A model generated the notes under the pieces. The model had not been told where the DNA came from. It worked only from the letters and a program-made list of their open reading frames with translations, and ran no database searches. Position numbers and translations under genes: made by a program. A stretch of 64,000 nucleotides of DNA from Lysinibacillus mangiferihumi (GTDB lineage Bacteria; Bacillota; Bacilli; Bacillales_A; Planococcaceae): assembly GCF_003049665.1 (NCBI RefSeq), contig NZ_PYWM01000004.1:62001-126000 (forward strand), in the 5' to 3' direction. This document shows, piece after piece, positions 1 through 64,000 of the stretch; within the stretch, counting starts at the first letter, position 1, and the number at the start of each line of letters is the position of its first letter.

Positions 1-2
1 AA

Positions 3-239
3 TTCGAACCAGAATACGGCAAAGGAATCGTTGCTAGAGCAACACTCTATTTCCTAATTCGCTATCCAAACATAATAAAAAAAGAACTAGAGAATATCTC
101 CTTATTGTTAAAATGGCATCAATCTTTTCCAGTATCTATCTATGAAAAGCATCGCAACCTAGCTATCCATGAACTTCAAGGCAATCGGAATCCATTTATT
201 GATTTTCCAGAGATTGCAGACTGTATCGTAACAAATTAA
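3..239 (+). CDS. Endonuclease I family nuclease, C-terminal part
   Basis: The gene enters from the left edge, so only its last 78 codons are visible. The reading contains W-H-Q, then PVSIYEKHRNLAIHELQGNR and NPFIDFPE, the conserved end of the endonuclease I / NucM family, which includes the extracellular nucleases of Bacillus. In that family the RN...QGNRNPFID-PE stretch lies next to the active site. These enzymes are usually secreted and degrade DNA or RNA. The signal peptide and the first catalytic residues lie outside the window, so location and activity cannot be checked. A rho-independent terminator follows three bases after the stop. Confidence 0.85.
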   Translation, partial: FEPEYGKGIVARATLYFLIRYPNIIKKELENISLLLKWHQSFPVSIYEKHRNLAIHELQGNRNPFIDFPEIADCIVTN

Positions 240-241
240 AA

Positions 242-290
242 AACACTAATTCCCATATAATCGTACAAAAGAATTAGTGTTCGCTTTTTT
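242..290 (+). terminator. Terminator of the endonuclease I gene
   Basis: Arms AACACTAATTC (242-252) and GAATTAGTGTT (271-281) pair perfectly and are followed by CGC and six T. Confidence 0.9.
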
Positions 291-408
291 AACATTAAAC
301 GTTAATAAAGGTATAATTTCTACATGTAGTAGGTCGAGATATTAAGGGTGATTGGTCATCTTTTATTCCAAAAATTCGTTTCAAACGAAAACAAAGGAGA
401 TGGTTCCA

Positions 409-504
409 ATGACAGTTTATGAGTCTATAACGCTCATGTTTAGTTTCGCTACACTTATTGTAACGATTCTTGCGTTGTCATTTACTTTTTCAAAAAAAAA
501 GTAA
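409..504 (+). CDS. Small holin-like toxin peptide (31 aa)
   Basis: A 31-codon gene with a strong ribosome binding site, AAAGGAGA at 393-400, eight bases before the ATG. The peptide begins MTVYESITLMFSFATLIVTI, has one hydrophobic segment (residues about 7-27) and ends in three lysines. The start MTVYES.TLM.SFATL is typical of the putative holin-like toxin family (Hol_Tox) of Bacilli, several members of which are type I toxin-antitoxin peptides held off by an antisense RNA. A hairpin directly after the stop has its T-run on the minus strand, so a minus-strand RNA would end inside the last codons of this gene. Toxicity is inferred from the family only. Confidence 0.75.
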   Translation: MTVYESITLMFSFATLIVTILALSFTFSKKK

Positions 505-540
505 ATCGCCCTCTATACCTTACAGAGTAGGGTGAATTAC
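492..540 (-). terminator. Minus-strand terminator overlapping the small toxin gene
   Basis: The arms of 501-540 (GTAAATCGCCCTCT and AGAGTAGGGTGAATTAC) pair with small bulges. On the minus strand the hairpin is followed by a run of nine T (492-500). It could end the P-loop kinase transcript or a dedicated antisense RNA. Confidence 0.65.
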
Positions 541-671
541 TAGAATGCCAATCGCCTTTAATGTAATCATCTAAATCCGAACAATCTCATTACCTTTAAT
601 AGAAACTATCGCTGGTCTATTTTGGTATTTTTTACACATTTTAAATCTTCAAGGATATGTTGCAAACCTTA

Positions 672-1169
672 TTATTCTTCCCCACTAAACTCTAAAATAT
701 TTAAACCCTCGGATACTTCTGGTTCTTCAAAAAAATTAGTAACATGAATAAACGTCTCTTCTGTGTCAAAAGTTGCTCTTTCGGGTTGTTCGATACACCT
801 TTGTGCAATTTGACGTAAGCATTGCTCATTATTTAAATTAAGGAAAATTAGTTGATGGTTTGCATTTACCTCTGATGCAATATCCAAAAACCATTTTCGC
901 TGTTGTTGAGTATTACCTGGAAAATCCATGACTACATCTGTACCAACACTTAATATGTTTTGGACATGCTTTTTCATCATCGGCTTGAGTTGCGCTGAGA
1001 ATTTAAGATAGTCTTCAAATGTTGTAATCTGATTAGGGTAAAGAGATGCAAGCCATTCATCCTCAGATAACAATACTGCTTGCTTCTCTAAAGCCACTTG
1101 TTTTGATTTAGTCGTTTTTCCAGCTCCCATTTTTCCGCAGAAAAAGTATAGAGTCCCTAGTTTTTTCAT
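672..1169 (-). CDS. P-loop AAA/zeta-type kinase
   Basis: A 165-residue protein starting MKKLGTLYFFCGKMGAGKTT. GKMGAGKTT (residues about 12-20) is a Walker A loop right after the first beta strand, as in small P-loop kinases (AAA_33, shikimate/zeta-toxin-like fold). VVMDFPGN (about 79-86) is a likely Walker B and substrate region, and IAQRCIEQPERATF resembles the lid with its arginines. Such proteins phosphorylate small molecules or nucleotides; the substrate cannot be told. GGAGGG lies ten bases upstream of the ATG. Family membership is secure, function is not. Confidence 0.8.
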   Translation of the reverse strand: MKKLGTLYFFCGKMGAGKTTKSKQVALEKQAVLLSEDEWLASLYPNQITTFEDYLKFSAQLKPMMKKHVQNILSVGTDVVMDFPGNTQQQRKWFLDIASEVNANHQLIFLNLNNEQCLRQIAQRCIEQPERATFDTEETFIHVTNFFEEPEVSEGLNILEFSGEE

Positions 1170-1763
1170 ATTTTTATCCCTCCATCTTATTTTATCGGTT
1201 ATTTCCTTATCTTGTAAAATTATAATTTACAACCTGGCTTATTAATAATAGTAATTGTTATGTAATGAAATTGCATACAAAGGGATTATTAGAAAACTCA
1301 CCTATTATCCCAATATCACTATAAAGGAAAAAGTTGTTATAGTTTTCTTCCTGTTCTAGTACATTTATCGTTTCTTTAATCCATAAAGAAGCATATCCTT
1401 TTTTCTTTAATATAAAGGGGTAGCGATTGAACCAATCCCTTTTACTGCTTTTCAGAAAGATTTAGTTCATATACGATGGAGAAGCTAATTATGATTATTT
1501 AAATTTTATTAAATTTCCCCAAAATATACACTGACAAAATGACAGTTTTCATACACTATAAAATAGCCTCCAAAAAAGAAATAGCGCAATTCTTGCTACA
1601 GAATCGCGCCCGATTGTTGAGTACCTTATTGAAGAAAAGCACCCGTTAGTTTAAGTATATTTATTCACATTTAAATGTTTTACTAAGAACATTCCGTCCA
1701 CTTATTACAGGAACGTTGCTTGGTTAGTAAGTAAACGTCTACATTATTGTTGAAACACTCCCA
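1170..1763. other. Gene-poor stretch with a gene remnant and repeat-like palindromes
   Basis: No intact gene is visible. Bases 1258-1461 carry a start-less remnant on the minus strand. Around 1590-1655 lie short pieces (GCGCCCGATTGTTGA, then GAAGAAAAGCACCCGTTAG) that recur in altered form near 3735-3765. Confidence 0.5.
1258..1461 (-). pseudogene. Start-less remnant of a possible GNAT acetyltransferase
   Basis: An open reading of about 67 codons between stops, with no start codon or ribosome binding site. It contains GYASLWIKETINVLEQE and NNFFLYSDIGIIGEF. The pattern G-Y-A-S-L-W-I-K-E followed by a strand F-F-L-Y-S-D resembles the acetyl-CoA-binding part and next strand of some GNAT proteins, and an intact GNAT gene lies 300 bases away. 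The match is weak. It is a fragment either way. Confidence 0.35.
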
Positions 1764-2357
1764 CTAGTTGAATATTTCAATAGCCTTAGTGATTTTTTTT
1801 CCTTTCCAATCCTCTTTGTTAAGAGTGTAATGATAGTGAATTTGGTCTTCAATTTCAATTTCTCCATTAAAACGAAATCCACATTTTTGAATAACTTTAT
1901 TTGAGCCTAAATTGTGAGGTAGAACAACTGTATTAAGTAGCTCTACATCTGTATTCTCAAACAAATATTTTATCAATCCTTTTACTGCTGTTGTTGTGTA
2001 TCCACGACAACTGTATTGCTTTGAAATTGCATAAACAACTTCTCGGTTTGGTTCACTTAGCTCTTCTTTAATACCTGTATTGCAGAAACCAATAAATTCT
2101 CCAGTTTCCTTCAATATAATTCCCAACTTCAAATAATTAGCACCACTAATATTAGGTACAGCTAACAAAAACTTTTTATTGTCTGGAATTTCATAATTCG
2201 TGACCCAGTTTAATCGTTGTTCTTTTGTTGAACGCCAATCTGGTAGAAAATTATAAACTTCAGGTTGTGAAGTAAGCTCATAAATAGCATCAGCATCTTC
2301 AATTCTAAATTCTCTAAGCAATATGTCACCACAATCTATTGTAAATAAATTGTTCAT
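1764..2357 (-). CDS. GNAT family N-acetyltransferase (RimJ/RimL type)
   Basis: A 197-residue protein when started at ATG 2357 (MNNLFTIDCGDILLREF), which has AGGGGGGAT seven bases upstream; an earlier start adds 21 residues without a ribosome binding site. The order ILLREFRIEDADAIYELTSQPEVYNF, then GEFIGFCNTGI, YSCRGYTTTAVKGLIKYLF and GSNKVIQKCGF is the RimJ/RimL acetyltransferase fold: the R-G-Y-T/A stretch binds acetyl-CoA and N-x-x-S-N-K-V-I-x-K-x-G-F is the C-terminal signature. It would transfer acetyl groups to a protein N-terminus or a small amine; the substrate is unknown. Confidence 0.85.
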   Translation of the reverse strand: MNNLFTIDCGDILLREFRIEDADAIYELTSQPEVYNFLPDWRSTKEQRLNWVTNYEIPDNKKFLLAVPNISGANYLKLGIILKETGEFIGFCNTGIKEELSEPNREVVYAISKQYSCRGYTTTAVKGLIKYLFENTDVELLNTVVLPHNLGSNKVIQKCGFRFNGEIEIEDQIHYHYTLNKEDWKGKKITKAIEIFN

Positions 2358-2575
2358 ATCTATCCCCCCTCTTCCTTTGCTAATATTCATTTTGCAAAAA
2401 AACAATTCCTTAAGTAACAATGTCCGCCCATACTTCCACTTCAGTTCATTAATCTAGATAAACTACGTCTGGGTATCAAAAATCAATTAGCTGGCTCCCT
2501 TACCTTTTATAAGAGTTGTTTAGATTATATCTGACTTACATCACTTGAAAAAACCTCAAACTTATTTCATAAAAG

Positions 2576-2616
2576 AAAATAAGCCAATGCGGCATAAAAC
2601 TACATTGGCTTATTTT
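2576..2616 (-). terminator. Terminator of the CD3324-family gene
   Basis: AAAATAAGCCAATG (2576-2589) pairs perfectly with CATTGGCTTATTTT (2603-2616). The right arm overlaps the stop codon of the gene at 2615. Confidence 0.8.
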
Positions 2617-2899
2617 AAAAATTTGTTCTTTTTCTTTTTTCTTTTAATACAATTCTTTGAATACTTTTTGATGACAAATAATATTTTTCACACAAAGAAG
2701 CTATATTCAACCCCGATAGATAATCATTATATATATTAGAATTTCTTAGATCCAATTCTCCTCTGGTTGCAGTACTGGACCCCCAACTCTTTTTACTATC
2801 TTTTCTTCGTGGAATATAAATATATTCACCATCAACATATTTCTGTATTAACTCCACCAACTCAGTTGGAAGTATATGCTTTGCTTTTTTATAGCTCAT
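2615..2899 (-). CDS. CD3324 family (Mor-like) HTH regulator
   Basis: A 94-residue protein started at ATG 2899 (MSYKKAKHILPTELVELIQ), behind AGGAG seven bases upstream. A longer version adds 18 residues that read through an inverted repeat and lack a ribosome binding site. The pattern LPTELVELIQKYVDGEYIYI-P-R and a C-terminal helix-turn-helix, NIYNDYLSGLNIASLCEKYY followed by LSSKSIQRIV, match the CD3324 family, related to Mor/C-type activators. It probably binds DNA as a small transcription regulator; its targets are unknown. It has its own terminator. Confidence 0.8.
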   Translation of the reverse strand: MSYKKAKHILPTELVELIQKYVDGEYIYIPRRKDSKKSWGSSTATRGELDLRNSNIYNDYLSGLNIASLCEKYYLSSKSIQRIVLKEKRKRTNF

Positions 2900-2936
2900 T
2901 TTTGCACTCCTAATTTTAGTATTTCTTTTAGGAAGA

Positions 2937-2979
2937 GCAAAGGCTATTTTCAATTATTTTATTATGCAATAGCCTTTGC
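2937..2979. repeat. Perfect 12-bp inverted repeat upstream of the CD3324-family gene
   Basis: GCAAAGGCTATT (2937-2948) and AATAGCCTTTGC (2968-2979) are perfect complements. No T-run follows on either strand, and the repeat sits 38 bases before the start codon, so it may be an operator or leader hairpin rather than a terminator. Confidence 0.6.
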
Positions 2980-3158
2980 TATGCAAAAATAGTATTCCTT
3001 CTCATACACTCATTCCTCCTTGCAATTTTAGATTTTAATACAATTCCGCTTTACATTTAATACATATTATACCATATCTATTTTTGATTTATAGGAATCC
3101 AATACCTTAATCTGCTTCAAAAATTAGTTGTTTCAAAATAAATATTAACACTTTATTG

Positions 3159-3185
3159 TTAAACTAACCTGCTTCGTTAGTTTAA
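3159..3185. repeat. Inverted repeat (TTAAACTAAC type)
   Basis: TTAAACTAAC and GTTAGTTTAA pair perfectly around a 7-base loop. It lies beyond the broken NUDIX gene and resembles the hairpins at 3673-3707 and 4872-4903. Confidence 0.6.
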
Positions 3186-3204
3186 TAAAAGTTACAGCAA
3201 ATTT

Positions 3205-3637
3205 TTATTTAATATAGTCAAATATTTTAATGTCTACCTCATCTATATATCCAATCTGCTCCTATAAATCCCCCAATTTTATTTCAGATGTCTCACTTTT
3301 TTTTGAAATGATTGGAGTTCCTCAAGGTGGTAAAATAAATAGGATTATATTTCACTTCATCATTCGATAAGTTTTTCACTTTTAATAAACCTTTAAATTC
3401 TAAATCTGAAACTATTTGACCAGTTTCCTCGTAAAGTTCTCTGATTGCACAATCCTTTGACGTTTCATTCTTTTCTAATTGTCCTGCTGGCAATTCCCGT
3501 TGCTTTCTCCAAGTGTTATAACCTAAAAGATATTTGTCGTCGCACTTGAATACTGCATATGAGCCAGCTAATCTTAGATAATCATGTATTTTATCTTCTC
3601 TTACAATAAGAAAAGCAAAACCATTGTTCTTAGTGAT
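3205..3637 (-). pseudogene. NUDIX hydrolase pseudogene
   Basis: The NUDIX box survives (PAGQLEKNETSKDCAIRELY then EETG). Upstream the frame continues through FAFLIVREDK and GSYAVFKCDDKYLLGYNTWR, but there is no ATG, GTG or TTG start: a good ribosome binding site (AGGAGG, about 3656-3651) is followed by ATC ACT AAG. Downstream the expected tail (EELQSF, then ETSEIKLGDL, stop, EQIGYIDEVDIKIFDYIK) needs two frame changes, one near the eight-A run at 3297-3304, and carries an in-frame stop. Three separate lesions mean the gene is dead. The intact form would have cleaved a nucleoside diphosphate derivative. Confidence 0.8.
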
Positions 3638-3672
3638 TTTTTATTAATTACCTCCTAGTTATTGAAACATTA

Positions 3673-3707
3673 CTTATTCAACTAAACTGCACCGTTAGTT
3701 GAATAAG
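3673..3707. repeat. Palindromic element TTATTCAACTAA...TTAGTTGAATAA
   Basis: CTTATTCAACTA (3673-3684) and TAGTTGAATAAG (3696-3707) are perfect complements. A sister element with a changed loop is at 4872-4903. Both stand at the edge of a broken gene. Confidence 0.6.
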
Positions 3708-3787
3708 AAAAAAGAGCTGCCTATGCAACTCAATAATCTTCAAGAAAAGCGCCCGATTGCTGAAGATCGTGATTTAGTACTGCATAT

Positions 3788-3952
3788 CTACTTAAATTGC
3801 CATGCTACTTGAACGATTAATAAAATTAGGATGGTAGTTACTAACCCTTTAGCAATTTTTAAAGGTATTTTTGATACGATTTTTAATGCAACTTGTGTAC
3901 CAATGATAGATCCCGTACCCAAAGCAATTGCATAATCCCATTGTAAATAACC
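3788..3952 (-). pseudogene. TauE/SafE family exporter, C-terminal remnant
   Basis: The last 54 codons of a sulfite exporter TauE/SafE-type membrane protein: YAIALGTGSIIGTQVALKIV followed by a final hydrophobic helix LVTTILILLIVQVAWQF. The frame ends abruptly at about 3952, where it abuts the start-less LysR gene on the other strand. The sequence is otherwise free of stops, so the loss looks like one deletion rather than slow decay. Confidence 0.8.
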
Positions 3953-4828
3953 CGTTCTTTAAGAATATTTAAAACGGTAGCTGAATTTGAAAATGTAACA
4001 AAGGCCGCAGAGTATCTATGTTTGAGTCAGCCAGCTGTAACGATACAAATTCGCCATTTAGAAAAAGAGCTTGATGTGACATTGATCCAATCGAAAGGTA
4101 GAGGAATTCAATTAACGAAAGTAGGACGCATTCTTGCAAAAGAGGCGGAAAACCTTTTTTCATTAGAAACCTCGATAGAAACAAAAATCGCGAATATAAA
4201 AAAACAAGCAGCTGAAACAATTGTCATCGCGTCGACCTATTTACCAGCTACGGCTATACTTCCACCATTCATTTCGAAGTATAAAGATGAAAATGAGTAT
4301 ATTCAATTCGTACTTCAATCAGGAAACACGAAAGACATGATTCATAATTTGCTAAATTATAAGGCAGATATAGGAATTATTGTTACTGAAAATATAGATG
4401 AGTCTAACATAGTAAGTAAACATTGGAAAGATATTGAGTTTTATTTCGTTACTCATCCAAAGCATAAATTAGCAAATAAAGAGGTCACTTTAGATGAACT
4501 TGTTCAATACTCATTTGTTATGCGAGAAGAAGGGAGTTCAACAAGAAAACTTTTTCAATCCATTTGTCATACTCAAGGTGTGCCATTTCCTAAAATAGGA
4601 TTAGTTTTTAATGGATTAACGGAATCGGTTCAAGCAGTTCTTTCAGGTTATGGTATTACTTTATCTCCATCTATTGCTGTTGAAAGGTATTTAGATACTA
4701 ATCAACTGCAGAGGATTTATGTGAAAAACATAGAAATTATACGCCCTGTACATGTATGCACACGATTAAACATGCAGCCAAATACTAGTTCTGAATTGTT
4801 TTTAGATTTTCTTTTAAATAATAAATAA
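3953..4828 (+). pseudogene. LysR family regulator lacking its start codon
   Basis: The frame reads LRIFKTVAEFENVTKAAEYL, then CLSQPAVTIQIRHLEKEL, a complete LysR winged helix except for the first five or so residues, and goes on to a full effector domain (VIASTYLPATAILPPFI, GYGITLSPSIAV). It is open back to a stop at 3944-3946 but holds no ATG, GTG or TTG before the TTG at 4022, which lies inside the recognition helix. A protein starting there could not bind DNA normally. The likely cause is the deletion that also truncated the divergent TauE gene, which may have been its target. Whether translation starts on an odd codon is unknown. Confidence 0.7.
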
Positions 4829-4829
4829 T

Positions 4830-4859
4830 AAGTTATCAAACCGCTGTTTGGTAACTTTT
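4830..4859 (+). terminator. Terminator of the LysR gene
   Basis: AAGTTATCAAAC and GTTTGGTAACTT pair with one mismatch and end in TTTT. Confidence 0.75.
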
Positions 4860-4871
4860 CATAAAAGAATG

Positions 4872-4903
4872 TTATTCAACAATATGGCTCATTTGTTGAA
4901 TAA
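4872..4903. repeat. Palindromic element TTATTCAACAA...TTGTTGAATAA
   Basis: Perfect 11-base arms (4872-4882 and 4893-4903). It ends six bases before the breakpoint of the truncated gene at 4909 and is a relative of the element at 3673-3707. Confidence 0.6.
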
Positions 4904-4908
4904 AATGA

Positions 4909-5097
4909 CTAACATCCCTCTTGATCAAGATAATACGGTTGTCTCGTATCTGAAATTAAAACATTATTGATGCTCGCAATATCCAATGCTGGTACAGCCT
5001 CATCAAAAGTAATTAGTGGTCTAGTGGAATACCATATTAGCCAAATCACAACTACAATCAACAAAAACCATAATTTTTTATTGCGAATAGTCATCAT
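4909..5097 (-). pseudogene. Truncated paralogue of the membrane-anchored protein at 10043-10489
   Basis: The first 62 or so residues (MMTIRNKKLWFLLIVVVIWL, then TRPLITFDEAVPALDIASIN) closely match the start of the intact protein encoded at 10489-10043, and the DNA of both promoter regions is also alike. Similarity stops near residue 56 and the frame ends at once, next to a palindromic element. One hydrophobic anchor remains but the globular domain is gone. It is a partial duplicate or a decayed copy and probably has no function. Confidence 0.7.
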
Positions 5098-5271
5098 CCT
5101 CCGTTCCCATAACCTCATTTTCTTTTATTATATCAAGACACTAGTATTACATTAAAGTGAAATCGCAATCCACACCAACTCCTGGTCACCCATCATATAA
5201 AATCCATGTAAATATTGCGTTCGGTGTGCTATGGTAAATTATCGAGACAATTATATTGAGGGTGGAAAATT

Positions 5272-6276
5272 ATGTTGGAAGTAAGTGAAAGTAAAATAGC
5301 ACAGTATGTCGTGCATTATGTAAGTGATACATTAGTTTTCGGTGAGGAAGCATTATCGCAACCAGAGGTTATGCTAGAAGCAGCCTTTACACAATTAGCA
5401 TTTAACAAACTAGACTTTGAACAGCAGTATGAATTTTTTCATGAAACGAATATTGGATTGAATGAAGTGTATACGTACGTAAAAGCTATTTTTGACGAGG
5501 AAGCTAGTTTCCTCGAACAGTCGAAGCATATCGCCACGCACTTACATAGTGCATCTGGGCATCCTAATATTAAAAGCGGTGAGTTGTTTATTGGCTTATT
5601 TGACAATTGTTTTATGTCGACAGAGGTCAAAAAAGTTATCGCCATTGTTAAAATAGAAGAAAAAGAAATGTTTTTAGATGTAAAAAATGAACAAAATAAA
5701 GTGATTGTCAATGGAATCGACGGCATTAATGTCAAGAAAGTCAATAATATGGCTGTTTTCGTCGATATGGGGCCAGACGAAGCGCCAGTTGTCTTTATGA
5801 AAACGAAAAAGAAAGAAGATGTCGTGTACTGGCAAGAACGTTTTTTGAAAATTAAAGTAGCTGATGAACATTATCATAAAACAAACCTAGCATTAACAGA
5901 ATGTAAAAAATATATTTTAAAAGAAGATAGTTTTTCGAATACCGAAAAATTAGGTCTTTTAAACAAAACGCTCGATTATTTCCGCAGTGAAGAAGAATTT
6001 CAAGTAAACGACTATATCGAAAACGTATTTGAAGAAGCCGATCCAACACAAAAAGATATTCTCGTTAATTCCGTCAAGCCCTATGAAACCGTTATTTCCG
6101 AAAGTGCCATTGCCAAAGCTGAAAAAAGCTATAAACGCAAAATCAAACTGGATTCTGCAATTGAAATCCAAGTGAACGTTCGTGATATCGAGCAAATGGA
6201 TGAGCTAATTGAAGTTGGCTATGATGAGGAAACGAATCGAAAATTTTATAAAATCTACTTTAATGAAGAAGTTTAA
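5272..6276 (+). CDS. Nucleoid-associated protein (NdpA/YejK family)
   Basis: A 334-residue soluble protein. The family signature is spread along the chain: HYVSDTLVFGEEALSQPE near the start, HLHSASGHPNIKSGELFIGL around residues 84-103, VKKVIAIVKIEEKEMFLDV, and a basic C-terminal third. YejK/NdpA proteins bind DNA as part of the nucleoid; their exact role in Firmicutes is not settled. GAGGGTGG lies six bases before the ATG, and a perfect terminator follows the stop, so it is a single-gene unit. Confidence 0.85.
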   Translation: MLEVSESKIAQYVVHYVSDTLVFGEEALSQPEVMLEAAFTQLAFNKLDFEQQYEFFHETNIGLNEVYTYVKAIFDEEASFLEQSKHIATHLHSASGHPNIKSGELFIGLFDNCFMSTEVKKVIAIVKIEEKEMFLDVKNEQNKVIVNGIDGINVKKVNNMAVFVDMGPDEAPVVFMKTKKKEDVVYWQERFLKIKVADEHYHKTNLALTECKKYILKEDSFSNTEKLGLLNKTLDYFRSEEEFQVNDYIENVFEEADPTQKDILVNSVKPYETVISESAIAKAEKSYKRKIKLDSAIEIQVNVRDIEQMDELIEVGYDEETNRKFYKIYFNEEV

Positions 6277-6281
6277 TGAAG

Positions 6282-6316
6282 GTGTTCTATTGATTGCAAT
6301 CAATAGAACACTTTTT
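6282..6316 (+). terminator. Terminator of the NdpA-family gene
   Basis: GTGTTCTATTGATT and AATCAATAGAACAC pair perfectly around a two-base centre (GC) and are followed by TTTTT. Confidence 0.9.
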
Positions 6317-6324
6317 CATTACTG

Positions 6325-6572
6325 TTGATGTACGCGTCAGGGGGTCCTTCCGAAGTTTTAGTGGCGATTCATAGGCTTCAACCAAAAATGCGTGATCAAA
6401 AACACTCAGAACCCAAAGCTATTGATTATATAGTTTCACTTAGCGGTAGTGGCGGTGCATTTAAATTATATCTTTCGACGGCTCTTTGTTCATTGATGGA
6501 AAGCTAGAAGAAACATATCAAGTTGTTGATAACCAAGTACTGGATGCATTATTACATGTGGTATCTAAATAG
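6325..6572 (+). pseudogene. Frameshifted fragment of an unrecognised gene
   Basis: The first frame gives MYASGGPSEVLVAIHRLQ and DYIVSLSGSGGAFKLYL, then runs into a stop. Adding one T at the TTT near 6477 joins it to a second open frame, FDGSLFIDGKLEETYQVV then LDALLHVVSK, which ends just before a terminator. A one-base deletion in a T-run is therefore likely. No ribosome binding site precedes the fragment, so the 5' end also seems lost. The protein family is not recognised. Confidence 0.5.
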
Positions 6573-6581
6573 CACACAATG

Positions 6582-6623
6582 ACAGCACCTCTGTTTGTTT
6601 TAAAAATAGGAGGTGCTGTTTTT
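6582..6623 (+). terminator. Terminator after the frameshifted fragment
   Basis: ACAGCACCT (6582-6590) and AGGTGCTGT (6611-6619) pair perfectly and run into TTTTT. Confidence 0.85.
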
Positions 6624-6752
6624 GGAATGGTTTTTTTTGCACTCGTATAATTTGATTAAAAAAATTATTAATTCTCTTCGAATATCCCCCTAAAAAAAGA
6701 TTTTCCCGCTAAATTAAGAAAAAATCCCCTAACAAATTTAATCAAATGTATA

Positions 6753-6784
6753 AGTTGATTTTGATTTAAGAAAAGTCCTTTATA
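6753..6784 (+). promoter_or_regulatory. Candidate autoregulated promoter of the split sigma gene
   Basis: AGTTG (6753-6757) and TTTATA (6779-6784) are 21 bases apart. This is a near match to the GGTTG-22-TTTATA element before three neighbouring transcription units, and it shares the C-rich bases just before TTTATA (GTCC). Confidence 0.5.
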
Positions 6785-6862
6785 TAAATAAAAAATCATG
6801 TAGAAAAGGATCTAATTTTCTATAGGTCCCCCATTCCATGAAGCGTAAAGGAGTTGGTTTTT

Positions 6863-7426
6863 TTGATTCAAAATCGATTACTAAAAAACTTTTTAAATGA
6901 TGCAGAAATTAAAGAGCTGTATCAAAGTTATTTAGAAAAGCCTACTACTTGCAAGAAAGAAATGATTGAAAAAATGTTTCAAATCCATGGTAGAAAGATT
7001 CAGCTGCTTAGTTATTTTTCAAAAACTTTAACTTTTGAGTCTCAAAAATTTGATAAAAAAATTCGTCATAACAATAAATGGAATCAATTGATATTAGATC
7101 AAAACATAGATGAGAGAGGGGGTAAATTCCTTGATTTAGTCGCAGATGAACAATGTTATTACGATGTTGAATTCAATACACCTGTTGAATCTAGTGAATT
7201 AGAAATGATTTTTGAAGATAAACAACTGTACGACATCGTTTCCACATTAACCGAAAAGCAAAAAAAGATTCTCTACTTACTTTTTGTGAAGAATTGGACA
7301 GAAGAGGAATTAGCTATAGAGCTTGGTGTTTCAAAACAGGCTATTAATAAGGTTAAAAATTACACATTACGCAAAATAAAAAAAGAGTATGAGTCGGCAA
7401 ACAGAAGAAATCTGAATACTAATTAA
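6863..7426 (+). CDS. SigO/YvrI-like sigma factor, region 4 subunit
   Basis: A 187-residue protein. The C-terminal part, LTEKQKKILYLLFVKNWTEE then ELAIELGVSKQAINKVKNYT, is a sigma-70 region 4 helix-turn-helix (residues about 128-175), which reads the -35 element. The N-terminal half has no clear region 2, as in SigO of B. subtilis, where the partner RsoA supplies region 2. A small region-2-like gene lies 1.5 kb away on the other strand. The start is taken as TTG 6863, nine bases after AAAGGAG; the TTG at 6854 touches that site. A palindrome at 7481-7511 may end the transcript. The distant alternative is a TcdR/UviA-type toxin sigma factor. Confidence 0.75.
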   Translation: MIQNRLLKNFLNDAEIKELYQSYLEKPTTCKKEMIEKMFQIHGRKIQLLSYFSKTLTFESQKFDKKIRHNNKWNQLILDQNIDERGGKFLDLVADEQCYYDVEFNTPVESSELEMIFEDKQLYDIVSTLTEKQKKILYLLFVKNWTEEELAIELGVSKQAINKVKNYTLRKIKKEYESANRRNLNTN

Positions 7427-7448
7427 GTTGCAGAAAATCTATCAAGAT

Positions 7449-7481
7449 GGTTGATAAATCACCCTAAACTTCCCTTTTATA
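7449..7481 (+). promoter_or_regulatory. Split-sigma promoter of the gene at 7542
   Basis: GGTTG (7449-7453), 22 bases, TTTATA (7476-7481). The same two words at the same distance stand before the gene at 9547 and, on the minus strand, before the yvrJ-like gene. Confidence 0.7.
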
Positions 7482-7511
7482 AGTGTTAGGTTGGCCAACC
7501 TTAACACTTTT
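7481..7511 (+). promoter_or_regulatory. Palindrome at the likely transcription start of the gene at 7542
   Basis: AAGTGTTAGGTTGG pairs with CCAACCTTAACACTT with a single bulged base. It begins on the last base of TTTATA and is followed by TTTATAT. It could be the terminator of the sigma gene, an operator, or a stabilising 5' hairpin on the downstream mRNA. Confidence 0.6.
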
Positions 7512-7541
7512 ATATTAAAAAATTTAGGGAGGAATTACATT

Positions 7542-7979
7542 ATGGCTATTTATAATTATCGAAGAGGATCTACAAATACTACAAACTTAACAAAAGAGCA
7601 GTTACTTCAGTTAGAGCACGCAACGTTTAGTGGAGCAGAATATTTACTTTCTATCGCTAATCATTCTACAATTCAAGATAAATTAAAAAATATTTATCCT
7701 GGTAATTTAACTAAAGTATTTGGAATCAGTTCTCTTTCAACTATTGCCACTCGCTTGTCTTTAATTTATGAAGGTATGCCGCGCTCAAGCAGAAATTCAG
7801 TAGTTACAGCAGCAAAAGATGCGGTTAAAAACTTTAGTGATATATTTAACAATGCTGATTCTAATGGCGCTAAACTTGTAACAGTGAACATTACTTATTA
7901 CGAACTTTTCAACGCAACGACTGGTGTCACTAGCTTAACTCTACCTGTTAAAGTAACTGCTACTCGTTATCACAAGTAA
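7542..7979 (+). CDS. Unrecognised 145-residue protein under split-sigma control
   Basis: Started at ATG 7542, which has GGGAGGAA ten bases upstream; a longer frame lacks a ribosome binding site. The chain begins MAIYNYRRGSTNTTNLTKEQ, is rich in Thr, Ser and Asn, and ends in a stretch of alternating beta-type residues (LVTVNITYYELFNATTGVTS, then LTLPVKVTATRYHK). There is no signal peptide, membrane segment or cysteine, and no family is recognised. The promoter, an exclusive terminator and the neighbouring sigma gene suggest it is a main product of the locus. It could be a bacteriocin-like or surface protein, but nothing in the sequence proves that. Confidence 0.7.
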   Translation: MAIYNYRRGSTNTTNLTKEQLLQLEHATFSGAEYLLSIANHSTIQDKLKNIYPGNLTKVFGISSLSTIATRLSLIYEGMPRSSRNSVVTAAKDAVKNFSDIFNNADSNGAKLVTVNITYYELFNATTGVTSLTLPVKVTATRYHK

Positions 7980-8010
7980 ATATATACACACAATAAAAAC
8001 ATGGAAAGTA

Positions 8011-8042
8011 AAAATCGCTCAGTAGTTTTCTGAGCGATTTTT
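8011..8042 (+). terminator. Terminator of the gene at 7542
   Basis: AAAATCGCTCAG and CTGAGCGATTTT pair perfectly around a 7-base loop and are followed by TT. Confidence 0.9.
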
Positions 8043-8127
8043 CCCTTATCAATTTATAGAATACTATCACTATCTTAAAAATTAAATATCCACATCCACT
8101 TTTTTTAGACTCGATCAATTCCCTATT

Positions 8128-8249
8128 TTATTCCACTTGGATTTGGCTATTTCTTTTAATTTGATAAAACCATATGGAGATAAGAACCAACAATACCGGC
8201 ACTGCCGAACTCAGACCTAAAACTATTAATTTATTTGGAAATGACTCAG
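8128..8249 (-). pseudogene. Start-less membrane-segment remnant
   Basis: Directly after the stops of the gene at 8736-8257 (TAG TAA), the same frame reads ETESFPNKLIVLGLSSAVPV, then LLVLISIWFYQIKRNSQIQV-E and a stop. It holds one good membrane helix followed by positive charges, but no start codon. It may be a fragment of another gene, or a former C-terminal extension of the gene before it. Confidence 0.4.
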
Positions 8250-8256
8250 TCTCTTA

Positions 8257-8736
8257 CTATATAGATTGTTGTATAGCACGTTGTAAAATATCGGAAAATT
8301 CGTCATTGTTGAGTATATTAAAATATCTAGTATCATTATCCAAACGTATCTCTTTACCGTCATTAAAGATATAAATATAATAATCTTCATCAGAATTTAT
8401 TTTCATCCAATAATCAGCATCACTTAACATATATATATTGTTTGATATTTGGAATTGTAAGTTTTGTAAATGGTGCAAGAGTTGTTTTTGCTGTTCTTCA
8501 TCTTCTATAAAAATCGTTTCATAATCTTCTATATTCCCTTTTATTATCCCAATTCCAAGCTTTATGTTATCCTCACTAAAATCCGCATCTTTAAGTATGT
8601 CCGTGACCGTATAAATTTTTTCAGCCTCAGCCTTAAGAGCAGCATCTCTTTTTTTATTTTCATATACATCCAATCCCATTAAAACAACACTGATTACAGC
8701 GACAGCAATGATTAAGAAAATTCTACGTTTCCGCAT
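8257..8736 (-). CDS. Membrane-anchored extracytoplasmic protein, unknown function
   Basis: A 159-residue protein started at ATG 8736, which has AGGAGG six bases upstream. It begins MRKRRIFLIIAVAVISVVLM, one positively flanked membrane anchor, followed by an outside domain with FIEDEEQQKQLLHHLQNLQF and YYIYIFNDGKEIRLDNDTRY. The layout (short anchor, then a small domain with an E-x-x-Q/E-x-x-x-L-L/I motif and a late beta hairpin) is like the protein at 10489-10043, so the two may be distant relatives of the DUF5301 type. It lies inside the sigma locus but lacks the shared promoter. A role as anti-sigma factor, the job of YvrL in B. subtilis, is only a guess. Confidence 0.65.
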   Translation of the reverse strand: MRKRRIFLIIAVAVISVVLMGLDVYENKKRDAALKAEAEKIYTVTDILKDADFSEDNIKLGIGIIKGNIEDYETIFIEDEEQQKQLLHHLQNLQFQISNNIYMLSDADYWMKINSDEDYYIYIFNDGKEIRLDNDTRYFNILNNDEFSDILQRAIQQSI

Positions 8737-8819
8737 AGAGTACCTCCTCATTTTATTTTTTAAAATTATATCAAATTTTATATATTTTCACTCTATATAG
8801 CTTAAAATTCTTGTAAATT

Positions 8820-8857
8820 CATCCTTTTTCTCTATCAATAGAAAAAAAGGATGTTTT
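8820..8857. terminator. Hairpin downstream of the yvrJ-rsoA-like pair
   Basis: CATCCTTTTT and AAAAAAGGATG pair around TCTATCAATAGA. The T-run is best on the plus strand (TTTTGATTTTTT), so it may act in both directions. Confidence 0.5.
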
Positions 8858-8894
8858 GATTTTTTATCAAAACATACCCTCTCTATCACCAATT

Positions 8895-9113
8895 CTACTT
8901 TTCTATTTGTGTATCTTTCTCTTTATCCATAAGTTCAAAAAAGGAAGGAAGTTGCTTAAATTCCTTTCTTTTTATCGTTGAAAGCACCATTAAAATCAGT
9001 TCCTGCTCCAAATCCTTTCGATTTTGCCAATCTGTTTGTCTTAACACTGATTTAATTTTTGGTGTCAACAGTTCTATCACTTCTTGTTCAAATCTGCCAT
9101 CCACCACTATCAC
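8895..9113 (-). CDS. RsoA-like sigma region 2 co-factor
   Basis: A 72-residue acidic/basic helical protein, FEQEVIELLTPKIKSVLRQT followed by NRKDLEQELILMVLSTIKR. The D-L-x-Q-E-L pattern preceded by a helix and an aromatic resembles the core of sigma-70 region 2, and the small size fits RsoA of B. subtilis, which supplies region 2 to SigO. It follows the yvrJ-like gene by 37 bases in one operon, and a SigO-like gene is nearby. The start is uncertain: GTG 9113 or one of the following GTG codons. Identification rests mainly on context and size. Confidence 0.6.
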   Translation of the reverse strand: MIVVDGRFEQEVIELLTPKIKSVLRQTDWQNRKDLEQELILMVLSTIKRKEFKQLPSFFELMDKEKDTQIEK

Positions 9114-9150
9114 CTCAGACCTTTTATAAGACTACATATCCCATCAATTT

Positions 9151-9333
9151 TTATGTTCGCCCCCCCTCCCTCCTCTTTTCTTTTTGCAATAATAACTGTA
9201 CAGCTTGGGTGTTGTTATTGACCGCTTCAGTTAATAACGCTAATGACTTATCAAATTTCCAAAAGACCAATAGAAATGCCACTATTGGAAAACCAACATT
9301 ACTAATGAAATTTATTAGTATCGAATGATCCAT
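9151..9333 (-). CDS. YvrJ family membrane peptide
   Basis: A 60-residue peptide, ILINFISNVGFPIVAFLLVF then WKFDKSLALLTEAVNNNTQA: an N-terminal membrane helix containing the family motif S-N-x-G-F-P-I-V, then an amphipathic helix and a very basic tail (KEKRREGGR). In B. subtilis yvrJ lies in the sigO-rsoA locus. Similar peptides (BhlA/UviB type) are described as holin-like in bacteriocin loci, so a part in export or release is possible. AAAGGAGG stands eight bases before the ATG, and the shared promoter element lies just upstream. Confidence 0.8.
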   Translation of the reverse strand: MDHSILINFISNVGFPIVAFLLVFWKFDKSLALLTEAVNNNTQAVQLLLQKEKRREGGRT

Positions 9334-9353
9334 ATTAAGACCTCCTTTGTATA

Positions 9354-9386
9354 TATAAAGGGGGCTTTACCTGTATTTTAGCAACC
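9354..9386 (-). promoter_or_regulatory. Split-sigma promoter of the yvrJ-rsoA-like operon
   Basis: On the minus strand GGTTG (9386-9382), 22 bases, TTTATA (9359-9354). TTTATA lies only some 20 bases from the start codon, so the leader would be very short. Confidence 0.7.
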
Positions 9387-9471
9387 TTTAATATTAATAA
9401 TTGATTGTACTTTCGACCATATAAAAAACTCTAAATAATCTCCCTTTCGGTAAAACTAAATTTCACTTATA

Positions 9472-9504
9472 GGTTGTTATTTGGGCTACAAGTTCACCTT
9501 TATA
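9472..9504 (+). promoter_or_regulatory. Split-sigma promoter of the gene at 9547
   Basis: GGTTG (9472-9476), 22 bases, TTTATA (9499-9504). The bases before TTTATA (AAGTTCACC) resemble those of the 7542 promoter (AACTTCCCT). Confidence 0.7.
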
Positions 9505-9507
9505 GAC

Positions 9508-9519
9508 TGTTAGCTAACA
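9508..9519 (+). promoter_or_regulatory. Perfect palindrome TGTTAGCTAACA near the start of transcription
   Basis: It begins four bases after TTTATA. Its half site TGTTAG is also the start of the palindrome in the same place at the 7542 promoter, so a shared repressor or a 5' hairpin is possible. Confidence 0.5.
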
Positions 9520-9546
9520 CAATAAAACTAAAAAGGAGTGTTTGAT

Positions 9547-10023
9547 ATGCCTACAGTAACGAAAGAATATATCGAAGTAAAAAAAATTAAAGGAGATCGT
9601 GACATACTTCCAATTCGACTTGCCCAAATTGCAGCAATAGATTATCTAGAAGGAAGAACAAATGCAGATCAACTCAAAACAAATATTGGAAATATCGCTT
9701 CACTTGCAGGTATTGCTTATTCGGTCTTTGGAAAAAGTAGCGCAGTAGGGGTTGCATTAGGTGTTATTAGTTTCCTGGCTTCAAGCCCATCCCAATCACA
9801 CCGAAATGGTATGATTCAAGGCCTTAAAGCAGGTAATAATGCGGTGCAACGCTTTGAGAGTGATTTAGTTAATTCATATCGCTATAGTGAAACATTCGAT
9901 GTTGAGTTAGCCTTTTTAGAAGCGAGTGACTGGGCAACACAACAGCAGCTTTTCAAAGGTGTAACAGGAGTAGGTAAAATCCACGCCTTTTACGATGAAA
10001 AAGGTAATCGAATCCCAGTATAA
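9547..10023 (+). CDS. Unrecognised 158-residue protein with a glycine-zipper-like segment
   Basis: Started at ATG 9547, nine bases after AAGGAG. The N-terminal third is charged (KEYIEVKKIKGDRDILPIRL), then comes a Gly/Ala/Ser-rich apolar stretch, NIASLAGIAYSVFGKSSAVG then VALGVISFLASSPS (residues about 48-81), and a mixed C-terminal half. The apolar part, with Gly or Ala every three or four residues, could form paired membrane helices. No signal peptide, cysteine or known domain is seen. It shares its promoter type with the gene at 7542, so both are probably made together. Effector, bacteriocin and stress roles are all open. Confidence 0.7.
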   Translation: MPTVTKEYIEVKKIKGDRDILPIRLAQIAAIDYLEGRTNADQLKTNIGNIASLAGIAYSVFGKSSAVGVALGVISFLASSPSQSHRNGMIQGLKAGNNAVQRFESDLVNSYRYSETFDVELAFLEASDWATQQQLFKGVTGVGKIHAFYDEKGNRIPV

Positions 10024-10063
10024 AATAATGAGGTAGTCGATTTTATTCGACTACCTCATTATT
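10024..10063. terminator. Two-way terminator between convergent genes
   Basis: AATAATGAGGTAGTCGA and TCGACTACCTCATTATT are perfect complements around a short loop. The right arm overlaps the 3' end of the minus-strand gene at 10043. Confidence 0.9.
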
Positions 10064-10489
10064 ACTTAAATAACTTTTAACAAACGCAAATAGCTCAGAA
10101 CTATCCTCAAGAATATATTGCTTCAACATCTTAGGCCTCTCGATAATTCCTATGATATTTCTTTTATAATCTAAGATTATTGTATAGGATACTTCTGAAT
10201 TTTTGGAATAAAAATAAATATAAGCATCCTCATTAAAAGCCGGTCTATTAGGAATTATTTTCTTTTTCATAAAAAGGCTATTTAGTATCGAGATAAATTG
10301 TTCTGTTTCCTCTTGCTCAATATAAAACGATTCTCTCATATCTGAAATCAAAAGATTATCGATGCTCGCAATATCCAATTCTGGTACAGCCTCATTAAAA
10401 GTAATTAGTGGTCTAGTATAAAACCATATTAGCCAAATCACAACTACAAACAACAAAAACCATATTTTTTTATTGCGAATATTCATCAT
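10043..10489 (-). CDS. Membrane-anchored extracytoplasmic protein (intact paralogue)
   Basis: A 148-residue protein started at ATG 10489, seven bases after AAGGA in AAGGAACGGAGG. A basic start (MMNIRNKKIW) and one membrane helix (FLLFVVVIWLIWF) lead to an outside domain with LDIASIDNLLISDMRESFYI, ETEQFISILNSLFMKKKIIP and AYIYFYSKNSEVSYTIILDY. The fold resembles small DUF5301-type domains, though this is not certain. A truncated copy of the first third lies at 4909-5097. Function unknown. Confidence 0.65.
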   Translation of the reverse strand: MMNIRNKKIWFLLFVVVIWLIWFYTRPLITFNEAVPELDIASIDNLLISDMRESFYIEQEETEQFISILNSLFMKKKIIPNRPAFNEDAYIYFYSKNSEVSYTIILDYKRNIIGIIERPKMLKQYILEDSSELFAFVKSYLSNNEVVE

Positions 10490-10613
10490 CCTCCGTTCCT
10501 TCCAAAAGCTCATTTTCTTTTTTAAATTATATCAAAACCTAGCTATTCAATAATATTGAATCTGAATCTCTTCACGGATTTCTATCTGCGATTTCCTCGA
10601 GTTTATCAGCGAT

Positions 10614-11153
10614 TCACGTGTTTCTATCCCCCTCATGACTGTCACTGTTATGCCAGCTCTTCTGTATCTTCCGAATATAAACAATTTGACTGATATGATA
10701 TGCGTTATGGGTCGTTATATTCCCCAGTACTTGCCACCAGTTTGCATTAAAGTATCCTTGAACTTCGCTTTCTAATTGTTGTTCTGTTAATATTTTTTGC
10801 CAATGTAACAGCACTTCTAAAAGTTGTTGCTGCAATTCGTAAAATGTTTTATTTTTTGCAATGGTAAATGTACTGTCATTCCCTCCAATGTTAGGCACAG
10901 CATGTACACTATTTTCTTGATATCTTGTTTGCCACGTTTCATTCCAATAAAGCAAATGCTGTACAATTTCCGCAATACTATTGCTCTCTTCATTTACCTT
11001 CCAAAAAGCTTCTGCTTCTGTCAGATTTTTAATAGACTCTGAAAAGGGCACATACCAACTTGGATCGTTTGCATTCGCTAATAACTGATCAGATAAAACA
11101 TCTTTTGGGTGAAACACTCCTACCCACTCCTTTATTTTAATTAATGTTAACAT
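10614..11153 (-). CDS. DinB family protein
   Basis: A 179-residue protein started at ATG 11153. A longer reading to 11234 must be wrong, because its first 27 codons run through the terminator hairpin of the neighbouring gene. The DinB/YfiT four-helix fold is indicated by IAEIVQHLLYWNETWQTRY (first metal histidine) and NITTHNAYHISQIVYIRK, the H-x-x-x-H pair near the C-terminus. These proteins bind a divalent metal; many act as thiol-dependent transferases or stress proteins of unknown substrate. The weak ribosome binding site leaves the start slightly open. Confidence 0.8.
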   Translation of the reverse strand: MLTLIKIKEWVGVFHPKDVLSDQLLANANDPSWYVPFSESIKNLTEAEAFWKVNEESNSIAEIVQHLLYWNETWQTRYQENSVHAVPNIGGNDSTFTIAKNKTFYELQQQLLEVLLHWQKILTEQQLESEVQGYFNANWWQVLGNITTHNAYHISQIVYIRKIQKSWHNSDSHEGDRNT

Positions 11154-11190
11154 TCTCTTTAATAAAGTATTTCCCTCTTTAAAACCTTCA

Positions 11191-11236
11191 AAATAAAAAA
11201 GATGTTCAAAAAGGACCAACACCCTTTTGAACATCT
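11191..11236 (-). terminator. Terminator of the gene at 11242-11760
   Basis: On the minus strand AGATGTTCAAAA and TTTTGAACATCT are the arms, followed by TTTTTTATTTTG. Confidence 0.85.
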
Positions 11237-11241
11237 GTAAT

Positions 11242-11760
11242 TTATTTCAACGGAATCTTCATTTCAATATTTTCCCCAATTGGATTGTAGAAATAATCTA
11301 TCTTGATTTTGGCTTTGCCATCGTAATTTTTAAAGGTTTCCGTTGCATATAGATACTCATCATCATCTGAGAACGAGCCACCAGCATATTCTAACTCCGT
11401 GCCATCCGCTTTTTGAGCAGTCGTAAAGAACATATGTCGCGCACTACCATCCCATTTCTTTGCAGCCGTTTTTAAGCTTTGTCCCTCTACAGATATATCC
11501 CAATCTAAATAGTCTGGTTTTGTGATGACTTCCTGTGTGCCAAAATCAACTTCGATAAAATCTTCACCCTTTGGCACTGCTTGAACAGCGCCAATCATCA
11601 GCGTCAATTCCTGTGGATCATTAAAATAATTACTTTGCAAATATACCGTGAATTTTCCATTTTCATTATTTATATATGTTGATGAGCGATTTCTAACTGT
11701 TTCTCTACGCTCTCCGCTTTCCGTTTCGACTGCAATATCTTCAAGTGCTAATATTTGCAT
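11242..11760 (-). pseudogene. C-terminal part of a probable DUF4179-type (anti-sigma-like) protein
   Basis: Reads MQILALEDIAVETESGERRE, KFTVYLQSNYFNDPQELTLM, then a beta-rich end, GKAKIKIDYFYNPIGENIEM. This looks like the extracytoplasmic beta domain found at the C-terminus of DUF4179/DUF5643 proteins, which usually have an N-terminal cytoplasmic and membrane part. Here nothing of that part is left: the frame extends only 15 codons upstream before a stop, and the first ATG has no ribosome binding site. A 5'-truncated gene is therefore the best reading. The family assignment is tentative. Confidence 0.45.
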
Positions 11761-11795
11761 TGTGTTGTCTTCATCAACTTCAAAAAAGGAACTAG

Positions 11796-11993
11796 AGTTG
11801 CAGGGTTAATTGGAGAGACACATGGAAATTTGCTACTAACGAGGAGAAAGCGCATATTTTTCAAGCGTTATTAAAATACAATCTTTCAAATCTTGAAGAA
11901 AAGGTAGTAAAAGATATTGGAATTTTTGTAGAAGATGAAACATTTTCACATTCAATATACTTCATTTTTCTTCCTCCTCTATTGCTTTATTAA
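11796..11993 (+). pseudogene. Start-less plus-strand remnant of an unrecognised gene
   Basis: About 65 codons without a stop and without a start: RDTWKFATNEEKAHIFQALL, then KYNLSNLEEKVVKDIGIF. Composition and the even helical pattern look protein-like, but no family is recognised. It lies between a 5'-truncated gene and the end of the MFS gene, so this is another eroded patch. Confidence 0.3.
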
Positions 11994-13216
11994 CTATTGA
12001 AAGAGGATACCTCTTTTTTAAAATACGCTTGCCGTTTTGTCCCCGCTACTGCTTTCCATGCCAATAACCCTAAGAAAAAGAAGAACAATGAACCAATTAA
12101 CCCAACAGGTCGAATCGAAGTGAATTCAGCGGCAAAACCTATTACAATCGTGACAGCAACAATTATACTTGCTTCAATAACACGAAAGAGGCTTTCAAAC
12201 CTTCCCATTATCTTTACAGGCACATGATTTTGGTAAAAAGTCAGATAGCCTGTATTTGCAAATGTTACGGCAAAGCCTATTAAAAATACACCCGGTACTG
12301 CACTAAAAAAACCGCTGGCACTATAAAATACTAAATATCCAATTGAGGTGAAAATAGTACCGATACCTATTAAATGATTCACCGCAAGTTGCTTTGTAAA
12401 TATAGAATTAATGATAGACCCGATGATAATGCCGGCTCCAAAAATACTTAGTAAATACCCATAATTAGTATCTGAAATTGACAGTACACCTTTAGCAAAT
12501 GCTGCCTCTAGAGAATCGATTGCAGTCATAAATATCGTAGTACCGCTAAATAATAAATAGATTTTTGTAATATAGGCATTTTCCTTAGTAAAATTAAAAA
12601 CTATATGACAATCATTTTTTATTAGTTCCCATGAAAATCTTTGCATTTTTGTTTCTTTATCTCTTACATCAACATTAGGTAGCATCATGATAAGAAGTGC
12701 CGAAAAAAGTAATGCAATTGCATTTATATGAATGGCAGTATACGGTGTGCCCAGCCAAAATAATATACCCGCAATAGCAGGCCCTATTAATGAACCACAA
12801 GAATTGATAAAACTACGTAGAGCATTAAAACGTTGCCGATCTTGTTCAGGGATTAGTTTCGTCATATAAACCATTGATGTAGGCTGAAATATAGCACTGC
12901 CCACATTAATGATAAATGCTACTCCATAGACATAAATAAGCGAAGGTAAAAAAGGAATTACCGCAATACATAATGCTCGGAACATGTCCAATCCCATCAT
13001 AAGTAGCCGCGTATTTACCCGATCAATTAAGCTACCTGCCCAAGTATTTGAAAAAATCGTTGCGATCGGACCGAGGCTATATAATAAAGCAATGGCAAGT
13101 GGGGAACCTGTTTCATTCAATAGGATTAAATTAAGTGCAATCAGATAAACCCACGCACCCACATTTGAAATGCCTATCCCTCCTAATAGCATTAAAGGAT
13201 ACTTCCATCTGGACAT
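11990..13216 (-). CDS. MFS transporter behind a T-box leader
   Basis: A 408-residue protein started at ATG 13216 (MSRWKYPLMLLGGIGISNVG), behind AGGAG; upstream extensions read through the T-box terminator. It has about twelve membrane helices and the MFS motif between helices 2 and 3 in the form GSLIDRVNTRLLMMGLDMFR. The pattern is that of the enterobactin-exporter/drug-efflux MFS group (MFS_3). The T-box upstream means expression should rise when one particular tRNA is uncharged, which points to a role linked to an amino acid, either uptake or export of an amino-acid-related compound. The substrate is not visible. Confidence 0.8.
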   Translation of the reverse strand: MSRWKYPLMLLGGIGISNVGAWVYLIALNLILLNETGSPLAIALLYSLGPIATIFSNTWAGSLIDRVNTRLLMMGLDMFRALCIAVIPFLPSLIYVYGVAFIINVGSAIFQPTSMVYMTKLIPEQDRQRFNALRSFINSCGSLIGPAIAGILFWLGTPYTAIHINAIALLFSALLIMMLPNVDVRDKETKMQRFSWELIKNDCHIVFNFTKENAYITKIYLLFSGTTIFMTAIDSLEAAFAKGVLSISDTNYGYLLSIFGAGIIIGSIINSIFTKQLAVNHLIGIGTIFTSIGYLVFYSASGFFSAVPGVFLIGFAVTFANTGYLTFYQNHVPVKIMGRFESLFRVIEASIIVAVTIVIGFAAEFTSIRPVGLIGSLFFFFLGLLAWKAVAGTKRQAYFKKEVSSFNS

Positions 13217-13249
13217 TATCACCACTCCTATTTTATTTTTAATAAAACA

Positions 13250-13545
13250 AAATAAAAAACTCACCCCCAAGATAGTATCTTGGGGGCGAGTCATATCGCG
13301 GTGCCACCCCAGTTCGTTTCTACATTGCTGTAGCAACCTTATCGAGTACGGCATTTTTCAAAATCGTGCGATACTCTATCCCGTTAACGTGAGAATACGT
13401 TGCATCATCATTGTGTCAACAAATAAATCCAATGCACAGCTCAAAGGCTTGTTTCAACATATTTCGTATCCCTCCTTTTCAGCTCCCAGAGGTCTCTGTA
13501 GATCGTACGTATGTTTACTCTTCTTTTCATAGCTTTTCATATGTA
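13250..13545 (-). promoter_or_regulatory. T-box riboswitch
   Basis: On the minus strand the antiterminator has the T-box core GGGTGGCACCGCG, followed by the terminator arms ACTCGCCCCCAAGATA and TATCTTGGGGGTGAGT with TTTTTTA (ends near 13255). Upstream, stem I can be drawn: AGCT...AAAG with CTTTGAGCT as base, AGAGTA on the left of the specifier loop and GAAACAAGC on its right, AACATA with TATGTT above. The codon read by the tRNA should lie in GAAACAAGC; ACA (Thr), AAC (Asn) and CAA (Gln) all fit and cannot be separated by eye. The first in-frame gene is the MFS transporter. Confidence 0.9.
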
Positions 13546-14057
13546 ATTTTGTAAATCTTATACTATTTTAAATTAAATTTCAATACTAAAAGAAAACGAC
13601 TATTTTTTTTCATGTCTAATATAACACACTAATGAGGGTTGATTATCCACATGCGTCTCGTCACATTTAAAGCTATACTTTCATAATTGACATCCAATTG
13701 ACAACTACTTTTAATTATTTGATAAGAAATTTAAGCCAGATCCCCTTATCGTTTGTCTAATAGACTTACAACTAAAACGAAAGGAGTATCTCTACGCCTA
13801 ATCGGAGCCGATGACGCAACACTTCTACGCTGTGTTGCGTCATACTTTTAGTAGTACGCTACAATTCCCTTAATAATGTATAAAACAAATAATGTTAAAA
13901 CTTGAAGGTGCAAACGTAACGTCATAAAGTGTAAAATATCCACTATAATTTAGATGTATAATGTCGCCCAACTAGTATTTGTCGGCGATGTCATAAGTAT
14001 CTTTTCTTCGTGGTTTTTGACAAGTTGTGCTATATTCAAAGTGTCAGGAGTGAGTTG
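13546..14057. other. Intergenic region with a possible small RNA
   Basis: No protein gene is visible. TTGACA at 13699-13704 with GATAAG 17 bases later is a candidate promoter, an orphan AAAGGAG lies at about 13781-13787 with no ORF at the right distance, and a strong hairpin follows at 13811-13843. Confidence 0.4.
13811..13848 (+). terminator. Strong terminator without a coding gene upstream
   Basis: ATGACGCAACAC (13811-13822) and GTGTTGCGTCAT (13832-13843) pair perfectly, followed by ACTTTTA. Confidence 0.7.
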
Positions 14058-14477
14058 ATGAAAAAGTTTTTAACAATTATCACAATAATTCTTGTTTTAC
14101 TCGGAGCAGCTGGCTATGCCATGTGGCATTTTGGGACAAATATTGCTTCCGAAAAAATTATCGAAAAAGTGGAGTCTACTTTAGATGACGAAAATCTAGC
14201 AGAAGTAAAATCCTATATCGAGAACGATCCGAAAGTTCAAGAAATTGTAAGCGAGGCAGCAACTACAAATCCGGATACTCTCCCCTTCCAAACTAAGGAA
14301 GAAGCAATACGTGTGTTAATAACAAAAGTGGGCGTTAATCGTTTACTTGATATTCAGGAACAAGCGCAAAACGGTTCAATTAGTGAGGATGAAATATTAT
14401 CCGAAATGGAAGGTAAACTATCTGAAGATGAAATTTCTGCTTTAAAATATGTTTTATATAAAGAATTGAATAAATAA
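14058..14477 (+). CDS. Small secreted or membrane-anchored protein, unknown function
   Basis: A 139-residue protein started at ATG 14058, seven bases after AGGAG. It begins MKKFLTIITIILVLLGAAGY, a signal-anchor helix with no clear cleavage site, then an acidic helical domain (IIEKVESTLDDENLAEVKSY, then SISEDEILSEMEGKLSEDEI). The repeated acidic turns S-E-D-E-I are noticeable. Homologues in Bacillus are uncharacterised. No close neighbour in the same operon. Confidence 0.65.
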   Translation: MKKFLTIITIILVLLGAAGYAMWHFGTNIASEKIIEKVESTLDDENLAEVKSYIENDPKVQEIVSEAATTNPDTLPFQTKEEAIRVLITKVGVNRLLDIQEQAQNGSISEDEILSEMEGKLSEDEISALKYVLYKELNK

Positions 14478-14628
14478 AACGAGCCATTTAAACGTTTAAA
14501 TTATCAAAAGCAGGTATGCTAAGAAAACACAGCTATTGTTATTTCTTACACTAACGCCAACCACTCAAAAGTCTCACAGTAAAAAGTAGTTGTGGCAACC
14601 CATTGGTGCTGGTGGGTCTAATGATATG

Positions 14629-14665
14629 GACTCGATTCCTCTTTAGTGGAATCGAGTCTTTTTTT
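14629..14665 (+). terminator. Terminator
   Basis: GACTCGATTCC and GGAATCGAGTC pair perfectly around an 8-base loop and run into TTTTTTT. Confidence 0.9.
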
Positions 14666-14885
14666 ATAGACACTACCGCCAAGCACGACTAAATAATGGG
14701 TCCTTCAACAAATCCTCAAGACGCCTGCCATTTATATTTTTTCATGCACGTCCTCATGCTCACAGTTATAAACGACGACCTCCGTCATGCTATTTTATAA
14801 CCTCCCAACTCATGCAACTCCGAAACGAACTAACCTAGCCCAACCATAAAAGGACAAAATTTAAAAATAAACTATATGAAAACAA

Positions 14886-14913
14886 GGTTTTTAAAACTAG
14901 GTTTTTAAAACTA
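14886..14913. repeat. Two tandem 14-bp units
   Basis: GGTTTTTAAAACTA occurs twice in a row (14886-14899, 14900-14913), 21 bases before the -35 box of the GntR operon. Confidence 0.8.
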
Positions 14914-14934
14914 GGGATAATTACCAACAATAAA

Positions 14935-14963
14935 TTGACAATTTAATTGCTACGTTGTATGGT
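14935..14963 (+). promoter_or_regulatory. Sigma-A promoter of the GntR/ABC operon
   Basis: TTGACA (14935-14940), 17 bases, TATGGT (14958-14963). Confidence 0.75.
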
Positions 14964-14984
14964 TAGTTACATAAGTAACGAACC
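14961..14984 (+). promoter_or_regulatory. Operator-like palindrome of the GntR repressor
   Basis: GGTTAGTTAC-ATAA-GTAACGAACC is a nearly perfect dyad that overlaps the -10 box, a position fit for repression. By analogy with YtrA-type regulators it is probably the binding site of the GntR protein encoded right after it. Confidence 0.65.
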
Positions 14985-15004
14985 AATTAACTAGGAGGTG
15001 GATT

Positions 15005-15364
15005 GTGATTTATTCGTTAAGCAATGAAAAACCAATCTTCCAGCAAATTCGTGAACGGGTTGAAGATGCCATTCTTGATGGGCAACTACAGTCTGAAGAT
15101 CGCATTCCATCAACCAATGAATTTGCCAAAGAGTATCAAATAAATCCTGCAACGGCAGGCAAGGGTGTGAACGAATTAGTGGAAAAAGGTGTCATTTATA
15201 AAAAACGAGGTGTAGGTATGTTTGTCAGTACGGATGCGCGAAAAATTTTAATTGCTGAACGTAAGGAAAACTTTTTTGCACAACATATTGAACCGTTGAA
15301 AAAAGAGGCGGTACGATTAGGCATCTCTGACGAAGAATTACAAAATATGTTACAGAGGGGATAA
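15005..15364 (+). CDS. GntR family regulator, YtrA subfamily
   Basis: A 119-residue protein read from GTG 15005, behind AGGAGGTG. The N-terminal winged helix (PIFQQIRERVEDAILDGQLQ, then EYQINPATAGKGVNELVEKG) is GntR type, and the short C-terminal tail without a ligand domain marks the YtrA subfamily. Such repressors sit at the head of ABC transporter operons that answer to cell-wall antibiotics or other stress. The gene is followed after three bases by the ATPase and preceded by a dyad overlapping the promoter, so autoregulation is likely. Confidence 0.9.
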   Translation: MIYSLSNEKPIFQQIRERVEDAILDGQLQSEDRIPSTNEFAKEYQINPATAGKGVNELVEKGVIYKKRGVGMFVSTDARKILIAERKENFFAQHIEPLKKEAVRLGISDEELQNMLQRG

Positions 15365-15367
15365 TTT

Positions 15368-16234
15368 ATGAAGATTGATGTGAGAAATGTTAGCAAATTG
15401 TATAAACAGAAACATGCTTTAAAAAATGTGTCTTTTACGATTGAAGGGCCAAAAATCATCGGTTTTTTAGGTCATAATGGCGCTGGTAAAACAACATTTT
15501 TAAATTTATTAGCAGGGCTTATTCCTGCAACTGAAGGGCATATACGTATCAATGGCGAGAATGTTTTCAATGCCCCTGCTATACTGCGTAACATTTGTTT
15601 CGTTGCAGAGAGTGGCAATTTTCAAGAAGATATGACGATCGCACAATGTTTAAAGGCTAATCGTTTTTTCTATCCAAAGTGGGATGAACAGCTTGCAAAT
15701 GAGCTTCTTCAAGTGTTTGCCCTTAATCCAAAAGATAAAGTGCGCAATTTATCGAAAGGGATGGTATCTGCACTTGGTATTATTACAGGGTTTGCTAGTC
15801 ATGCTGCAATTACCATTTTCGATGAGCCCTATATTGGATTAGACGTAGCTGCCCGCAATACATTTTATGATTTATTAATTGATCAACAAATAGAACATCC
15901 AAGGCTATTCCTTTTATCGACGCATTTAATAGATGAAGCTAGTGAATTGTTTGAAGAAATCCTTATTCTGCAAGAAGGTGAGTTATTGCTGCAAAAAACG
16001 GCGGAGCAATGGGATCAGTATATTGTTGCAGTAAAAGGAAATGCTCAAGATGTTGAACGCGCAATACTAGACTTAGAAGTCATTTACAAGCATATTTTTA
16101 TGCATGATATGACGGCCGTTGTCTATGCCAAAGGTCGTGCAATCGAAGGTGAAAATATTACATTAGAAAATGTATCTTTACAAGACCTGTTAGTGTATTT
16201 AAGTAAACAGCAGAAAGAGAGGTTAGTAAAATGA
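15368..16234 (+). CDS. ABC transporter ATP-binding protein (YtrB type)
   Basis: A 288-residue protein. Walker A is GHNGAGKTT (about residues 35-43), the Q-loop region follows RNICFVAES, the signature is degenerate (NLSKGMVSALGII instead of LSGGQ), and Walker B is AITIFDEP. The C-terminal 70 residues hold an extension typical of ABC-2 exporters. It overlaps the permease gene by four bases, so the two should form one complex. The weak signature sequence occurs in YtrB-like ATPases too. The exported substrate is unknown; protection against a cell-envelope antibiotic is a reasonable guess. Confidence 0.88.
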   Translation: MKIDVRNVSKLYKQKHALKNVSFTIEGPKIIGFLGHNGAGKTTFLNLLAGLIPATEGHIRINGENVFNAPAILRNICFVAESGNFQEDMTIAQCLKANRFFYPKWDEQLANELLQVFALNPKDKVRNLSKGMVSALGIITGFASHAAITIFDEPYIGLDVAARNTFYDLLIDQQIEHPRLFLLSTHLIDEASELFEEILILQEGELLLQKTAEQWDQYIVAVKGNAQDVERAILDLEVIYKHIFMHDMTAVVYAKGRAIEGENITLENVSLQDLLVYLSKQQKERLVK

Positions 16235-16926
16235 AAACAGTACAAGGTAGCTTATATGTATTTTTTCAAAGCTATAAAAAAAGTAATATTATTTTTTGGT
16301 GCATTTTGTTTGCCATTGTCCTACTGTCATTTTTTATCGATACCTTTTTTGGGCAATATATTACTTTTGCTATGACCATCTCTATACCTGTCTATATTTT
16401 TTATAGTACGATGGGGGCTAAAATTTTAAATAAAACATTGCCTTATTTTTTAAAGCTTGGCTTAAGCCGTATGCAGTATGTTTGGAACGTAGGCTTATTT
16501 TTCATCGTTTGGAGCCTTATTGGTGCATTTATAATTGCCTGTACACACAAAATGATTTCCTTCGTCTCAAATCTATTAGATTATCAAAATATGGTAATTA
16601 TTCACCCTCTATTCTTTTTTAGCAGTTCGGATTCATTTTTTCTAACAATGGCGATAGATACTGTGTTACTACTACTTTGTTTAATCTCAAGCCTGCTTTT
16701 AAATGTCGTCTTTTATCGCTTCGGCACATTAGGTGGCTACAGTTTTATTGGTGTAATGGCTTTGATTCCGATAATGATGGTAATTTTCGGATGGTACTCG
16801 CCACTTTTGGTGACATTATCGAAAGCATCCACTTTGCAAATAATCAGTAGCTTACTAGGTATGATTATTATCATTTATATTGTCATCTCAAGTGCATTAC
16901 GAAAAGCTCCTGCAATGCCATCATAA
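16231..16926 (+). CDS. ABC-2 type membrane protein of the GntR operon
   Basis: A 231-residue protein with six predicted membrane helices, for example NIIFWCILFAIVLLSFFI and LLLLCLISSLLLNVVFYRF, and no other domain. Position and overlap with the ATPase make it the membrane partner. The last helices are followed by a short basic tail (LRKAPAMPS). Sequence alone does not show what it moves. The operon seems to end at the hairpin 17021-17064. Confidence 0.82.
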   Translation: MKTVQGSLYVFFQSYKKSNIIFWCILFAIVLLSFFIDTFFGQYITFAMTISIPVYIFYSTMGAKILNKTLPYFLKLGLSRMQYVWNVGLFFIVWSLIGAFIIACTHKMISFVSNLLDYQNMVIIHPLFFFSSSDSFFLTMAIDTVLLLLCLISSLLLNVVFYRFGTLGGYSFIGVMALIPIMMVIFGWYSPLLVTLSKASTLQIISSLLGMIIIIYIVISSALRKAPAMPS

Positions 16927-16963
16927 AACCTTGAAGGGATCGACAAAATGAAAAAAGGTAGAC

Positions 16964-16999
16964 GGTGCCTGTCACTCAAACAATTTTGAATTCTTTTTT
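16964..16999. repeat. Dispersed repeat GGTGCCTGTCACTCAAACAA
   Basis: The words GTGCCTG(T/A)CACTCAAACAA and (C)AGAATTGTTT recur at 49230-49263 and, rearranged, at 52166-52186 and 52326-52352. Here only the right half of the full palindrome is present. Confidence 0.65.
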
Positions 17000-17020
17000 A
17001 ATTCATATAAATATAAAAAC

Positions 17021-17064
17021 AAAGGATAGTTCTCGCCAATAGCTTGGCTTCAGAACTATCCTTT
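17021..17064 (+). terminator. Terminator of the GntR/ABC operon
   Basis: AAAGGATAGTTCT and AGAACTATCCTTT pair perfectly around an 18-base loop. The T-run is weak (ATTCG after the stem). Confidence 0.75.
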
Positions 17065-17341
17065 ATTCGTCTTCATGAAACTTTTATTTAACAGCTGGAT
17101 TTTCATTTCTTTTGCTGTATACGTCGTGAAAATATTCGTAAATTGACAAATAGCCTAAATCCCTTTTTTACTTTTCACCATAATACTTTTTCAATTTAAC
17201 ATCACACGGGCAAGAAAATTCATGCTATTGGGGCGTTTAAGAGATTTAACTAGCCCTTAATAGGCATACAAATAGACCATTTAGTCTTACATCTCATATG
17301 TTAATTATGAACCACAACTTATCAAAACAGGAGGTAATAAC
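17065..17341. other. Upstream region of the coat gene
   Basis: GGCATACAAATAG at about 17261-17273 resembles mother-cell sporulation -10 elements (SigK or SigE type), fitting a coat gene, but the -35 is not clear. Nothing else is recognised. Confidence 0.35.
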
Positions 17342-17668
17342 ATGTTTAATCGTAAGCGTCACCATGGAAGAGGACCACAATGCTGCCCACCACAAACAAT
17401 GCCAACACAATTTGACCCACCACAATTTTTACCGCCAGAGCAATATGTACGCACAAATTACATTCATACAGTTGTACCACACGTTCAACCTGCACATATT
17501 ACAACAGTGAACAAACATATCATCGATCATCAATACTACTTCCCATGCACGGAGAACGTAGTAAATGAATGCTGTGAAAATCATACACTATGTGGTATGC
17601 CACATAATCACTGCCATATGCCACAACAACACATGGGCCACCATAAACATATGGGTATGGGGTATTAA
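17342..17668 (+). CDS. Spore coat protein, CotD-like
   Basis: A 108-residue protein rich in His, Cys, Pro and Gln, with AGGAGG six bases before the ATG. The conserved middle, TNYIHTVVPHVQPAHITTVN then KHIIDHQYYFPC, matches the CotD family of inner spore coat proteins. The C-terminal part is a His/Met/Cys tail (CGMPHNHCHMPQQHMGHHKH) that could bind metals or be cross-linked in the coat. It should be expressed late in the mother cell. Longer than CotD of B. subtilis (about 75 residues), mostly through the tail. Confidence 0.85.
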   Translation: MFNRKRHHGRGPQCCPPQTMPTQFDPPQFLPPEQYVRTNYIHTVVPHVQPAHITTVNKHIIDHQYYFPCTENVVNECCENHTLCGMPHNHCHMPQQHMGHHKHMGMGY

Positions 17669-17675
17669 TTTGTAT

Positions 17676-17706
17676 GCGATGAGACACTTTATGTCTCATC
17701 GCTTTT
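17676..17706. terminator. Two-way terminator between cotD-like gene and diguanylate cyclase
   Basis: GCGATGAGACA and TGTCTCATCGC pair perfectly around a short loop, with TTTTC on the plus strand. Confidence 0.85.
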
Positions 17707-17721
17707 CTTGGATAGATCACA

Positions 17722-19284
17722 TTATTTTTCGCCTGCTGTTTTTACCTGGTTCCGACCTGCTTGCTTAGCAAGATACAATGCTCCATCTGCCGCTTCAATC
17801 AATGCTTCTGTCGTACTAGCCATTTTAGGATACTCTGCAACTCCCGCTGATAGCGTTACTGGACGACCACAAGGACTGTTCGAATTTGCTAACTGTTGTC
17901 TTAAATTTTCCGCTACAATGGCTGCTTCTTCAACAGTCGTATTAGGTAATAGAATGATAAATTCCTCACCGCCATAACGACAACAAATATCGTTTTCACG
18001 TGCCACTGCCTTCATTTTTTTGGCTAAATATTGTAATACTTTATCTCCCACTGCATGGCCATAGGTATCGTTGACGCTCTTGAAATGATCCAAATCCAGT
18101 AAAATAATTGAATGCATCAATTGATTTTTCTCCCATTCTGATAGCGTAGCATCCATTGTTCGTCGGTTTGTGACCCCAGTTAAAGGGTCGGTTGTCGACT
18201 GATCTTTAAAATAGGAAACTTGCCCTTGCAAAAAGGACAAACTTCGAATAAGTGCACTCTTTAAATAATATGCTTCAAAATACCAACTGCGTACGGACTT
18301 TAACCCTTCAACACTTCTCGAATCTAAGCTCTCTTCTGTTAATGTTGCCAACTGCTGCAACGGGCGGGCAATTCGCGCTGCGGTCCATAGTAAAACAAAA
18401 ATCGACAAAAGCATAAGCGGTATTGCATTAATTGCTACTTCCTGTACTCGATCAAACGAAGGCTCTAGCGCTACTTCTAATGGTCGTTGAGAAATGACAC
18501 CCCAACCAGTTATCGGTACTGAACTATATCCAGCCAACATTTCAATATTTTTAGTATTCGTGACTAGTTGTGCACCATTTTTTCCTGATACAACTGCTTT
18601 CACTGCTTTATTGTCCATTACAATATCATTGATGCGACTTGGATCTTGATGGTAGATAATACGTCCATCTGCATCTACTACAAACACATAAGAACCGTCA
18701 TTATAATAATGCTCCCCTAACAGCAAATTAAATACATTATGTTCTTTTAAATAAATTGTACCTGCTACCATTCCTAAGTATTCGTTCTGCGCTGAAAATA
18801 TAGGATACGAGATAAAAATAATTAGTCTCCCTGTAATCCCTTTATACGGTTTCGATACGAGAGGCGTTTTTTTGGATAACGCCTCTTTCCCTCCTACAGA
18901 GGTCAAATACTTTCCTTTTACATCTACAGAAGGTGGTGAAACTGACAGTACTAGACCATCCGCATTCGACACTATAACGGAGTTAAACATATTATTTTGC
19001 ATTTTCAATCGGTCTGTTTCTTTATCCAATGCTGCGTCATCGTTCATAATTGATTCCATATGACCTGCGCTGTAACCTAAAATTTGAAAGGCTTCTTCTA
19101 AGTAGGCGCTTGCGGTAGTTGCCAATTTTTGAGCATATACACGATTTGTTTCAAGTGAATTTTCCTTGATGGAATCCACATTCATACGATAGCCGCTCCA
19201 TATACTACCGATGCTTGTGAAAAAAAACGCTGCCATTGCTAAACCCATTATTAAATGCTTTAGCCTTAACTGTCTTGATTTCAT
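17722..19284 (-). CDS. Membrane diguanylate cyclase with Cache sensor
   Basis: A 520-residue protein: membrane helix near residues 12-30, an outside double-Cache-like sensor domain (VSNADGLVLSVSP, FVVDADGRIIYHQDPSRI), a second helix about 288-305, then a HAMP-like linker and a GGDEF domain from about residue 365 (DPLTGVTNRR, IILLDLDHFKSVNDTYGHAV, RYGGEEFIILLP). The active-site motif is GGEEF, so synthesis of c-di-GMP from two GTP is expected. REND, five residues before GGEEF, is a product-inhibition I-site. It has its own promoter region of over 400 bases and a shared terminator. Confidence 0.93.
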   Translation of the reverse strand: MKSRQLRLKHLIMGLAMAAFFFTSIGSIWSGYRMNVDSIKENSLETNRVYAQKLATTASAYLEEAFQILGYSAGHMESIMNDDAALDKETDRLKMQNNMFNSVIVSNADGLVLSVSPPSVDVKGKYLTSVGGKEALSKKTPLVSKPYKGITGRLIIFISYPIFSAQNEYLGMVAGTIYLKEHNVFNLLLGEHYYNDGSYVFVVDADGRIIYHQDPSRINDIVMDNKAVKAVVSGKNGAQLVTNTKNIEMLAGYSSVPITGWGVISQRPLEVALEPSFDRVQEVAINAIPLMLLSIFVLLWTAARIARPLQQLATLTEESLDSRSVEGLKSVRSWYFEAYYLKSALIRSLSFLQGQVSYFKDQSTTDPLTGVTNRRTMDATLSEWEKNQLMHSIILLDLDHFKSVNDTYGHAVGDKVLQYLAKKMKAVARENDICCRYGGEEFIILLPNTTVEEAAIVAENLRQQLANSNSPCGRPVTLSAGVAEYPKMASTTEALIEAADGALYLAKQAGRNQVKTAGEK

Positions 19285-19718
19285 TGTCTTCTTTTACTCC
19301 TATTTATGTATTTTGACTAGCTATTACTTAAGTTAAAAGACGCATATCTCTTAATCTATTAAAACACCTATATCATTTTATTTTACAATTTATTTGTATA
19401 TATTTAAAGTTATTGTAAAAGCAACATTGTCAAAGGCCTATATAATTATTGAAAAGTAAAACTTTTTTCATAATTTGGACATAAAAAATTACTATAACCT
19501 TAGTTATAAATTTTATTGTCAGTATATTTTTGTATTTTTTAATAAGTATTTGCTGCTTCCTATTGGAATTGCCAGATAAGAGCTGCATTTTCCCCTTTCG
19601 TCGGCACTTATCATTCAATTATATAATACTCCCTTGATTATTTGCGGGAAAAATCTCATTGAAAAAGTAAACGCAAAAAAGACTATTTACAATCATCATT
19701 GCAAATAGTCTCTTTCTA
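19285..19718. other. Long AT-rich leader of the diguanylate cyclase
   Basis: No convincing gene; a 62-codon frame at 19430-19618 lacks coding character. A possible minus-strand promoter lies near 19620-19660 (TATTATATAAT), which would give a leader of over 300 bases starting with GCCGACGAAAGGGG. No known riboswitch was recognised in it. The terminator of the padR gene is at its right end. Confidence 0.4.
19680..19714 (-). terminator. Terminator of the YhgE-PadR operon
   Basis: AGACTATTT and AAATAGTCT flank a 14-base loop. On the minus strand the hairpin is followed by CTTTTTTGCG. Confidence 0.75.
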
Positions 19719-20258
19719 TTATATTTCTCCTTTTCGTACATGCTCAATTAATCTTTCTAGGTATTGTATGGAGCCCTGTATTCTAAAATTCGCATAATCG
19801 CTAACAAATTCAGCCAGCACTTCTACTCCTGGTTTCATAAACTGTTGTCTATCTGAATTAAAGAGATTGTCCCATTTCGAATGCATCGCGTTTACCTTTT
19901 TTTCTAAAATATGAATAACCCGATCGCGGTCAACATGTTTGATATTGGCTAAACCAATAACCATATCACCTATTGTGTTTGCATTTTCAAGCGATTTATA
20001 AATCTTTTTTGGCAAGGCTTCGCGTCCTTTTTCCGTTATAGCAAAAACGTGCTTATCTGGTCGATTATCTTCTTTTATAACTTCTTTCGTCTCAATTAGT
20101 CCTTGCTTCGCTAACGATTCAAAATGATAGTATAACTTACTTTCCGTCAAACCATTAATTGAGTCAAGAGACTGTAATTCAGAAATTTGTTTTTTTAAAT
20201 TATAAGGATAATTATCTTCTTCCATAAGCTTGCTAAGAATGAAAATTTGAATTGCCAT
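19719..20258 (-). CDS. PadR family transcription regulator
   Basis: A 179-residue protein: PadR-type winged helix at the N-terminus (LYYHFESLAKQGLIETKEVI, with the helix SLDSINGLTESKLYYH before it) and a C-terminal helical dimerisation part of about 80 residues. The start MAIQIFILSKLMEEDNYPYN is typical. It follows the YhgE-like gene by 87 bases in the same direction, so it probably controls that transporter and itself. A palindrome before the first gene of the pair is a possible binding site. Confidence 0.88.
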   Translation of the reverse strand: MAIQIFILSKLMEEDNYPYNLKKQISELQSLDSINGLTESKLYYHFESLAKQGLIETKEVIKEDNRPDKHVFAITEKGREALPKKIYKSLENANTIGDMVIGLANIKHVDRDRVIHILEKKVNAMHSKWDNLFNSDRQQFMKPGVEVLAEFVSDYANFRIQGSIQYLERLIEHVRKGEI

Positions 20259-20345
20259 TATGTCAGCTCCTTAGGCAAATATTAGTTCCATTTTATCAAA
20301 ACTAATGATTTACTTCATCAGAATTTTAAGCACTTATTTCTTTGC

Positions 20346-21494
20346 TTATTTTTCTACAGTTATTGGTAGTGGTTTATGAAGCATCCAAACGATCAGCACA
20401 TTTATAACCATCGCTACAAATCCAACTGTTGTTAATCCTAAAATAAAAGGTGTGGCACTAATACTACCAAAAATATTGCTAAAGTATGCTTGAACGGAAT
20501 AATACATTGGTGAAATATGGCTAATCCACTCATACGGTAAATACATCATTTCACGAGATATTGTTGCACCGTTAGCGATTGTCTGAATTAATAAAATTGG
20601 AATGTTTAAAATCATTCCCGCTTCCCCAATTAATAATACAACAACCGCATTGAAGTTAAAGCATGCCCAATAAATCAAAATTTGTTGTCCTAATATTTGG
20701 AAAAATACATCCATTCCTGATAAATCATTGATAGCAAATGACATGCCCGTTGAAACGAGCCCAGCCAAAATACCAATGAGTATCGCTGTTAATTGCATAT
20801 AAACGAATAAACGTGTTTTCGTTGCTTTCCCACGATTTGCTTTCAACGCTCCTACTAATTGCATGGCGCCAATCATAGCACCTACATACAGCGCCATCGT
20901 TAAGAACATTGGCAGCATATTGTTATGCATACCGTCTGGCACATCATTAATTGTCTCGATATTTCCTACATAGCTATTTTCAATTTGCTCTGCTAATTTG
21001 GCTGCTTGCTCTTGTGGTAAATGTAAGTTCATTAAAATCCCTTGCGCTGTTTGTTGTGAAAACTGTGCACTTAGTTGCTCATTTAGTTGCATAACAATTT
21101 GTTGCATAGAGGACGATACAGCGGTTGCACTTGCTTCGTTAATGGAGAAATCAATGCTTGATGAAACATCTCCTTTTTGTAAATCAGCAGAAAATGTCTC
21201 TGGAATGTGAACGACTAACGCTAAGTCGTTTTTCTCTAACTCTTTTAATGCCTCTTTATTAGTAATATCTGTTTCAATATCCTTAAATGGAAGCTGTTCA
21301 GTTAAGCTATCAGCTATTTGGGCACCATATTCCCCTTTATCATCATTAATAATCGCAATTGGTAATGCATCAATATTGCCTGGTATCGCTGTGTAACCTG
21401 GTAGGAAGATACCCAACATACATACAGCATAAAAGATCCCCATAAAAATAGAGCCCTTGGCACCTTTCGTTTTTAAAAATTCTTTAAACTTCAT
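20346..21494 (-). CDS. YhgE/Pip-like membrane protein (ABC-2 type)
   Basis: A 382-residue protein: N-terminal membrane helix (about 16-33), an outside domain starting LPIAIINDDKGEYGAQIADS, then five helices from about residue 195 with LPMFLTMALYVGAMIGAMQL. The N-terminal strand P-I-A-I-I-N-D-D-K-G is the mark of the YhgE/Pip family, whose members act as phage receptors or as parts of export systems. It is short for the family (many have over 600 residues) and lacks the long coiled-coil part. Paired with a PadR gene, a common arrangement for drug- or envelope-stress transporters. Confidence 0.82.
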   Translation of the reverse strand: MKFKEFLKTKGAKGSIFMGIFYAVCMLGIFLPGYTAIPGNIDALPIAIINDDKGEYGAQIADSLTEQLPFKDIETDITNKEALKELEKNDLALVVHIPETFSADLQKGDVSSSIDFSINEASATAVSSSMQQIVMQLNEQLSAQFSQQTAQGILMNLHLPQEQAAKLAEQIENSYVGNIETINDVPDGMHNNMLPMFLTMALYVGAMIGAMQLVGALKANRGKATKTRLFVYMQLTAILIGILAGLVSTGMSFAINDLSGMDVFFQILGQQILIYWACFNFNAVVVLLIGEAGMILNIPILLIQTIANGATISREMMYLPYEWISHISPMYYSVQAYFSNIFGSISATPFILGLTTVGFVAMVINVLIVWMLHKPLPITVEK

Positions 21495-21547
21495 TTAATT
21501 AGTACTTCCTTTCTACGAACACCTAGTCTATTTATAATCTAAACAAA

Positions 21548-21576
21548 GTAGTTTAATTTAAGTAGTTTAATTAAAC
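21548..21576 (-). promoter_or_regulatory. Operator-like palindrome and direct repeats before yhgE
   Basis: GTAGTTTAATT occurs twice (21548-21558 and 21562-21572), and the second copy runs into the perfect palindrome GTTTAATTAAAC (21565-21576). A PadR-type regulator is the natural candidate for binding here. Confidence 0.5.
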
Positions 21577-21723
21577 CGTGAGTGTAATTCTACAAAAATA
21601 CTGTTTACTTTGCAATAAATACATATAGCCGACTATCATTAATTTTTATTTTTTGTCCAAACTGTGAAGTAGAAAATGGCATGTTATCAACATTACAAAA
21701 AGTTAAACACACATTGCGCAACA

Positions 21724-21760
21724 AAAAAGCATTGCAGTTAAAAACTGCAATGCTTTTTAT
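21724..21760 (-). terminator. Terminator of the kinase-like gene
   Basis: AAAAAGCATTGCAGTT and AACTGCAATGCTTTTT are perfect complements around AAA. Confidence 0.85.
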
Positions 21761-21781
21761 AGTGTATAGCCCCCATAGGCA

Positions 21782-22381
21782 TTACCTATTCATCTCGTTA
21801 AATAAATCATAGCCATAAAATAAAAATTTTAATTTTACTTTTATAATACATTGTTCAATTCTTCTATTTTTTTCTTCTTCCGAATACTCCATTGGCATTT
21901 TTACACAAACACCTAAATCAATCCACTTGATTATTTCTTGTTCTTTATCCCAATAGATATGTTCTAGTTTAAAATCAAAATCATATCGATTGACACTCAT
22001 CATTTCCTTTTTGGCTTTAATCAATTGATTAAGAATTTTTCTTAATTCTTCAAGACTTATACCCTCTTTTAGCATCTCTAAAAGCGTTTTACCCTTTGCT
22101 TTTTCTATAAATAAATAATCTCTTTTTTTATATGCGAACATCTTAGGAAAATATGGACTATCATGTAACTCTAACAAAGCACAAATATCATTATCGCCTT
22201 TTCCGTCTGGTAATAACTTCTTTAATATAATTTCTTGTTCTTTATCCTCAAAAACAATGGAACGTCTTCTAGAATTTTGTATAATTTTCACATCTTTATT
22301 TAATACTCTTTTAAAGTTATATAAGTAAATTGAATTCTTACTTTCTTTCGGTAGCTTATGAAAAAATTTTGTTATTTGCAC
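21782..22381 (-). CDS. Protein-kinase-like fold protein, unknown target
   Basis: A 199-residue protein started at GTG 22381, eight bases after AAAGGAG; the longer frame upstream has no such site. An N-lobe-like part has IVFEDKEQEIILKKLLPDGK, a hinge YLFIEKAKGKTLLEML is strongly kinase-like, and the catalytic area reads YDFDFKLEHIYWDKEQEIIK then WIDLG. The normal H-R-D and D-F-G motifs appear as D-F-K-L-E-H and I-D-L-G, close to bacterial YrzF/RIO- or APH-like kinases. Catalysis is possible but not assured. No operon partner. Confidence 0.6.
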   Translation of the reverse strand: MQITKFFHKLPKESKNSIYLYNFKRVLNKDVKIIQNSRRRSIVFEDKEQEIILKKLLPDGKGDNDICALLELHDSPYFPKMFAYKKRDYLFIEKAKGKTLLEMLKEGISLEELRKILNQLIKAKKEMMSVNRYDFDFKLEHIYWDKEQEIIKWIDLGVCVKMPMEYSEEEKNRRIEQCIIKVKLKFLFYGYDLFNEMNR

Positions 22382-22531
22382 AGTCAATGCTCCTTTCATC
22401 CATAAAAAAATTTTAAAAAATATTTGCTTATTATTCAATAATTTACAAAAATGTTTTTTAAAAATAATTAAAAATTTAGGAGTGTCAAAATAGCTGTGGA
22501 CAATTTGTGGGCTTGACAAAAGGATTTGTGG

Positions 22532-22572
22532 GCAAAAAAAACGTTGGAGCCCATGAGCTCCAACGTTTTTTG
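22532..22572 (-). terminator. Terminator of glnRA
   Basis: AAAAAACGTTGGAGC and GCTCCAACGTTTTTT surround CCATGA, a perfect stem with a T-run in the glnA direction. Confidence 0.9.
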
Positions 22573-22573
22573 A

Positions 22574-23908
22574 TTAATACATTTTTAAATATTGGTCGCG
22601 TTCCCATTGGTGTACGGTTGTACGGTACATATCGAACTCGATTTCTTTTGCTTCTTTGAAGTTTGCGTAAATGTGTTCACCTAAAGCTGATTGAGCGACT
22701 TTATCTTGTGCAAGTAATGTTAACGCATCGTCAAGTGCTGGTGGTAAATTCGCAATACCGTTTGCTTTGCGTTCTTCTTCTGTCATTACATAGATATTGC
22801 GGTTAATCGCTGCTGGTGGCGTTAATTGTTGACGGATACCTTCTAGACCCGCTTCTAAAATAACAGCCATTGCTAAATATGGGTTTGCTGATGGATCCAC
22901 TGAACGTACTTCTACACGAGTTGAAAGTCCACGTGCAGATGGAATACGAATAAGTGGTGAACGGTTTTGTGCAGACCATGCAACATAACATGGCGCTTCA
23001 TAACCTGGAACTAAACGCTTATAAGAGTTTACTGTTGGGTTTGTTACAGCTGTGAATCCTTGTACGTGCGCAAGAACACCTGCCATAAATTGCATTGCTG
23101 TTTCAGAAAGACCTAGCTCTGTAGATTCATCGTAAAATGCATTTTCTTTACCTTTAAATAAAGATACGTTGAAGTGCATACCAGAGCCTGCTTCACCGAA
23201 CAATGGTTTTGGCATAAATGTAGCATGTAGGCCGTGTTTACGTGCAATTGTTTTAACAACTAGTTTGAATGTTTGGATGTTGTCACAAGCTGTAATAGCA
23301 TCTGCATATTTAAAGTCGATTTCATGTTGACCTGGTGCTACTTCATGGTGTGAAGCTTCGATTTCAAAGCCCATTTCTTCAAGCTCTAACACGATATCAC
23401 GACGACAGTTTTCACCTAAATCTGTAGGCGCTAAGTCAAAATAACCACCGTGGTCATTTACTTCTAATGTAGGTTCACCTTTTGCATCTAATTTGAATAA
23501 GAAGAATTCTGGCTCAGGTCCTAAGTTGAAGCTTGTGAAGCCCATATCTTCCATTTTTTTAAGGATACGTTTTAAGTTGTTACGTGGGTCACCAGCGAAT
23601 GGTTCGCCTTTTGCAGTGTATACGTCACAGATGAAACGTGCTACTTTCCCTTTTTCTGAAGTCCAAGGGAACACTACGAAAGAATCTAAATCAGGATATA
23701 AATACATATCCGATTCTTCAATACGCACGAAGCCTTCAATGGATGAGCCATCGAACATCATTTTGTTTTCTAGTGCTTTGTCTAGTTGACTAACAGGAAT
23801 TTCAACGTTTTTAATAGTACCTAGAATATCCGTAAATTGTAAACGAATGAAACTTACATTTTTCTCCTCGATTAAACGCTTGATGTCGTCTTTTGTGTAT
23901 TTACCCAC
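22574..23908 (-). CDS. glnA: Glutamine synthetase type I
   Basis: With GTG 23908 as start ([20 protein letters not shown]) the protein has 444 residues, the same as GlnA of B. subtilis, and AGGAG stands 11 bases upstream. A longer frame adds four residues by reading through the ribosome binding site. Family landmarks: [30 protein letters not shown], the metal-binding [19 protein letters not shown] and the C-terminal end. It makes glutamine from glutamate, ammonia and ATP. It is the second gene of the glnRA operon; feedback-inhibited GlnA also controls GlnR and TnrA in B. subtilis, and the same is expected here. Confidence 0.98.
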
Positions 23909-24007
23909 AGTTTTCCACACTCCTATAAATTGTCTTGCTTATATCATTACCCTACCCTACTAAAAAAATAATAAACTGATTGTAATTTGAACCATTTCGT
24001 ATTTATT

Positions 24008-24382
24008 TTAATAGAATCGGGATAAATCCCCACGTCGGATGGATGATTTTTGCATGCGCTGCGCTTGACGCATTTCTTCGCGCATAATCCGACGTAATTC
24101 TGTGTCGGTTAAATCTGGTTCTTCAGCGGCAACAGGATCTGATTTTTTGGCAAATATTTTTTTAATCTTCGCCATATTCATGCCCTGCTCCAAGTAATCT
24201 TTTATTTCAAGAAGTATATCGACGTCATTTAATGAAAACATACGACGATTGCCTTCTGTTCGGTGTGGCTCAATTAAATGGTGTTCTTCATAATAACGAA
24301 TTTGGCGTGCCGAAAGCTCGGTCAATTGCATCACGATACTCATAGATAATAACGGCATAGTTCGTCTAATTTCACGACTCAT
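24008..24382 (-). CDS. glnR: Nitrogen regulator GlnR (MerR family)
   Basis: A 124-residue protein: IVMQLTELSARQIRYYEEHH is the MerR-type helix-turn-helix, nearly the same as in B. subtilis GlnR, and the C-terminal tail (RRGDLSRFY) matches the short regulatory end that senses feedback-inhibited glutamine synthetase. It represses glnRA in glutamine-rich cells. A perfect GlnR box lies 60-76 bases upstream of the start codon, so autoregulation is directly supported. glnA follows after 99 bases. Confidence 0.97.
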   Translation of the reverse strand: MSREIRRTMPLLSMSIVMQLTELSARQIRYYEEHHLIEPHRTEGNRRMFSLNDVDILLEIKDYLEQGMNMAKIKKIFAKKSDPVAAEEPDLTDTELRRIMREEMRQAQRMQKSSIRRGDLSRFY

Positions 24383-24441
24383 TTAAGTCCCCCCCAATAC
24401 CCGCTTATCATATAACGAAAAAAATTCACTGTCAATAAAGA

Positions 24442-24458
24442 TGTTAGGTTTCCTAACA
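24442..24458 (-). promoter_or_regulatory. GlnR/TnrA box of the glnRA operon
   Basis: TGTTAGGTTTCCTAACA agrees with TGTnA-N7-TnACA and is a full palindrome apart from its central base. It sits in the promoter region of glnR. Confidence 0.93.
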
Positions 24459-24562
24459 TGGTTTTTTAATTTTTTTTAGAATTGATGCAAAATTGTTAAA
24501 AACTAGTCAAAATACCTGAACGAAACATACATATTTACAGTTTATCTATTTATATACAAGAT

Positions 24563-24596
24563 AAGCCCCATCACTAAACTGTAATGGGGCCTTTCT
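24563..24596. terminator. Terminator region of ynbB
   Basis: AGCCCCAT and ATGGGGCCT pair around CACTAAACTGTA. The T-run is short on both strands. Confidence 0.65.
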
Positions 24597-24604
24597 AATA
24601 AAGT

Positions 24605-25855
24605 CTATTTTTGTAAGCCTTGAACTGCGCTACAAATAGCAAATTTCACGTGCTCATATGTCAAGCCACCTTGAATAAATGCTGTAAACGGTGGACGAAT
24701 TGGACCGTCTGCTGTCAGTTCAATACTCGAACCTTGAATAAATGTCCCTGCCGCCATAATAACATCATCCTCGTAGCCTGGCATATAAGCAGGCTCTGGT
24801 GCATAATGCGCATTAATTGGCGAGTTGGCTTGAATTTCACGACAGAAAGCAACCATTTGCTCGGCTGTATTAAACGATACCGATTGAATTAAATCTGTAC
24901 GTTCAGCATGGTAACTTGGGAACGTCGTCATGCCTACTTCCTCTAACATAGCCGCTGTGAAAATCGCACCTTTTAATGCTTGGCTGACTACATGTGGTGC
25001 TAGGAAAAAGCCTTGGTAAAAGTCACCTAGCGTATTTAATGTAGCGCCCGCTTCCGCACCAATTCCTGGTGATGTCATACGATAAGCACATTTTTCTACT
25101 AAGTCAGCTCGCCCTGCAATATAACCACCTATTTTAGCTAAACCGCCACCTGGATTTTTAATAAGCGAACCAGCCATTAAATCCGCACCTACTTCTGTAG
25201 GTTCTTGTGCTTCCACAAATTCTCCATAGCAGTTATCTACAAATATAATAGCATTGGGTGCTAATTCCCGTACCTTGGCACACATTTCTGCAATTTGCGA
25301 AATAGTAAAGGATGGACGTGATGCATAGCCTTTTGAACGTTGAATGGCTATCATTTTTGTGTTCGGTGTAATGGCTGCAGCGACTGCCGACCAGTCAACC
25401 GTTTCGTTATCGATTAAATCTACATGTCGATAACCAATTTTATAGTCCTTTAGCGAGCCCGTATCTTTGTCTCCTCCATCGACAATCGACTGTAATGTGT
25501 CATATGGTTGGCCTGATATATAAAGCAATTCATCACCTGGTCGTAACACGCCGAATAGACTAAGCGTAATTGCATGTGTTCCAGATATGATTTGAGGGCG
25601 AACAATTGCCGCCTCTGCTCCAAAAACTTCCGCATACACACGTTCAAGATTGTCACGGCCCTCATCATCATAGCCATAGCCATTGGATGGATGTAAATGA
25701 AAATCGCTCACTTGATGCGTTCTAAATGCTGAAAGGACTTTTTGCTGGTTGAAGAACGCCATATTTTCTACTTTCGTATGATATGGGCGGACTCTTTCCT
25801 CAATTTTTTCCGCTAATGCTAACGTTTCTGCTGTTAAATGGGTTGTAAAAGTCAT
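24605..25855 (-). CDS. PLP-dependent methionine gamma-lyase-like protein (YnbB)
   Basis: A 416-residue cystathionine/methionine gamma-lyase-fold enzyme, often named aluminium resistance protein. Landmarks: HLHPSNGYGYDDEGRDNLER, the PLP pocket AIVRPQIISGTHAIT, IFVDNCYGEFVE, and AGSLIKNPGGG, in which the lysine should hold PLP. Its place upstream of glnR is that of ynbB in B. subtilis. The in vivo substrate is not known. The start at ATG 25855 gives a normal length. In B. subtilis hflX lies next to it, but not here. Confidence 0.92.
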   Translation of the reverse strand: MTFTTHLTAETLALAEKIEERVRPYHTKVENMAFFNQQKVLSAFRTHQVSDFHLHPSNGYGYDDEGRDNLERVYAEVFGAEAAIVRPQIISGTHAITLSLFGVLRPGDELLYISGQPYDTLQSIVDGGDKDTGSLKDYKIGYRHVDLIDNETVDWSAVAAAITPNTKMIAIQRSKGYASRPSFTISQIAEMCAKVRELAPNAIIFVDNCYGEFVEAQEPTEVGADLMAGSLIKNPGGGLAKIGGYIAGRADLVEKCAYRMTSPGIGAEAGATLNTLGDFYQGFFLAPHVVSQALKGAIFTAAMLEEVGMTTFPSYHAERTDLIQSVSFNTAEQMVAFCREIQANSPINAHYAPEPAYMPGYEDDVIMAAGTFIQGSSIELTADGPIRPPFTAFIQGGLTYEHVKFAICSAVQGLQK

Positions 25856-26002
25856 TGTTTTCGTCTCCGTTTCAAATTGTTCTTTCCTATCTTATCAATT
25901 TGTTTGCAACCCTGCAAAAAATGCTATTGTGTCTAGCTGTTAAATACGCTAAGCTAAGGGGCGGACTTACTACAAATTATTCTCGTTTAAGGAGGGAAAG
26001 TG

Positions 26003-26608
26003 ATGGCTTGGGAAGTTTTTAGCATCATTGGGACAATTGCCTTCGCTATTTCCGGGGCAATAATTGCAATGGAAGAAGAATACGATTTATTCGGTGTATA
26101 TATACTTGGCATTGTAACTGCATTCGGTGGCGGTGCCATTCGTAATTTACTTATCGGTTTACCAGTTACAACGTTGTGGGGACAGGATATGATGTTTCAA
26201 ATTGCAATCGCTGCCATTACGATATTTTTTATTTTTCCTCATCATCTTATACAGCATTGGCATCGTTGGGGCAATTTTACAGATGCCATAGGCTTATCGG
26301 CTTTTGCTATACAAGGTGCATTATATGCAGTGAAGCTCAATATGCCCATTAGTGCGGTTATTGTAGCCGCAGTCTTAACTGGTTCAGGTGGTGGAATAGT
26401 TCGTGATTTATTGGCAGGACGTAAGCCACTCGTGCTACGTGATGAAATCTACGGTGTCTGGGCAGCACTTGCTGGTCTACTGATTGGATTGGAATTACTA
26501 GAAGGGGATATCTTTTTATACGTGTTATTCGGGGTTATTACGATTTTACGAGTTCTTTCATATATGAAGAAATGGCGCTTACCTTTGCGAAAATTAAATC
26601 GAGCTTAA
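26003..26608 (+). CDS. TRIC-type cation channel (UPF0126 family)
   Basis: A 201-residue protein with seven membrane helices in two repeated halves. Each half carries a glycine-rich motif, VTAFGGGAIRNLLIG (about 40-54) and LTGSGGGIVRDLLAG (about 126-140), the hallmark of the YvgT/YadS family, now known as prokaryotic TRIC channels for potassium or sodium. ATG 26003 is six bases after GGAGGG. The gene stands alone on the plus strand and is followed by a large dispersed repeat, whose inner hairpin may end its transcript. Confidence 0.9.
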   Translation: MAWEVFSIIGTIAFAISGAIIAMEEEYDLFGVYILGIVTAFGGGAIRNLLIGLPVTTLWGQDMMFQIAIAAITIFFIFPHHLIQHWHRWGNFTDAIGLSAFAIQGALYAVKLNMPISAVIVAAVLTGSGGGIVRDLLAGRKPLVLRDEIYGVWAALAGLLIGLELLEGDIFLYVLFGVITILRVLSYMKKWRLPLRKLNRA

Positions 26609-26630
26609 GTATCTTTAAAACAGAAAGGGG

Positions 26631-26938
26631 CTGGGACATAACTAAAAAAATTTAAGAAACAGACGAAAGGTGTTCATAATTTTTTGCTATATGGAGAACT
26701 TAGCTATTCTTGCTTTTGCAATAAAAAAATTAGAAGTGTTCACTAGTTGTTGGTAGCGAAGACGGTGACTCCAGCTCAGAACAGCACATAATGTTAGACG
26801 CTGGCATTCCGCGCGCAAGCAGAGGGTTGCGGCTTACTGTGCTGAGCGGAAAGCACCGCCGTAGCGGACAACAACGGCATAGCAAAAAAGTGTTAGATTG
26901 ATTGGGTTCAATCTAACACTTTTTCTCTTTTGTCCCAG
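26631..26938. repeat. Dispersed intergenic repeat of about 300 bp with terminal CTGGGACA
   Basis: Bounded by CTGGGACA (26631-26638) and its complement TGTCCCAG (26931-26938). Inside are GCGGAAAGCACCGCCGTAGC-type sequence and a strong hairpin, AAAGTGTTAGATTGA and TCAATCTAACACTTT (about 26888-26922), with TTTTCTCTTTT. The GGGGCTGGGACA edge and the GCGGAAAGC core are familiar from intergenic repeats of Bacillales. It contains no gene and fills the space between the TRIC and cobT genes. Confidence 0.7.
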
Positions 26939-27012
26939 TTTCCTTTTTGCTATAGACGATTACGCTCTAAATGTTTAGCTATGATTTTTCCCTATCGGCA
27001 CTTAACAAATGA

Positions 27013-28074
27013 TTACTTCTCTACCAGCCCGACAGACTCAGCTAATGTCGCCATGTTGCTCACCATAGAGCAAGCTGCATCTAGTATTGGAAAGGCTAAT
27101 GCTGCACCAGAACCTTCTCCCAATCGCATGTTCATATGAAGCATAGGCTCCACTCCTAACAGTTCAGCAGCAATTTTTGCCCCCGGTTCTTCAGAGGCAT
27201 GGGAAGGAATAATATAATCTTGCACTTTCGGTTCGAGTTCATAAGCGATAAGAGCAGCGACTGTCGAAATAAAGCCATCAATTACAACGGGCTTACGATT
27301 GGCAGCAGCCGCCAGAATTACACCAGCCATCGCACCTATCTCTAACCCACCCACTTTTGCAAGTACATCAATCGCATCATGACGATTCGGTTTGTTTAAG
27401 GCAATGGCGTTTTGAATGACTTCAACTTTATGCGCAATTCCTCCTGATCCAACTCCTGCACCGAACCCTGTCACTTCTTGTGGGTGACACGCATGCAGTA
27501 CGGATAAGATAGCCGCACTTGGTGTAGTATTGCCAATCCCCATTTCACCTGTACCCAGTACATTAACTCCTTGTGCTATTTCTGCCGTTGCTACTTCAAT
27601 TCCTACTTCAATCGATTGAATCGCTTCTTCCCTTGTCATGGCTGGACCTTTTGCCATGTTATCCGTCCCGTATTTTATTTTTTTAATTATAACACCCGCA
27701 TCGAGCGGAATATCCTGTTTTACGCCTACGTCCACTGTCACAATTTTGGCATTCGTTATGTTCGCAATAGCACAAACACCTGTTATCCCTTTTGGAAAAT
27801 TTAATGTTTGAAGAAATGTTACATCTTGCGGATTGGATGTTACACCTTCATCACACACACCGTGATCACCTGCACAGACAATAATTGCTTTGTTATCAAT
27901 TTTAGGATAGAGCTCTCCTGTAATACCAGCCAATTGTATAGCCAGTGATTCAAGTTTTCCTAAGCTACTCGGTGGCTTGCTAAGAGAATCTATATAGTCC
28001 CGTGCTTTTTCCATTATTTCGTTATTAGCATGTTGAATCTGTTGAAGTGTTTGTTGTAATAATTGCATGTCCAT
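27013..28074 (-). CDS. cobT: Nicotinate-nucleotide-dimethylbenzimidazole phosphoribosyltransferase
   Basis: A 353-residue protein matching CobT along its length: RDYIDSLSKPPSSLGKLESL at the start, IIVCAGDHGVCDEGVTSNPQ, GTGEMGIGNTTPSAAILSVL, and the end HMNMRLGEGSGAALAFPILD with the catalytic glutamate in GEGSG. It makes alpha-ribazole phosphate for the lower loop of cobalamin. It is preceded by a cobalamin riboswitch and terminator and stands alone; other cobalamin genes must lie elsewhere. The enzyme allows scavenging of cobinamide. Confidence 0.97.
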   Translation of the reverse strand: MDMQLLQQTLQQIQHANNEIMEKARDYIDSLSKPPSSLGKLESLAIQLAGITGELYPKIDNKAIIVCAGDHGVCDEGVTSNPQDVTFLQTLNFPKGITGVCAIANITNAKIVTVDVGVKQDIPLDAGVIIKKIKYGTDNMAKGPAMTREEAIQSIEVGIEVATAEIAQGVNVLGTGEMGIGNTTPSAAILSVLHACHPQEVTGFGAGVGSGGIAHKVEVIQNAIALNKPNRHDAIDVLAKVGGLEIGAMAGVILAAAANRKPVVIDGFISTVAALIAYELEPKVQDYIIPSHASEEPGAKIAAELLGVEPMLHMNMRLGEGSGAALAFPILDAACSMVSNMATLAESVGLVEK

Positions 28075-28117
28075 TTCTCCTTTTTAATAGCCTATTACAT
28101 AAAGATTGAAATAAAAA

Positions 28118-28170
28118 AATGGAAAAACCTGTAGTTTATTTCATAACAAATAAACTACAGACTTTTCCAT
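28118..28170 (-). terminator. Terminator of the cobalamin riboswitch
   Basis: On the minus strand ATGGAAAAGTCTGTAGTTTA and TAAACTACAGGTTTTTCCAT flank a short loop, followed by TTTTTTAT. Confidence 0.9.
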
Positions 28171-28184
28171 CGTCTATATCATCC

Positions 28185-28345
28185 GAAGCAATTAGGCAGG
28201 TCTCCTGGCTCAATTTCAACATTTTATAGAACCTTCCCAGCTACGCTAGTGGTATTCTCTATAAAACTCCGTTTTACAGTGGTGGGACCGCTAAAGATTT
28301 TCACTTTATTCCCTATTCTCCCAAAGTGGGCACCTAATGCTTTTA
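28185..28345 (-). promoter_or_regulatory. Cobalamin riboswitch
   Basis: The minus strand has the B12 box GCCAGGAGACCTGCC near its 3' end (28209-28195), the G-rich AGCTGGGAAGGTTC, AGCGGTCCCACCACTGTAA, and GTGCCCACTTTGGG at the 5' end: the conserved parts of the AdoCbl aptamer in the right order. It should shut cobT off when cobalamin is plentiful. Confidence 0.95.
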
Positions 28346-28430
28346 TGTAATTACTTTAAATTTACGACAAAGTGTTTTTAGTGTCAAGATTGAAAAAATT
28401 TTTGTACTCGCACTTTAGTCCAATAAAAAA

Positions 28431-28466
28431 CGAGGTACTTAACAAGCTGACCTGTTACATACCTCG
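28431..28466 (-). terminator. Terminator of the rhodanese gene
   Basis: CGAGGTA and TACCTCG flank a 22-base loop that pairs further. On the minus strand TTTTTTATTGG follows. Confidence 0.75.
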
Positions 28467-28476
28467 ATATACCTTA

Positions 28477-28779
28477 TTATTTAAATTCTAATTCTCCATC
28501 ATAAGCAAGCATGCCACCTTCAAGGTTTGTTACGTCAAAGCCTTGTGCTTCTAAGTATGCACAAGCATTTGCGGAACGTCCGCCTGCTTTACAAACGATA
28601 ATATATGGTTTAGTCGTATCTAATTCATCCAAGCGCTCAGGGATTGTCCCAAGGGCAATATGTTGCGCACCAGGGATAACACCTTGTGCTACTTCATCGT
28701 CTTCTCGCACATCAATAATGTAAAGGTCTTCGTTTGCATCTAATCGTTCTAATAATTGTGTTGTATCCATCGATTTCAT
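28477..28779 (-). CDS. Rhodanese-like sulfurtransferase
   Basis: A 100-residue single-domain rhodanese: LYIIDVREDDEVAQGVIPGA, then YIIVCKAGGRSANACAYLEA and NLEGGMLAYDG. The active-site loop C-K-A-G-G-R-S has the cysteine at about residue 63, so persulfide transfer is likely. GGAGG stands nine bases before the ATG. No operon partner points to a pathway. The size matches YqhL/GlpE-like proteins. Confidence 0.92.
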   Translation of the reverse strand: MKSMDTTQLLERLDANEDLYIIDVREDDEVAQGVIPGAQHIALGTIPERLDELDTTKPYIIVCKAGGRSANACAYLEAQGFDVTNLEGGMLAYDGELEFK

Positions 28780-28830
28780 CTATAAAATCCTCCAATATAT
28801 CAATTTCCTATTACATTATAGCGTGAACGA

Positions 28831-28865
28831 AAAAAAACAGCTAGTGATGTAACACTAACTGTTTC
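28831..28865 (-). terminator. Terminator of hfq
   Basis: AACAGTTAGTG and CACTAGCTGTT pair with one mismatch and are followed on the minus strand by TTTTTTT. Confidence 0.85.
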
Positions 28866-28877
28866 TATTTACTTTAT

Positions 28878-29108
28878 TTATTCTTCTGCCTCTAAAAATT
28901 CGACTTGCTTTGCTGGAACGAATGTAGAAATTGCGTGTTTGTAAATGAGATGCTGTTTACTTTCAGCATCTACTAATAATACTGTAAAGTTATCATAGGA
29001 TTTCACAGTTCCTTTTAACTGGAACCCGTTTAACAGAAACACAGTTACAAAAACACTGTTTTTACGTAGATGGTTCAAAAACGTATCTTGCAAATTGATT
29101 GATTTCAT
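28878..29108 (-). CDS. hfq: RNA chaperone Hfq
   Basis: A 76-residue protein with both Sm motifs: [20 protein letters not shown] and the C-terminal [12 protein letters not shown], including the Y-K-H-A sequence that forms the proximal RNA-binding face. It begins [20 protein letters not shown], as in Bacillus. It lies 107 bases downstream of miaA, the usual partner, and has its own terminator. Confidence 0.97.
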
Positions 29109-29215
29109 AGAATGCGCCTCCCCTACTCTCTTTCTACCTCTTCATTCCTATAGTAGCATGTTCTACCAAATTATCAATTAGTAATTTTTAGGAATTATTA
29201 AAGTTTTTAGTCTTT

Positions 29216-30100
29216 TCAAATAAAGTGAATATCCATTTTATTGCGGAAATAAGTCAACTGTCTTTTCGCATAACGTCGAGAATTTTGCTTTAAATTTTCG
29301 ATTGCTTCTTCTAATGTACATCTACCATCTAAGTAATCATACAATTCCTTATAGCCAATCGCTTGAATCGACTGTACACCTCGAATATTTTGTTGCCATA
29401 GTCCCTGCACTTCTTGCAGTAGCCCTTTATCCATCATGATATCCACTCGGAGATTAATGCGCTCATAAAGTTCTTCGCGGGACATATTTTGACCAAGTCC
29501 TATAATTAAGTGGCGATACAATGGGATTTCTCCACGATTGTGTTCCTCTGACGCCTTTGAAACACCACTTAATTCAATCATTTCTAACGCTCGAATCACA
29601 CGTCTTGTATTGTTTGGATGAATCGTTTCAGCAGTTTTCGGATCAAGTGCTGCTAACTTAGCATGCATAGCTTCTGGACCTAACTTTTCTAGCTCCTCAT
29701 AATAAGCTTTACGTGCTATGTCATCAACCTGCTCCTCTGTAAATTGAAAATCATAAAGGACTGCTTGTACATATAGGCCAGATCCTCCAACAATAATCGG
29801 TAGCTTACCACGCGCCTGTATGTCACTAATTTTAGACCGTACTAACGCTTGGTATTCCGCTACTGAAAAGGATTCCGTTGGCTCTTTGAAGCTTAATAAG
29901 TGATGTGGCACACCTTCCATCTCTTCTTCAGTAATTTTCGCTGTACCAATATCCAAACCTTTATAAATTTGCATGGAATCGCCATTAATAATTTCACCAT
30001 TGTACTTTTTGGCTAGTTCAATGCTTAGTGCTGTTTTACCTGAAGCTGTTGGCCCAACAATCGCTACGACCTCTGCTTGCTGTATTTTATTTTCTATCAT
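29216..30100 (-). CDS. miaA: tRNA dimethylallyltransferase
   Basis: A 294-residue protein. [20 protein letters not shown] is the P-loop, [17 protein letters not shown] follows, and [19 protein letters not shown] and [11 protein letters not shown] are further MiaA marks. It adds the dimethylallyl group to A37 of tRNAs reading U-starting codons; MiaB, encoded 10 kb away, then adds the methylthio group. It overlaps the 3' end of the upstream hydrolase gene by 14 bases, so the two are translated together. Confidence 0.97.
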
Positions 30101-31004
30101 ACTTTTCTAACCACCGTAATAAAACTTGATGAACCGCCTGTTGATTGTCTTCATTTAAAATTTCATGTCGTTTATCTTCAAATAAATAGACAGTAACATC
30201 TTGTAATCCTGCTGCTGCAAATTGTTCAGCTACGGAATAAACACCTAGACCACTATCACCAACAGGGTCCTTGCTACCGCTGATCAATAGAATCGGCAAG
30301 TTTTTCTGTATTTTTTCAATCTCTTTTTTTCGATTCAATACCATAAAGCCAGCTGTTAAGTCAGCAAAAAATTGATTGCTTGGGATAAAGCCACAATATG
30401 GGTCGTCCATATATTTTTGCACTTCCTGCTCTACCGAACATAGCCAATCATACCCAGTTTTAGGATTTGGAAACTGCTTATTAAAGCTACCAAAGCTCAA
30501 CTTATTTAATAAAGGGCTCTCGGTTTCTTTACCGCGCCGCATTGCGAATACTTGCGCAACATAATGTCCTATCCTATGCAACGCTGAAACACTTCCTGTT
30601 CCACAAAGAATAACGTTATCAACATTTGTTCCATAAAGTTGAATATACCTTCTAGCAATAAAGGACCCCATACTATGCCCGAATACCATTAAAGGCACAT
30701 CTGCAAATTGGGCATGTATAGCCATCATGACTTCATGCGCATCTTCCACAACCCGATCAAAACCATTTTTTTCAGCGAAAAAGCCTAATGTGCCATTATA
30801 ACCTGCCGTCTCCCCATGCCCGCGATGATCATGCATGGACACGGCATAGCCAGCCGCACAAAGAATTTGTGCAAAGTTTACGTAACGACCGCTATGCTCT
30901 GCCATACCATGCAAAATATGAAAATGTCCCTTACAGGGAATAGTCGGCGTCAAAATTCGTGTAAACACAAAATGTCCATCAGACATTTTCATATAACGCT
31001 CCAT
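30087..31004 (-). CDS. Alpha/beta hydrolase, monoacylglycerol lipase/lysophospholipase type
   Basis: A 305-residue serine hydrolase. [20 protein letters not shown] is the oxyanion region, [11 protein letters not shown] precedes the nucleophile elbow GHSMGSF (serine about residue 116), GSKDPVGD carries the acid and RHEILNE the histidine. The pattern is Hydrolase_4, as in YtpA of B. subtilis. It should cleave lysophospholipids or monoglycerides. It lies directly after glpD (three bases) and overlaps miaA, which suggests joint expression and a link to glycerolipid turnover. Confidence 0.9.
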
Positions 31005-31007
31005 CTT

Positions 31008-32654
31008 TTACACCTCCACATTAGGAAAACTTGTCGCATCTAGAATCGCTTGTTCTAATTGAGCAATATAGATATTTCTTTGTGACTCTGAATAGTGTAA
31101 ACGCTGCTGCATCACTTGCACTACTTGTTGTTTATAACGTTTCACTGCATCAATATCAAAGTATAGTAAGCCCGTACGACGAATAAAGAAATCACAAGGT
31201 GTATACACCATTTCCGCTTCTATGCCGTATAGTAGCATCGCATGTAAAGCGAGGGGCATCGTACTACCATGCTCATGTAAATATTTCACCTGATTAAATA
31301 ATGCGTCAACATTGGTACCGAATTTTTGCACTAAATGCTTGGCCTCATCATAATTCAGTCCATATTGAACACCTTCTCTTGCTTTATAGGCAGTATAGTC
31401 TGGGAAATTAATCGCATTAATGCCCTTTGCACCAGAAAGCGACAACTCACGTGTCATACATGGACTTGCATGCTTAAATTTATGTGTTTTCACAATTTTA
31501 TCAACGATCGTTTCAGCCATTTGACGATAGCCTGTTAGCTTGCCACCTGCAATGGTCATCAAACCACTTGATGCTGTCCATATTTCATCTTTACGCGAAA
31601 TTTCAGAAGGATTTTTGCCTTTTTCAAAAATAAGCGGACGTACACCTGCCCAAGAAGATTCTATTGTATCTCTTGTAATTTCGGCTGTAGGGAATACTGT
31701 TTTAGCAGCCTCAATTAAATAATCTACATCTTGTTGTGTGGCAGTAGGATGTATTGGATCGCCTTCATAAACTGTATCTGTTGTTCCTATATATGTTTTG
31801 CCATCACGCGGAATAGCAAAAGCCATACGACCATCTGGAATATCGAAATAAACGGCTTGTTGCAATGGAAAATCCTTTTCACTAAGAACGATATGGACAC
31901 CTTTTGTTAAACGTAATTGTTTTTTATCTGTTTGCTTATCTTTGTGACGTACTTCATCTACCCAAGGGCCAGTAGCATTGACGATTTGCGCAGCATGTAC
32001 TTCCACTGTTTTTCCAGTGATATGGTCTTTTACTTTTGCCCCAATCAGCTTTTTCTTACTATATAAAAACTCTGTCATTTCTGTATAGTTTACACAAAGC
32101 GCGCCATATTCAACTGCTTTTTTTAGCACTTCAATTGTTAAACGTGCATCGTCAGTCCGATACTCCACATAATAGCCACCTCCAACTAGCTCATCGCGCT
32201 TTAAAAGCGGTTCTAGTGTGGCTGTTTCTTGTGCACTTAGCATCGTGCGACGTTCTTGTTTTTTGACACCTGCTAGTCTGTCATAAACCTTTAACGCCAC
32301 CGAAGTCGTAAATGGTCCAAGTGTACCATGCTTATATAAAGGTAACAGCATCTTTTCAGGTGTCGTTACATGAACAGCATTGTCATAAACAATTTCACGT
32401 TCACGCCCAACTTCTGCCACTACCCCTATATCAAATTGTTTTAAATAACGAAGACCTCCGTGAATAAGCTTTGTTGAACGGCTAGAAGTACCCGCCGCAA
32501 AGTCTTGCTTGTCAATTAGTGCAACTGATAAGCCTCTCGACGCCGCATCAAGTGCAATCCCCGCACCCGTAATGCCACCTCCAATGACTAATACGTCAAA
32601 GCTATACTGCTCTAAATAATCCATAATTTTAGGACGATGCTCAAATGAAAACAT
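31008..32654 (-). CDS. glpD: Aerobic glycerol-3-phosphate dehydrogenase
   Basis: A 548-residue flavoprotein. The N-terminal Rossmann motif is VIGGGITGAGIALDAASRGL, followed by GTSSRSTKLIHGGLRYLKQF, the DAO-type signature of GlpD, and the C-terminal DAO_C domain. It oxidises glycerol-3-phosphate to dihydroxyacetone phosphate at the membrane, passing electrons to quinone. It follows glpK by 17 bases, so glycerol is phosphorylated and oxidised by one operon. Confidence 0.97.
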   Translation of the reverse strand: MFSFEHRPKIMDYLEQYSFDVLVIGGGITGAGIALDAASRGLSVALIDKQDFAAGTSSRSTKLIHGGLRYLKQFDIGVVAEVGREREIVYDNAVHVTTPEKMLLPLYKHGTLGPFTTSVALKVYDRLAGVKKQERRTMLSAQETATLEPLLKRDELVGGGYYVEYRTDDARLTIEVLKKAVEYGALCVNYTEMTEFLYSKKKLIGAKVKDHITGKTVEVHAAQIVNATGPWVDEVRHKDKQTDKKQLRLTKGVHIVLSEKDFPLQQAVYFDIPDGRMAFAIPRDGKTYIGTTDTVYEGDPIHPTATQQDVDYLIEAAKTVFPTAEITRDTIESSWAGVRPLIFEKGKNPSEISRKDEIWTASSGLMTIAGGKLTGYRQMAETIVDKIVKTHKFKHASPCMTRELSLSGAKGINAINFPDYTAYKAREGVQYGLNYDEAKHLVQKFGTNVDALFNQVKYLHEHGSTMPLALHAMLLYGIEAEMVYTPCDFFIRRTGLLYFDIDAVKRYKQQVVQVMQQRLHYSESQRNIYIAQLEQAILDATSFPNVEV

Positions 32655-32671
32655 ACTTTCTCCCCCATTAG

Positions 32672-34165
<1,494 letters not shown>

Positions 34166-34262
34166 TTATTCCCCTCCTTAGGTTTTCACACCACGCTCGA
34201 AATCGCTGTAGGCTTTTTTTAAGGATATTGGTTACAATACGAACGCATATGCTTCGTTGTTA

Positions 34263-36149
34263 TTACATTACCCGTTTAAACATTTTTTCCACTTCATATG
34301 TTGTAAAATGTATTAACACCGGCCGACCATGTGGACAAGTAAACGGATTATCCGCTCTACGTAAATCATCTAATAACGCAACCATTTGCTCTTTCGTCAA
34401 ATAATGATTGGCCTTGATAGACTTTTTACAGCTCATCATAATGGCTGCCGCCTCACGCATTTTTTTGACATCTGCTGTTTTTGTGGTCAATACTTGCTCG
34501 ATTAACTCCTCAATGATGTCCTGTTCCTCGCCATTCGGAAACCAGCTAGGATGCTCACGAATAACAAATGATGACTGTCCAAAATCCTCTAAAAACACAC
34601 CAACGGCCTCTAGCTGCTGTCTATTTTCACGCAGGATCAGTGCCTCGTCTGCTGCATAGTGGAAGGTCAATGGTAGTAATAACGCTTGCCGTTCATTAGG
34701 ATTTACTTGTCCTACTTTTTCACGGTAAAACTCATATTTAATACGTTCTTGCGCTGCATGCTGGTCGATTAAATAAAAACCGTCCTCCATTTGCGCAACA
34801 ATATAAGTGCCATGTATTTGTCCTACTACTTCAAGCGCAGGAAATGGTTCTTTTTTAGGCTCTTTCATTGGAGATTCTACTATTTGAGGCTCCTCATTTA
34901 AAAAGTCCATATGCTCGTTTGGTGACGCTTCTTCTATCTGATTGGTTTCGATTGGTTGAATTGGTTGCCAGTGCTCTTCTATCACTGTAGGTGCAGGTTC
35001 TTCCATCGGTAATATGCTAGATTCCTGAACAGTTTGCGCGCCATAAAGCTTTTCAACGATAGCATTCATTTTTTCTACATCAAGTTGTGGTACAGGTTTC
35101 CACATGTTCAGCTGTTCCGTTGCAGGTTTTGCAATCTTTTCCTTCTTCTCCATAAGTGGTACACGCATAACATCGCGAATTTTGCCACGTATCGTTTCTT
35201 CAATCAATTTAAGTAGCTCTGGTTCTTTACTTAAACGAATCTGGTGTTTGGCTGGATGGACATTGACGTCTGTTAAATAAGGATCCCCTTCAATAAAGAG
35301 CACTACGATTGGAAAACGTTCAATCGGTAAATACGTATGATAGGCATCGATAATGGCCTTTTGCACTAAATAATGTTTCACCCAACGCCCATTCACAAAC
35401 AGCGACATATAATTTTTAGAAGCACGTGTCACCTCTGGTAAAGACACATAACCCGTCACCTTATAGTCATGCGACTCGCCGTGAAACGGTACCATTTTTT
35501 TGGCGTTGTGCACGCCATAAATTGCGGCTAGGACTTGCTGTACATCACCTCGTCCATTCGTCTGCAATAATTGCTGACCGTTATGTAGCAATCGAAAGGC
35601 AATTTGTGGATTACCGAGTGCTAGCCGATTCATTAGATCTATCGTATGCCCAAGCTCGGTTTGTATCGTTTTCATATATTTTAAACGAGCAGGAGTATTG
35701 AAAAATAGCTGTGCCACTGTAATATCCGTTCCTTTTCGTAAAGGACCGGGCTTTTGCGTTGTGACATGTCCCCCTTCTAACTCTACATACGTGCCTGATT
35801 CGCCAGTTGAAGTAAGCATTGTCATTTTGGATACCGATGCAATCGATGCTAATGCCTCCCCACGAAATCCTAACGTACGGATACGAAATAAATCATGCTC
35901 CTGATGAATTTTACTTGTTGCATGGCGTGAAAAAGAGATTAGTGCATCTTCCTCATCCATCCCACTACCATTATCAATCACTTGAATTGAAGTGAGTCCC
36001 GCTTCCAGTAAAAAAACATCAATGGACGTACTGCCAGCATCAATCGCATTTTCGACTAGTTCCTTGACAACAGATGCCGGTCGTTCTACTACTTCTCCCG
36101 CAGCAATTCTATTGGAAAGCCACGCGTCCATAATTTGAATTTTCCCCAT
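34263..36149 (-). CDS. mutL: DNA mismatch repair protein MutL
   Basis: A 628-residue protein. N-terminal GHKL ATPase: NRIAAGEVVERPASVVKELV, ENAIDAG, DNGSGMDEEDA, TLGFRGEALASIASV. After an acidic linker (about 330-430) rich in Pro and Glu, the C-terminal domain has DQHAAQERIKYE, the endonuclease metal motif of MutL proteins that nick DNA. It starts 15 bases after the mutS stop, as usual, and works with MutS in mismatch repair. Confidence 0.98.
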   Translation of the reverse strand: MGKIQIMDAWLSNRIAAGEVVERPASVVKELVENAIDAGSTSIDVFLLEAGLTSIQVIDNGSGMDEEDALISFSRHATSKIHQEHDLFRIRTLGFRGEALASIASVSKMTMLTSTGESGTYVELEGGHVTTQKPGPLRKGTDITVAQLFFNTPARLKYMKTIQTELGHTIDLMNRLALGNPQIAFRLLHNGQQLLQTNGRGDVQQVLAAIYGVHNAKKMVPFHGESHDYKVTGYVSLPEVTRASKNYMSLFVNGRWVKHYLVQKAIIDAYHTYLPIERFPIVVLFIEGDPYLTDVNVHPAKHQIRLSKEPELLKLIEETIRGKIRDVMRVPLMEKKEKIAKPATEQLNMWKPVPQLDVEKMNAIVEKLYGAQTVQESSILPMEEPAPTVIEEHWQPIQPIETNQIEEASPNEHMDFLNEEPQIVESPMKEPKKEPFPALEVVGQIHGTYIVAQMEDGFYLIDQHAAQERIKYEFYREKVGQVNPNERQALLLPLTFHYAADEALILRENRQQLEAVGVFLEDFGQSSFVIREHPSWFPNGEEQDIIEELIEQVLTTKTADVKKMREAAAIMMSCKKSIKANHYLTKEQMVALLDDLRRADNPFTCPHGRPVLIHFTTYEVEKMFKRVM

Positions 36150-36163
36150 GGCGCATCACTCCT

Positions 36164-38731
36164 TTATTTTTTAGCGTTGACTAATTGCTGTTGTAATTCA
36201 TATAAGATATTCATAGCCTGCATTGGTGAAATACCAAGGATATTCACCTTCTCCAAGTTTCTCAATACTTCAGCCTCAGCTGAAGGCAACGGCTCTTGTT
36301 CCGTAAATAATGACATTTGCACGGGCTGTTCAACGACCTCTTGTGATACCGGCAGCGCTTTTCCTGCTTCAAAGTTTTCGAGCAATATACGAGCTCTCGA
36401 TAAAATTTCCTCTGGTAATTGTGCCAATTGCGCCACATGAATGCCATAAGACTTATCGGCCGCTCCCTTTTTCACCTTGTGTAAAAAGACAACCGTGCCA
36501 TTCTTTTCAGTGGCAGAAACATGCACATTTTGTAATCGAGGTAACTCCTTTTCTAAAGCTGTCAATTCATGATAATGCGTAGAGAAAAGGGTATTGGCAC
36601 CTATTTTGTCATGAATATATTCCATCATGGATTGCGCAAGACTCATTCCATCATACGTAGAAGTACCTCGACCAATTTCATCAAACAGCATTAAGCTATT
36701 TTCAGTGGCATGCATAATGGCATGCTGTGATTCTAGCATTTCTACCATAAATGTTGATTGTCCAGCAGCTAAATCATCTGCAGCTCCAATCCGTGTGAAA
36801 ATTTGATCTGTAATTGGTAATCGCGCCTTTTCCGCTGGTACATAGCATCCCATTTGTGCCATTACAACAATCAGGGCAACTTGGCGCATATATGTACTTT
36901 TACCGGACATATTCGGCCCAGTAATGAGCATCATGTTGTGATTTTCTTCGAGTACACAATCATTCGGTACATACATTTGCTTATTGAGCATTTTCTCAAC
37001 TACAGGGTGACGACCTTCAATAATTTCTAGCGCACGACCCGCGTGAAATTCTGGCTTTGTAAAACGATATTTCTCTGAGACGCTCGCAAAGCTAAGCAAT
37101 ACATCTAATTCACTTATACTCGCAGCTAGTGCTTGTACCCGTGGGATATATGATTTTAATTGTTCACGAATTTCAACAAAGAGGTTGTACTCTAAAGCTA
37201 AGCTTTCTTCCTCTGCATTCAAAATAAGTGCCTCTTTTTCTTTTAGTTCCTGCGTAATGTAACGCTCTGCATTTGCAAGTGTTTGCTTCCGTTCATAGCG
37301 TGTTAAATCCGCCAAATGAATATTGGACTTTGTAATTTCTATATAGTAGCCAAAAACGCGGTTATAGCCAATTTTCAAGTTTTTAATGCCTGTTTTTGTA
37401 CGTTCTGCCTGTTCTAACTGGGCAATCCAGTCCTTCCCATTGCGAGATGCATAGCGAAGTTCATCTAATCGTTCGTTATAACCATCCCGGATCACATCGC
37501 CTTCTTTAATGGTAATTGGTGGATTATCTGTTATAGCACGCGCTAATAAAGCTTCAACGTCCGCACATGTATCGAGTGTTGCCCCTAGCTTTTGCAATGT
37601 TTCTTTTGGTGCTCCAATTAGCTGTTGTTGAATAATTGGAACTTGACGTAATGAATCACGAAGCTGTGCTAAGTCACGACCGCCTACATTACCGAAAGCT
37701 ACACGACCGGCTAAACGTTCTAAATCATAGACTTGTTTTAAGGAAGATTGTAATTCTGATCTTACAAAATATTCTTCTAATAAATCACTGACCATTGCAA
37801 GTCTTGCCTCAATAGCTGAACGTGAGGCTAATGGTTGATGTAGCCATTGTTTCAGCTTGCGCCCCCCCATGGCAGTAACGGTGTCATCTAATAGCCATAA
37901 CAACGTACCCTTTTGGTCGCCGCCACGAATGGATTGTATAAGCTCTAAATTTCGTTTCGAACTAGAGTCAATACGTAAATAGTTTTTCATTTCATTAAAG
38001 GTAAAGGCTTGAATATGCGAAAGTGACCGCATTTGTGTCTTATCTATATAATGAAGTAATCGCAGGCAAGCCACTTGTATAGTTGCTGGCACTGCTTCTA
38101 AATAGCTGGCTGCTTTGTCCATCGCCATTTCGTCTTCTTCAACGGATAGTACAATGCCGACATTGATTGCATGTTCTGCTAACAAAAGCTGTAAGCTCTC
38201 CGTCACGATTAATTCTCGAATACCATATGCCTGCATTTGCATAAGAAGGGCTTTCCCATCACCCTCAATGGATGAGGCAATCGCTTCACCTGTAGATAAA
38301 TCCAAGTAGGCATAGCCAAATGTAGTAGCATCCAGCTGTTCTGCTGCGCCAATATAATGATTGCTTTTACCATCTAGCGCCTTCCCTTCCATAATGGTAC
38401 CGGGAGTAATCAGTTGGACTACTTCACGTTTGACTACGCCCTTTGCTTGCTTTGGATCCTCTGTTTGCTCACAAATTGCAACTTTATAACCTTTTTGCAC
38501 AAGTGTTTCTATATAATTTTTAGCCGAGTGATGTGGCACGCCACACATCGGAATACGCTCCTTGGCACCTGCATCTCGACTCGTTAATGTAATTTCTAAT
38601 AGTTGTGATGCATTAATGGCATCTTCAAAAAACATTTCGTAAAAGTCACCTAATCTAAAAAATAAAAAAGCATCCTGATAATCTTCTTTGACTTGCAAAT
38701 ATTGTTGCATCATTGGTGTATAGGTTGTCAT
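36164..38731 (-). CDS. mutS: DNA mismatch repair protein MutS
   Basis: An 855-residue protein started at ATG 38731 (MTTYTPMMQQYLQVKEDYQD), with GAGGG upstream; this aligns with MutS of B. subtilis, whereas a longer frame adds 11 residues. The mismatch-reading F-x-E lies in FFRLGDFYEMF. Walker A is ITGPNMSGKSTYMR, then MVEMLESQHAIMHAT and LMLFDEIGRGTSTYDGMSLA. The C-terminal end has the beta-clamp-like and dimer helices (FTEQEPLPS). In an operon with mutL. Confidence 0.98.
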   Translation of the reverse strand: MTTYTPMMQQYLQVKEDYQDAFLFFRLGDFYEMFFEDAINASQLLEITLTSRDAGAKERIPMCGVPHHSAKNYIETLVQKGYKVAICEQTEDPKQAKGVVKREVVQLITPGTIMEGKALDGKSNHYIGAAEQLDATTFGYAYLDLSTGEAIASSIEGDGKALLMQMQAYGIRELIVTESLQLLLAEHAINVGIVLSVEEDEMAMDKAASYLEAVPATIQVACLRLLHYIDKTQMRSLSHIQAFTFNEMKNYLRIDSSSKRNLELIQSIRGGDQKGTLLWLLDDTVTAMGGRKLKQWLHQPLASRSAIEARLAMVSDLLEEYFVRSELQSSLKQVYDLERLAGRVAFGNVGGRDLAQLRDSLRQVPIIQQQLIGAPKETLQKLGATLDTCADVEALLARAITDNPPITIKEGDVIRDGYNERLDELRYASRNGKDWIAQLEQAERTKTGIKNLKIGYNRVFGYYIEITKSNIHLADLTRYERKQTLANAERYITQELKEKEALILNAEEESLALEYNLFVEIREQLKSYIPRVQALAASISELDVLLSFASVSEKYRFTKPEFHAGRALEIIEGRHPVVEKMLNKQMYVPNDCVLEENHNMMLITGPNMSGKSTYMRQVALIVVMAQMGCYVPAEKARLPITDQIFTRIGAADDLAAGQSTFMVEMLESQHAIMHATENSLMLFDEIGRGTSTYDGMSLAQSMMEYIHDKIGANTLFSTHYHELTALEKELPRLQNVHVSATEKNGTVVFLHKVKKGAADKSYGIHVAQLAQLPEEILSRARILLENFEAGKALPVSQEVVEQPVQMSLFTEQEPLPSAEAEVLRNLEKVNILGISPMQAMNILYELQQQLVNAKK

Positions 38732-39009
38732 ATATAAATTCCCTCGCTCTTGCACTAAAATCAAATATGCTTTGGCATATTTACGTCTAAATCATTTTAT
38801 GTGTTGCCTCTATGTGCACACCCTTTTCGTTACTTCCTTCTTTGTGATAGCGAACCTTGACGCAGCAGTACGTCTTCTCCAGCGCTTATACTTGGGGCTA
38901 AGTGTTTGTTTAGCAACGATCCTGTACGATTCAAAGTTTCACCCTCAACGATTTTCTTCAAAGACAAGTAGACGTCATCCTCTGATTGTTAGTTTTATTA
39001 TAACAAAAG
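38732..39009. other. Unexplained stretch between mutS and cotE
   Basis: No clear gene. The minus strand has 51 codons without a stop and without a normal start (SEDDVYLSLKKIVEGETLNR, then LLNKHLAPSISAGEDVLLRQ), ending in a stop near 38841. The plus strand is also open over much of this range. Base composition is less AT-rich than the intergenic norm. It may be a gene remnant or a structured RNA. Confidence 0.35.
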
Positions 39010-39066
39010 ATACATGCGAAACGCTTATTTCACCTTTGTAAAGATGCTAGCATTTCGCATGTATCA
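39010..39066 (-). terminator. Terminator of cotE
   Basis: GATACATGCGAAA and TTTCGCATGTATC are perfect complements at the ends of a longer hairpin. TTTGTTATAAT follows on the minus strand and AAAAAAAT on the plus strand. Confidence 0.75.
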
Positions 39067-39086
39067 AAAAAATATCATCTTGTGAT

Positions 39087-39680
39087 TTATCTTGGTCGTT
39101 CATCAGGAAACGATGAGGACTCTAAAACAAACCTACCATCGCTGCTTGAGCTAGACGAACTAGAACTAGACGAGGACGAGGATGAAGACGAGGATGAGCT
39201 TTCATCATTAAAGTTCCATTCCTCTTCGAAATCTAGCGGATGTACACTAATGCAAATTGTCATTTCACCCATTACTTCGACAATTGTCTCACGCTCTACT
39301 ACAATTTCAAATTTCGTGCCACATGGAGAAATTATCGCTTCCATGCAATTTGGTTCTTGTATCACACGCACACGTACATCATCGCCAACTGTTACTTCGC
39401 CATCTCTAAAATGCAGCTTTACCTTATCTTTATAGTGAACCGTTTCTGAAAACACTGCTGTTTTCGAATGATTACTATAAGCATACCATACATTGACATC
39501 AAACTTTCCTGACACTTCTACAAATTTACCGACTTTTTTTGCTGAACAAGTATGGTTGATTACCCAGCAACCGAGAATGCTCGTCGGTTTATTTGTTGGA
39601 CATAACGTTACACGTTCTTCTGTTCTCTTCTTCCCTTTGGCAACTACTGCTTTCGTCACGATTTGTCGTAAACGTTTCAG
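39087..39680 (-). CDS. cotE: Outer spore coat morphogenetic protein CotE
   Basis: RQIVTKAVVAKGKKRTEERV, SILGCWVINHTCSAKKVGKF, FDVNVWYAYSNHSKTAVF and VIQEPNCMEAIISPCGTKFE match CotE of B. subtilis. The start is unusual: AAGGAGG lies seven bases before CTG 39680, and a protein from this CTG aligns with the B. subtilis start without a gap, whereas the GTG at 39707 has no ribosome binding site. The acidic C-terminal tail of CotE is replaced here by 20 consecutive serines, written with all six serine codons. CotE assembles the outer coat around the spore. Expected in the mother cell. Confidence 0.9.
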   Translation of the reverse strand: MKRLRQIVTKAVVAKGKKRTEERVTLCPTNKPTSILGCWVINHTCSAKKVGKFVEVSGKFDVNVWYAYSNHSKTAVFSETVHYKDKVKLHFRDGEVTVGDDVRVRVIQEPNCMEAIISPCGTKFEIVVERETIVEVMGEMTICISVHPLDFEEEWNFNDESSSSSSSSSSSSSSSSSSSSDGRFVLESSSFPDERPR

Positions 39681-39839
39681 CGCAATTCCTCCTTCGACTC
39701 TTTTCACTCCATCATATGCAGGTAGCGCCCATTGGGTGAACAGATTTCATAGAATCTAATTGACTTACTTTCTACATTTTTGCATTCAACAGCGTTAAGA
39801 TAGGCTCTAATTCAATGCAGATGCCATTCTAAATTTCGG

Positions 39840-39876
39840 CATAAAAATAGCCCGAATGCTGTCATTCGAGCTGTTT
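39840..39876 (-). terminator. Terminator of the miaB-ricA operon
   Basis: On the minus strand AGCTCGAATG, ACAG, CATTCGGGCT, then ATTTTTATG. Confidence 0.85.
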
Positions 39877-39886
39877 CTTCTATTAT

Positions 39887-40324
39887 TTATGAGCAACTAC
39901 CTGGCTGTGTATTTTGTACATACGAACCCGTTTCACCACGTAACACATCGCCACCTGTTGAACGTACAATTTCGTTTGTCACATTGTTAGCAATTGTATT
40001 TGATACTAATTGTAATAAGTCGTTGACATCGCCTTGTGATTCTTTAAATTGCTGCACAACAGGAATATCATTAATTTCTTCTTCAATTTTTGCAATTTTG
40101 TCTTCAATCATTTTTAACGCTTTTTCTTTACCTAGGTGTTGAAAGTTTACTGCTTGCTTTTGTAAGCTTTTTAAACTTGCAATACGTTCACGAACAAGTT
40201 GATTTTCATTAATTTGTGCTTCCGCTTTTTTGAAAAACTCAACTTCTGGTGTATTGGCAATCATATGCGCAATTTCATGGGATTTCTTAATTAAATCTTC
40301 TTTTGTATACAATACTTGAGTCAT
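39887..40324 (-). CDS. ricA: RicA (YmcA), Y-complex protein
   Basis: A 145-residue helical protein of the YlbF/YmcA family, LYTKEDLIKKSHEIAHMIAN, EVEFFKKAEAQINENQLVRE and IPVVQQFKESQGDVNDLLQL, directly after miaB and before cotE as in B. subtilis. The C-terminal CS and preceding residues are in the place where Bacillus YmcA carries cysteines for the iron-sulfur cluster, although only one cysteine is seen here (residue 144). RicA, RicF and RicT direct RNase Y in mRNA maturation and affect sporulation and biofilm formation. Its start is the base after the miaB stop. Confidence 0.93.
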   Translation of the reverse strand: MTQVLYTKEDLIKKSHEIAHMIANTPEVEFFKKAEAQINENQLVRERIASLKSLQKQAVNFQHLGKEKALKMIEDKIAKIEEEINDIPVVQQFKESQGDVNDLLQLVSNTIANNVTNEIVRSTGGDVLRGETGSYVQNTQPGSCS

Positions 40325-41869
40325 TTACGCTTCCACCTTTTCATTTTTTACTACTTCCACAAATTCACCAGTTAATGAATAAGAAGTAGCCTCTATTATT
40401 TTTACTTTCACTAACTGACCAATCAACTCTGAAGGTGCTTTAAAATTTACGAGACGATTTTTACGCGTATAGCCAGCAAGCACATCATCACGACGTTTAC
40501 TTGTTCCTTCTACTAACACTTCAACCACTTCGCCCCTCAAGCCTTCTAGCGCTTTTCTAGAATATTCTTGTACGACAGCATTTAAACGATGTAGACGTTC
40601 CTTTTTCACCTCTTCAGGTACATTATCAACCATTTTCGCGGCTGGCGTTCCTTCACGAGGAGAGTAAATATACGTAAAGGCCATATCAAAGCCTACTTCA
40701 CGATATAAAGATAACGTCTCTTCGAATTGCTCTTCCGTTTCGTTTGGGTAACCAACAATAATATCCGTTGTTAATGTAACACCTGGGATAGCGGCTTTAA
40801 TCTTATCTACTAAGCGAAGGAAGTGCTCACGACTATATTTGCGCGCCATAATTTTTAATACGTCATTTGAGCCTGATTGTACCGGTAAGTGAATGTGTTC
40901 AACTAAATTGCCACCTTTCGCCAATACCTCGATTAAATGATCATCAAAATCACGCGGGTGACTTGTTGTAAAGCGAATACGTGGAATATCTATTTTTCGC
41001 AATTCATTCATTAAATCACCAAGTCGATAATCCATGTCCTCAAAATCTTTGCCGTAAGCGTTGACATTTTGCCCTAATAGCATGATTTCTTTATAGCCTG
41101 CAGCAGCTAGCTCACGCACTTCTGCTATGATTTCCTCTGGACGGCGACTACGTTCTTTACCACGTGTATAAGGTACAATGCAGTACGTACAAAACTTGTC
41201 ACAGCCATACATAATATTGACCCAAGCTTTTATAGAACCTAGACGTTTTTTCGGCAAGTTTTCAATAACGTCGCCCTCTTTAGACCAAACCTCCACAACC
41301 ATTTCTTTCGACATGTACGCTTCTTTTAAAATATTTGGCAGACGATGAATATTGTGCGTACCAAATACCATATCGACGTGTGGATACGTTTTTAAAATTT
41401 TATTGACTACGGATTCTTCCTGTGACATACAGCCACAGACGCCAATCAACATTTCTGGATTTTTACGTTTATATTTTAACAGGAAACCAAGCTCTCCAAA
41501 TACTTTATTTTCTGCATTTTCACGAATCGCACATGTATTCAGTAACACCACATCTGCCTCTTCGATCATGTCTGTTGAAGTATAGCCAAGTTGCATAAAA
41601 ATACCAGCCATTACTTCTGTATCATGCTCATTCATCTGACAGCCGTACGTACGGATATAAAATGTCCGCCCTTCACCCATGCCAGCGAATTGTTCAGCAA
41701 TTTGGAAGTCTTTATGATATTTCACTTCTTCTTTGCCACGTTTTTTTGCATCTTTTAATGAAGGTGCCGTAAAGACCTTCTCAAAATATTTACTGTAATC
41801 CTTTTCAGGCTTGTCTTCTTTTTTTGGTTGATTGACTTGTTGACTTGTTAAGCGTTGTTCCTCATTCAT
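40325..41869 (-). CDS. miaB: tRNA-2-methylthio-N6-dimethylallyladenosine synthase
   Basis: A 514-residue radical-SAM methylthiotransferase. The N-terminal MTTase domain has [34 protein letters not shown] and [10 protein letters not shown], giving three cysteines for the auxiliary cluster; [17 protein letters not shown] carries the CxxxCxxC of the SAM cluster; a TRAM domain closes the chain ([22 protein letters not shown]). It finishes the modification begun by MiaA. About 35 extra N-terminal residues rich in Lys, Gln and Glu precede the core, as in Bacillus. AAAGGAG is 14 bases before ATG, a wide spacing. Confidence 0.98.
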
Positions 41870-42066
41870 TGCAGGTCAGGTAACTCCTTTCAAACGAAAT
41901 CCGTGCATTCGAATTCCCATTTTACTATTATACTGAATGATTACTACTTCCTACAAGGTTTGCGTACTAAATGTCGTGGTTTTGACTTAAATACACTTTA
42001 TTAGCCAGAAAATTTCGACATTTATCCTTTTATAAAATCTAGATGCTACTGCTTGAAACAGAAAAA

Positions 42067-42094
42067 ATCACCGATGACAGGTATCAACGGTGAT
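42067..42094 (-). terminator. Terminator of the binding-protein/PHP operon
   Basis: ATCACCG and CGGTGAT flank a 14-base loop that can pair further (GATGAC/GTATC). On the minus strand TTTTTTCTG follows. Confidence 0.75.
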
Positions 42095-42099
42095 CTTCG

Positions 42100-43113
42100 T
42101 TAAAGCTCGATATATTTCTTGGTGCGTTGTTGGAAGCCTAAAAGCTTCTGGACACCCAAACTTTTTAGCCAATCTGTATTGGCAAATGTATAGTTTCCTA
42201 AATCATCTGGGAAGTGGGCGTCTGAAGAAACGGTAAACTCGACACCTCGTTTCACGAGAACTTGCAAAAACAGTGGACCGGGGCACATTTCTTTAACGGG
42301 ATAGCGATAATATAACCCTGCGTTTATTTCTGTAGCGGTTTGTGTTGTGACAAGCGCCTGTGCAATCTGTTCATACCATAAAAGATTAAACGCCTCATCC
42401 TTCACATGATAATTAAAGACTTTAAAATTATCCAAGTGAGCTACAAAATCAAACATATTAGACTGAATCATTTGCACAACCGTCGTATAAAACTGTGTAT
42501 ACTTCATCTGTAAAGTTGGCTGGTCCATCTTTTTAAATAGACGCTCCGTTTGTGGATTATCAAAACCCCAGCCATCTATAAAATGAACCGAGCCAATAAC
42601 ATAATCCCACGGATGCCCTTGTAGGAGCGCAGTCAATTCTTCTTCACCGCCTACAAAATAATCCGCTTCAATCCCTAGTCTTAACTCAACACCGTGCTGA
42701 CGCCATTTGTCCTTTGCCTTGTCAATTGCCATTACGAAATCGTCCATACTTTCTGTCATCACACTATTTAGCCAGTATCGTTGGAGTTGACCGATTTCTG
42801 TTGATTCATCCAATTGCATATAACGTTCAAAATAGGGGCGCGTTTCCTTAAACCGATACAAATGATCCACAATGCCAACCTCTCGTAAACCAAGTTGCTT
42901 TGCCCGTTGTAAATATAAATCGAGCCATTCTTCACTATAACAGCCATTATGCAATCTTTTAGCAAGCGTTGCCACTTGCCACTCCATTAAAGCTTTCGAG
43001 CCATTGTCAACATTTTTTAAGTCATGAAAATTGGCTATAGCTTGTGATGTTCGCTCCAACCAACGAAAAGAATAAGGGCCCTCCTCTAAATGTACATGAT
43101 AATCAATTGTCAT
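42100..43113 (-). CDS. PHP-domain phosphoesterase, histidinol-phosphatase-like
   Basis: A 337-residue protein started at ATG 43113, eight bases after GGAGGG; its ATG overlaps the deoR-type stop (TGATG). IDYHVHLEEGPYSFRWLERT gives the first H-x-H metal motif, LREVGIVDHLYRF the next, LRLGIEADYF the glutamate, VIGSVHFIDGWGF, VAHLDNFKVF and FTVSSDAHFPDDLG the rest, so the trinuclear site is complete. A phosphate ester is the likely substrate. As the last gene of the operon it may act on a product brought in by the transporter. It is not part of a his operon, so histidinol phosphate is unlikely. Confidence 0.85.
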   Translation of the reverse strand: MTIDYHVHLEEGPYSFRWLERTSQAIANFHDLKNVDNGSKALMEWQVATLAKRLHNGCYSEEWLDLYLQRAKQLGLREVGIVDHLYRFKETRPYFERYMQLDESTEIGQLQRYWLNSVMTESMDDFVMAIDKAKDKWRQHGVELRLGIEADYFVGGEEELTALLQGHPWDYVIGSVHFIDGWGFDNPQTERLFKKMDQPTLQMKYTQFYTTVVQMIQSNMFDFVAHLDNFKVFNYHVKDEAFNLLWYEQIAQALVTTQTATEINAGLYYRYPVKEMCPGPLFLQVLVKRGVEFTVSSDAHFPDDLGNYTFANTDWLKSLGVQKLLGFQQRTKKYIEL

Positions 43114-43895
43114 CAACTCTTCCCTCCACTACATACTGTCCATTGTTCTTCGTACGCTTGCCATTCCTCAGGACAAGCCATATCACACATGATTTCCGTA
43201 CATTGTGCCAAATCACAAATTTGATAAAATGATTTGCCATTAAACTTTGATGCATCCGCTAGTAATATACAATTCTTACTTTGTTGAAGCATTTTTTGGG
43301 AAATCAAGGATTCATCTAAATCATAATCATAGACAATGCCATCCTGAATGCCCCCGCATGATAAAAATGCCTTATCAAAGTTCATATGACTTAACCACTC
43401 CAACGTCATCGCACCCGCAACTGAAGCTTGCCTTGGATTTGTTGTACCGCCTAGTAAAATAACTTTCCCTGTCATCCGTCTTTCTTCAATGGCGAGATTA
43501 AACTGTGCGGCGGCGGCAATAGAATTAGTGACAACCGTAATATCATCAACTGCCATTAAGTAATCCGCTATATGGACTGTCGTCGTCCCTGTATCAACGG
43601 CAATCGTATCTCCATCACAGATACGCTGAGCAGCCTGACGCGCAATAGCACATTTCGCCTCTTTATGCATTTGCAGTTTTCGCAAAAATGCTGGCTCCGT
43701 TCGAACGTTGGTATATTTGATTGCCCCGCCATGCACTCGGGTCAATAAATGCTGTTGTTCTAGCTCATCCAAATCTCGACGAACTGTTTCAGGTGCTACG
43801 AGCAGTGTCTCAGCAATATTTGCTACAATAATTTTGCCATCAAGCTCTAACTGCTTTAAAATAAATTCAAAACGTTCAATTTTTGCATATGTCAT
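43113..43895 (-). CDS. DeoR family regulator
   Basis: A 260-residue protein: N-terminal DeoR helix-turn-helix (IVANIAETLLVAPETVRRDL, LEQQHLLTRVHGGAI) and the C-terminal DeoRC domain (DTIAVDTGTTTVHIADYL, KAFLSCGGIQDG). DeoR proteins sense phosphorylated sugars or related phosphates through the C-terminal domain. It overlaps the ATPase gene by four bases and lies inside the operon, so it probably controls this operon in response to a phosphorylated intermediate. Confidence 0.92.
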   Translation of the reverse strand: MTYAKIERFEFILKQLELDGKIIVANIAETLLVAPETVRRDLDELEQQHLLTRVHGGAIKYTNVRTEPAFLRKLQMHKEAKCAIARQAAQRICDGDTIAVDTGTTTVHIADYLMAVDDITVVTNSIAAAAQFNLAIEERRMTGKVILLGGTTNPRQASVAGAMTLEWLSHMNFDKAFLSCGGIQDGIVYDYDLDESLISQKMLQQSKNCILLADASKFNGKSFYQICDLAQCTEIMCDMACPEEWQAYEEQWTVCSGGKS

Positions 43896-44893
43896 GACAG
43901 TGCAATCACATCTTCCTTCGCTACATAACAGTTGTAGTTTTTACCCAATTCAAGCTTATGCCCACGTTGATGTAACTGCTCCATTGTAAACATACAGTCA
44001 CCTTCAAGCGTTGTACGGATAATATTGCCACTCATGAGTGACTGTGTCGCTACACCGCGAAGGCAAAGGTCACCTTCCATCATCTCTAAATGAAGAGCTT
44101 CTGGTCGTATGGCAAACTTGTTATTATCCCCAGGTAATTTTTCTCCAATCATTGTCTCTAACACTTGTCTAGGAATAACATTATAATGACCAATGAAATT
44201 GGCGATAAATTCACTTTGTGGATTTGTATAAATCTCTGTCGGTGTACCATATTGCGCAATTTGCCCATTACTCATCACAAATATTTTGTCTGACACAGCC
44301 ATAGCTTCATCTTGATCATGTGTTACTAAAATCATCGTCATGCCAAGCTTGCGTTGTATTGCCCGTAAATCGGTCTGCAATTTTTTTCGTATTTGGGCAT
44401 CAAGTGCACTAAGAGGTTCATCTAAAAGCAATACTTTCGGTCGCACAATAAGCGCACGTGCAAGCGCTACACGTTGCTGTTGCCCGCCGGATAACTCCTT
44501 TGGATAAGCATTCGCTTTTTCTGTCAAATGGACGATATGGAGCATTTCTTGTACACGTTGTTCTAGCTCTGTATTATTAACTTTTTGCATCCGCAAACCA
44601 AATGCTATATTTTCTTTAACAGTCATATTGGGAAATAGCGCATAAGATTGAAAAACCATGCCCACTTGGCGCTCTTTCGGTTGGACACCATTCATGTTTT
44701 GTCCTTCCAATTGAATTTCTCCTGCTGTAGCATTTGTTAAGCCCGCAATAATACGCAAAATGGTACTTTTCCCACAGCCACTCGGCCCTAAAAGCGTAAT
44801 TAATTGACCTTTTTCAATTGTCATATTGATATTGGATAAGACAGTTGTTTGGTCATATTTTTTATGAAGTCCTTCAATCACAATATAGCTCAT
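43892..44893 (-). CDS. ABC transporter ATP-binding protein, PotA/FbpC type
   Basis: A 333-residue protein: Walker A GPSGCGKST, Q-loop VFQSYALFPNMTV, signature LSGGQQQRVALARAL, Walker B VLLLDEPLSALD, H-loop VTHDQDEAM, then a TOBE-like C-terminal domain from about residue 245. This is the ATPase form that serves importers for iron, spermidine, sulfate or 2-aminoethylphosphonate. It overlaps the permease gene by four bases. It should power the importer of this operon. Confidence 0.93.
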   Translation of the reverse strand: MSYIVIEGLHKKYDQTTVLSNINMTIEKGQLITLLGPSGCGKSTILRIIAGLTNATAGEIQLEGQNMNGVQPKERQVGMVFQSYALFPNMTVKENIAFGLRMQKVNNTELEQRVQEMLHIVHLTEKANAYPKELSGGQQQRVALARALIVRPKVLLLDEPLSALDAQIRKKLQTDLRAIQRKLGMTMILVTHDQDEAMAVSDKIFVMSNGQIAQYGTPTEIYTNPQSEFIANFIGHYNVIPRQVLETMIGEKLPGDNNKFAIRPEALHLEMMEGDLCLRGVATQSLMSGNIIRTTLEGDCMFTMEQLHQRGHKLELGKNYNCYVAKEDVIALS

Positions 44894-45675
44894 AAATTCG
44901 TCGCACCTTTCGAACGTTTCGTTAATATCGCAATAGCGAACGTTAATAAGCCCATCAGAACGATATAAATAAAGACAACTGCGCTAGCAATATGACCGCT
45001 CGTACTTAGCTTTTTCATTAAATAAATTTGTACCGTTTCAAAGCGTGAGCCGACGACTAAGTTAATAAGTACAAATTCTCCAAATAGTACGGAAAACGAT
45101 AATAATGCACCTGCAAACAAGCCTGGATAAACGGTAGGCAACAGTATTTTCGTAAATGCCTGTGTTTTCGTTGCGCCTAATAATTGCGCAGCATCCAATA
45201 GCTGTCTTGCATCTACATTACGCAAGCTATTGCGCGTGCCTTGATAAATATAGGGCAAAATACCGATTACATAGGCACCCAATACGACCAAGATCATGGG
45301 TACACCTATTGTTGAATACACCCGAATCAAGCCAACAGCTAAAATAATCCCTGGAAATGAGTAGACCATTACAACGGCAACTTGAATCCATTTCTCATAC
45401 TTTGGGAAATACAAAACGATGACAAAAATCGCAGGGACAATAACGATTAGTGCGATGATAACTGCCCCTCCCGCAAGGAGGACAGAGCGGCCAAATGCTT
45501 GCATAAATGCCGTATCTTGAAACAGTGTAGCAAGCCACTTGAATGTTAGCCCCTCGGGAAAAATACTTTTATGCCACTTTGACGAAAAAGCATACAGCAT
45601 TGTCGCTACAATCGGTAATAGCAAATACAACATTAAAAAGAGGAAAATGATATTAGCTAAACTTCTTTTTTTCAC
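44890..45675 (-). CDS. ABC importer permease 2
   Basis: A 261-residue protein with six membrane helices and the EAA-type loop that meets the ATPase, here LLDAAQLLGATKTQAFTKIL, then LPTVYPGLFAG. BPD_transp_1 family. Its ATG shares a base with the stop of permease 1. The two permeases form the channel. Similar pairs are found in importers for 2-aminoethylphosphonate and ferric iron. Confidence 0.9.
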   Translation of the reverse strand: MKKRSLANIIFLFLMLYLLLPIVATMLYAFSSKWHKSIFPEGLTFKWLATLFQDTAFMQAFGRSVLLAGGAVIIALIVIVPAIFVIVLYFPKYEKWIQVAVVMVYSFPGIILAVGLIRVYSTIGVPMILVVLGAYVIGILPYIYQGTRNSLRNVDARQLLDAAQLLGATKTQAFTKILLPTVYPGLFAGALLSFSVLFGEFVLINLVVGSRFETVQIYLMKKLSTSGHIASAVVFIYIVLMGLLTFAIAILTKRSKGATNL

Positions 45676-46517
45676 TATAATTTCCCCCTCGTCTTTTTAA
45701 TGCTCCATTCACTTATCAGCATGGCAGTTACCATTGTTACCGCTAGCAATACAGCAATCGCACTTGCCAACTCGGGTTGTGCAAATATATCCCCTTTAAT
45801 GAGTGCTCCAATACGAATGGCCACTAAATTGTAATTACTATTTGTCAAAGCGTAAGCAGATGCATAGGCACCCATTGCATTGGCAAACAACACACTAAAG
45901 GTTCCAATAATCCCTGGTAACATAACAGGTATCCCTACCTTCAGCCAAAACTGTAAAGTAGAAGCTCCTAAAAGAGCGGCTGCTTCCTTCCATTGCTGCT
46001 GAATACCATCATAAATTGGATACAATAGCATCAATGCTAATGGCAGTTGAAAATAAATATAAATGAGTAATAGACCACTCCAGCTATAAAGGGAAAACGA
46101 CGATAAAGCGCCAATTTCCCACTTATCAAATAGCAAAGTAAATAATCCACTATTCCCAAGCAATACAATAAACGCAAAAGCTAAAGGAATACCTGAAAAA
46201 TTTGATGTTAAATTGGTAAGTATTAAAATTTTCTCCCGTACCGGCTGTGAAAAGTGCGTAATGGCATACACCGCAAACAATGTAACGACGAGCGCAATCA
46301 CAGCCGAAATAACGGATAATGTCAAACTATTTTTAAAACCTTGTAAAATATACGTATTCGTTAAGACAGATTTGTATTGTGCTAACGTAAATCCTTCGCT
46401 ATTACTAAAGCTCGTTATCAGCATATACAGTAAAGGCACAAGGAAAAATAACAGAACAAGTAATAAGAAAGGTGTAAGCCAGGCAAACGATTGCCGCTTA
46501 GAAATCAAAACAATCAC
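45675..46517 (-). CDS. ABC importer permease 1
   Basis: A 280-residue protein with six helices; the EAA loop is WKEAAALLGASTLQFWLKVG, then IPVMLPGIIG. The start at GTG 46517 has only a weak ribosome binding site. It is separated from the phosphatase gene by 87 bases, the only sizeable gap in this operon, so a secondary promoter or processing site may lie there. Confidence 0.88.
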   Translation of the reverse strand: MIVLISKRQSFAWLTPFLLLVLLFFLVPLLYMLITSFSNSEGFTLAQYKSVLTNTYILQGFKNSLTLSVISAVIALVVTLFAVYAITHFSQPVREKILILTNLTSNFSGIPLAFAFIVLLGNSGLFTLLFDKWEIGALSSFSLYSWSGLLLIYIYFQLPLALMLLYPIYDGIQQQWKEAAALLGASTLQFWLKVGIPVMLPGIIGTFSVLFANAMGAYASAYALTNSNYNLVAIRIGALIKGDIFAQPELASAIAVLLAVTMVTAMLISEWSIKKTRGKL

Positions 46518-46604
46518 TACTTTCTAACTTAAAGATTTTGTTGCTCTTCGGCTATCAAATTTATAATGAAAATTGTTCAAAATTCCCTGATATTATTCAA
46601 TGTT

Positions 46605-47438
46605 TTATTTTACTGTCTGAACTCCCTCTAATAGTAATGGCACCATTTCCTCTGAAGGCGCTATATTTAGCAGGTGACAGCAAAGAGGTGCCACTTGTAG
46701 CTGTGATACTACACCATCTTTTATACCCGCCTTCACTGTTTGAGAGATGACAAACATCGGTACATGTCGATCCTCTATCGTTGTCCCACCATGATTACCA
46801 TCACTTGTCATCCCATGATCTGCTGTCACAATGACATCATATCCCTGCGCCATGCATTTGGGTATAAACAACGACAATAGTGCATCCACAGCTAATACAC
46901 GATTACGATATTGCGCTGAATTTGCTGTAAATTTATGCCCGTCGTCATCTACATTCATCGGATGAATATATAAGAAATCTGGTTGTTTTTGGTCCATTAG
47001 CCATGCGGCATCTGCAAACAAATGGCTATCAGGATAATGATCCTCAAAGTAAAACAAGCCATTTTCAATCGGTAGCTGTTTATCGAATTGTAAACGATCC
47101 TCCATATGCTGAAAGGGTGCACGATTATAAAGTTCACTTACCCAATAATAGGCAGCCGCTGCAGTCGATAAACCATTTGACTGTGCTAAATGGAATAAAC
47201 TATTTTGTGTTGATAAGCGCACCGTCATATTACTCGTGACGCCATGAACAATTGGTGGAGTGCCCGTTAAAATCGTTTCATATAATGGTCTCGATAGTGA
47301 TGGTACTTCCGAACGTACTTCAAAACGCGAGGCCATCTTGCGTTCTACTAAATGTTGCATAAAGCCCATATGTGTACAGGCAGTATCAAAACGAAGTGCA
47401 TCAACAACAATGAGGACAACTTTGTTATTATTTGGCAT
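46605..47438 (-). CDS. Alkaline-phosphatase-superfamily hydrolase
   Basis: A 277-residue cytoplasmic protein: no signal peptide. Metal ligands of the superfamily are seen in VVLIVVDALRFD, YIHPMNVDDDGHKF, VIVTADHGM and EDRHVPMFVIS; the nucleophile is probably in VPSLSRPLYETILTGT. The length and motifs resemble nucleotide pyrophosphatases/phosphodiesterases and phosphonoacetate hydrolase (PhnA). It overlaps the binding-protein gene by 11 bases. It may split a phosphodiester, phosphomonoester or phosphonate after uptake. Which one cannot be read from the sequence. Confidence 0.8.
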   Translation of the reverse strand: MPNNNKVVLIVVDALRFDTACTHMGFMQHLVERKMASRFEVRSEVPSLSRPLYETILTGTPPIVHGVTSNMTVRLSTQNSLFHLAQSNGLSTAAAAYYWVSELYNRAPFQHMEDRLQFDKQLPIENGLFYFEDHYPDSHLFADAAWLMDQKQPDFLYIHPMNVDDDGHKFTANSAQYRNRVLAVDALLSLFIPKCMAQGYDVIVTADHGMTSDGNHGGTTIEDRHVPMFVISQTVKAGIKDGVVSQLQVAPLCCHLLNIAPSEEMVPLLLEGVQTVK

Positions 47439-48516
47439 GGATTAATACCTGCTCTTGATACATTTGTGGAATTTGCTTTGTTGTTTCCTCCCACTGCTTT
47501 TGGTCGCTAACAGGCTGCGCATTTTTATACATATCTGCTGGTAATAATAAATCCTTTACTTCTTGAGGTAATTGCACATTTTCACGAATTGGTCGAGCAT
47601 AACCCTTTGCTAAGTTCTCCTGTCCTGCATCCGATAAAATATACTCTCGTGTTAACATTGCAGCATGTGGATTTTTCGCATATTTATTAATAACAGTTGC
47701 GTAGCCTGATGTGACAGAGCCTTCCGATGGGATGACTACATCAAAACGTTGCTCATCGATTTGATGACGATAACCTAGTGCATTGAAATCCCATAAAATT
47801 GCAACATCAATCTCTCCTTTTTCTAAATTAGCGACTGTTGGATCACCTTGTAGGCGTCCTTGTTTTGCTAATTCCGCAAAAAAGTCGATACCCGGCTGAA
47901 TATTGGATTCATCTCCACCGAAAGCCATTGCTGCAGCTAATATCGCAAATTGTGCTTGGTTTGCAGTTAATGCATCTCCAATGCTGACATGATAGTCGCC
48001 ATTTTTAAGGTCTTCCCAAGACGTTGGTGGATTTTTCACATTGTTTTTATCTGTTAGAAATGCAATTGTCCCTGTATAACCAACAATCCAATGGCCCTCT
48101 TCATCTTTTGCCCAGTCAGGAATATCATCCCAATAAGAAGTTTTGTATGGCAATGTAAGACCTTTATCTTTAGCGATTGGACCAAAGGCAATTCCTACGT
48201 CGCCAATATCGGCTGTCGCATCGTCTTTTTCTGCTTCAAACTTCGCTAGTTCCTCTGCACTCGACATATCTGTGTCCTGATGTTTGAGAGTGTACTCTGT
48301 TTCAAGCTCTTGCCATGTCTCTACCCAGTTTGCCCATGTATCTGGCATACCGACTGAATTGACAGTACCTTCTTGTTTTGCCTTTTCTGTAATTTCATCA
48401 AGCGTTAAATCACTTTTGATGTCATTTGCATTAGACGAACTGTCAGAACATGCTGCTAACATAGATATTGCTAATACACCAACTAAACTTTTCTTCCATA
48501 GCTTTTGAATTGCCAT
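47428..48516 (-). CDS. Solute-binding lipoprotein of the ABC importer
   Basis: A 362-residue protein with lipoprotein signal peptide: basic start, hydrophobic core and lipobox LAAC (cysteine about residue 23), then a Ser/Asn linker. The body is the extracellular binding-protein type 1/SBP_8 fold (ADIGDVGIAFGPIAKDKGLT, TGTIAFLTDKNNVKNPPTSW, GEIDVAILWDFNALGYRHQI). The same group includes binding proteins for ferric iron and 2-aminoethylphosphonate. First gene of the operon. Confidence 0.9.
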   Translation of the reverse strand: MAIQKLWKKSLVGVLAISMLAACSDSSSNANDIKSDLTLDEITEKAKQEGTVNSVGMPDTWANWVETWQELETEYTLKHQDTDMSSAEELAKFEAEKDDATADIGDVGIAFGPIAKDKGLTLPYKTSYWDDIPDWAKDEEGHWIVGYTGTIAFLTDKNNVKNPPTSWEDLKNGDYHVSIGDALTANQAQFAILAAAMAFGGDESNIQPGIDFFAELAKQGRLQGDPTVANLEKGEIDVAILWDFNALGYRHQIDEQRFDVVIPSEGSVTSGYATVINKYAKNPHAAMLTREYILSDAGQENLAKGYARPIRENVQLPQEVKDLLLPADMYKNAQPVSDQKQWEETTKQIPQMYQEQVLIHAK

Positions 48517-48770
48517 GAGTTGGACCCTCCATTTGTTTATGTTTATTTTTATTTGCTTACAACAGTAATCTTATAAAACAAACATTAAGCAAGTATGGAT
48601 GGATTAAAAATATTTAGTAAAGAATATTGATCGTTTATAAATTTATGTGAAGTTTTTTAAGTCGTAGGGGAATTGTATAAAAGATGCTATTCTATCAAGA
48701 AGATAAGGAGGAATCCAGTTACGTATGCGCACGTTTGTTTAGTTTCAGACGTGCACACACCCTAGATGAA
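48517..48770. other. Promoter region of the importer operon
   Basis: AT-rich, no gene. On the plus strand AAGGAGGAAT (48704-48713) is followed by a five-codon frame (ATGCGCACGTTTGTTTAG, 48724-48741) inside a hairpin GCACGT...ACGTGC; it may be a leader remnant. Confidence 0.35.
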
Positions 48771-49145
48771 TCAAGAAAGACCTAGAAAATCTGCATATGT
48801 ATGCGGTTCATTTTCCTTTAAAATCGTTAAAAATGTAAAAGCAAGTTGAACAACTGACCACCATTTCATATTATAGGCCATTTCAAAACGGACAGGTTCT
48901 AATGTAAAAACGTCCTGAAAAATATGTAGCGGCTCAATTTGTTCATCCTTTAATATAGATAGAAAACCTAAAAACAATGTATGATCTTTCACTTCAATCA
49001 TTTTCCCATCAACGAGTGCATCGATATTTTCTGGCTGATGAAATTTACAATGTGTTGCAACATAGCGTTCTAAATCTTGCGCACGTTGTCGTTCTTCTCG
49101 TTCCTTTTTTTTCGCAATAAAATCAATGATATTATTCACGAACAT
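48771..49145 (-). CDS. Unrecognised small cytoplasmic protein
   Basis: A 124-residue protein, MFVNNIIDFIAKKKEREERQ at the start with a charged helix (KKKEREERQRAQDLERYVAT), then mixed alpha/beta sequence with two tryptophans (NMKWWSVVQLAFTFLTILKE). No signal peptide or known domain. It stands alone. The length, codon use and composition look real. Confidence 0.6.
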   Translation of the reverse strand: MFVNNIIDFIAKKKEREERQRAQDLERYVATHCKFHQPENIDALVDGKMIEVKDHTLFLGFLSILKDEQIEPLHIFQDVFTLEPVRFEMAYNMKWWSVVQLAFTFLTILKENEPHTYADFLGLS

Positions 49146-49229
49146 CGCCTCTTTTTTTCTTTTATTGTATCATTTTTTCATTTAATTTTACCCGCACACA
49201 CCCCCTATTAATCATTGGTGCAATAATTT

Positions 49230-49263
49230 CAGAATTGTTTGGGTGCCTGACACTCAAACAAAA
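49230..49263. repeat. Dispersed repeat, full palindrome form
   Basis: CAGAATTGTTTGGGTGCCTG then ACACTCAAACAA: TTGTTTG and CAAACAA form the stem around GGTGCCTGACACT. Related copies at 16964-16999, 52166-52186 and 52326-52352. Confidence 0.65.
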
Positions 49264-49309
49264 AGACAGAAGGCGTTAAGATATTCCATCTTAATTGCCT
49301 TCTGTCTTC
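49263..49309 (-). terminator. Terminator of korAB
   Basis: AAGACAGAAGGC (49263-49274) and GCCTTCTGTCTT (49297-49308) pair perfectly, with further pairing inside (TTAAGAT/ATCTTAA). TTTTTG follows on the minus strand. Confidence 0.85.
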
Positions 49310-49354
49310 ATTTTGAAAGCCTCAATCGAGCATAGTGGCTTTCAATGTTTTTAT

Positions 49355-50221
49355 TTACATAAACTCCTGCACAAGTGCATCGAATTCATTTTCGCTCATT
49401 TTAATGTCGATATCCGTTAATGGCAACTCAGCGTAGCCAGGTACTTTTTCTTGATAAGAAGCTGTTTCTTTATCTTGATAAATAATACCTGTTACTAAGC
49501 CTTCATGCTCCATTACTGTGCGCATTGCCATGCCACGGTCAGCATTATCATAACCTTCAATATCAGCTAGCTTTGTTAAGTTTTCTTTAAACCAATCGTA
49601 CGTATTCACTTTGTTGTAAGTAACACATGGTGAAAAGACGTTGATGAAAGAAAAGCCTTTATGGTTAATGCCCGCTTCAATTATAGCTGTTAATTCTTTA
49701 ATATCCGTTGAGAAGCCTTGAGCCACAAACGTTGCACCACTAGTTAAGGCTACTTCTAAAGGCTTTAATGATGGCTCAATTGCACCACCTGGCGTTGATT
49801 TTGTAATAAACCCAGCAGCCGAGCGTGGAGATGTTTGCCCTTTTGTTAAACCGTAAATTTGGTTATCCATCACAACGTATGTGATATCGATGTTACGACG
49901 GATGGCATGAATGGTATGACCCATACCAATCGCAAAACCATCTCCGTCACCACCAGAGGCAATGACGTTTAAATCACGATTGGCCATTTTCAACCCTTGT
50001 GCAATTGGTAATGCACGACCATGAATACCGTGAAAACCATATGAATTAATGTAACCCGAAATACGACCTGAACAGCCGATCCCAGAAATAACAGCTAGCT
50101 CGTTTGGTTCAATGCCTACATTTGCTGCTGCACGTTGAATCGCAGCCTGCACAGAGAAGTCGCCACAACCTGGGCACCAGTTCGGTTTCACTGTATTACG
50201 AAAATCCTTAAATGTTGCCAT
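49355..50221 (-). CDS. korB: 2-oxoacid:ferredoxin oxidoreductase, beta subunit
   Basis: A 288-residue protein. WCPGCGDF (about residues 15-22) and GDGDGFAIG (91-99) with MDNQIYGLTKGQTSP are the thiamine-diphosphate subunit marks of two-subunit 2-oxoacid:ferredoxin oxidoreductases. With the alpha subunit it oxidises 2-oxoglutarate or pyruvate with CoA, reducing ferredoxin. The start codon shares a base with the korA stop. 2-Oxoglutarate is the usual substrate assigned to this form in Bacillales, but pyruvate is not excluded. Confidence 0.93.
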   Translation of the reverse strand: MATFKDFRNTVKPNWCPGCGDFSVQAAIQRAAANVGIEPNELAVISGIGCSGRISGYINSYGFHGIHGRALPIAQGLKMANRDLNVIASGGDGDGFAIGMGHTIHAIRRNIDITYVVMDNQIYGLTKGQTSPRSAAGFITKSTPGGAIEPSLKPLEVALTSGATFVAQGFSTDIKELTAIIEAGINHKGFSFINVFSPCVTYNKVNTYDWFKENLTKLADIEGYDNADRGMAMRTVMEHEGLVTGIIYQDKETASYQEKVPGYAELPLTDIDIKMSENEFDALVQEFM

Positions 50222-51960
50222 TAGCGAGTCAACTCCTTCACTCTATTTTCTAGTTCACCTGGTAAAAATGGTGTACCGTTATATTTTGTAATCATCTCAA
50301 TTTTATCGTGACCACCAATATTCATTTTCATAATATTAGCTAATTGACCTGTGTAGTTGTTTTCCACAACGATTACTTTTTTCGCTTTCGCTACAAGAGG
50401 TGCCATCTCAGCAGAAGGGAATGGGTGAATTAAACGGATATGCGCGTGGTTCACCTTCATGCCTTGTGCGTTTAAACGCTCTTGTACTTCTTCAATCGCT
50501 CCACGTGTTGAATTAAAGCCTACTAATAAAACATCTGCTTCTTCATGTGGTGTATTTTTGTAAACTGGTGTATCAAACTTCAAGGCTTCTAGCTTGCGGA
50601 AGCGTTTGTCCATTTGTGCACGACGATTGCCCGTTGCTTCAGATGGTTTCCCTGTTTCATCATGCTCAACACCAGTAACATGGTGGATACCATTTAAGTG
50701 ACCTGGTAACACACGCGGCGAAATACCATCTTCTGTATCTTCATAACGTTTGAAGTAAGCTTTATCTGCTGAAGCTTCAATATCATCAGTGACAATTTTA
50801 CCGCGGCGAATTTCAATTTTATTGTAATCGAATGGTTCAACCGTTTGTTTACCAAGTGACAATTGTAAGTCTGTCATTAAAATAACTGGCAATTGTAATT
50901 CCTCTGCAATATTAAACGCTTGAATAGTATCAAAGAATGCTTCTTCCATTGTAGAAGGTGCGATGACCACTTTCGGAATTTCACCATGCGTACCATAAAG
51001 CATCGCCATTAAATCAGATTGCTCTTGTTTTGTTGGTAAGCCAGTAGATGGGCCGCCACGTTGTGTATCGATCACCACTAGAGGCTGCTCAGTCATACCT
51101 GAAAGACCGATTGCTTCCATCATAAGTGAAAGACCAGGACCTGCTGACGCTGTAAATGAACGGACACCACCGAAGTTTGCGCCAATCGCCATCGTCGCTG
51201 CAGCAATCTCATCTTCTGTTTGAATCACAGCGCCACCAAATTTTGGCAATTTTTTAATAAGGTATTCCATAATTTCAGAGGCAGGTGTAATTGGATAAGC
51301 TGCCATAAAACGAGTACCCGCAGCTAATGCCCCAAGTGCTACTGCATCATTACCGATCATAAACATACGACGTTTACCATCAGCTGGCGCTAATGCCCAC
51401 TCACCAACGCGATCGCCTAATAATTCATTCATCATGTCATGACCGCGCGCAATGGCCTCCATGTTTTTCTGAACAACCTCTTCACCTTTTTTACCGAAGA
51501 TGTCATCTACAACATTTTGGAACACAGCGTCTTCTAAGTTTAGAAGTGAAGCAGTAGCTCCAATAGCAACCATGTTTTTCATTAACGTTGTACCTAGTTC
51601 AGCTGCCACTTCTGTGAATGGTACGGCAAATAATGGCGCTTTTGAATCCTCTGGCTTTACAGGTTCAAATTTTGCATCGGCTAAAATAATCCCTTTTTCT
51701 GTTAATTCTTTATAATTGACGTCGATTGTTTCTTGATCGAACGCCACTAAAATATCTAAATCATCCGCAATGGAACGTACTTCTGTTGGACGAACTGTAA
51801 TTTTATTATTAGTGTGGCCACCTTTTATACGAGAAGAGAAGTGACGATAACCGTATAGGAAATAACCTAGACGATTCATTGCCATCGAGAAAATCTCACC
51901 TGTACTCTCAATCCCTTCACCCTGCTGCCCACCGACTTTCCACGAAAGCTGATGTAACAT
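50221..51960 (-). CDS. korA: 2-oxoacid:ferredoxin oxidoreductase, fused gamma-alpha subunit
   Basis: A 579-residue protein in which the gamma domain (residues about 1-190: LSWKVGGQQGEGIESTGEIF, SSRIKGGHTNNKITVRP) is fused to the alpha domain (from about 200: AAYPITPASEIMEYL, TEDEIAAATMAIGANFGGVR, SFTASAGPGLSLMMEAIGLS) and the C-terminal transketolase-like domain. YPITPASE is the substrate-binding motif. It forms an alpha2beta2 enzyme with KorB. Well conserved in aerobic Bacillales, near spoVS. Confidence 0.95.
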   Translation of the reverse strand: MLHQLSWKVGGQQGEGIESTGEIFSMAMNRLGYFLYGYRHFSSRIKGGHTNNKITVRPTEVRSIADDLDILVAFDQETIDVNYKELTEKGIILADAKFEPVKPEDSKAPLFAVPFTEVAAELGTTLMKNMVAIGATASLLNLEDAVFQNVVDDIFGKKGEEVVQKNMEAIARGHDMMNELLGDRVGEWALAPADGKRRMFMIGNDAVALGALAAGTRFMAAYPITPASEIMEYLIKKLPKFGGAVIQTEDEIAAATMAIGANFGGVRSFTASAGPGLSLMMEAIGLSGMTEQPLVVIDTQRGGPSTGLPTKQEQSDLMAMLYGTHGEIPKVVIAPSTMEEAFFDTIQAFNIAEELQLPVILMTDLQLSLGKQTVEPFDYNKIEIRRGKIVTDDIEASADKAYFKRYEDTEDGISPRVLPGHLNGIHHVTGVEHDETGKPSEATGNRRAQMDKRFRKLEALKFDTPVYKNTPHEEADVLLVGFNSTRGAIEEVQERLNAQGMKVNHAHIRLIHPFPSAEMAPLVAKAKKVIVVENNYTGQLANIMKMNIGGHDKIEMITKYNGTPFLPGELENRVKELTR

Positions 51961-52398
51961 CTCAACAACTCCTTAAATCCAATGTATACTATTATTTTTT
52001 TCCTTCATAAGTTTAACACGAAGATACGGTCTACACTATTGTTATTCAATGAATTAGACGAAATTCAGACCTTTGACTGAAAATGTTGTCCGAAAAGTTG
52101 TAATTTTCAAATCAATTAAGTATAAAAAATTAACTCACTAATTTCAAGTACTGAATAATTGTATGAATTGTATGAGTGACTGGCACGTAAAAAAATCCAC
52201 TTCGCTGTTTGCGGGCACAACACAAGCCGCAACCCTCAATTTTACGAGGCTTGTACGTGTGTCTGTGTCCCACAGGAGCATTCGTGGATTTTTACTTTAT
52301 TCGCCCTACTGGCAGAGTGATAAATATTCAGAATTGTTTCAGTGACTGGCACTAATAATCGGTGGGGGTTTCCCCCCACCGATTAAAGTTCTACTTTA
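51961..52398. repeat. Intergenic region with a composite repeat (52166-52352)
   Basis: Two copies of GTGACTGGCAC (52176-52186 and about 52341-52351) flank an inner unit bounded by AAAAATCCAC and GTGGATTTTT (about 52191-52299). The outer copy carries CAGAATTGTTT, the word of the dispersed repeat at 16964 and 49230. No gene is seen. It resembles a small non-autonomous element or nested repeats. Confidence 0.55.
52355..52388 (-). terminator. Terminator of spoVS
   Basis: TAATCGGTGGGGG and CCCCCACCGATTA are perfect complements around TTTCC. Confidence 0.9.
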
Positions 52399-52665
52399 TT
52401 ATCGAACTCGTTTTTCTACTAGCAGCTTTAAGGCTGTACGTTCTTCGCCTGCAATCAAAATATCGGCAAACGCCGGAGCGCAAATTAAATCTGTGCCACT
52501 TGGCGCTACAAATCCGCGTGCAATGGCCACTGCTTTCACGGCTTGGTTAAGTGCACCTGCCCCAACTGCCTGCATTTCTGCTTGCCCTTTTTCTCTTATT
52601 ACCGCGACTAATGCACCTGCAACTGAATTTGGATTAGAGCGTGACGATACTTTTAATGAATCCAC
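52399..52665 (-). CDS. spoVS: Stage V sporulation protein S
   Basis: An 88-residue protein, LKVSSRSNPNSVAGALVAVI, AEMQAVGAGALNQAVKAVAI and ARGFVAPSGTDLICAPAF, nearly identical in pattern to SpoVS. It is an Alba-like protein needed for spore coat assembly and core dehydration in B. subtilis. The start is GTG 52665 with GGGGAGGAA upstream. It lies between korA and ymdB. Two residues longer than usual. Confidence 0.97.
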   Translation of the reverse strand: MDSLKVSSRSNPNSVAGALVAVIREKGQAEMQAVGAGALNQAVKAVAIARGFVAPSGTDLICAPAFADILIAGEERTALKLLVEKRVR

Positions 52666-52858
52666 AATTATTCCTCCCCGTTTCGCGAATAGTGTTTACG
52701 CTCAACAACTCATGTCCCCCTTTTTGGTCCCCAAGTTATTGTCCGTAGCTCATTTTATGCTCGGCAATATGAAAATAGACTATTTTTCAATTCTTATATA
52801 TTGTAAAGCCTTAAAAAACGAGTTATTTTCTTTCGTTAAAATAGCTCGACACAATAAA

Positions 52859-52893
52859 AAAACTACTGCACATGAAAAATGCACAGTAGTTTA
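52859..52893 (-). terminator. Terminator of ymdB
   Basis: AAACTACTGTGCA and TGCACAGTAGTTT-type arms (52859-52869 and 52881-52893); TTTTTTATTG follows on the minus strand. Confidence 0.85.
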
Positions 52894-52895
52894 TC

Positions 52896-53693
52896 TTACG
52901 CCTGAAACGGATAGTCCTCATTAATATAAATTCTTTCACAACGCAATGCCTTCCCTGTCTTGTCATCAATCTCAACAAAAAAGCCACTTAACACATCACG
53001 ACCCTTTTTCGGTACTTCAAAACGAGACGGCATATTTGTTTGGAACTTGTAAATCACACTTTCCTTTGTCATGCCTAAAATTTCATCATACGGGCCAGTC
53101 ATACCTACGTCTGTAATATAAGCAGTACCGTTAGGATAAATGCGTGCATCTGCTGTTTGCACATGCGTATGTGTTCCAACGACTGCCGATGCCTTGCCAT
53201 CCAAGTGCCATCCAAGCGCTATTTTTTCACTTGTCGCTTCAGCGTGGAAATCCACAAATACAAGCGGTGACGTTTTACGAGCTTCTTCAATCAATTGTTC
53301 AGCCATTGCAAACGGATCTTCATGCGGTGGCAAAAATACACGACCGTGTAAATTAATAACCGATAATGTAACGCCATTTTTCGCAATTTGCACCATGCCC
53401 TTACCCGGTGCCTCAGACGAAAAGTTCGCAGGACGAATTAAATAATCAGCATCATCAATAAAATCAAAAATATCTTTATTATCCCAAGTGTGGTTACCCA
53501 TAGTAATAACATCTACACCCATTTGTAATAAATCATTATAAATATTACGTGTAATCCCACGACCTGCTGCTGCATTTTCACCATTTGCAATGACAACATC
53601 TGGACTAAACTTCTTTTTTAATCGTGGTAAATATTTTTCTACCGCATCTCGGCCAATTGAACCGACGATATCTCCAATAAAAATTACTTTCAT
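52896..53693 (-). CDS. ymdB: Metallophosphoesterase YmdB
   Basis: A 265-residue protein: KVIFIGDIVGSIGRDAVEKY, VIANGENAAAGRG, MGNHTWDNKDI, FVDFHAEATSEKIALG and VVGTHTHVQTADARI hold all metal ligands of the YmdB family. YmdB has phosphodiesterase activity on cyclic nucleotides and steers the choice between biofilm and motility in B. subtilis. There it is directly downstream of rny; here a 10-kb polysaccharide locus lies between them. Confidence 0.96.
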   Translation of the reverse strand: MKVIFIGDIVGSIGRDAVEKYLPRLKKKFSPDVVIANGENAAAGRGITRNIYNDLLQMGVDVITMGNHTWDNKDIFDFIDDADYLIRPANFSSEAPGKGMVQIAKNGVTLSVINLHGRVFLPPHEDPFAMAEQLIEEARKTSPLVFVDFHAEATSEKIALGWHLDGKASAVVGTHTHVQTADARIYPNGTAYITDVGMTGPYDEILGMTKESVIYKFQTNMPSRFEVPKKGRDVLSGFFVEIDDKTGKALRCERIYINEDYPFQA

Positions 53694-53860
53694 TTTACAA
53701 AACCACTCTTTCTATCAATAACACTCATTAGAGTTTACCATTTTTTCTTCATCAATCGCAAAATATAAAGAAAAACCATCACTAAATTATATCCCTTGTT
53801 TGCATTCGCTTGCTTTAATTTCTCTTTTCAGCTCAAAGCATCTCATCCAACTGGCATTCA

Positions 53861-54982
53861 TTAACGTTGATGAAGTACCTGTTTTGTTTTACCGGCAATT
53901 TTTTTGTCGTTAGCTAAGCTTTCTTCCGCATGTACTTGCCCTACTAAATAAGGACCAAACCGCCATTTATTCAGTAAATATGTAGCACAGATAGAACATA
54001 TCGTGCTGCATAAAAATGTAGTGATAATAACAGTAAATACACTTACATCATCTATAAATTTTATAAAAATAGTTTTTAGTAAAATAATAAAAAGAGGATG
54101 TAGTAAATAAATCCCAAATGAGTAACGGCTAATAAAAATAACAAACTTAGGCATGTGCTTTACTTTATTTGCAATATAGAACAATAGAAAGGCTACGCTC
54201 AATGTATAGGGGATTACATCAATCCTCTTGGAGTGAACTTCAGTAATCACGCCAGACCATTGACTGGCGAGTAATATACCGAGTGTAAGTATACCTACAC
54301 TCGGTAGGAAATAACGCAATCGTTGGAGTAACAATAAAAACTGCTCATAGTTTTTACCGCAATAATAAGCTACGACAAAATAGGCAATCCAAGCGGGAAA
54401 AGGCATCTTATTTAACACATTCCATTCCACTTCTAGATAAGGAAGGAACGATAAATACCGAAAAGGATCAAAAAAATTAAAGACTGCAAGGTAAGAAAAA
54501 TTAACAAGACATGCCGTCATAATCACTTGGTAAGCACGGTATTTGGATACAACAAATTTCACAAATAATGGATGTAAAAAATAAAACTGAAAAACGATCA
54601 CGATAAAATATCCGTGGAAATCCCCTTCAAAAAAATTTAAAATAATCTTCTTATCAAATTCAACATTAGTCATGCTTATTGAATGAAAAGCCGCATCCAA
54701 AAAACCGATAAAAATAAACGGAAGAAAAATATAGTTAAAACGTTTTTTATAAAATTTTTTTGGCAGTTGATGTGGATAGGAATAAGCAATAACAAACTCC
54801 GAAATAAAAATAAAGACAGGTGTTCCAAACATCAATGCTAATTGAAGAGATGTCAGCACAATAAATATTGTATTTTTCTCTATATCGAACAAGTCCAATC
54901 CTAAAGTGACACTATGCATTAAAACAATTCCTAAACAGGCGACAAACCTTAGTAAAAATATTTCCTTCACAACTGGCTTCAT
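53861..54982 (-). CDS. Acyltransferase family 3, polysaccharide O-acyltransferase
   Basis: A 373-residue membrane protein started at ATG 54982 (MKPVVKEIFLLRFVACLGIV), with GGTGG upstream; the 32-codon longer frame has a poorer site. About ten helices. LRFVACLGIVLMHS near the start has the arginine and histidine of the acyltransferase 3 family, and ISRYSFGIYLLHPLFIILLK is the usual end. It probably adds acetyl or another acyl group to the capsule sugar. Last gene of the locus. Confidence 0.85.
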   Translation of the reverse strand: MKPVVKEIFLLRFVACLGIVLMHSVTLGLDLFDIEKNTIFIVLTSLQLALMFGTPVFIFISEFVIAYSYPHQLPKKFYKKRFNYIFLPFIFIGFLDAAFHSISMTNVEFDKKIILNFFEGDFHGYFIVIVFQFYFLHPLFVKFVVSKYRAYQVIMTACLVNFSYLAVFNFFDPFRYLSFLPYLEVEWNVLNKMPFPAWIAYFVVAYYCGKNYEQFLLLLQRLRYFLPSVGILTLGILLASQWSGVITEVHSKRIDVIPYTLSVAFLLFYIANKVKHMPKFVIFISRYSFGIYLLHPLFIILLKTIFIKFIDDVSVFTVIITTFLCSTICSICATYLLNKWRFGPYLVGQVHAEESLANDKKIAGKTKQVLHQR

Positions 54983-55070
54983 TTTTCCACCTGCCATTTC
55001 TAAGCAATCCATCTTATTTTCATTCGAGTGTTCTAGCTTGTATGCCTTCCTCACTACCAAGAGAACGCTT

Positions 55071-56579
55071 CTAGTCATTGAAAATTACACGTTTTAAATG
55101 CAGCAAAATTTCCCGCATCGTTGTAGGTTGGAACAGTAAATTCCCCATCACAACTACTAAAATGGTCCATAAAGAAATACATATAGCTGCTAAAAACCAT
55201 GCCTTTGCGCTCACGATATGTAGTTCGATTAAAAATAGAAATGGGGATGCCGCGATAAATGCCAAAACACAATTCAGCACTATTTTTTTAACCGTAATAC
55301 GTACGGAAGTTTTTAATATTTCTTTAGATGTATATAAGATTAAGTCACAAGTACGATAGGCATACGAACAAAGCCCCCCTATTAAAATGCCCTCCGCCCC
55401 AAAAAATTGCACTAAAACAAAGGACACAGAAAGATTAATGGCCGCTTCAATAATAGCTCGATTTTTTGTCTCTTTAAAATGCCCTGCCGAATTCACTAAT
55501 GTATTCGCAGGAATTCGTATTGCATTGGCAATGCCTACTATGACAAAGAGTGCAGCTAACCATGGTCTTATATAGTTTGCATCCTCAACACCCGCTGTAT
55601 AAATTGTTATAAAAGGCAAAATTAACAGGGCTGTACATGTGTAACCGAAAGCAACGACTGCAAAAAAAATACATTCAAAATGATGAAAATGTCGTTGTAG
55701 TGCCTCTTTTTCTTCTTTTACAAGTATGTCTCCAAAGGCAGCTAACATCGCACCGGAGAAAGCTGAAATAAATAATGTAACAGCATTAAATACCATATTG
55801 TATACAGTAAATACACTAACCTCTGCAAGTCCAAGAAAAACGGTAATTAACATAAACGGTGTATTAAAAACAACTAACGAGGCGATTTGATGGATTAAAG
55901 CGTCCCATCTTTTTTTTATAGCTGGTGTATTTGGTGTTACTTTACTATTAAAATATGGGTATTTTTTTTGGACATATACTTTTAAAAAAAGAATATCTAG
56001 TAATAATAGAATGCTAGAACTGCCAACTACAATAATGATTGAAAACCCGAGAGTTAATAAAGTCAACGATAGCATCGTACTAACAACCAATAAACCTGTT
56101 TGAATACGAAACACAATATAGCTTTTTTGATCTGCTGTTAGCAAAACGTAATATTTCCCAATCAAAAAATATTCCCATACGCCACTGATACCTAAAATAA
56201 GCACCATATAAAATGCGGTTAGAGGTGACACATCTTCCTTTACCAACAGCGGATAGAACATAGCCAACAAGGCTACTAATACAACAAAAACCATACCCGA
56301 ACGTCGATAAAAATAATGCGTGGCTGAAAGGATGCCATTTATCTGTTGTTTGTCGTTCATAGCTAATGGTTTGTAAAGCGCTGCGACGGATGCACTACCG
56401 ATACCCGCTTCTACAATTTTTAAATAACCTAAAAATTGCTTAATCGATGTAACAAGTCCATTCGTAGCAGAACCGTAAGTCGTCATAAATAATCGAGGCA
56501 AAATAAAATTAATCACGGCGGTAACAACTTGCAACACGACATTGGAAAATAAGTTTAATAAAATTTTCCTTGTTCTCAT
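55071..56579 (-). CDS. Polysaccharide flippase (Wzx-like)
   Basis: A 502-residue membrane protein with about 14 helices, MATE/MOP fold. The start (LLNLFSNVVLQVVTAVINFI, LPRLFMTTYGSATNGLVTSI) is typical of polysaccharide transport proteins that move lipid-linked repeat units across the membrane. It overlaps the glycosyltransferase gene by four bases. With the polymerase and chain-length genes it points to a Wzy-dependent pathway. Confidence 0.88.
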   Translation of the reverse strand: MRTRKILLNLFSNVVLQVVTAVINFILPRLFMTTYGSATNGLVTSIKQFLGYLKIVEAGIGSASVAALYKPLAMNDKQQINGILSATHYFYRRSGMVFVVLVALLAMFYPLLVKEDVSPLTAFYMVLILGISGVWEYFLIGKYYVLLTADQKSYIVFRIQTGLLVVSTMLSLTLLTLGFSIIIVVGSSSILLLLDILFLKVYVQKKYPYFNSKVTPNTPAIKKRWDALIHQIASLVVFNTPFMLITVFLGLAEVSVFTVYNMVFNAVTLFISAFSGAMLAAFGDILVKEEKEALQRHFHHFECIFFAVVAFGYTCTALLILPFITIYTAGVEDANYIRPWLAALFVIVGIANAIRIPANTLVNSAGHFKETKNRAIIEAAINLSVSFVLVQFFGAEGILIGGLCSYAYRTCDLILYTSKEILKTSVRITVKKIVLNCVLAFIAASPFLFLIELHIVSAKAWFLAAICISLWTILVVVMGNLLFQPTTMREILLHLKRVIFND

Positions 56580-57619
56580 TTTGCTCCCTTTAAAGTCTTA
56601 CTAATATTGGTTTTTTGTTTGACCCTAGCCAATACATATAGTAAAAAAATAGATTGTCTCTTTAATAACAAAATGATTAGTTTCACTTTGAATGGCAATT
56701 TATTTGGACAAATTGCCTGTAACACCTCATTAATGTCGCGATGTTTAAGCATTTTTTTGAGAAAGGCTCTTTTTTCACGTAAGGTTTTCTCATTCTCTCG
56801 ATGCAATTCATTCTGGACTCCTGCAATCACTAAATAGGTCAAATAATACTGTAGTTGATTTACGAAATAAGGGACTGGGGATAACTCTCTCAAATGTTTA
56901 TATAAGACGAGTGTTTTCTCAAAAAACTGCTGATCATAGCTAGCTGTCATAGAAGAAGGATTTTGGCGATAATGATAAAGATACTGTTTGTCTAATAAAT
57001 AGATACTTTTCGCATTAAGTAAACTTGGATATGTACAGGCAACATCTTCCCCCATGCGTATTTGATCGTCCACTTGATATTGAAATTTTTCAAGAAGTGA
57101 CTTTTTAAATAGTTTATTTGAAACAGAAGGAAATAATCCAAACTGATAGTATTGCCCCGCATACAGCATAATCGGGTAAACTTCTTTTATCATCCTATCC
57201 TTTCGATATAATCCAGGTTTCACAATTTGCGTAGCTTTAATTTCATAATCCAGATAGTTTTCTATAATATCGCAAATAACAATATCTACGTTAAAAGCCT
57301 GTGCTGCATCACATAGTGCTTGATACATGTCCGCTTCAATCCAATCATCACTATCTACATAGCCAATATATTTTCCTTTAGCAATGCTTAGACCCGCTTT
57401 ACGCGCACTAACAAGGCCACCATTTTCTTTATGCACGACAATAATTCTTGCATCGCGTGCAGCATAGTCGTCACATATGTTGGGACTATTATCCGTTGAG
57501 CCATCGTTGACCAGTATTAATTCAAAGTCCTCAAATGTTTGTGTTAAAATGCTATCTACACATTGCCGTAAATACAGCTCCACATTATAAATGGGCACAA
57601 TAATACTTAATAATGGCAC
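56576..57619 (-). CDS. Glycosyltransferase family 2
   Basis: A 347-residue protein: LSIIVPIYNVELYLRQCVDS, LILVNDGSTDNSPNICDDYA, VDSDDWIEADMY; the D-S-D-D motif binds the metal-nucleotide sugar. The C-terminal 80 residues are basic and amphipathic, suiting membrane contact. The sugar added is unknown. Four-base overlap with the flippase gene. Confidence 0.92.
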   Translation of the reverse strand: MPLLSIIVPIYNVELYLRQCVDSILTQTFEDFELILVNDGSTDNSPNICDDYAARDARIIVVHKENGGLVSARKAGLSIAKGKYIGYVDSDDWIEADMYQALCDAAQAFNVDIVICDIIENYLDYEIKATQIVKPGLYRKDRMIKEVYPIMLYAGQYYQFGLFPSVSNKLFKKSLLEKFQYQVDDQIRMGEDVACTYPSLLNAKSIYLLDKQYLYHYRQNPSSMTASYDQQFFEKTLVLYKHLRELSPVPYFVNQLQYYLTYLVIAGVQNELHRENEKTLREKRAFLKKMLKHRDINEVLQAICPNKLPFKVKLIILLLKRQSIFLLYVLARVKQKTNISKTLKGAK

Positions 57620-57623
57620 TGCT

Positions 57624-58964
57624 TTACCTCCCTACCTCATGCTCCTGCGTTTTATAAAGTGCTAAGGCAAACATAATCATTAAAATATGAAAAGGGAAAT
57701 AATCCATAACGAACGAATCAAGTACAGTATTAGCTATTAACATAATATAGAGAGGAATTGCGTTGATGGTTAGGTATTGAAAGTTTGTTTTACGATTACT
57801 AATGTTTTGACGGAGAACTTTAGTTAAAGAGAAGATATAGAGTAATGCAAGTGCTACTCCTACTACACCAAGATAATAAGGCGTGGATAGATACATTGTA
57901 TGTGCCATTTTTGCAGTAGAGAAGCTCGTGCCAAACCCCGCTCCAAAAACAACGATTTTCGTACTTTGTAAAATTTCTGTCGCAAACATATTCCAGCTAC
58001 TCACTCGACCAGTCGTAATAGCATCTGTCGATGTTCCTGCGCCAAAAAAGCGAACCCAATAAATTTCGAATAGTCTCTCGTAAAAAAAAAATAACGAAAC
58101 ACTTAACACTACGACGATAAACGAAGCAAATTTAATCGCTGTTTTGACATTGTGCTTTAGAAACATAATGAACGTTAATAAAATGAATGTGATAAATGTG
58201 ATAATAAACATTTTAGAATAAGTAAATACACCAAATATAGCTAAGATTATAATAAGCACAATCGGTGTAACTTCTATTTTATTGTCGTAACAATATAGAA
58301 CGAGTAAGCACGCAATAGCTATCAAAATTTGCAAACTAAAATAATTCGGATCTAAATCTAAACCTGTAAACCGTGTATTAATGGTACTTGTCGTTTTTAC
58401 TGTATTAACGATTGTCATGGACTCAATAAAGTGATTAATCGCTGGAACCGAAAAACTTACCCACCGTACGATAGCAGCGCATAATAAGCCTACTGCATAG
58501 ACATAGGTATATCTTCTAAAATAACCATTTGAATCGATGAACAGAACGGCAAAAAAGATTACACTATAATTTAATACAAAGCCAAACGCTTCGATGACAT
58601 TGCCACTACTAAACAGTGTTGCCATAACAGCAAAAAACACAAAAAGAACATACGTTAAAACAAGCTGTGTTGAAATCCTCTTCTTGTGTATAAAGAGTGT
58701 TACTATACTTAACACAATATAAAAAAAGCATAGCACGACAAAAAGTGAGTGACCTGTTAACTCAAACTTTATGACATATACCCATGAAATAAAGAACAGT
58801 AAATAATCAAGTCGATGTTGTTGCTTATCCAACAGCATGGCTGTCATTACAAATAGGATAAAAAGCCAAAGAAAAAGCGGATTATCTGTATACATTTTTA
58901 ACACAACAAAAATACTGGAAACAATACAGAGCAAAATACTATAATTTTTACTTTTTACTATCAT
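57624..58964 (-). CDS. O-antigen polymerase-like membrane protein (Wzy)
   Basis: A 446-residue protein with about eleven helices and a large outside loop (VRFFGAGTSTDAITTGRVSS, then WNMFATEILQSTKIVVFGAG, residues about 300-345), the plan of Wzy polymerases and ligases. It has no other domain. Neighbours (flippase, glycosyltransferases, Wzz-like protein) support the role of joining repeat units. Four-base overlap with the next gene upstream. Confidence 0.8.
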   Translation of the reverse strand: MIVKSKNYSILLCIVSSIFVVLKMYTDNPLFLWLFILFVMTAMLLDKQQHRLDYLLFFISWVYVIKFELTGHSLFVVLCFFYIVLSIVTLFIHKKRISTQLVLTYVLFVFFAVMATLFSSGNVIEAFGFVLNYSVIFFAVLFIDSNGYFRRYTYVYAVGLLCAAIVRWVSFSVPAINHFIESMTIVNTVKTTSTINTRFTGLDLDPNYFSLQILIAIACLLVLYCYDNKIEVTPIVLIIILAIFGVFTYSKMFIITFITFILLTFIMFLKHNVKTAIKFASFIVVVLSVSLFFFYERLFEIYWVRFFGAGTSTDAITTGRVSSWNMFATEILQSTKIVVFGAGFGTSFSTAKMAHTMYLSTPYYLGVVGVALALLYIFSLTKVLRQNISNRKTNFQYLTINAIPLYIMLIANTVLDSFVMDYFPFHILMIMFALALYKTQEHEVGR

Positions 58965-60142
58965 TTACGATCAAACTCCAATACTAATTGCTCTCGTGCC
59001 TTTCGATTTGTATAGCTATTTTCCTCAATATACTTTTTCATCTTGTCGAGACAATCCTTATTCTGGATAACATTAGCAATGACCGCGTAAATATCCTCTA
59101 TATCCCCATCTGTTATCAATCCATTGAATCCATGTTGTATTTGTTCACCTGCTGCTGCAAAATTCGTCGTAATAACAGGCGTTTCTAATATTAATGCCTC
59201 GCCAACTACCATCGGATAACCTTCATACGCTGAAGTTAATATAAGGACATCGCTTTCTTTAATAAACGGATATGGATTATGACATTGCCCAACAAATTCA
59301 ACTACATCATCTACTCCTAATTGTACTGCTAATTGTTGATTAAAAAGTAAGTCTGGTCCATCTCCTATAATTCGCCAATGAAATCGCTTGCTAGAAGACT
59401 CTTTTAAAAGCTTACATATATATGGAATAAGGTCGAATCTTTTTGTGGCATTGTCCATTCTACCAACAGATACTAAATCCATCGTTCCTTTTTCAAATGG
59501 TGTATAATCTGTTGCTAATTCTTTAATTTCCGCTATCGGAAAAAAATTGTAGACAACTTGTATTTTATGTTGATAGGGCGGAAGAAATTTTAGTAAATTT
59601 CGCTTACATGCTTCAGAAACACAAATTAATCTATCAAAATTTTTATAGGTTTTGATACAAACCTTATAATTAAAATTTGCTCTTAATGGATCGGTATGTA
59701 TCCATGCAAGCTTTTTATGTGCCTGTACAAATTGATCGACGAATAAATTTGTACCTCGGTTAAAATAACTATTTGGTGCGTCATTAAAATAAGAAATGGC
59801 TATATGATAGTGTTTACTAGGGCGATGTTTTTTTAAGAGTAATGGATAAAAGTTGTTGGAGCCAATAATGCGTACAAGCAACATACATACAATGCGCAGC
59901 ATAATATGCCAGAAATTTTTTCTCTGTTTCACGACATAAAAGGGGGTAGCGATTAGTTGTAATAATAAGTTGCCGATATTTACATTGACGTTAGGAGGGA
60001 TGTCCTTTAAAAGCTCACCTTCACCAAATGTAAAAATATCAATTTCATATTGTTCATCAACACTAAGTTCTTTCAATGTATTAATTAACGCCTTTTGAAT
60101 ACCGCCCATCTGAAAATTTTGCGCAACAAATAATATTTTCAT
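58961..60142 (-). CDS. Glycosyltransferase family 4 type
   Basis: A 393-residue GT-B enzyme: KILFVAQNFQMGGIQKALIN at the start, LVSVGRMDNATKRFDLIPYI opening the second domain, IIGDGPDLL, and SAYEGYPMVVGEALILETPV with the E-x7-E motif for the donor nucleotide. It should add one sugar to the lipid-linked repeat unit; donor and acceptor are unknown. Confidence 0.92.
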   Translation of the reverse strand: MKILFVAQNFQMGGIQKALINTLKELSVDEQYEIDIFTFGEGELLKDIPPNVNVNIGNLLLQLIATPFYVVKQRKNFWHIMLRIVCMLLVRIIGSNNFYPLLLKKHRPSKHYHIAISYFNDAPNSYFNRGTNLFVDQFVQAHKKLAWIHTDPLRANFNYKVCIKTYKNFDRLICVSEACKRNLLKFLPPYQHKIQVVYNFFPIAEIKELATDYTPFEKGTMDLVSVGRMDNATKRFDLIPYICKLLKESSSKRFHWRIIGDGPDLLFNQQLAVQLGVDDVVEFVGQCHNPYPFIKESDVLILTSAYEGYPMVVGEALILETPVITTNFAAAGEQIQHGFNGLITDGDIEDIYAVIANVIQNKDCLDKMKKYIEENSYTNRKAREQLVLEFDRK

Positions 60143-60182
60143 AAAGTCTGAAATCCCCCTAGAAATCCAATATTATGTGCTG

Positions 60183-61301
60183 CTATAAATGGCTATACAA
60201 TGTAATGATACGCTTTTCCATTTCGCTCCAGCTATAGTGATCTTCGTATAACAGTTTCATTTTACGAGATATCTCTGGCCATTCTTTTTTGCGCTCAATT
60301 AACTTTTCAATAGCTTGTTGTAAACTATGTTGATTATAATCAATTAACTCTCCTAGATTATGTGCTGCCACTACTTCCGACATTCCGGTATTGTTCACCA
60401 TAATTAAAGGTTTTCCGAGCATCAGTGCCTCATAAAATTTATTCGGTGCTGCATAATAGTGATTAGAAACATCGGGGTCGTAAATGGCAGTCATAATGTC
60501 ACAACTATTTTCTAAAGCGAGTGTTTTGTCATACGGAATCTTCCCGTAATAGAGGATATTGTCATACTTTTGCGCGAGTTCGGCCAATTCGTCTGCATAC
60601 TCGCCAAATCCGCCAATATGCAATTCATAGTTTCCATTTGCTTTTACTATTTCAACTAGTTCTTTAATAAGTCTTTCCTTGGCTAATATGCCAACATAGA
60701 CTATTTTTACTTTATCTTTGTTCAACTGTAAGTCATGATTTAACGGCATAGGAAGTGGCGTATTATAAATCACCTCTATTTTTTTTGGTGATGCATTCGC
60801 TATTTGGCCTTTTCGTTTTTCTGTACAAATAATAACAGCATCCACACGATTCAACAGAGCGATATCTATCTTTTCAACAATCTTTCCTATCATTGCTGGC
60901 CCATGAAAGGGAGCAGTAATGGAATCAAACATATCATAAATAACTTTTTTACGGAGTAACTTCCCGCATATCGTGCCGATAAATGCTGTATCGAAGTCAC
61001 AAGCGTGTATAATATCATAAGTATTTTTATGTTGAAGTAGCCATTGAAATAGTTTTATTTGAAATCGCAATAGTGGAAATAAATTTTTTTTAAATCCGCC
61101 ACCAAAGGTAGCAGGGATGCCAAACCTTGTGATTTTAATGGGCTGTGTACGCTTTAGAAATTGTACTTTTTCCTTATATTTGCTATCTCTATCCCAAGCT
61201 ACTATTTGTACATGCCAGTTATTTTTTATAAGGCTGTCCACTTCCTTTTCAACTCTAGGATCTGGAGATATTGGATTACTTCTCATAAAAACAACTCTCA
61301 T
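60183..61301 (-). CDS. Glycosyltransferase, GT-B fold
   Basis: A 372-residue protein: VVFMRSNPISPDPRVEKEVD at the start (a family-4-like D-P-R-V-E-K motif), KIVYVGILAKERLIKELVEI, LHIGGFGEYADELAELAQKY and PNKFYEALMLGKPLIMVN. The E-A-L-M-L-G-K-P motif is the donor site. Forty bases separate it from the following gene. It is the glycosyltransferase nearest to the regulatory genes and may act first after priming. Confidence 0.9.
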   Translation of the reverse strand: MRVVFMRSNPISPDPRVEKEVDSLIKNNWHVQIVAWDRDSKYKEKVQFLKRTQPIKITRFGIPATFGGGFKKNLFPLLRFQIKLFQWLLQHKNTYDIIHACDFDTAFIGTICGKLLRKKVIYDMFDSITAPFHGPAMIGKIVEKIDIALLNRVDAVIICTEKRKGQIANASPKKIEVIYNTPLPMPLNHDLQLNKDKVKIVYVGILAKERLIKELVEIVKANGNYELHIGGFGEYADELAELAQKYDNILYYGKIPYDKTLALENSCDIMTAIYDPDVSNHYYAAPNKFYEALMLGKPLIMVNNTGMSEVVAAHNLGELIDYNQHSLQQAIEKLIERKKEWPEISRKMKLLYEDHYSWSEMEKRIITLYSHL

Positions 61302-61365
61302 CCCTACTGTCCCCTTATTTATTTAATACCTTCTATCAGTCATGCATGTTTAATTTTTTGCTTAT

Positions 61366-62130
61366 TTAAAACAATCTCCATCCTTTTTTTGTAAATTGAT
61401 TGTCAGGCTCATATACGATGACAGGCTGATTATGGATGATTCGTGCATTATTGGCTAAAAAATCATCCACTGCATCTAATTGTTTGTGCTTTTCTAAAAA
61501 GCGAAGTCCTTTTTCAAATAACAATGGGCGTGTCGTAACATTATGCACATCCGAACCATATGTATGAACGAGGTTCGAGCGAACTAATCTCAAAGAGAGC
61601 TGTTGAATTGATTTGCCAAACTGGCCAGCTAAACTGCCTGCGGTTATTTGTGCGAGTGCCCCCTCTCGTATAAGTTGCTCCAAGCAACTTGGATCTTCTG
61701 CTATGGCTGTATTGCGTTCTGGATGTGCAATGATTGGTGTAATACCCGCTGTCAATAAATTGTAAATCATTGTTCGTGTATATGTCGGTATGTAACCTGA
61801 TGGAAGCTCTAATAATAAGTAATTCGAATGGGCTAATGTGTGCAACTGCCCGCTCTCAAACAACGCTAAAATATTCCCCGCCAGTCTCACCTCGTGCCCA
61901 GGATAAAGTGTTAACGGCATGTGTCGATTGTCAATTTCCTGCTGTAATTTTACAATTTGCTCATTCACTTCATGAAAAGGAACATTATATAACGGGTGCA
62001 GAACATGTGATGTAGCTATCATAGCTGTAATGCCTTCTGCAATGGCTTGTTCAAATAATTGGAATGTCTCCTCTACTGTTTCTGGACCATCATCAACATT
62101 CACTAAAATATGGCTATGCATATCGACCAT
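61366..62130 (-). CDS. Capsule tyrosine-protein phosphatase, PHP type (CpsB/YwqE)
   Basis: A 254-residue protein. VDMHSHILVNVDDGPETVEE gives the H-x-H and D-D-G-P motif, then IATSHVLHPLYN, YPGHEVRL, LLELPSGYIP, PIIAHPERN and YGSDVHN: all metal ligands of the CpsB/CapC/YwqE phosphatases. It should remove phosphate from the tyrosine cluster of the CpsD-like kinase, turning capsule synthesis up or down. It is 31 bases after that kinase gene. Confidence 0.95.
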   Translation of the reverse strand: MVDMHSHILVNVDDGPETVEETFQLFEQAIAEGITAMIATSHVLHPLYNVPFHEVNEQIVKLQQEIDNRHMPLTLYPGHEVRLAGNILALFESGQLHTLAHSNYLLLELPSGYIPTYTRTMIYNLLTAGITPIIAHPERNTAIAEDPSCLEQLIREGALAQITAGSLAGQFGKSIQQLSLRLVRSNLVHTYGSDVHNVTTRPLLFEKGLRFLEKHKQLDAVDDFLANNARIIHNQPVIVYEPDNQFTKKGWRLF

Positions 62131-62161
62131 TACGTTTCACTTCCCTATCTATGCCCATATA

Positions 62162-62866
62162 CTAACGGTAATAGTGATCATAATATTCGCCTAGTGGTGT
62201 TTTATAATTGTTTAAAACGACACCTAAAATATTCGCCTTTGACGCCTCAAGACTTAATTTTGCTTTTAGTACGCTTGTATTTTCCACTACACCACTATGG
62301 ACAATTAATAGTGTGCCATGGCATTTATTAGCTAAAATTTGCGCATCCGTGACCGATAGCAATGGCGGAGCATCAAAAATAATAATGTCAAAATCTTTTA
62401 TCAGTTGAACGATGACGCTATCCATCGTTTTAGAAGCTAAAAGTTCTGCTGGATTAGGGGGAATTGGTCCGCTTGTCATAACAAAAAGATTCGGAATCTC
62501 TGTACTGTTTAACACTTCTGCCATTTCATATTGTCTAGTCAGTAAATTTGATAGTCCCCTTATATTGGCTAAGCGAAATGTATAATGCATAGTTGGCTTA
62601 CGTAAATCTGCATCAACAATTAATATCTTTTTTCCTTCTTGTGCAAAGACAACGCCTAAATTAGCGACATTTGTGGACTTTCCTTCGCCCGGTGTGGCAG
62701 ATGTCACTAAAATGGTTTTGATTTCTTGGTCGGGCATTGCAAAGGTAATGTTTGTTCGGATGGTACGAAATTGCTCTGAGACAAAGGAATTACTATTCGC
62801 AACTGTCACAAGCTTCCTGCCCATTTTGGCTAGTTTTTTTTTATTTGCTCTTTTATGTTGAAACAC
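62162..62866 (-). CDS. Capsule tyrosine autokinase (CpsD/CapB/YwqD type)
   Basis: A 234-residue protein: VSEQFRTIRTNITF, Walker A TSATPGEGKSTNVANLGVVF, Walker A' ILIVDADLRKPTMHY, Walker B IIIFDAPPLLSVTDA, and a C-terminal tyrosine cluster, EYYDHYYR, the autophosphorylation tail. It should be activated by the cytoplasmic end of the Wzz-like protein encoded 27 bases upstream. Together they set polysaccharide chain length and export. Confidence 0.95.
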   Translation of the reverse strand: MFQHKRANKKKLAKMGRKLVTVANSNSFVSEQFRTIRTNITFAMPDQEIKTILVTSATPGEGKSTNVANLGVVFAQEGKKILIVDADLRKPTMHYTFRLANIRGLSNLLTRQYEMAEVLNSTEIPNLFVMTSGPIPPNPAELLASKTMDSVIVQLIKDFDIIIFDAPPLLSVTDAQILANKCHGTLLIVHSGVVENTSVLKAKLSLEASKANILGVVLNNYKTPLGEYYDHYYR

Positions 62867-62893
62867 CGTTACTCCCTCCTTCTGTTATGGGAT

Positions 62894-63592
62894 TCATATG
62901 TTTTTATAGGTTGCATCGTTTATTTTGCTAATGATGCCCATAATCGGCAAGCCAATGATTTCTTCAATATCTTGCTCTGTCTTAACTGTTGTATCCAAGC
63001 ATTCTAGTAATACAGCAAAGCCAGCGCTTACGATGAATCCTAGCATCGCAGCAGCCACAATATATAAATTTTTGTTTGGTGCTACTGGCTCAGGCTCGTC
63101 ATCTAATGTCGCTACTGACAAAATATTAATATTATCTATCGCCATTAACACTTGAATCTCCTCTTGAAATACCCCAGCTACTGTATTGGCAATATTAACT
63201 GCCATGTCAGCTTGCTTGTCTTGAACGGCAATATTCACAACTTGGGAATTACTCGCACTCGATACAGTAATCTGTTCTTTTAATTTTTCTGGTGTACTAT
63301 CTAAATGAAGCCGGCTAATCACTTTCGATAAAATAGCAGGGCTTTGAATAATGACATTATACGTATTAATTAAACGCAAATCCGTTTCCACCTGTTGTAC
63401 GCCTAAACGTGATTGTTGGTCGATATTTTTTTGATTTACTAACAGCTGCGTTTGCGCCTCATAAGTAGGCTTTATTATAAAAAAACTAAAGAACGCAGTG
63501 ACTAATGCTAAAAAAAGTGCAAAGCTCATAATATACAGCAATTGCTTCCGTACTATTTTTAATACATCCTGCAAGGTGATAGTTTCTTGCAA
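62894..63592 (-). CDS. Chain-length determinant/kinase activator (Wzz, CapA/YveK type)
   Basis: A 232-residue protein with two membrane helices (about 19-40 and 178-198) around an outside Wzz domain (KPTYEAQTQLLVNQKNIDQQ, VEPVA-type loop EPEPVAPNKNLYI). The short cytoplasmic end would contact the tyrosine kinase. The start is TTG 63592, nine bases after AAGGAG. First gene of the nine-gene polysaccharide operon. Confidence 0.93.
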   Translation of the reverse strand: MQETITLQDVLKIVRKQLLYIMSFALFLALVTAFFSFFIIKPTYEAQTQLLVNQKNIDQQSRLGVQQVETDLRLINTYNVIIQSPAILSKVISRLHLDSTPEKLKEQITVSSASNSQVVNIAVQDKQADMAVNIANTVAGVFQEEIQVLMAIDNINILSVATLDDEPEPVAPNKNLYIVAAAMLGFIVSAGFAVLLECLDTTVKTEQDIEEIIGLPIMGIISKINDATYKNI

Positions 63593-63898
63593 CGCCCCTC
63601 ACTCCTTGACATTACATATACTTCGTTTCCTCTGATCTCAAAAAGTTTTATTGCCTATTATATTATTGATTTCCTTCTTTTATTCATCTTGAAAAAGAGC
63701 TAATACGAAGTGTTTCTTATATAAAATTGGACACAAAAAAAGTGTCCCCCTCTTTGGAAACACTGAACATTGCAAGATGTTGTTGTGCATTTCTTACTTG
63801 AGCTAAATGTTAGCTCTTTTGAAAAGTGCACTGTTTGATGGCTCATATACATAAAAAAGGCCCCCCTTGCTTGTAGTCAAGAGGAGCCTTTTATTTTA
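63593..63898. other. Promoter and leader region of the polysaccharide operon
   Basis: No gene. It holds a hairpin with arms GAGCTAA and TTAGCTC (about 63801-63818) inside GTGCA...TGCAC, a small GGACAC/GTGTCC hairpin (63729-63747), and the rny terminator. Regulation by attenuation is possible. Confidence 0.45.
63856..63896 (-). terminator. Terminator of rny
   Basis: On the minus strand AAAAGGCTCCTCTTGACTAC, then AAGCAAGGGGGGCCTTTTT: the arms AAAGGCTCCTCTTG and CAAGGGGGGCCTTT pair with mismatches and run into T. Confidence 0.8.
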
Positions 63899-64000
63899 TT
63901 ATTTCGCGTACTCCACTGCACGTGTTTCGCGGATAACAGTTACTTTAATATGTCCTGGATAATCTAGTTCTTCTTCAATGCGCTTACGAATATCACGCGC
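63899..64000 (-). CDS. rny: Ribonuclease Y, C-terminal end
   Basis: The last 33 codons before the stop at 63901-63899 read [20 protein letters not shown] and [10 protein letters not shown], the conserved C-terminus of RNase Y, after the HD domain. The rest of the gene lies beyond the right edge. RNase Y starts mRNA decay and is the partner of RicA, encoded in this window. Confidence 0.95.

Follow-up and report, generated by a model that had tools for sequence, protein, structure and literature searches.

A probable bacteriocin-like effector/immunity island under a SigO/RsoA-type split sigma factor in Lysinibacillus mangiferihumi

In Bacillus subtilis one sigma factor is divided between two proteins, SigO and RsoA (YvrI and YvrHa), both of which are required, and a membrane protein, RsoI, is said to regulate the pair. 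To our knowledge this is the only split sigma factor with a studied regulon. Clostridial loci of the UviA/UviB type have a dedicated sigma factor of their own, UviA. Among described bacteriocins, pore-forming colicins are carried by small plasmids that combine a hairpin effector with a convergent membrane partner and a lysis-type peptide, and megacin A-216 is the phospholipase A2 bacteriocin of Priestia megaterium. A review (PMC8103513) describes SigO of B. subtilis as serving oxdC, and a second paper (PMC4597214) describes UviB as a small, single-transmembrane, holin-like peptide of a clostridial bacteriocin locus.

The window analysed here, a stretch of 64,000 nucleotides, contains a compact island with the following genes:

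6863..7426, + strand: SigO-like sigma subunit with region 4 (Sigma70_r4, E=9.9e-9) and no region 2
7542..7979, + strand: putative effector A of 145 aa, outside all known families
8257..8751, - strand: D164, membrane protein with one TM segment, convergent with A and a candidate for immunity
8895..9113, - strand: RsoA-like sigma subunit of 72 aa, starting at GTG
9151..9333, - strand: YvrJ peptide, 60 aa, holin-like
9547..10023, + strand: putative effector B, 158 aa, with a hydrophobic hairpin at about residues 50-79 (by eye)
10043..10513, - strand: E156, membrane protein with one TM segment, convergent with B and a candidate for immunity; distantly related to D164

A preliminary description of this DNA had recognized a SigO-like region 4 protein, a 72-residue region-2-like protein and a YvrJ peptide, and all three identifications stand. 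The SigO-like protein has no region-2 family among its family matches, and the 72-residue protein is of the RsoA type, matching NF010682 (NCBIfam, E=7.3e-13) and NF041489 (sigO_reg_RsoA, E=3.2e-6), in each case under the curated cut-off; its DLEQEL core is conserved in the B. subtilis-type protein of A6 as well. The SigO-like gene, with orthologs at 74-84% in three species, most likely starts at TTG 6863 rather than at 6854, the ortholog in genome G026 opening with MIQN. The whole genome encodes five full SigO-like genes and one fragment. The yvrJ and rsoA genes form a single minus-strand unit, whose YvrJ peptide matches Pfam YvrJ under its cut-off (E=3.5e-4) and PHROG 4898 at E=6.5e-10. The latter family, for which 'holin' is the database name, is matched by five YvrJ proteins (E=6.5e-10 to 6.5e-5).

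As in the SigO-RsoA system of B. subtilis, regions 4 and 2 lie in separate proteins with YvrJ nearby, the sigma factor's own operon is among the predicted targets, and a long spacing separates RGTT(G) from a -10-like element. Unlike in B. subtilis, no oxalate decarboxylase gene is visible in the island, the targets appear to be effectors of no known family, the -10-like element is CCTTTATA and not CACTTAAC, and one genome contains several paralogous pairs. The clostridial UviA/UviB and TcdR/TcdE loci (group V sigma factors) likewise combine a dedicated sigma factor, a small holin-like peptide with a single TM segment, and toxin-type cargo, but their sigma factor is one chain where here it is two, and none of ten YvrJ proteins matched a Pfam holin family. 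The region-2 part being a separate gene, the island falls outside group V, defined by single-chain TcdR/UviA/BotR-like sigma factors; the BotR model matched the SigO-like protein in its region 4 part alone (residues 111-161, E=2.4e-6, under cut-off). Judged by sequence, the region-4-only protein, its small RsoA-family partner and an RGTT(G) element with a TTTATA/CTTAAC-like element about 21-22 bases away place the island with SigO/RsoA.

The putative promoters of the island, with their scores in the matrix described below, are:

6753..6784, + strand: sigO promoter, AGTTG-N21-TTTATA, score 20.3
7449..7481, + strand: effector A promoter, GGTTG-N22-TTTATA, score 24.5
9354..9386, - strand: yvrJ-rsoA promoter, GGTTG-N22-TTTATA, score 21.5
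9472..9504, + strand: effector B promoter, GGTTG-N22-TTTATA, score 31.7

These are the four elements of the preliminary description, and every coordinate was verified. The equal spacing in three units, on which it had laid weight, is beyond chance: GGTTG and TTTATA with a gap of 20-24 occur three times in the window, always in the island, against 0.30 expected, and none of 100 shuffles gave as many as three matches. The spacing also exceeds the sigma-A value of about 17, being 19 even if TTGNNN is taken as the -35 hexamer. Matching elements precede sigO in three relatives (L091, L092, L093), and the promoter of B is kept upstream of B in L093, L094 and L095. The genome-wide motif search that had been suggested gave a divided answer. 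Bare GGTTG-22-TTTATA matches the 5.3-Mb genome at 33 places and the reversed pattern does so at 56, so that we dropped this 11-base motif as a genome-wide predictor; the information resides in the extended form RGTTGWTA ... CCCTTTATA.

The commonness of the bare motif would fit ordinary sigma-A promoters, with TTGATA or TTGTTA as -35, a weak -10 about 18-19 bases further on and a coincidental equality of spacing, and a match on contig C81 before a catalase-like gene does, in our own reading, resemble a sigma-A site. This explanation is extremely unlikely in view of the behaviour of a position-weight matrix made from 28 unique sites of five other genera, with none from Lysinibacillus. Scanned across the window, the matrix ranks exactly the four island sites first, the best background site scoring 11.7. 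Of 30 SigO loci, 15 had a score of at least 14 upstream of sigO or yvrJ, compared with one of 266 background upstream regions, none of which reached 16. Manual reading adds four more SigO loci, whose site falls downstream of the extrapolated gene start, and leaves 11 of the 30 without a site of at least 14, including two pairs from this genome (C42 and C53). A second test set comprised 20 loci taken from genomes of the class at RsoA matches. Of its 226 upstream regions, 10 scored at least 14, and all 10 were judged to precede plausible regulon genes: three sigO, three S8 peptidases, and one gene each for a glutaredoxin, a Cys-rich protein with a phospholipase motif and a small effector-like protein, as well as an 86-aa gene that is followed by a phospholipase-A2-like gene.

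Searching for sites and reading the genes afterwards revealed yvrJ genes on contigs C113 and C56, and sites scoring at least 20 precede fitting genes on five contigs of this genome (C87, C57, C113, C56, C42). Two high-scoring sites lie within unrelated reading frames: one on C96 in a transposase gene (24.9) and C56:48781 (21.7, gap 24). Across 261 family genomes we counted 122 sites of the extended motif RGTTG-N20-CCTTTATA. Promoter sites concentrate at SigO/RsoA operons in six genera, and because 26 of the 53 GGTTG sites fetched have a SigO+RsoA pair within 3.5 kb, the view that the GGTTG/TTTATA promoters form a class apparently read by the two-part sigma factor is supported. That the code is private to the island, as had also been proposed, had to be abandoned, since several other SigO/RsoA pairs inside and outside this genome use the same class. 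At three B. subtilis-type loci a related yet distinct element, AGTTGAC-21-CACTTAAC, lies upstream of a gene that we take to be oxdC.

The promoter class reaches other Bacilli, where it stands ahead of S8 peptidase genes and where phospholipase-A2-like genes lie in the same or similar loci, and it reaches plasmids. The 8244-bp plasmid pACHW1.5 encodes YvrJ, SigO and RsoA. A site scoring 30.0 on it precedes the gene of a 144-aa hairpin protein, and a gene for a polytopic membrane protein of 108 aa is convergent with that gene. The phospholipase-A2-like genes recall megacin A-216 by gene type only, and this island, unlike megacin A-216, has none.

The two effector candidates are, as had been stated, of no known function. 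No Pfam, NCBIfam or PHROG family was found for A, and B gave weak matches only in the same collections (best E 0.046); relatives of B occur in 10 of the 261 family genomes, full-length in four. Profile searches detected no homology of A or B to toxins or known bacteriocin families, and by eye neither has an export signal. The structure model of B is poor (pLDDT 50), and the predicted fold of A has no good match. Other effectors are 16-26% identical to B and have the same layout, in which the hydrophobic hairpin is central.

The genes for D164 and E156 were missing from the gene list of the preliminary description. Two damaged genes of this kind lie upstream:

4897..5118, - strand: second E156 copy, truncated
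6397..6563, + strand: third membrane partner, a frame-broken remnant here; relative L091 has it whole at 6228-6650

Such convergent partners recur: 14 of 20 motif-driven effectors have a small membrane-like ORF (at most 220 aa) convergent with them, versus 14 of 398 background ORFs, with 7 of these 14 effectors being A or B orthologs, each counted separately. A fifteenth effector faces a 371-aa membrane-like ORF, and six of the 20 have no small convergent partner. Pore-forming colicin plasmids resemble these loci in the hairpin effector, the convergent membrane partner, the lysis-type peptide and the small plasmid carriers, the likeness in the convergent gene being one of arrangement only; they differ in that we found no sequence homology, including to known bacteriocins, in that a sigma factor would control the genes here, and in that the window partners have one TM segment.

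Several loci show decay. In G020 and G029 the effector is reduced to a short stub next to an intact D164 or E156, and in G006 and G030 promoter and intact D164-like gene are present while the effector ORF is gone. G020 copy 2 and G027 have a broken E156 partner too, and partner retention is therefore not universal. Between G020 and the window, RsoA is 99% and YvrJ 95% identical, but A just 35% and D164 51%. The promoter has the D164-like gene on its opposite side in G030 and G005, and in L. cavernae A-D164 and B-E156 stand side by side.

D164 and E156 could instead be membrane regulators of the sigma factor, as the SigO/RsoA regulator RsoI of B. subtilis would suggest. We consider this very improbable: both genes follow the effectors and not the sigma gene, the L. 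cavernae pairs have no relative of the window SigO within the 18-20 kb examined, and D164 and E156 are single-TM proteins, whereas the YvrL-like protein that L152 has after oxdC is hydrophobic over most of the part seen. An immunity role for both remains the reading that we favour.

It may also be asked whether A and B are toxins. The promoter class could be real and A and B be surface, matrix or stress proteins, with D164 and E156 as their membrane anchors or chaperones; the absence of toxin homology and the link of SigO to oxdC in B. subtilis (PMC8103513) would agree with this. So would the A homolog of L. cavernae, which by eye carries a lipoprotein signal, odd for a released toxin; this form also led us to discard the idea that A looks cytoplasmic in every relative. 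Set against this are the fast turnover, the stubs beside intact partners and the cassette swap described above, together with the phospholipase-A2-like and S8-peptidase genes at other loci and the plasmid layout, and we regard the alternative as unlikely, while giving it some weight.

Somewhat less likely still is a selfish or phage-derived lysis module, in which the sigma/holin triad would derive from a phage late-gene switch, now domesticated, and would lyse the producer, with the effectors as passengers. SigO, RsoA and YvrJ all match PHROG families, and one SigO/RsoA pair of the genome adjoins an integrase gene in a prophage-like region; but no endolysin gene was recognised by eye among the island ORFs, and tblastn of 50,697 phage records gave no full-length SigO relative, only region-4 matches of at most 63% coverage.

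We propose that the island is probably a bacteriocin-like effector/immunity system under a SigO/RsoA-type split sigma factor. The region-4 and region-2-like proteins would together read RGTTGWTA-N~14-CCCTTTATA promoters and activate sigO and yvrJ-rsoA, in a putative positive feedback, as well as effector genes A and B. If both of the separately encoded parts are needed here too, as we infer, the two-part sigma would work as an AND gate. A and B would most likely be membrane-directed toxins against close relatives, and D164 and E156 would shield the producer. Release of the effectors may fall to the holin-like YvrJ peptide, whose gene shares its promoter class with rsoA. Of these elements, the computation itself shows the promoter class and its association with SigO/RsoA, the convergent membrane partners and the match of YvrJ to a holin family. 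More tentatively, and at somewhat less than an even chance, SigO/RsoA split sigmas across the Bacilli might mainly be dedicated switches of a large, fast-turnover class of bacteriocin-like systems on chromosomes and plasmids, with hairpin effectors, toxins of the phospholipase-A2-like and other kinds, immunity from convergent membrane proteins and YvrJ as a holin-like exporter, the oxalate decarboxylase regulon of B. subtilis being atypical; splitting would then provide a two-key safety lock to guard a dangerous programme of export. With a readable promoter code, several effector families and an 8-kb plasmid that unites sigma, YvrJ, effector and partner, three questions become directly testable: the purpose of split sigma factors, the role of YvrJ, and whether the effector/partner pairs amount to a large undescribed bacteriocin class.

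Downstream of both effector promoters, at the predicted transcription starts, lie inverted repeats:

7482..7508, + strand: inverted repeat AGTGTTAGGTTGGCCAACCTTAACACT, start of the predicted A transcript
9508..9519, + strand: palindrome TGTTAGCTAACA, start of the predicted B transcript

Individually, the transcript-start repeats are mostly non-significant against 40-base shuffles, and as RNA they fold well only with a long loop (A, L208, L245) and poorly for B and L100. We report them as a shared sequence: a comparable repeat precedes A in L091 and L093, and the 12 bases before B are identical in L093, L095, L100 and L287.

Three units of the island carry GGTTG and TTTATA at an equal gap of 22 bases, at 7449 (+), 9386 (-) and 9472 (+). 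As the preliminary description had noted, the sigma gene is preceded by a variant, AGTTG-N21-TTTATA at 6753. The three units are the only occurrences of GGTTG-N20-24-TTTATA in the window, where 0.30 would be expected. The bare motif is not rare in the 5.3-Mb Lysinibacillus genome, where the island lies on contig C87 (33 matches vs 56 for the backward pattern), and its count alone would therefore be no proof. The features concerned are:

4897-5118, truncated E156 copy
6397-6563, broken third partner
6863-7426 (+), sigO, sigma region 4 protein
7482-7508, inverted repeat just past an effector -10 element
7542-7979 (+), effector A
8257-8751 (-), D164, candidate immunity protein
8895-9113 (-), rsoA, region-2-like partner
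9151-9333 (-), yvrJ
9508-9519, inverted repeat just past an effector -10 element
9547-10023 (+), effector B
10043-10513 (-), E156, candidate immunity protein

SigO orthologs (74-84% identity) were found in three congeners, all three with AGTTG-21-TTTATA ahead of sigO, and the effector B orthologs of G026, L. cavernae (G004) and G219, a genome of another genus, carry RGTTG-22-CCCTTTATA in the corresponding position. The yvrJ-rsoA element is kept in G020, differs by one -10 base in G026 and is more changed in G027.

Searching 261 family genomes for RGTTG-N20-CCTTTATA gave 122 sites by our own count; the backward control likewise matches in many of these genomes, so that the evidence lies in the location of the sites. 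Homologs of both SigO and RsoA were present within 3.5 kb of 26 of the 53 fetched GGTTG sites and near 4 of the 27 AGTTG sites, and in 27 of these 30 cases the nearest homolog begins 80-307 bases downstream. A position-weight matrix was built from 28 unique sites near SigO/RsoA, with zero Lysinibacillus sequences and a core fixed by the search pattern. Its four top sites in the window are the island promoters (B 31.7, A 24.5, yvrJ-rsoA 21.5, sigO 20.3), and the highest score outside the island is 11.7. At a threshold of at least 14, a site lies ahead of sigO or yvrJ in 15 of 30 SigO loci (29 from Lysinibacillus, one from another genus) vs 1 of 266 other genes. Reading added four more loci (L045, L104, L107, L108), in which the site lies downstream of the extrapolated gene start. 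The other 11 had no such site, including the C42 and C53 pairs of the window's own genome. Both the promoter class and its association with these genes are results of computation.

A further set of 20 loci was taken around RsoA matches in genomes of the class, and here a score of 14 was reached by 10 of 226 upstream regions. These precede sigO (three), S8 peptidase (three), glutaredoxin (one), a Cys-rich gene with a phospholipase motif, an effector-like gene of 145 aa and a gene of 86 aa. Eleven of these loci had no site of at least 15 anywhere; four of the eleven are B. subtilis-type loci, three of which have AGTTGAC-21-CACTTAAC ahead of oxdC instead. A second SigO clade of Lysinibacillus (L101, L103, L107-L110, L112-L114) keeps the spacing with a drifted -10, having elements like GGTTGTTTTTATTAAGGAAGGATCCTCTTTACA ahead of yvrJ and/or GGTTTATAATATAG...TTCACTTTATA ahead of sigO.

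Further SigO-like genes lie on contigs C84, C57, C42 and C53 of the same genome, with a 40-residue fragment on C97; three more matches (E 0.003-0.009) seem to be different sigma factors. RsoA-like frames were located at seven positions, with weak matches at two. Sites of at least 20 led to two yvrJ genes (C113, C56), to a C42 Cys-rich protein with a CCxxHDxC motif (Pfam phospholipase match only E 0.059) and to the sigO-rsoA pair of C57, which lies in a prophage-like region with an adjoining integrase gene; two within other reading frames (C96, C56:48781) look accidental. The C57 pair, with its own promoter (L045 6259-7038), sits between the terminal amidase gene of the prophage-like stretch and the integrase gene, and is probably a prophage-borne split sigma factor.

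Effector transcripts tend to open, at their predicted starts, with a TGTTAG...CTAACA-type inverted repeat directly after the -10 element (also in L091, L092, L093, L095, L100, L207, L208, L245, L287 and L322), which was not seen at the regulator promoters compared. It may form either an RNA leader hairpin or an operator.

Effector A, of 145 aa, and effector B, of 158 aa, matched no family in Pfam, NCBIfam or PHROG, and because of this negative homology test we do not place them in any known bacteriocin family. The effectors in L091, L092, L100 and L248, 16-26% identical to B, share its layout, with short termini on either side of a central hydrophobic hairpin. In the predicted structure of A a strand is followed by helices and then by two strands; the best of five models reached pLDDT 90.4, two others being poor, from a two-sequence alignment, and it has no clear structural relative. 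The model of B is unreliable. An A homolog in L. cavernae (L287 8858-9340) has an apparent lipoprotein signal peptide and lacks a good promoter motif, as if an effector had turned into a membrane-anchored protein.

A single-TM protein lies convergent to each effector, D164 to A and E156 to B. The two align as one diverged family (16% identity), whose profile has members in 19 of 32 Lysinibacillus genomes, many without a promoter site within the stretch examined. A convergent membrane-like ORF lies within 300 bases of 15 of 20 motif-driven effectors; with the size limit of the background count, 220 aa, the figures are 14/20 vs 14/398, with A or B orthologs making up 7 of the 14.

Effector B matches occur in 10 of the 261 family genomes, full-length in four and partial in six. 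Stubs of B (22 residues) and A (21 residues) adjoin intact E156 and D164 in G020, as does a 24-residue B stub with E156 in G029; G027 has an intact D164 and no detected A. The promoter and a D164-like gene, convergent in G006 and divergent in G030, remain there without an effector ORF. Against this pattern of partner retention counts E156 itself, frame-broken in G020 copy 2 and in G027. G020 also has a diverged A/D164 pair (35% / 51%) replacing the window-type pair, beside an RsoA 99% identical. A group-II-intron-type reverse transcriptase, recognised by eye, lies just upstream of an effector promoter in two species (L208 402-2219, L245 1061-3189), one of which has it intact and the other split, and tandem SIHDFDCSFHDF / SIHHFRDSIHHF repeat ORFs lie near effector loci of two Lysinibacillus species (L214 4885-6045, L287 11889-12695).

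The window's YvrJ matches PHROG 4898, annotated as holin (6.5e-10), as do four others, the B. subtilis-type one included (9.3e-10 to 6.5e-5); none of ten YvrJ proteins gave a Pfam holin match. Its build is similar to that of a UviB of 71 aa with a single N-terminal TM and a charged tail, for which PMC4597214 reports holin activity in E. coli.

SigO and RsoA are known from B. subtilis to have split subunit roles. Following that work, SigO would supply the -35 reading (GGTTG) and RsoA the -10 reading (CCTTTATA), both being under their own promoter class. Passages of PMC8103513 and PMC10028694 summarise the B. subtilis roles. We infer that A and B may be toxic and released with the help of YvrJ, while D164 and E156 would neutralise them in the producer; by analogy, the island would work like a bacteriocin locus.

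SigO relatives were found in 18 of 72,556 plasmid records (E<=1e-6), and two of these, Lysinibacillus plasmids of 7.2 and 8.2 kb with 8 and 10 annotated genes, bear yvrJ, sigO and rsoA. In one of the two, pACHW1.5, a site of 30.0, with TGTTAGCAGCTAACA at the predicted transcript start, precedes a 144-aa protein that shares B's central-hairpin plan by hydropathy and has a polytopic membrane protein of 108 aa as its convergent neighbour; the yvrJ site there scores only 12.7. Priestia megaterium pBM500 has a site of 26.2 ahead of a protein of 230 aa whose phosphodiester-glycosidase match is weak (E 6.4e-4, below the cut-off); a broken gene under a 34.0 site in G002 resembles this protein by eye.

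Among class-level loci, phospholipase A2 matches were found in L159 (E=1.7e-8, over the cut-off) and L161 (3.6e-7, just under); both genes share the strand of the promoter site and stand at least one gene behind it. In several Bacilli, Cys-rich proteins with a phospholipase-A2 motif are associated with SigO/RsoA loci, in some accompanied by S8 peptidase and glutaredoxin:

L161 8190-9865, phospholipase-A2-motif Cys-rich gene
L159 1916-2398, the same
L164 10656-11405, the same
L046 3043-3870, the same

In L219, L221 and L231, from another genus of the same family, a 435-438-aa regulator, XRE-type by eye, is divergent to the SigO-YvrJ-RsoA operon, and might be a peptide-sensing (Rgg-like) input.
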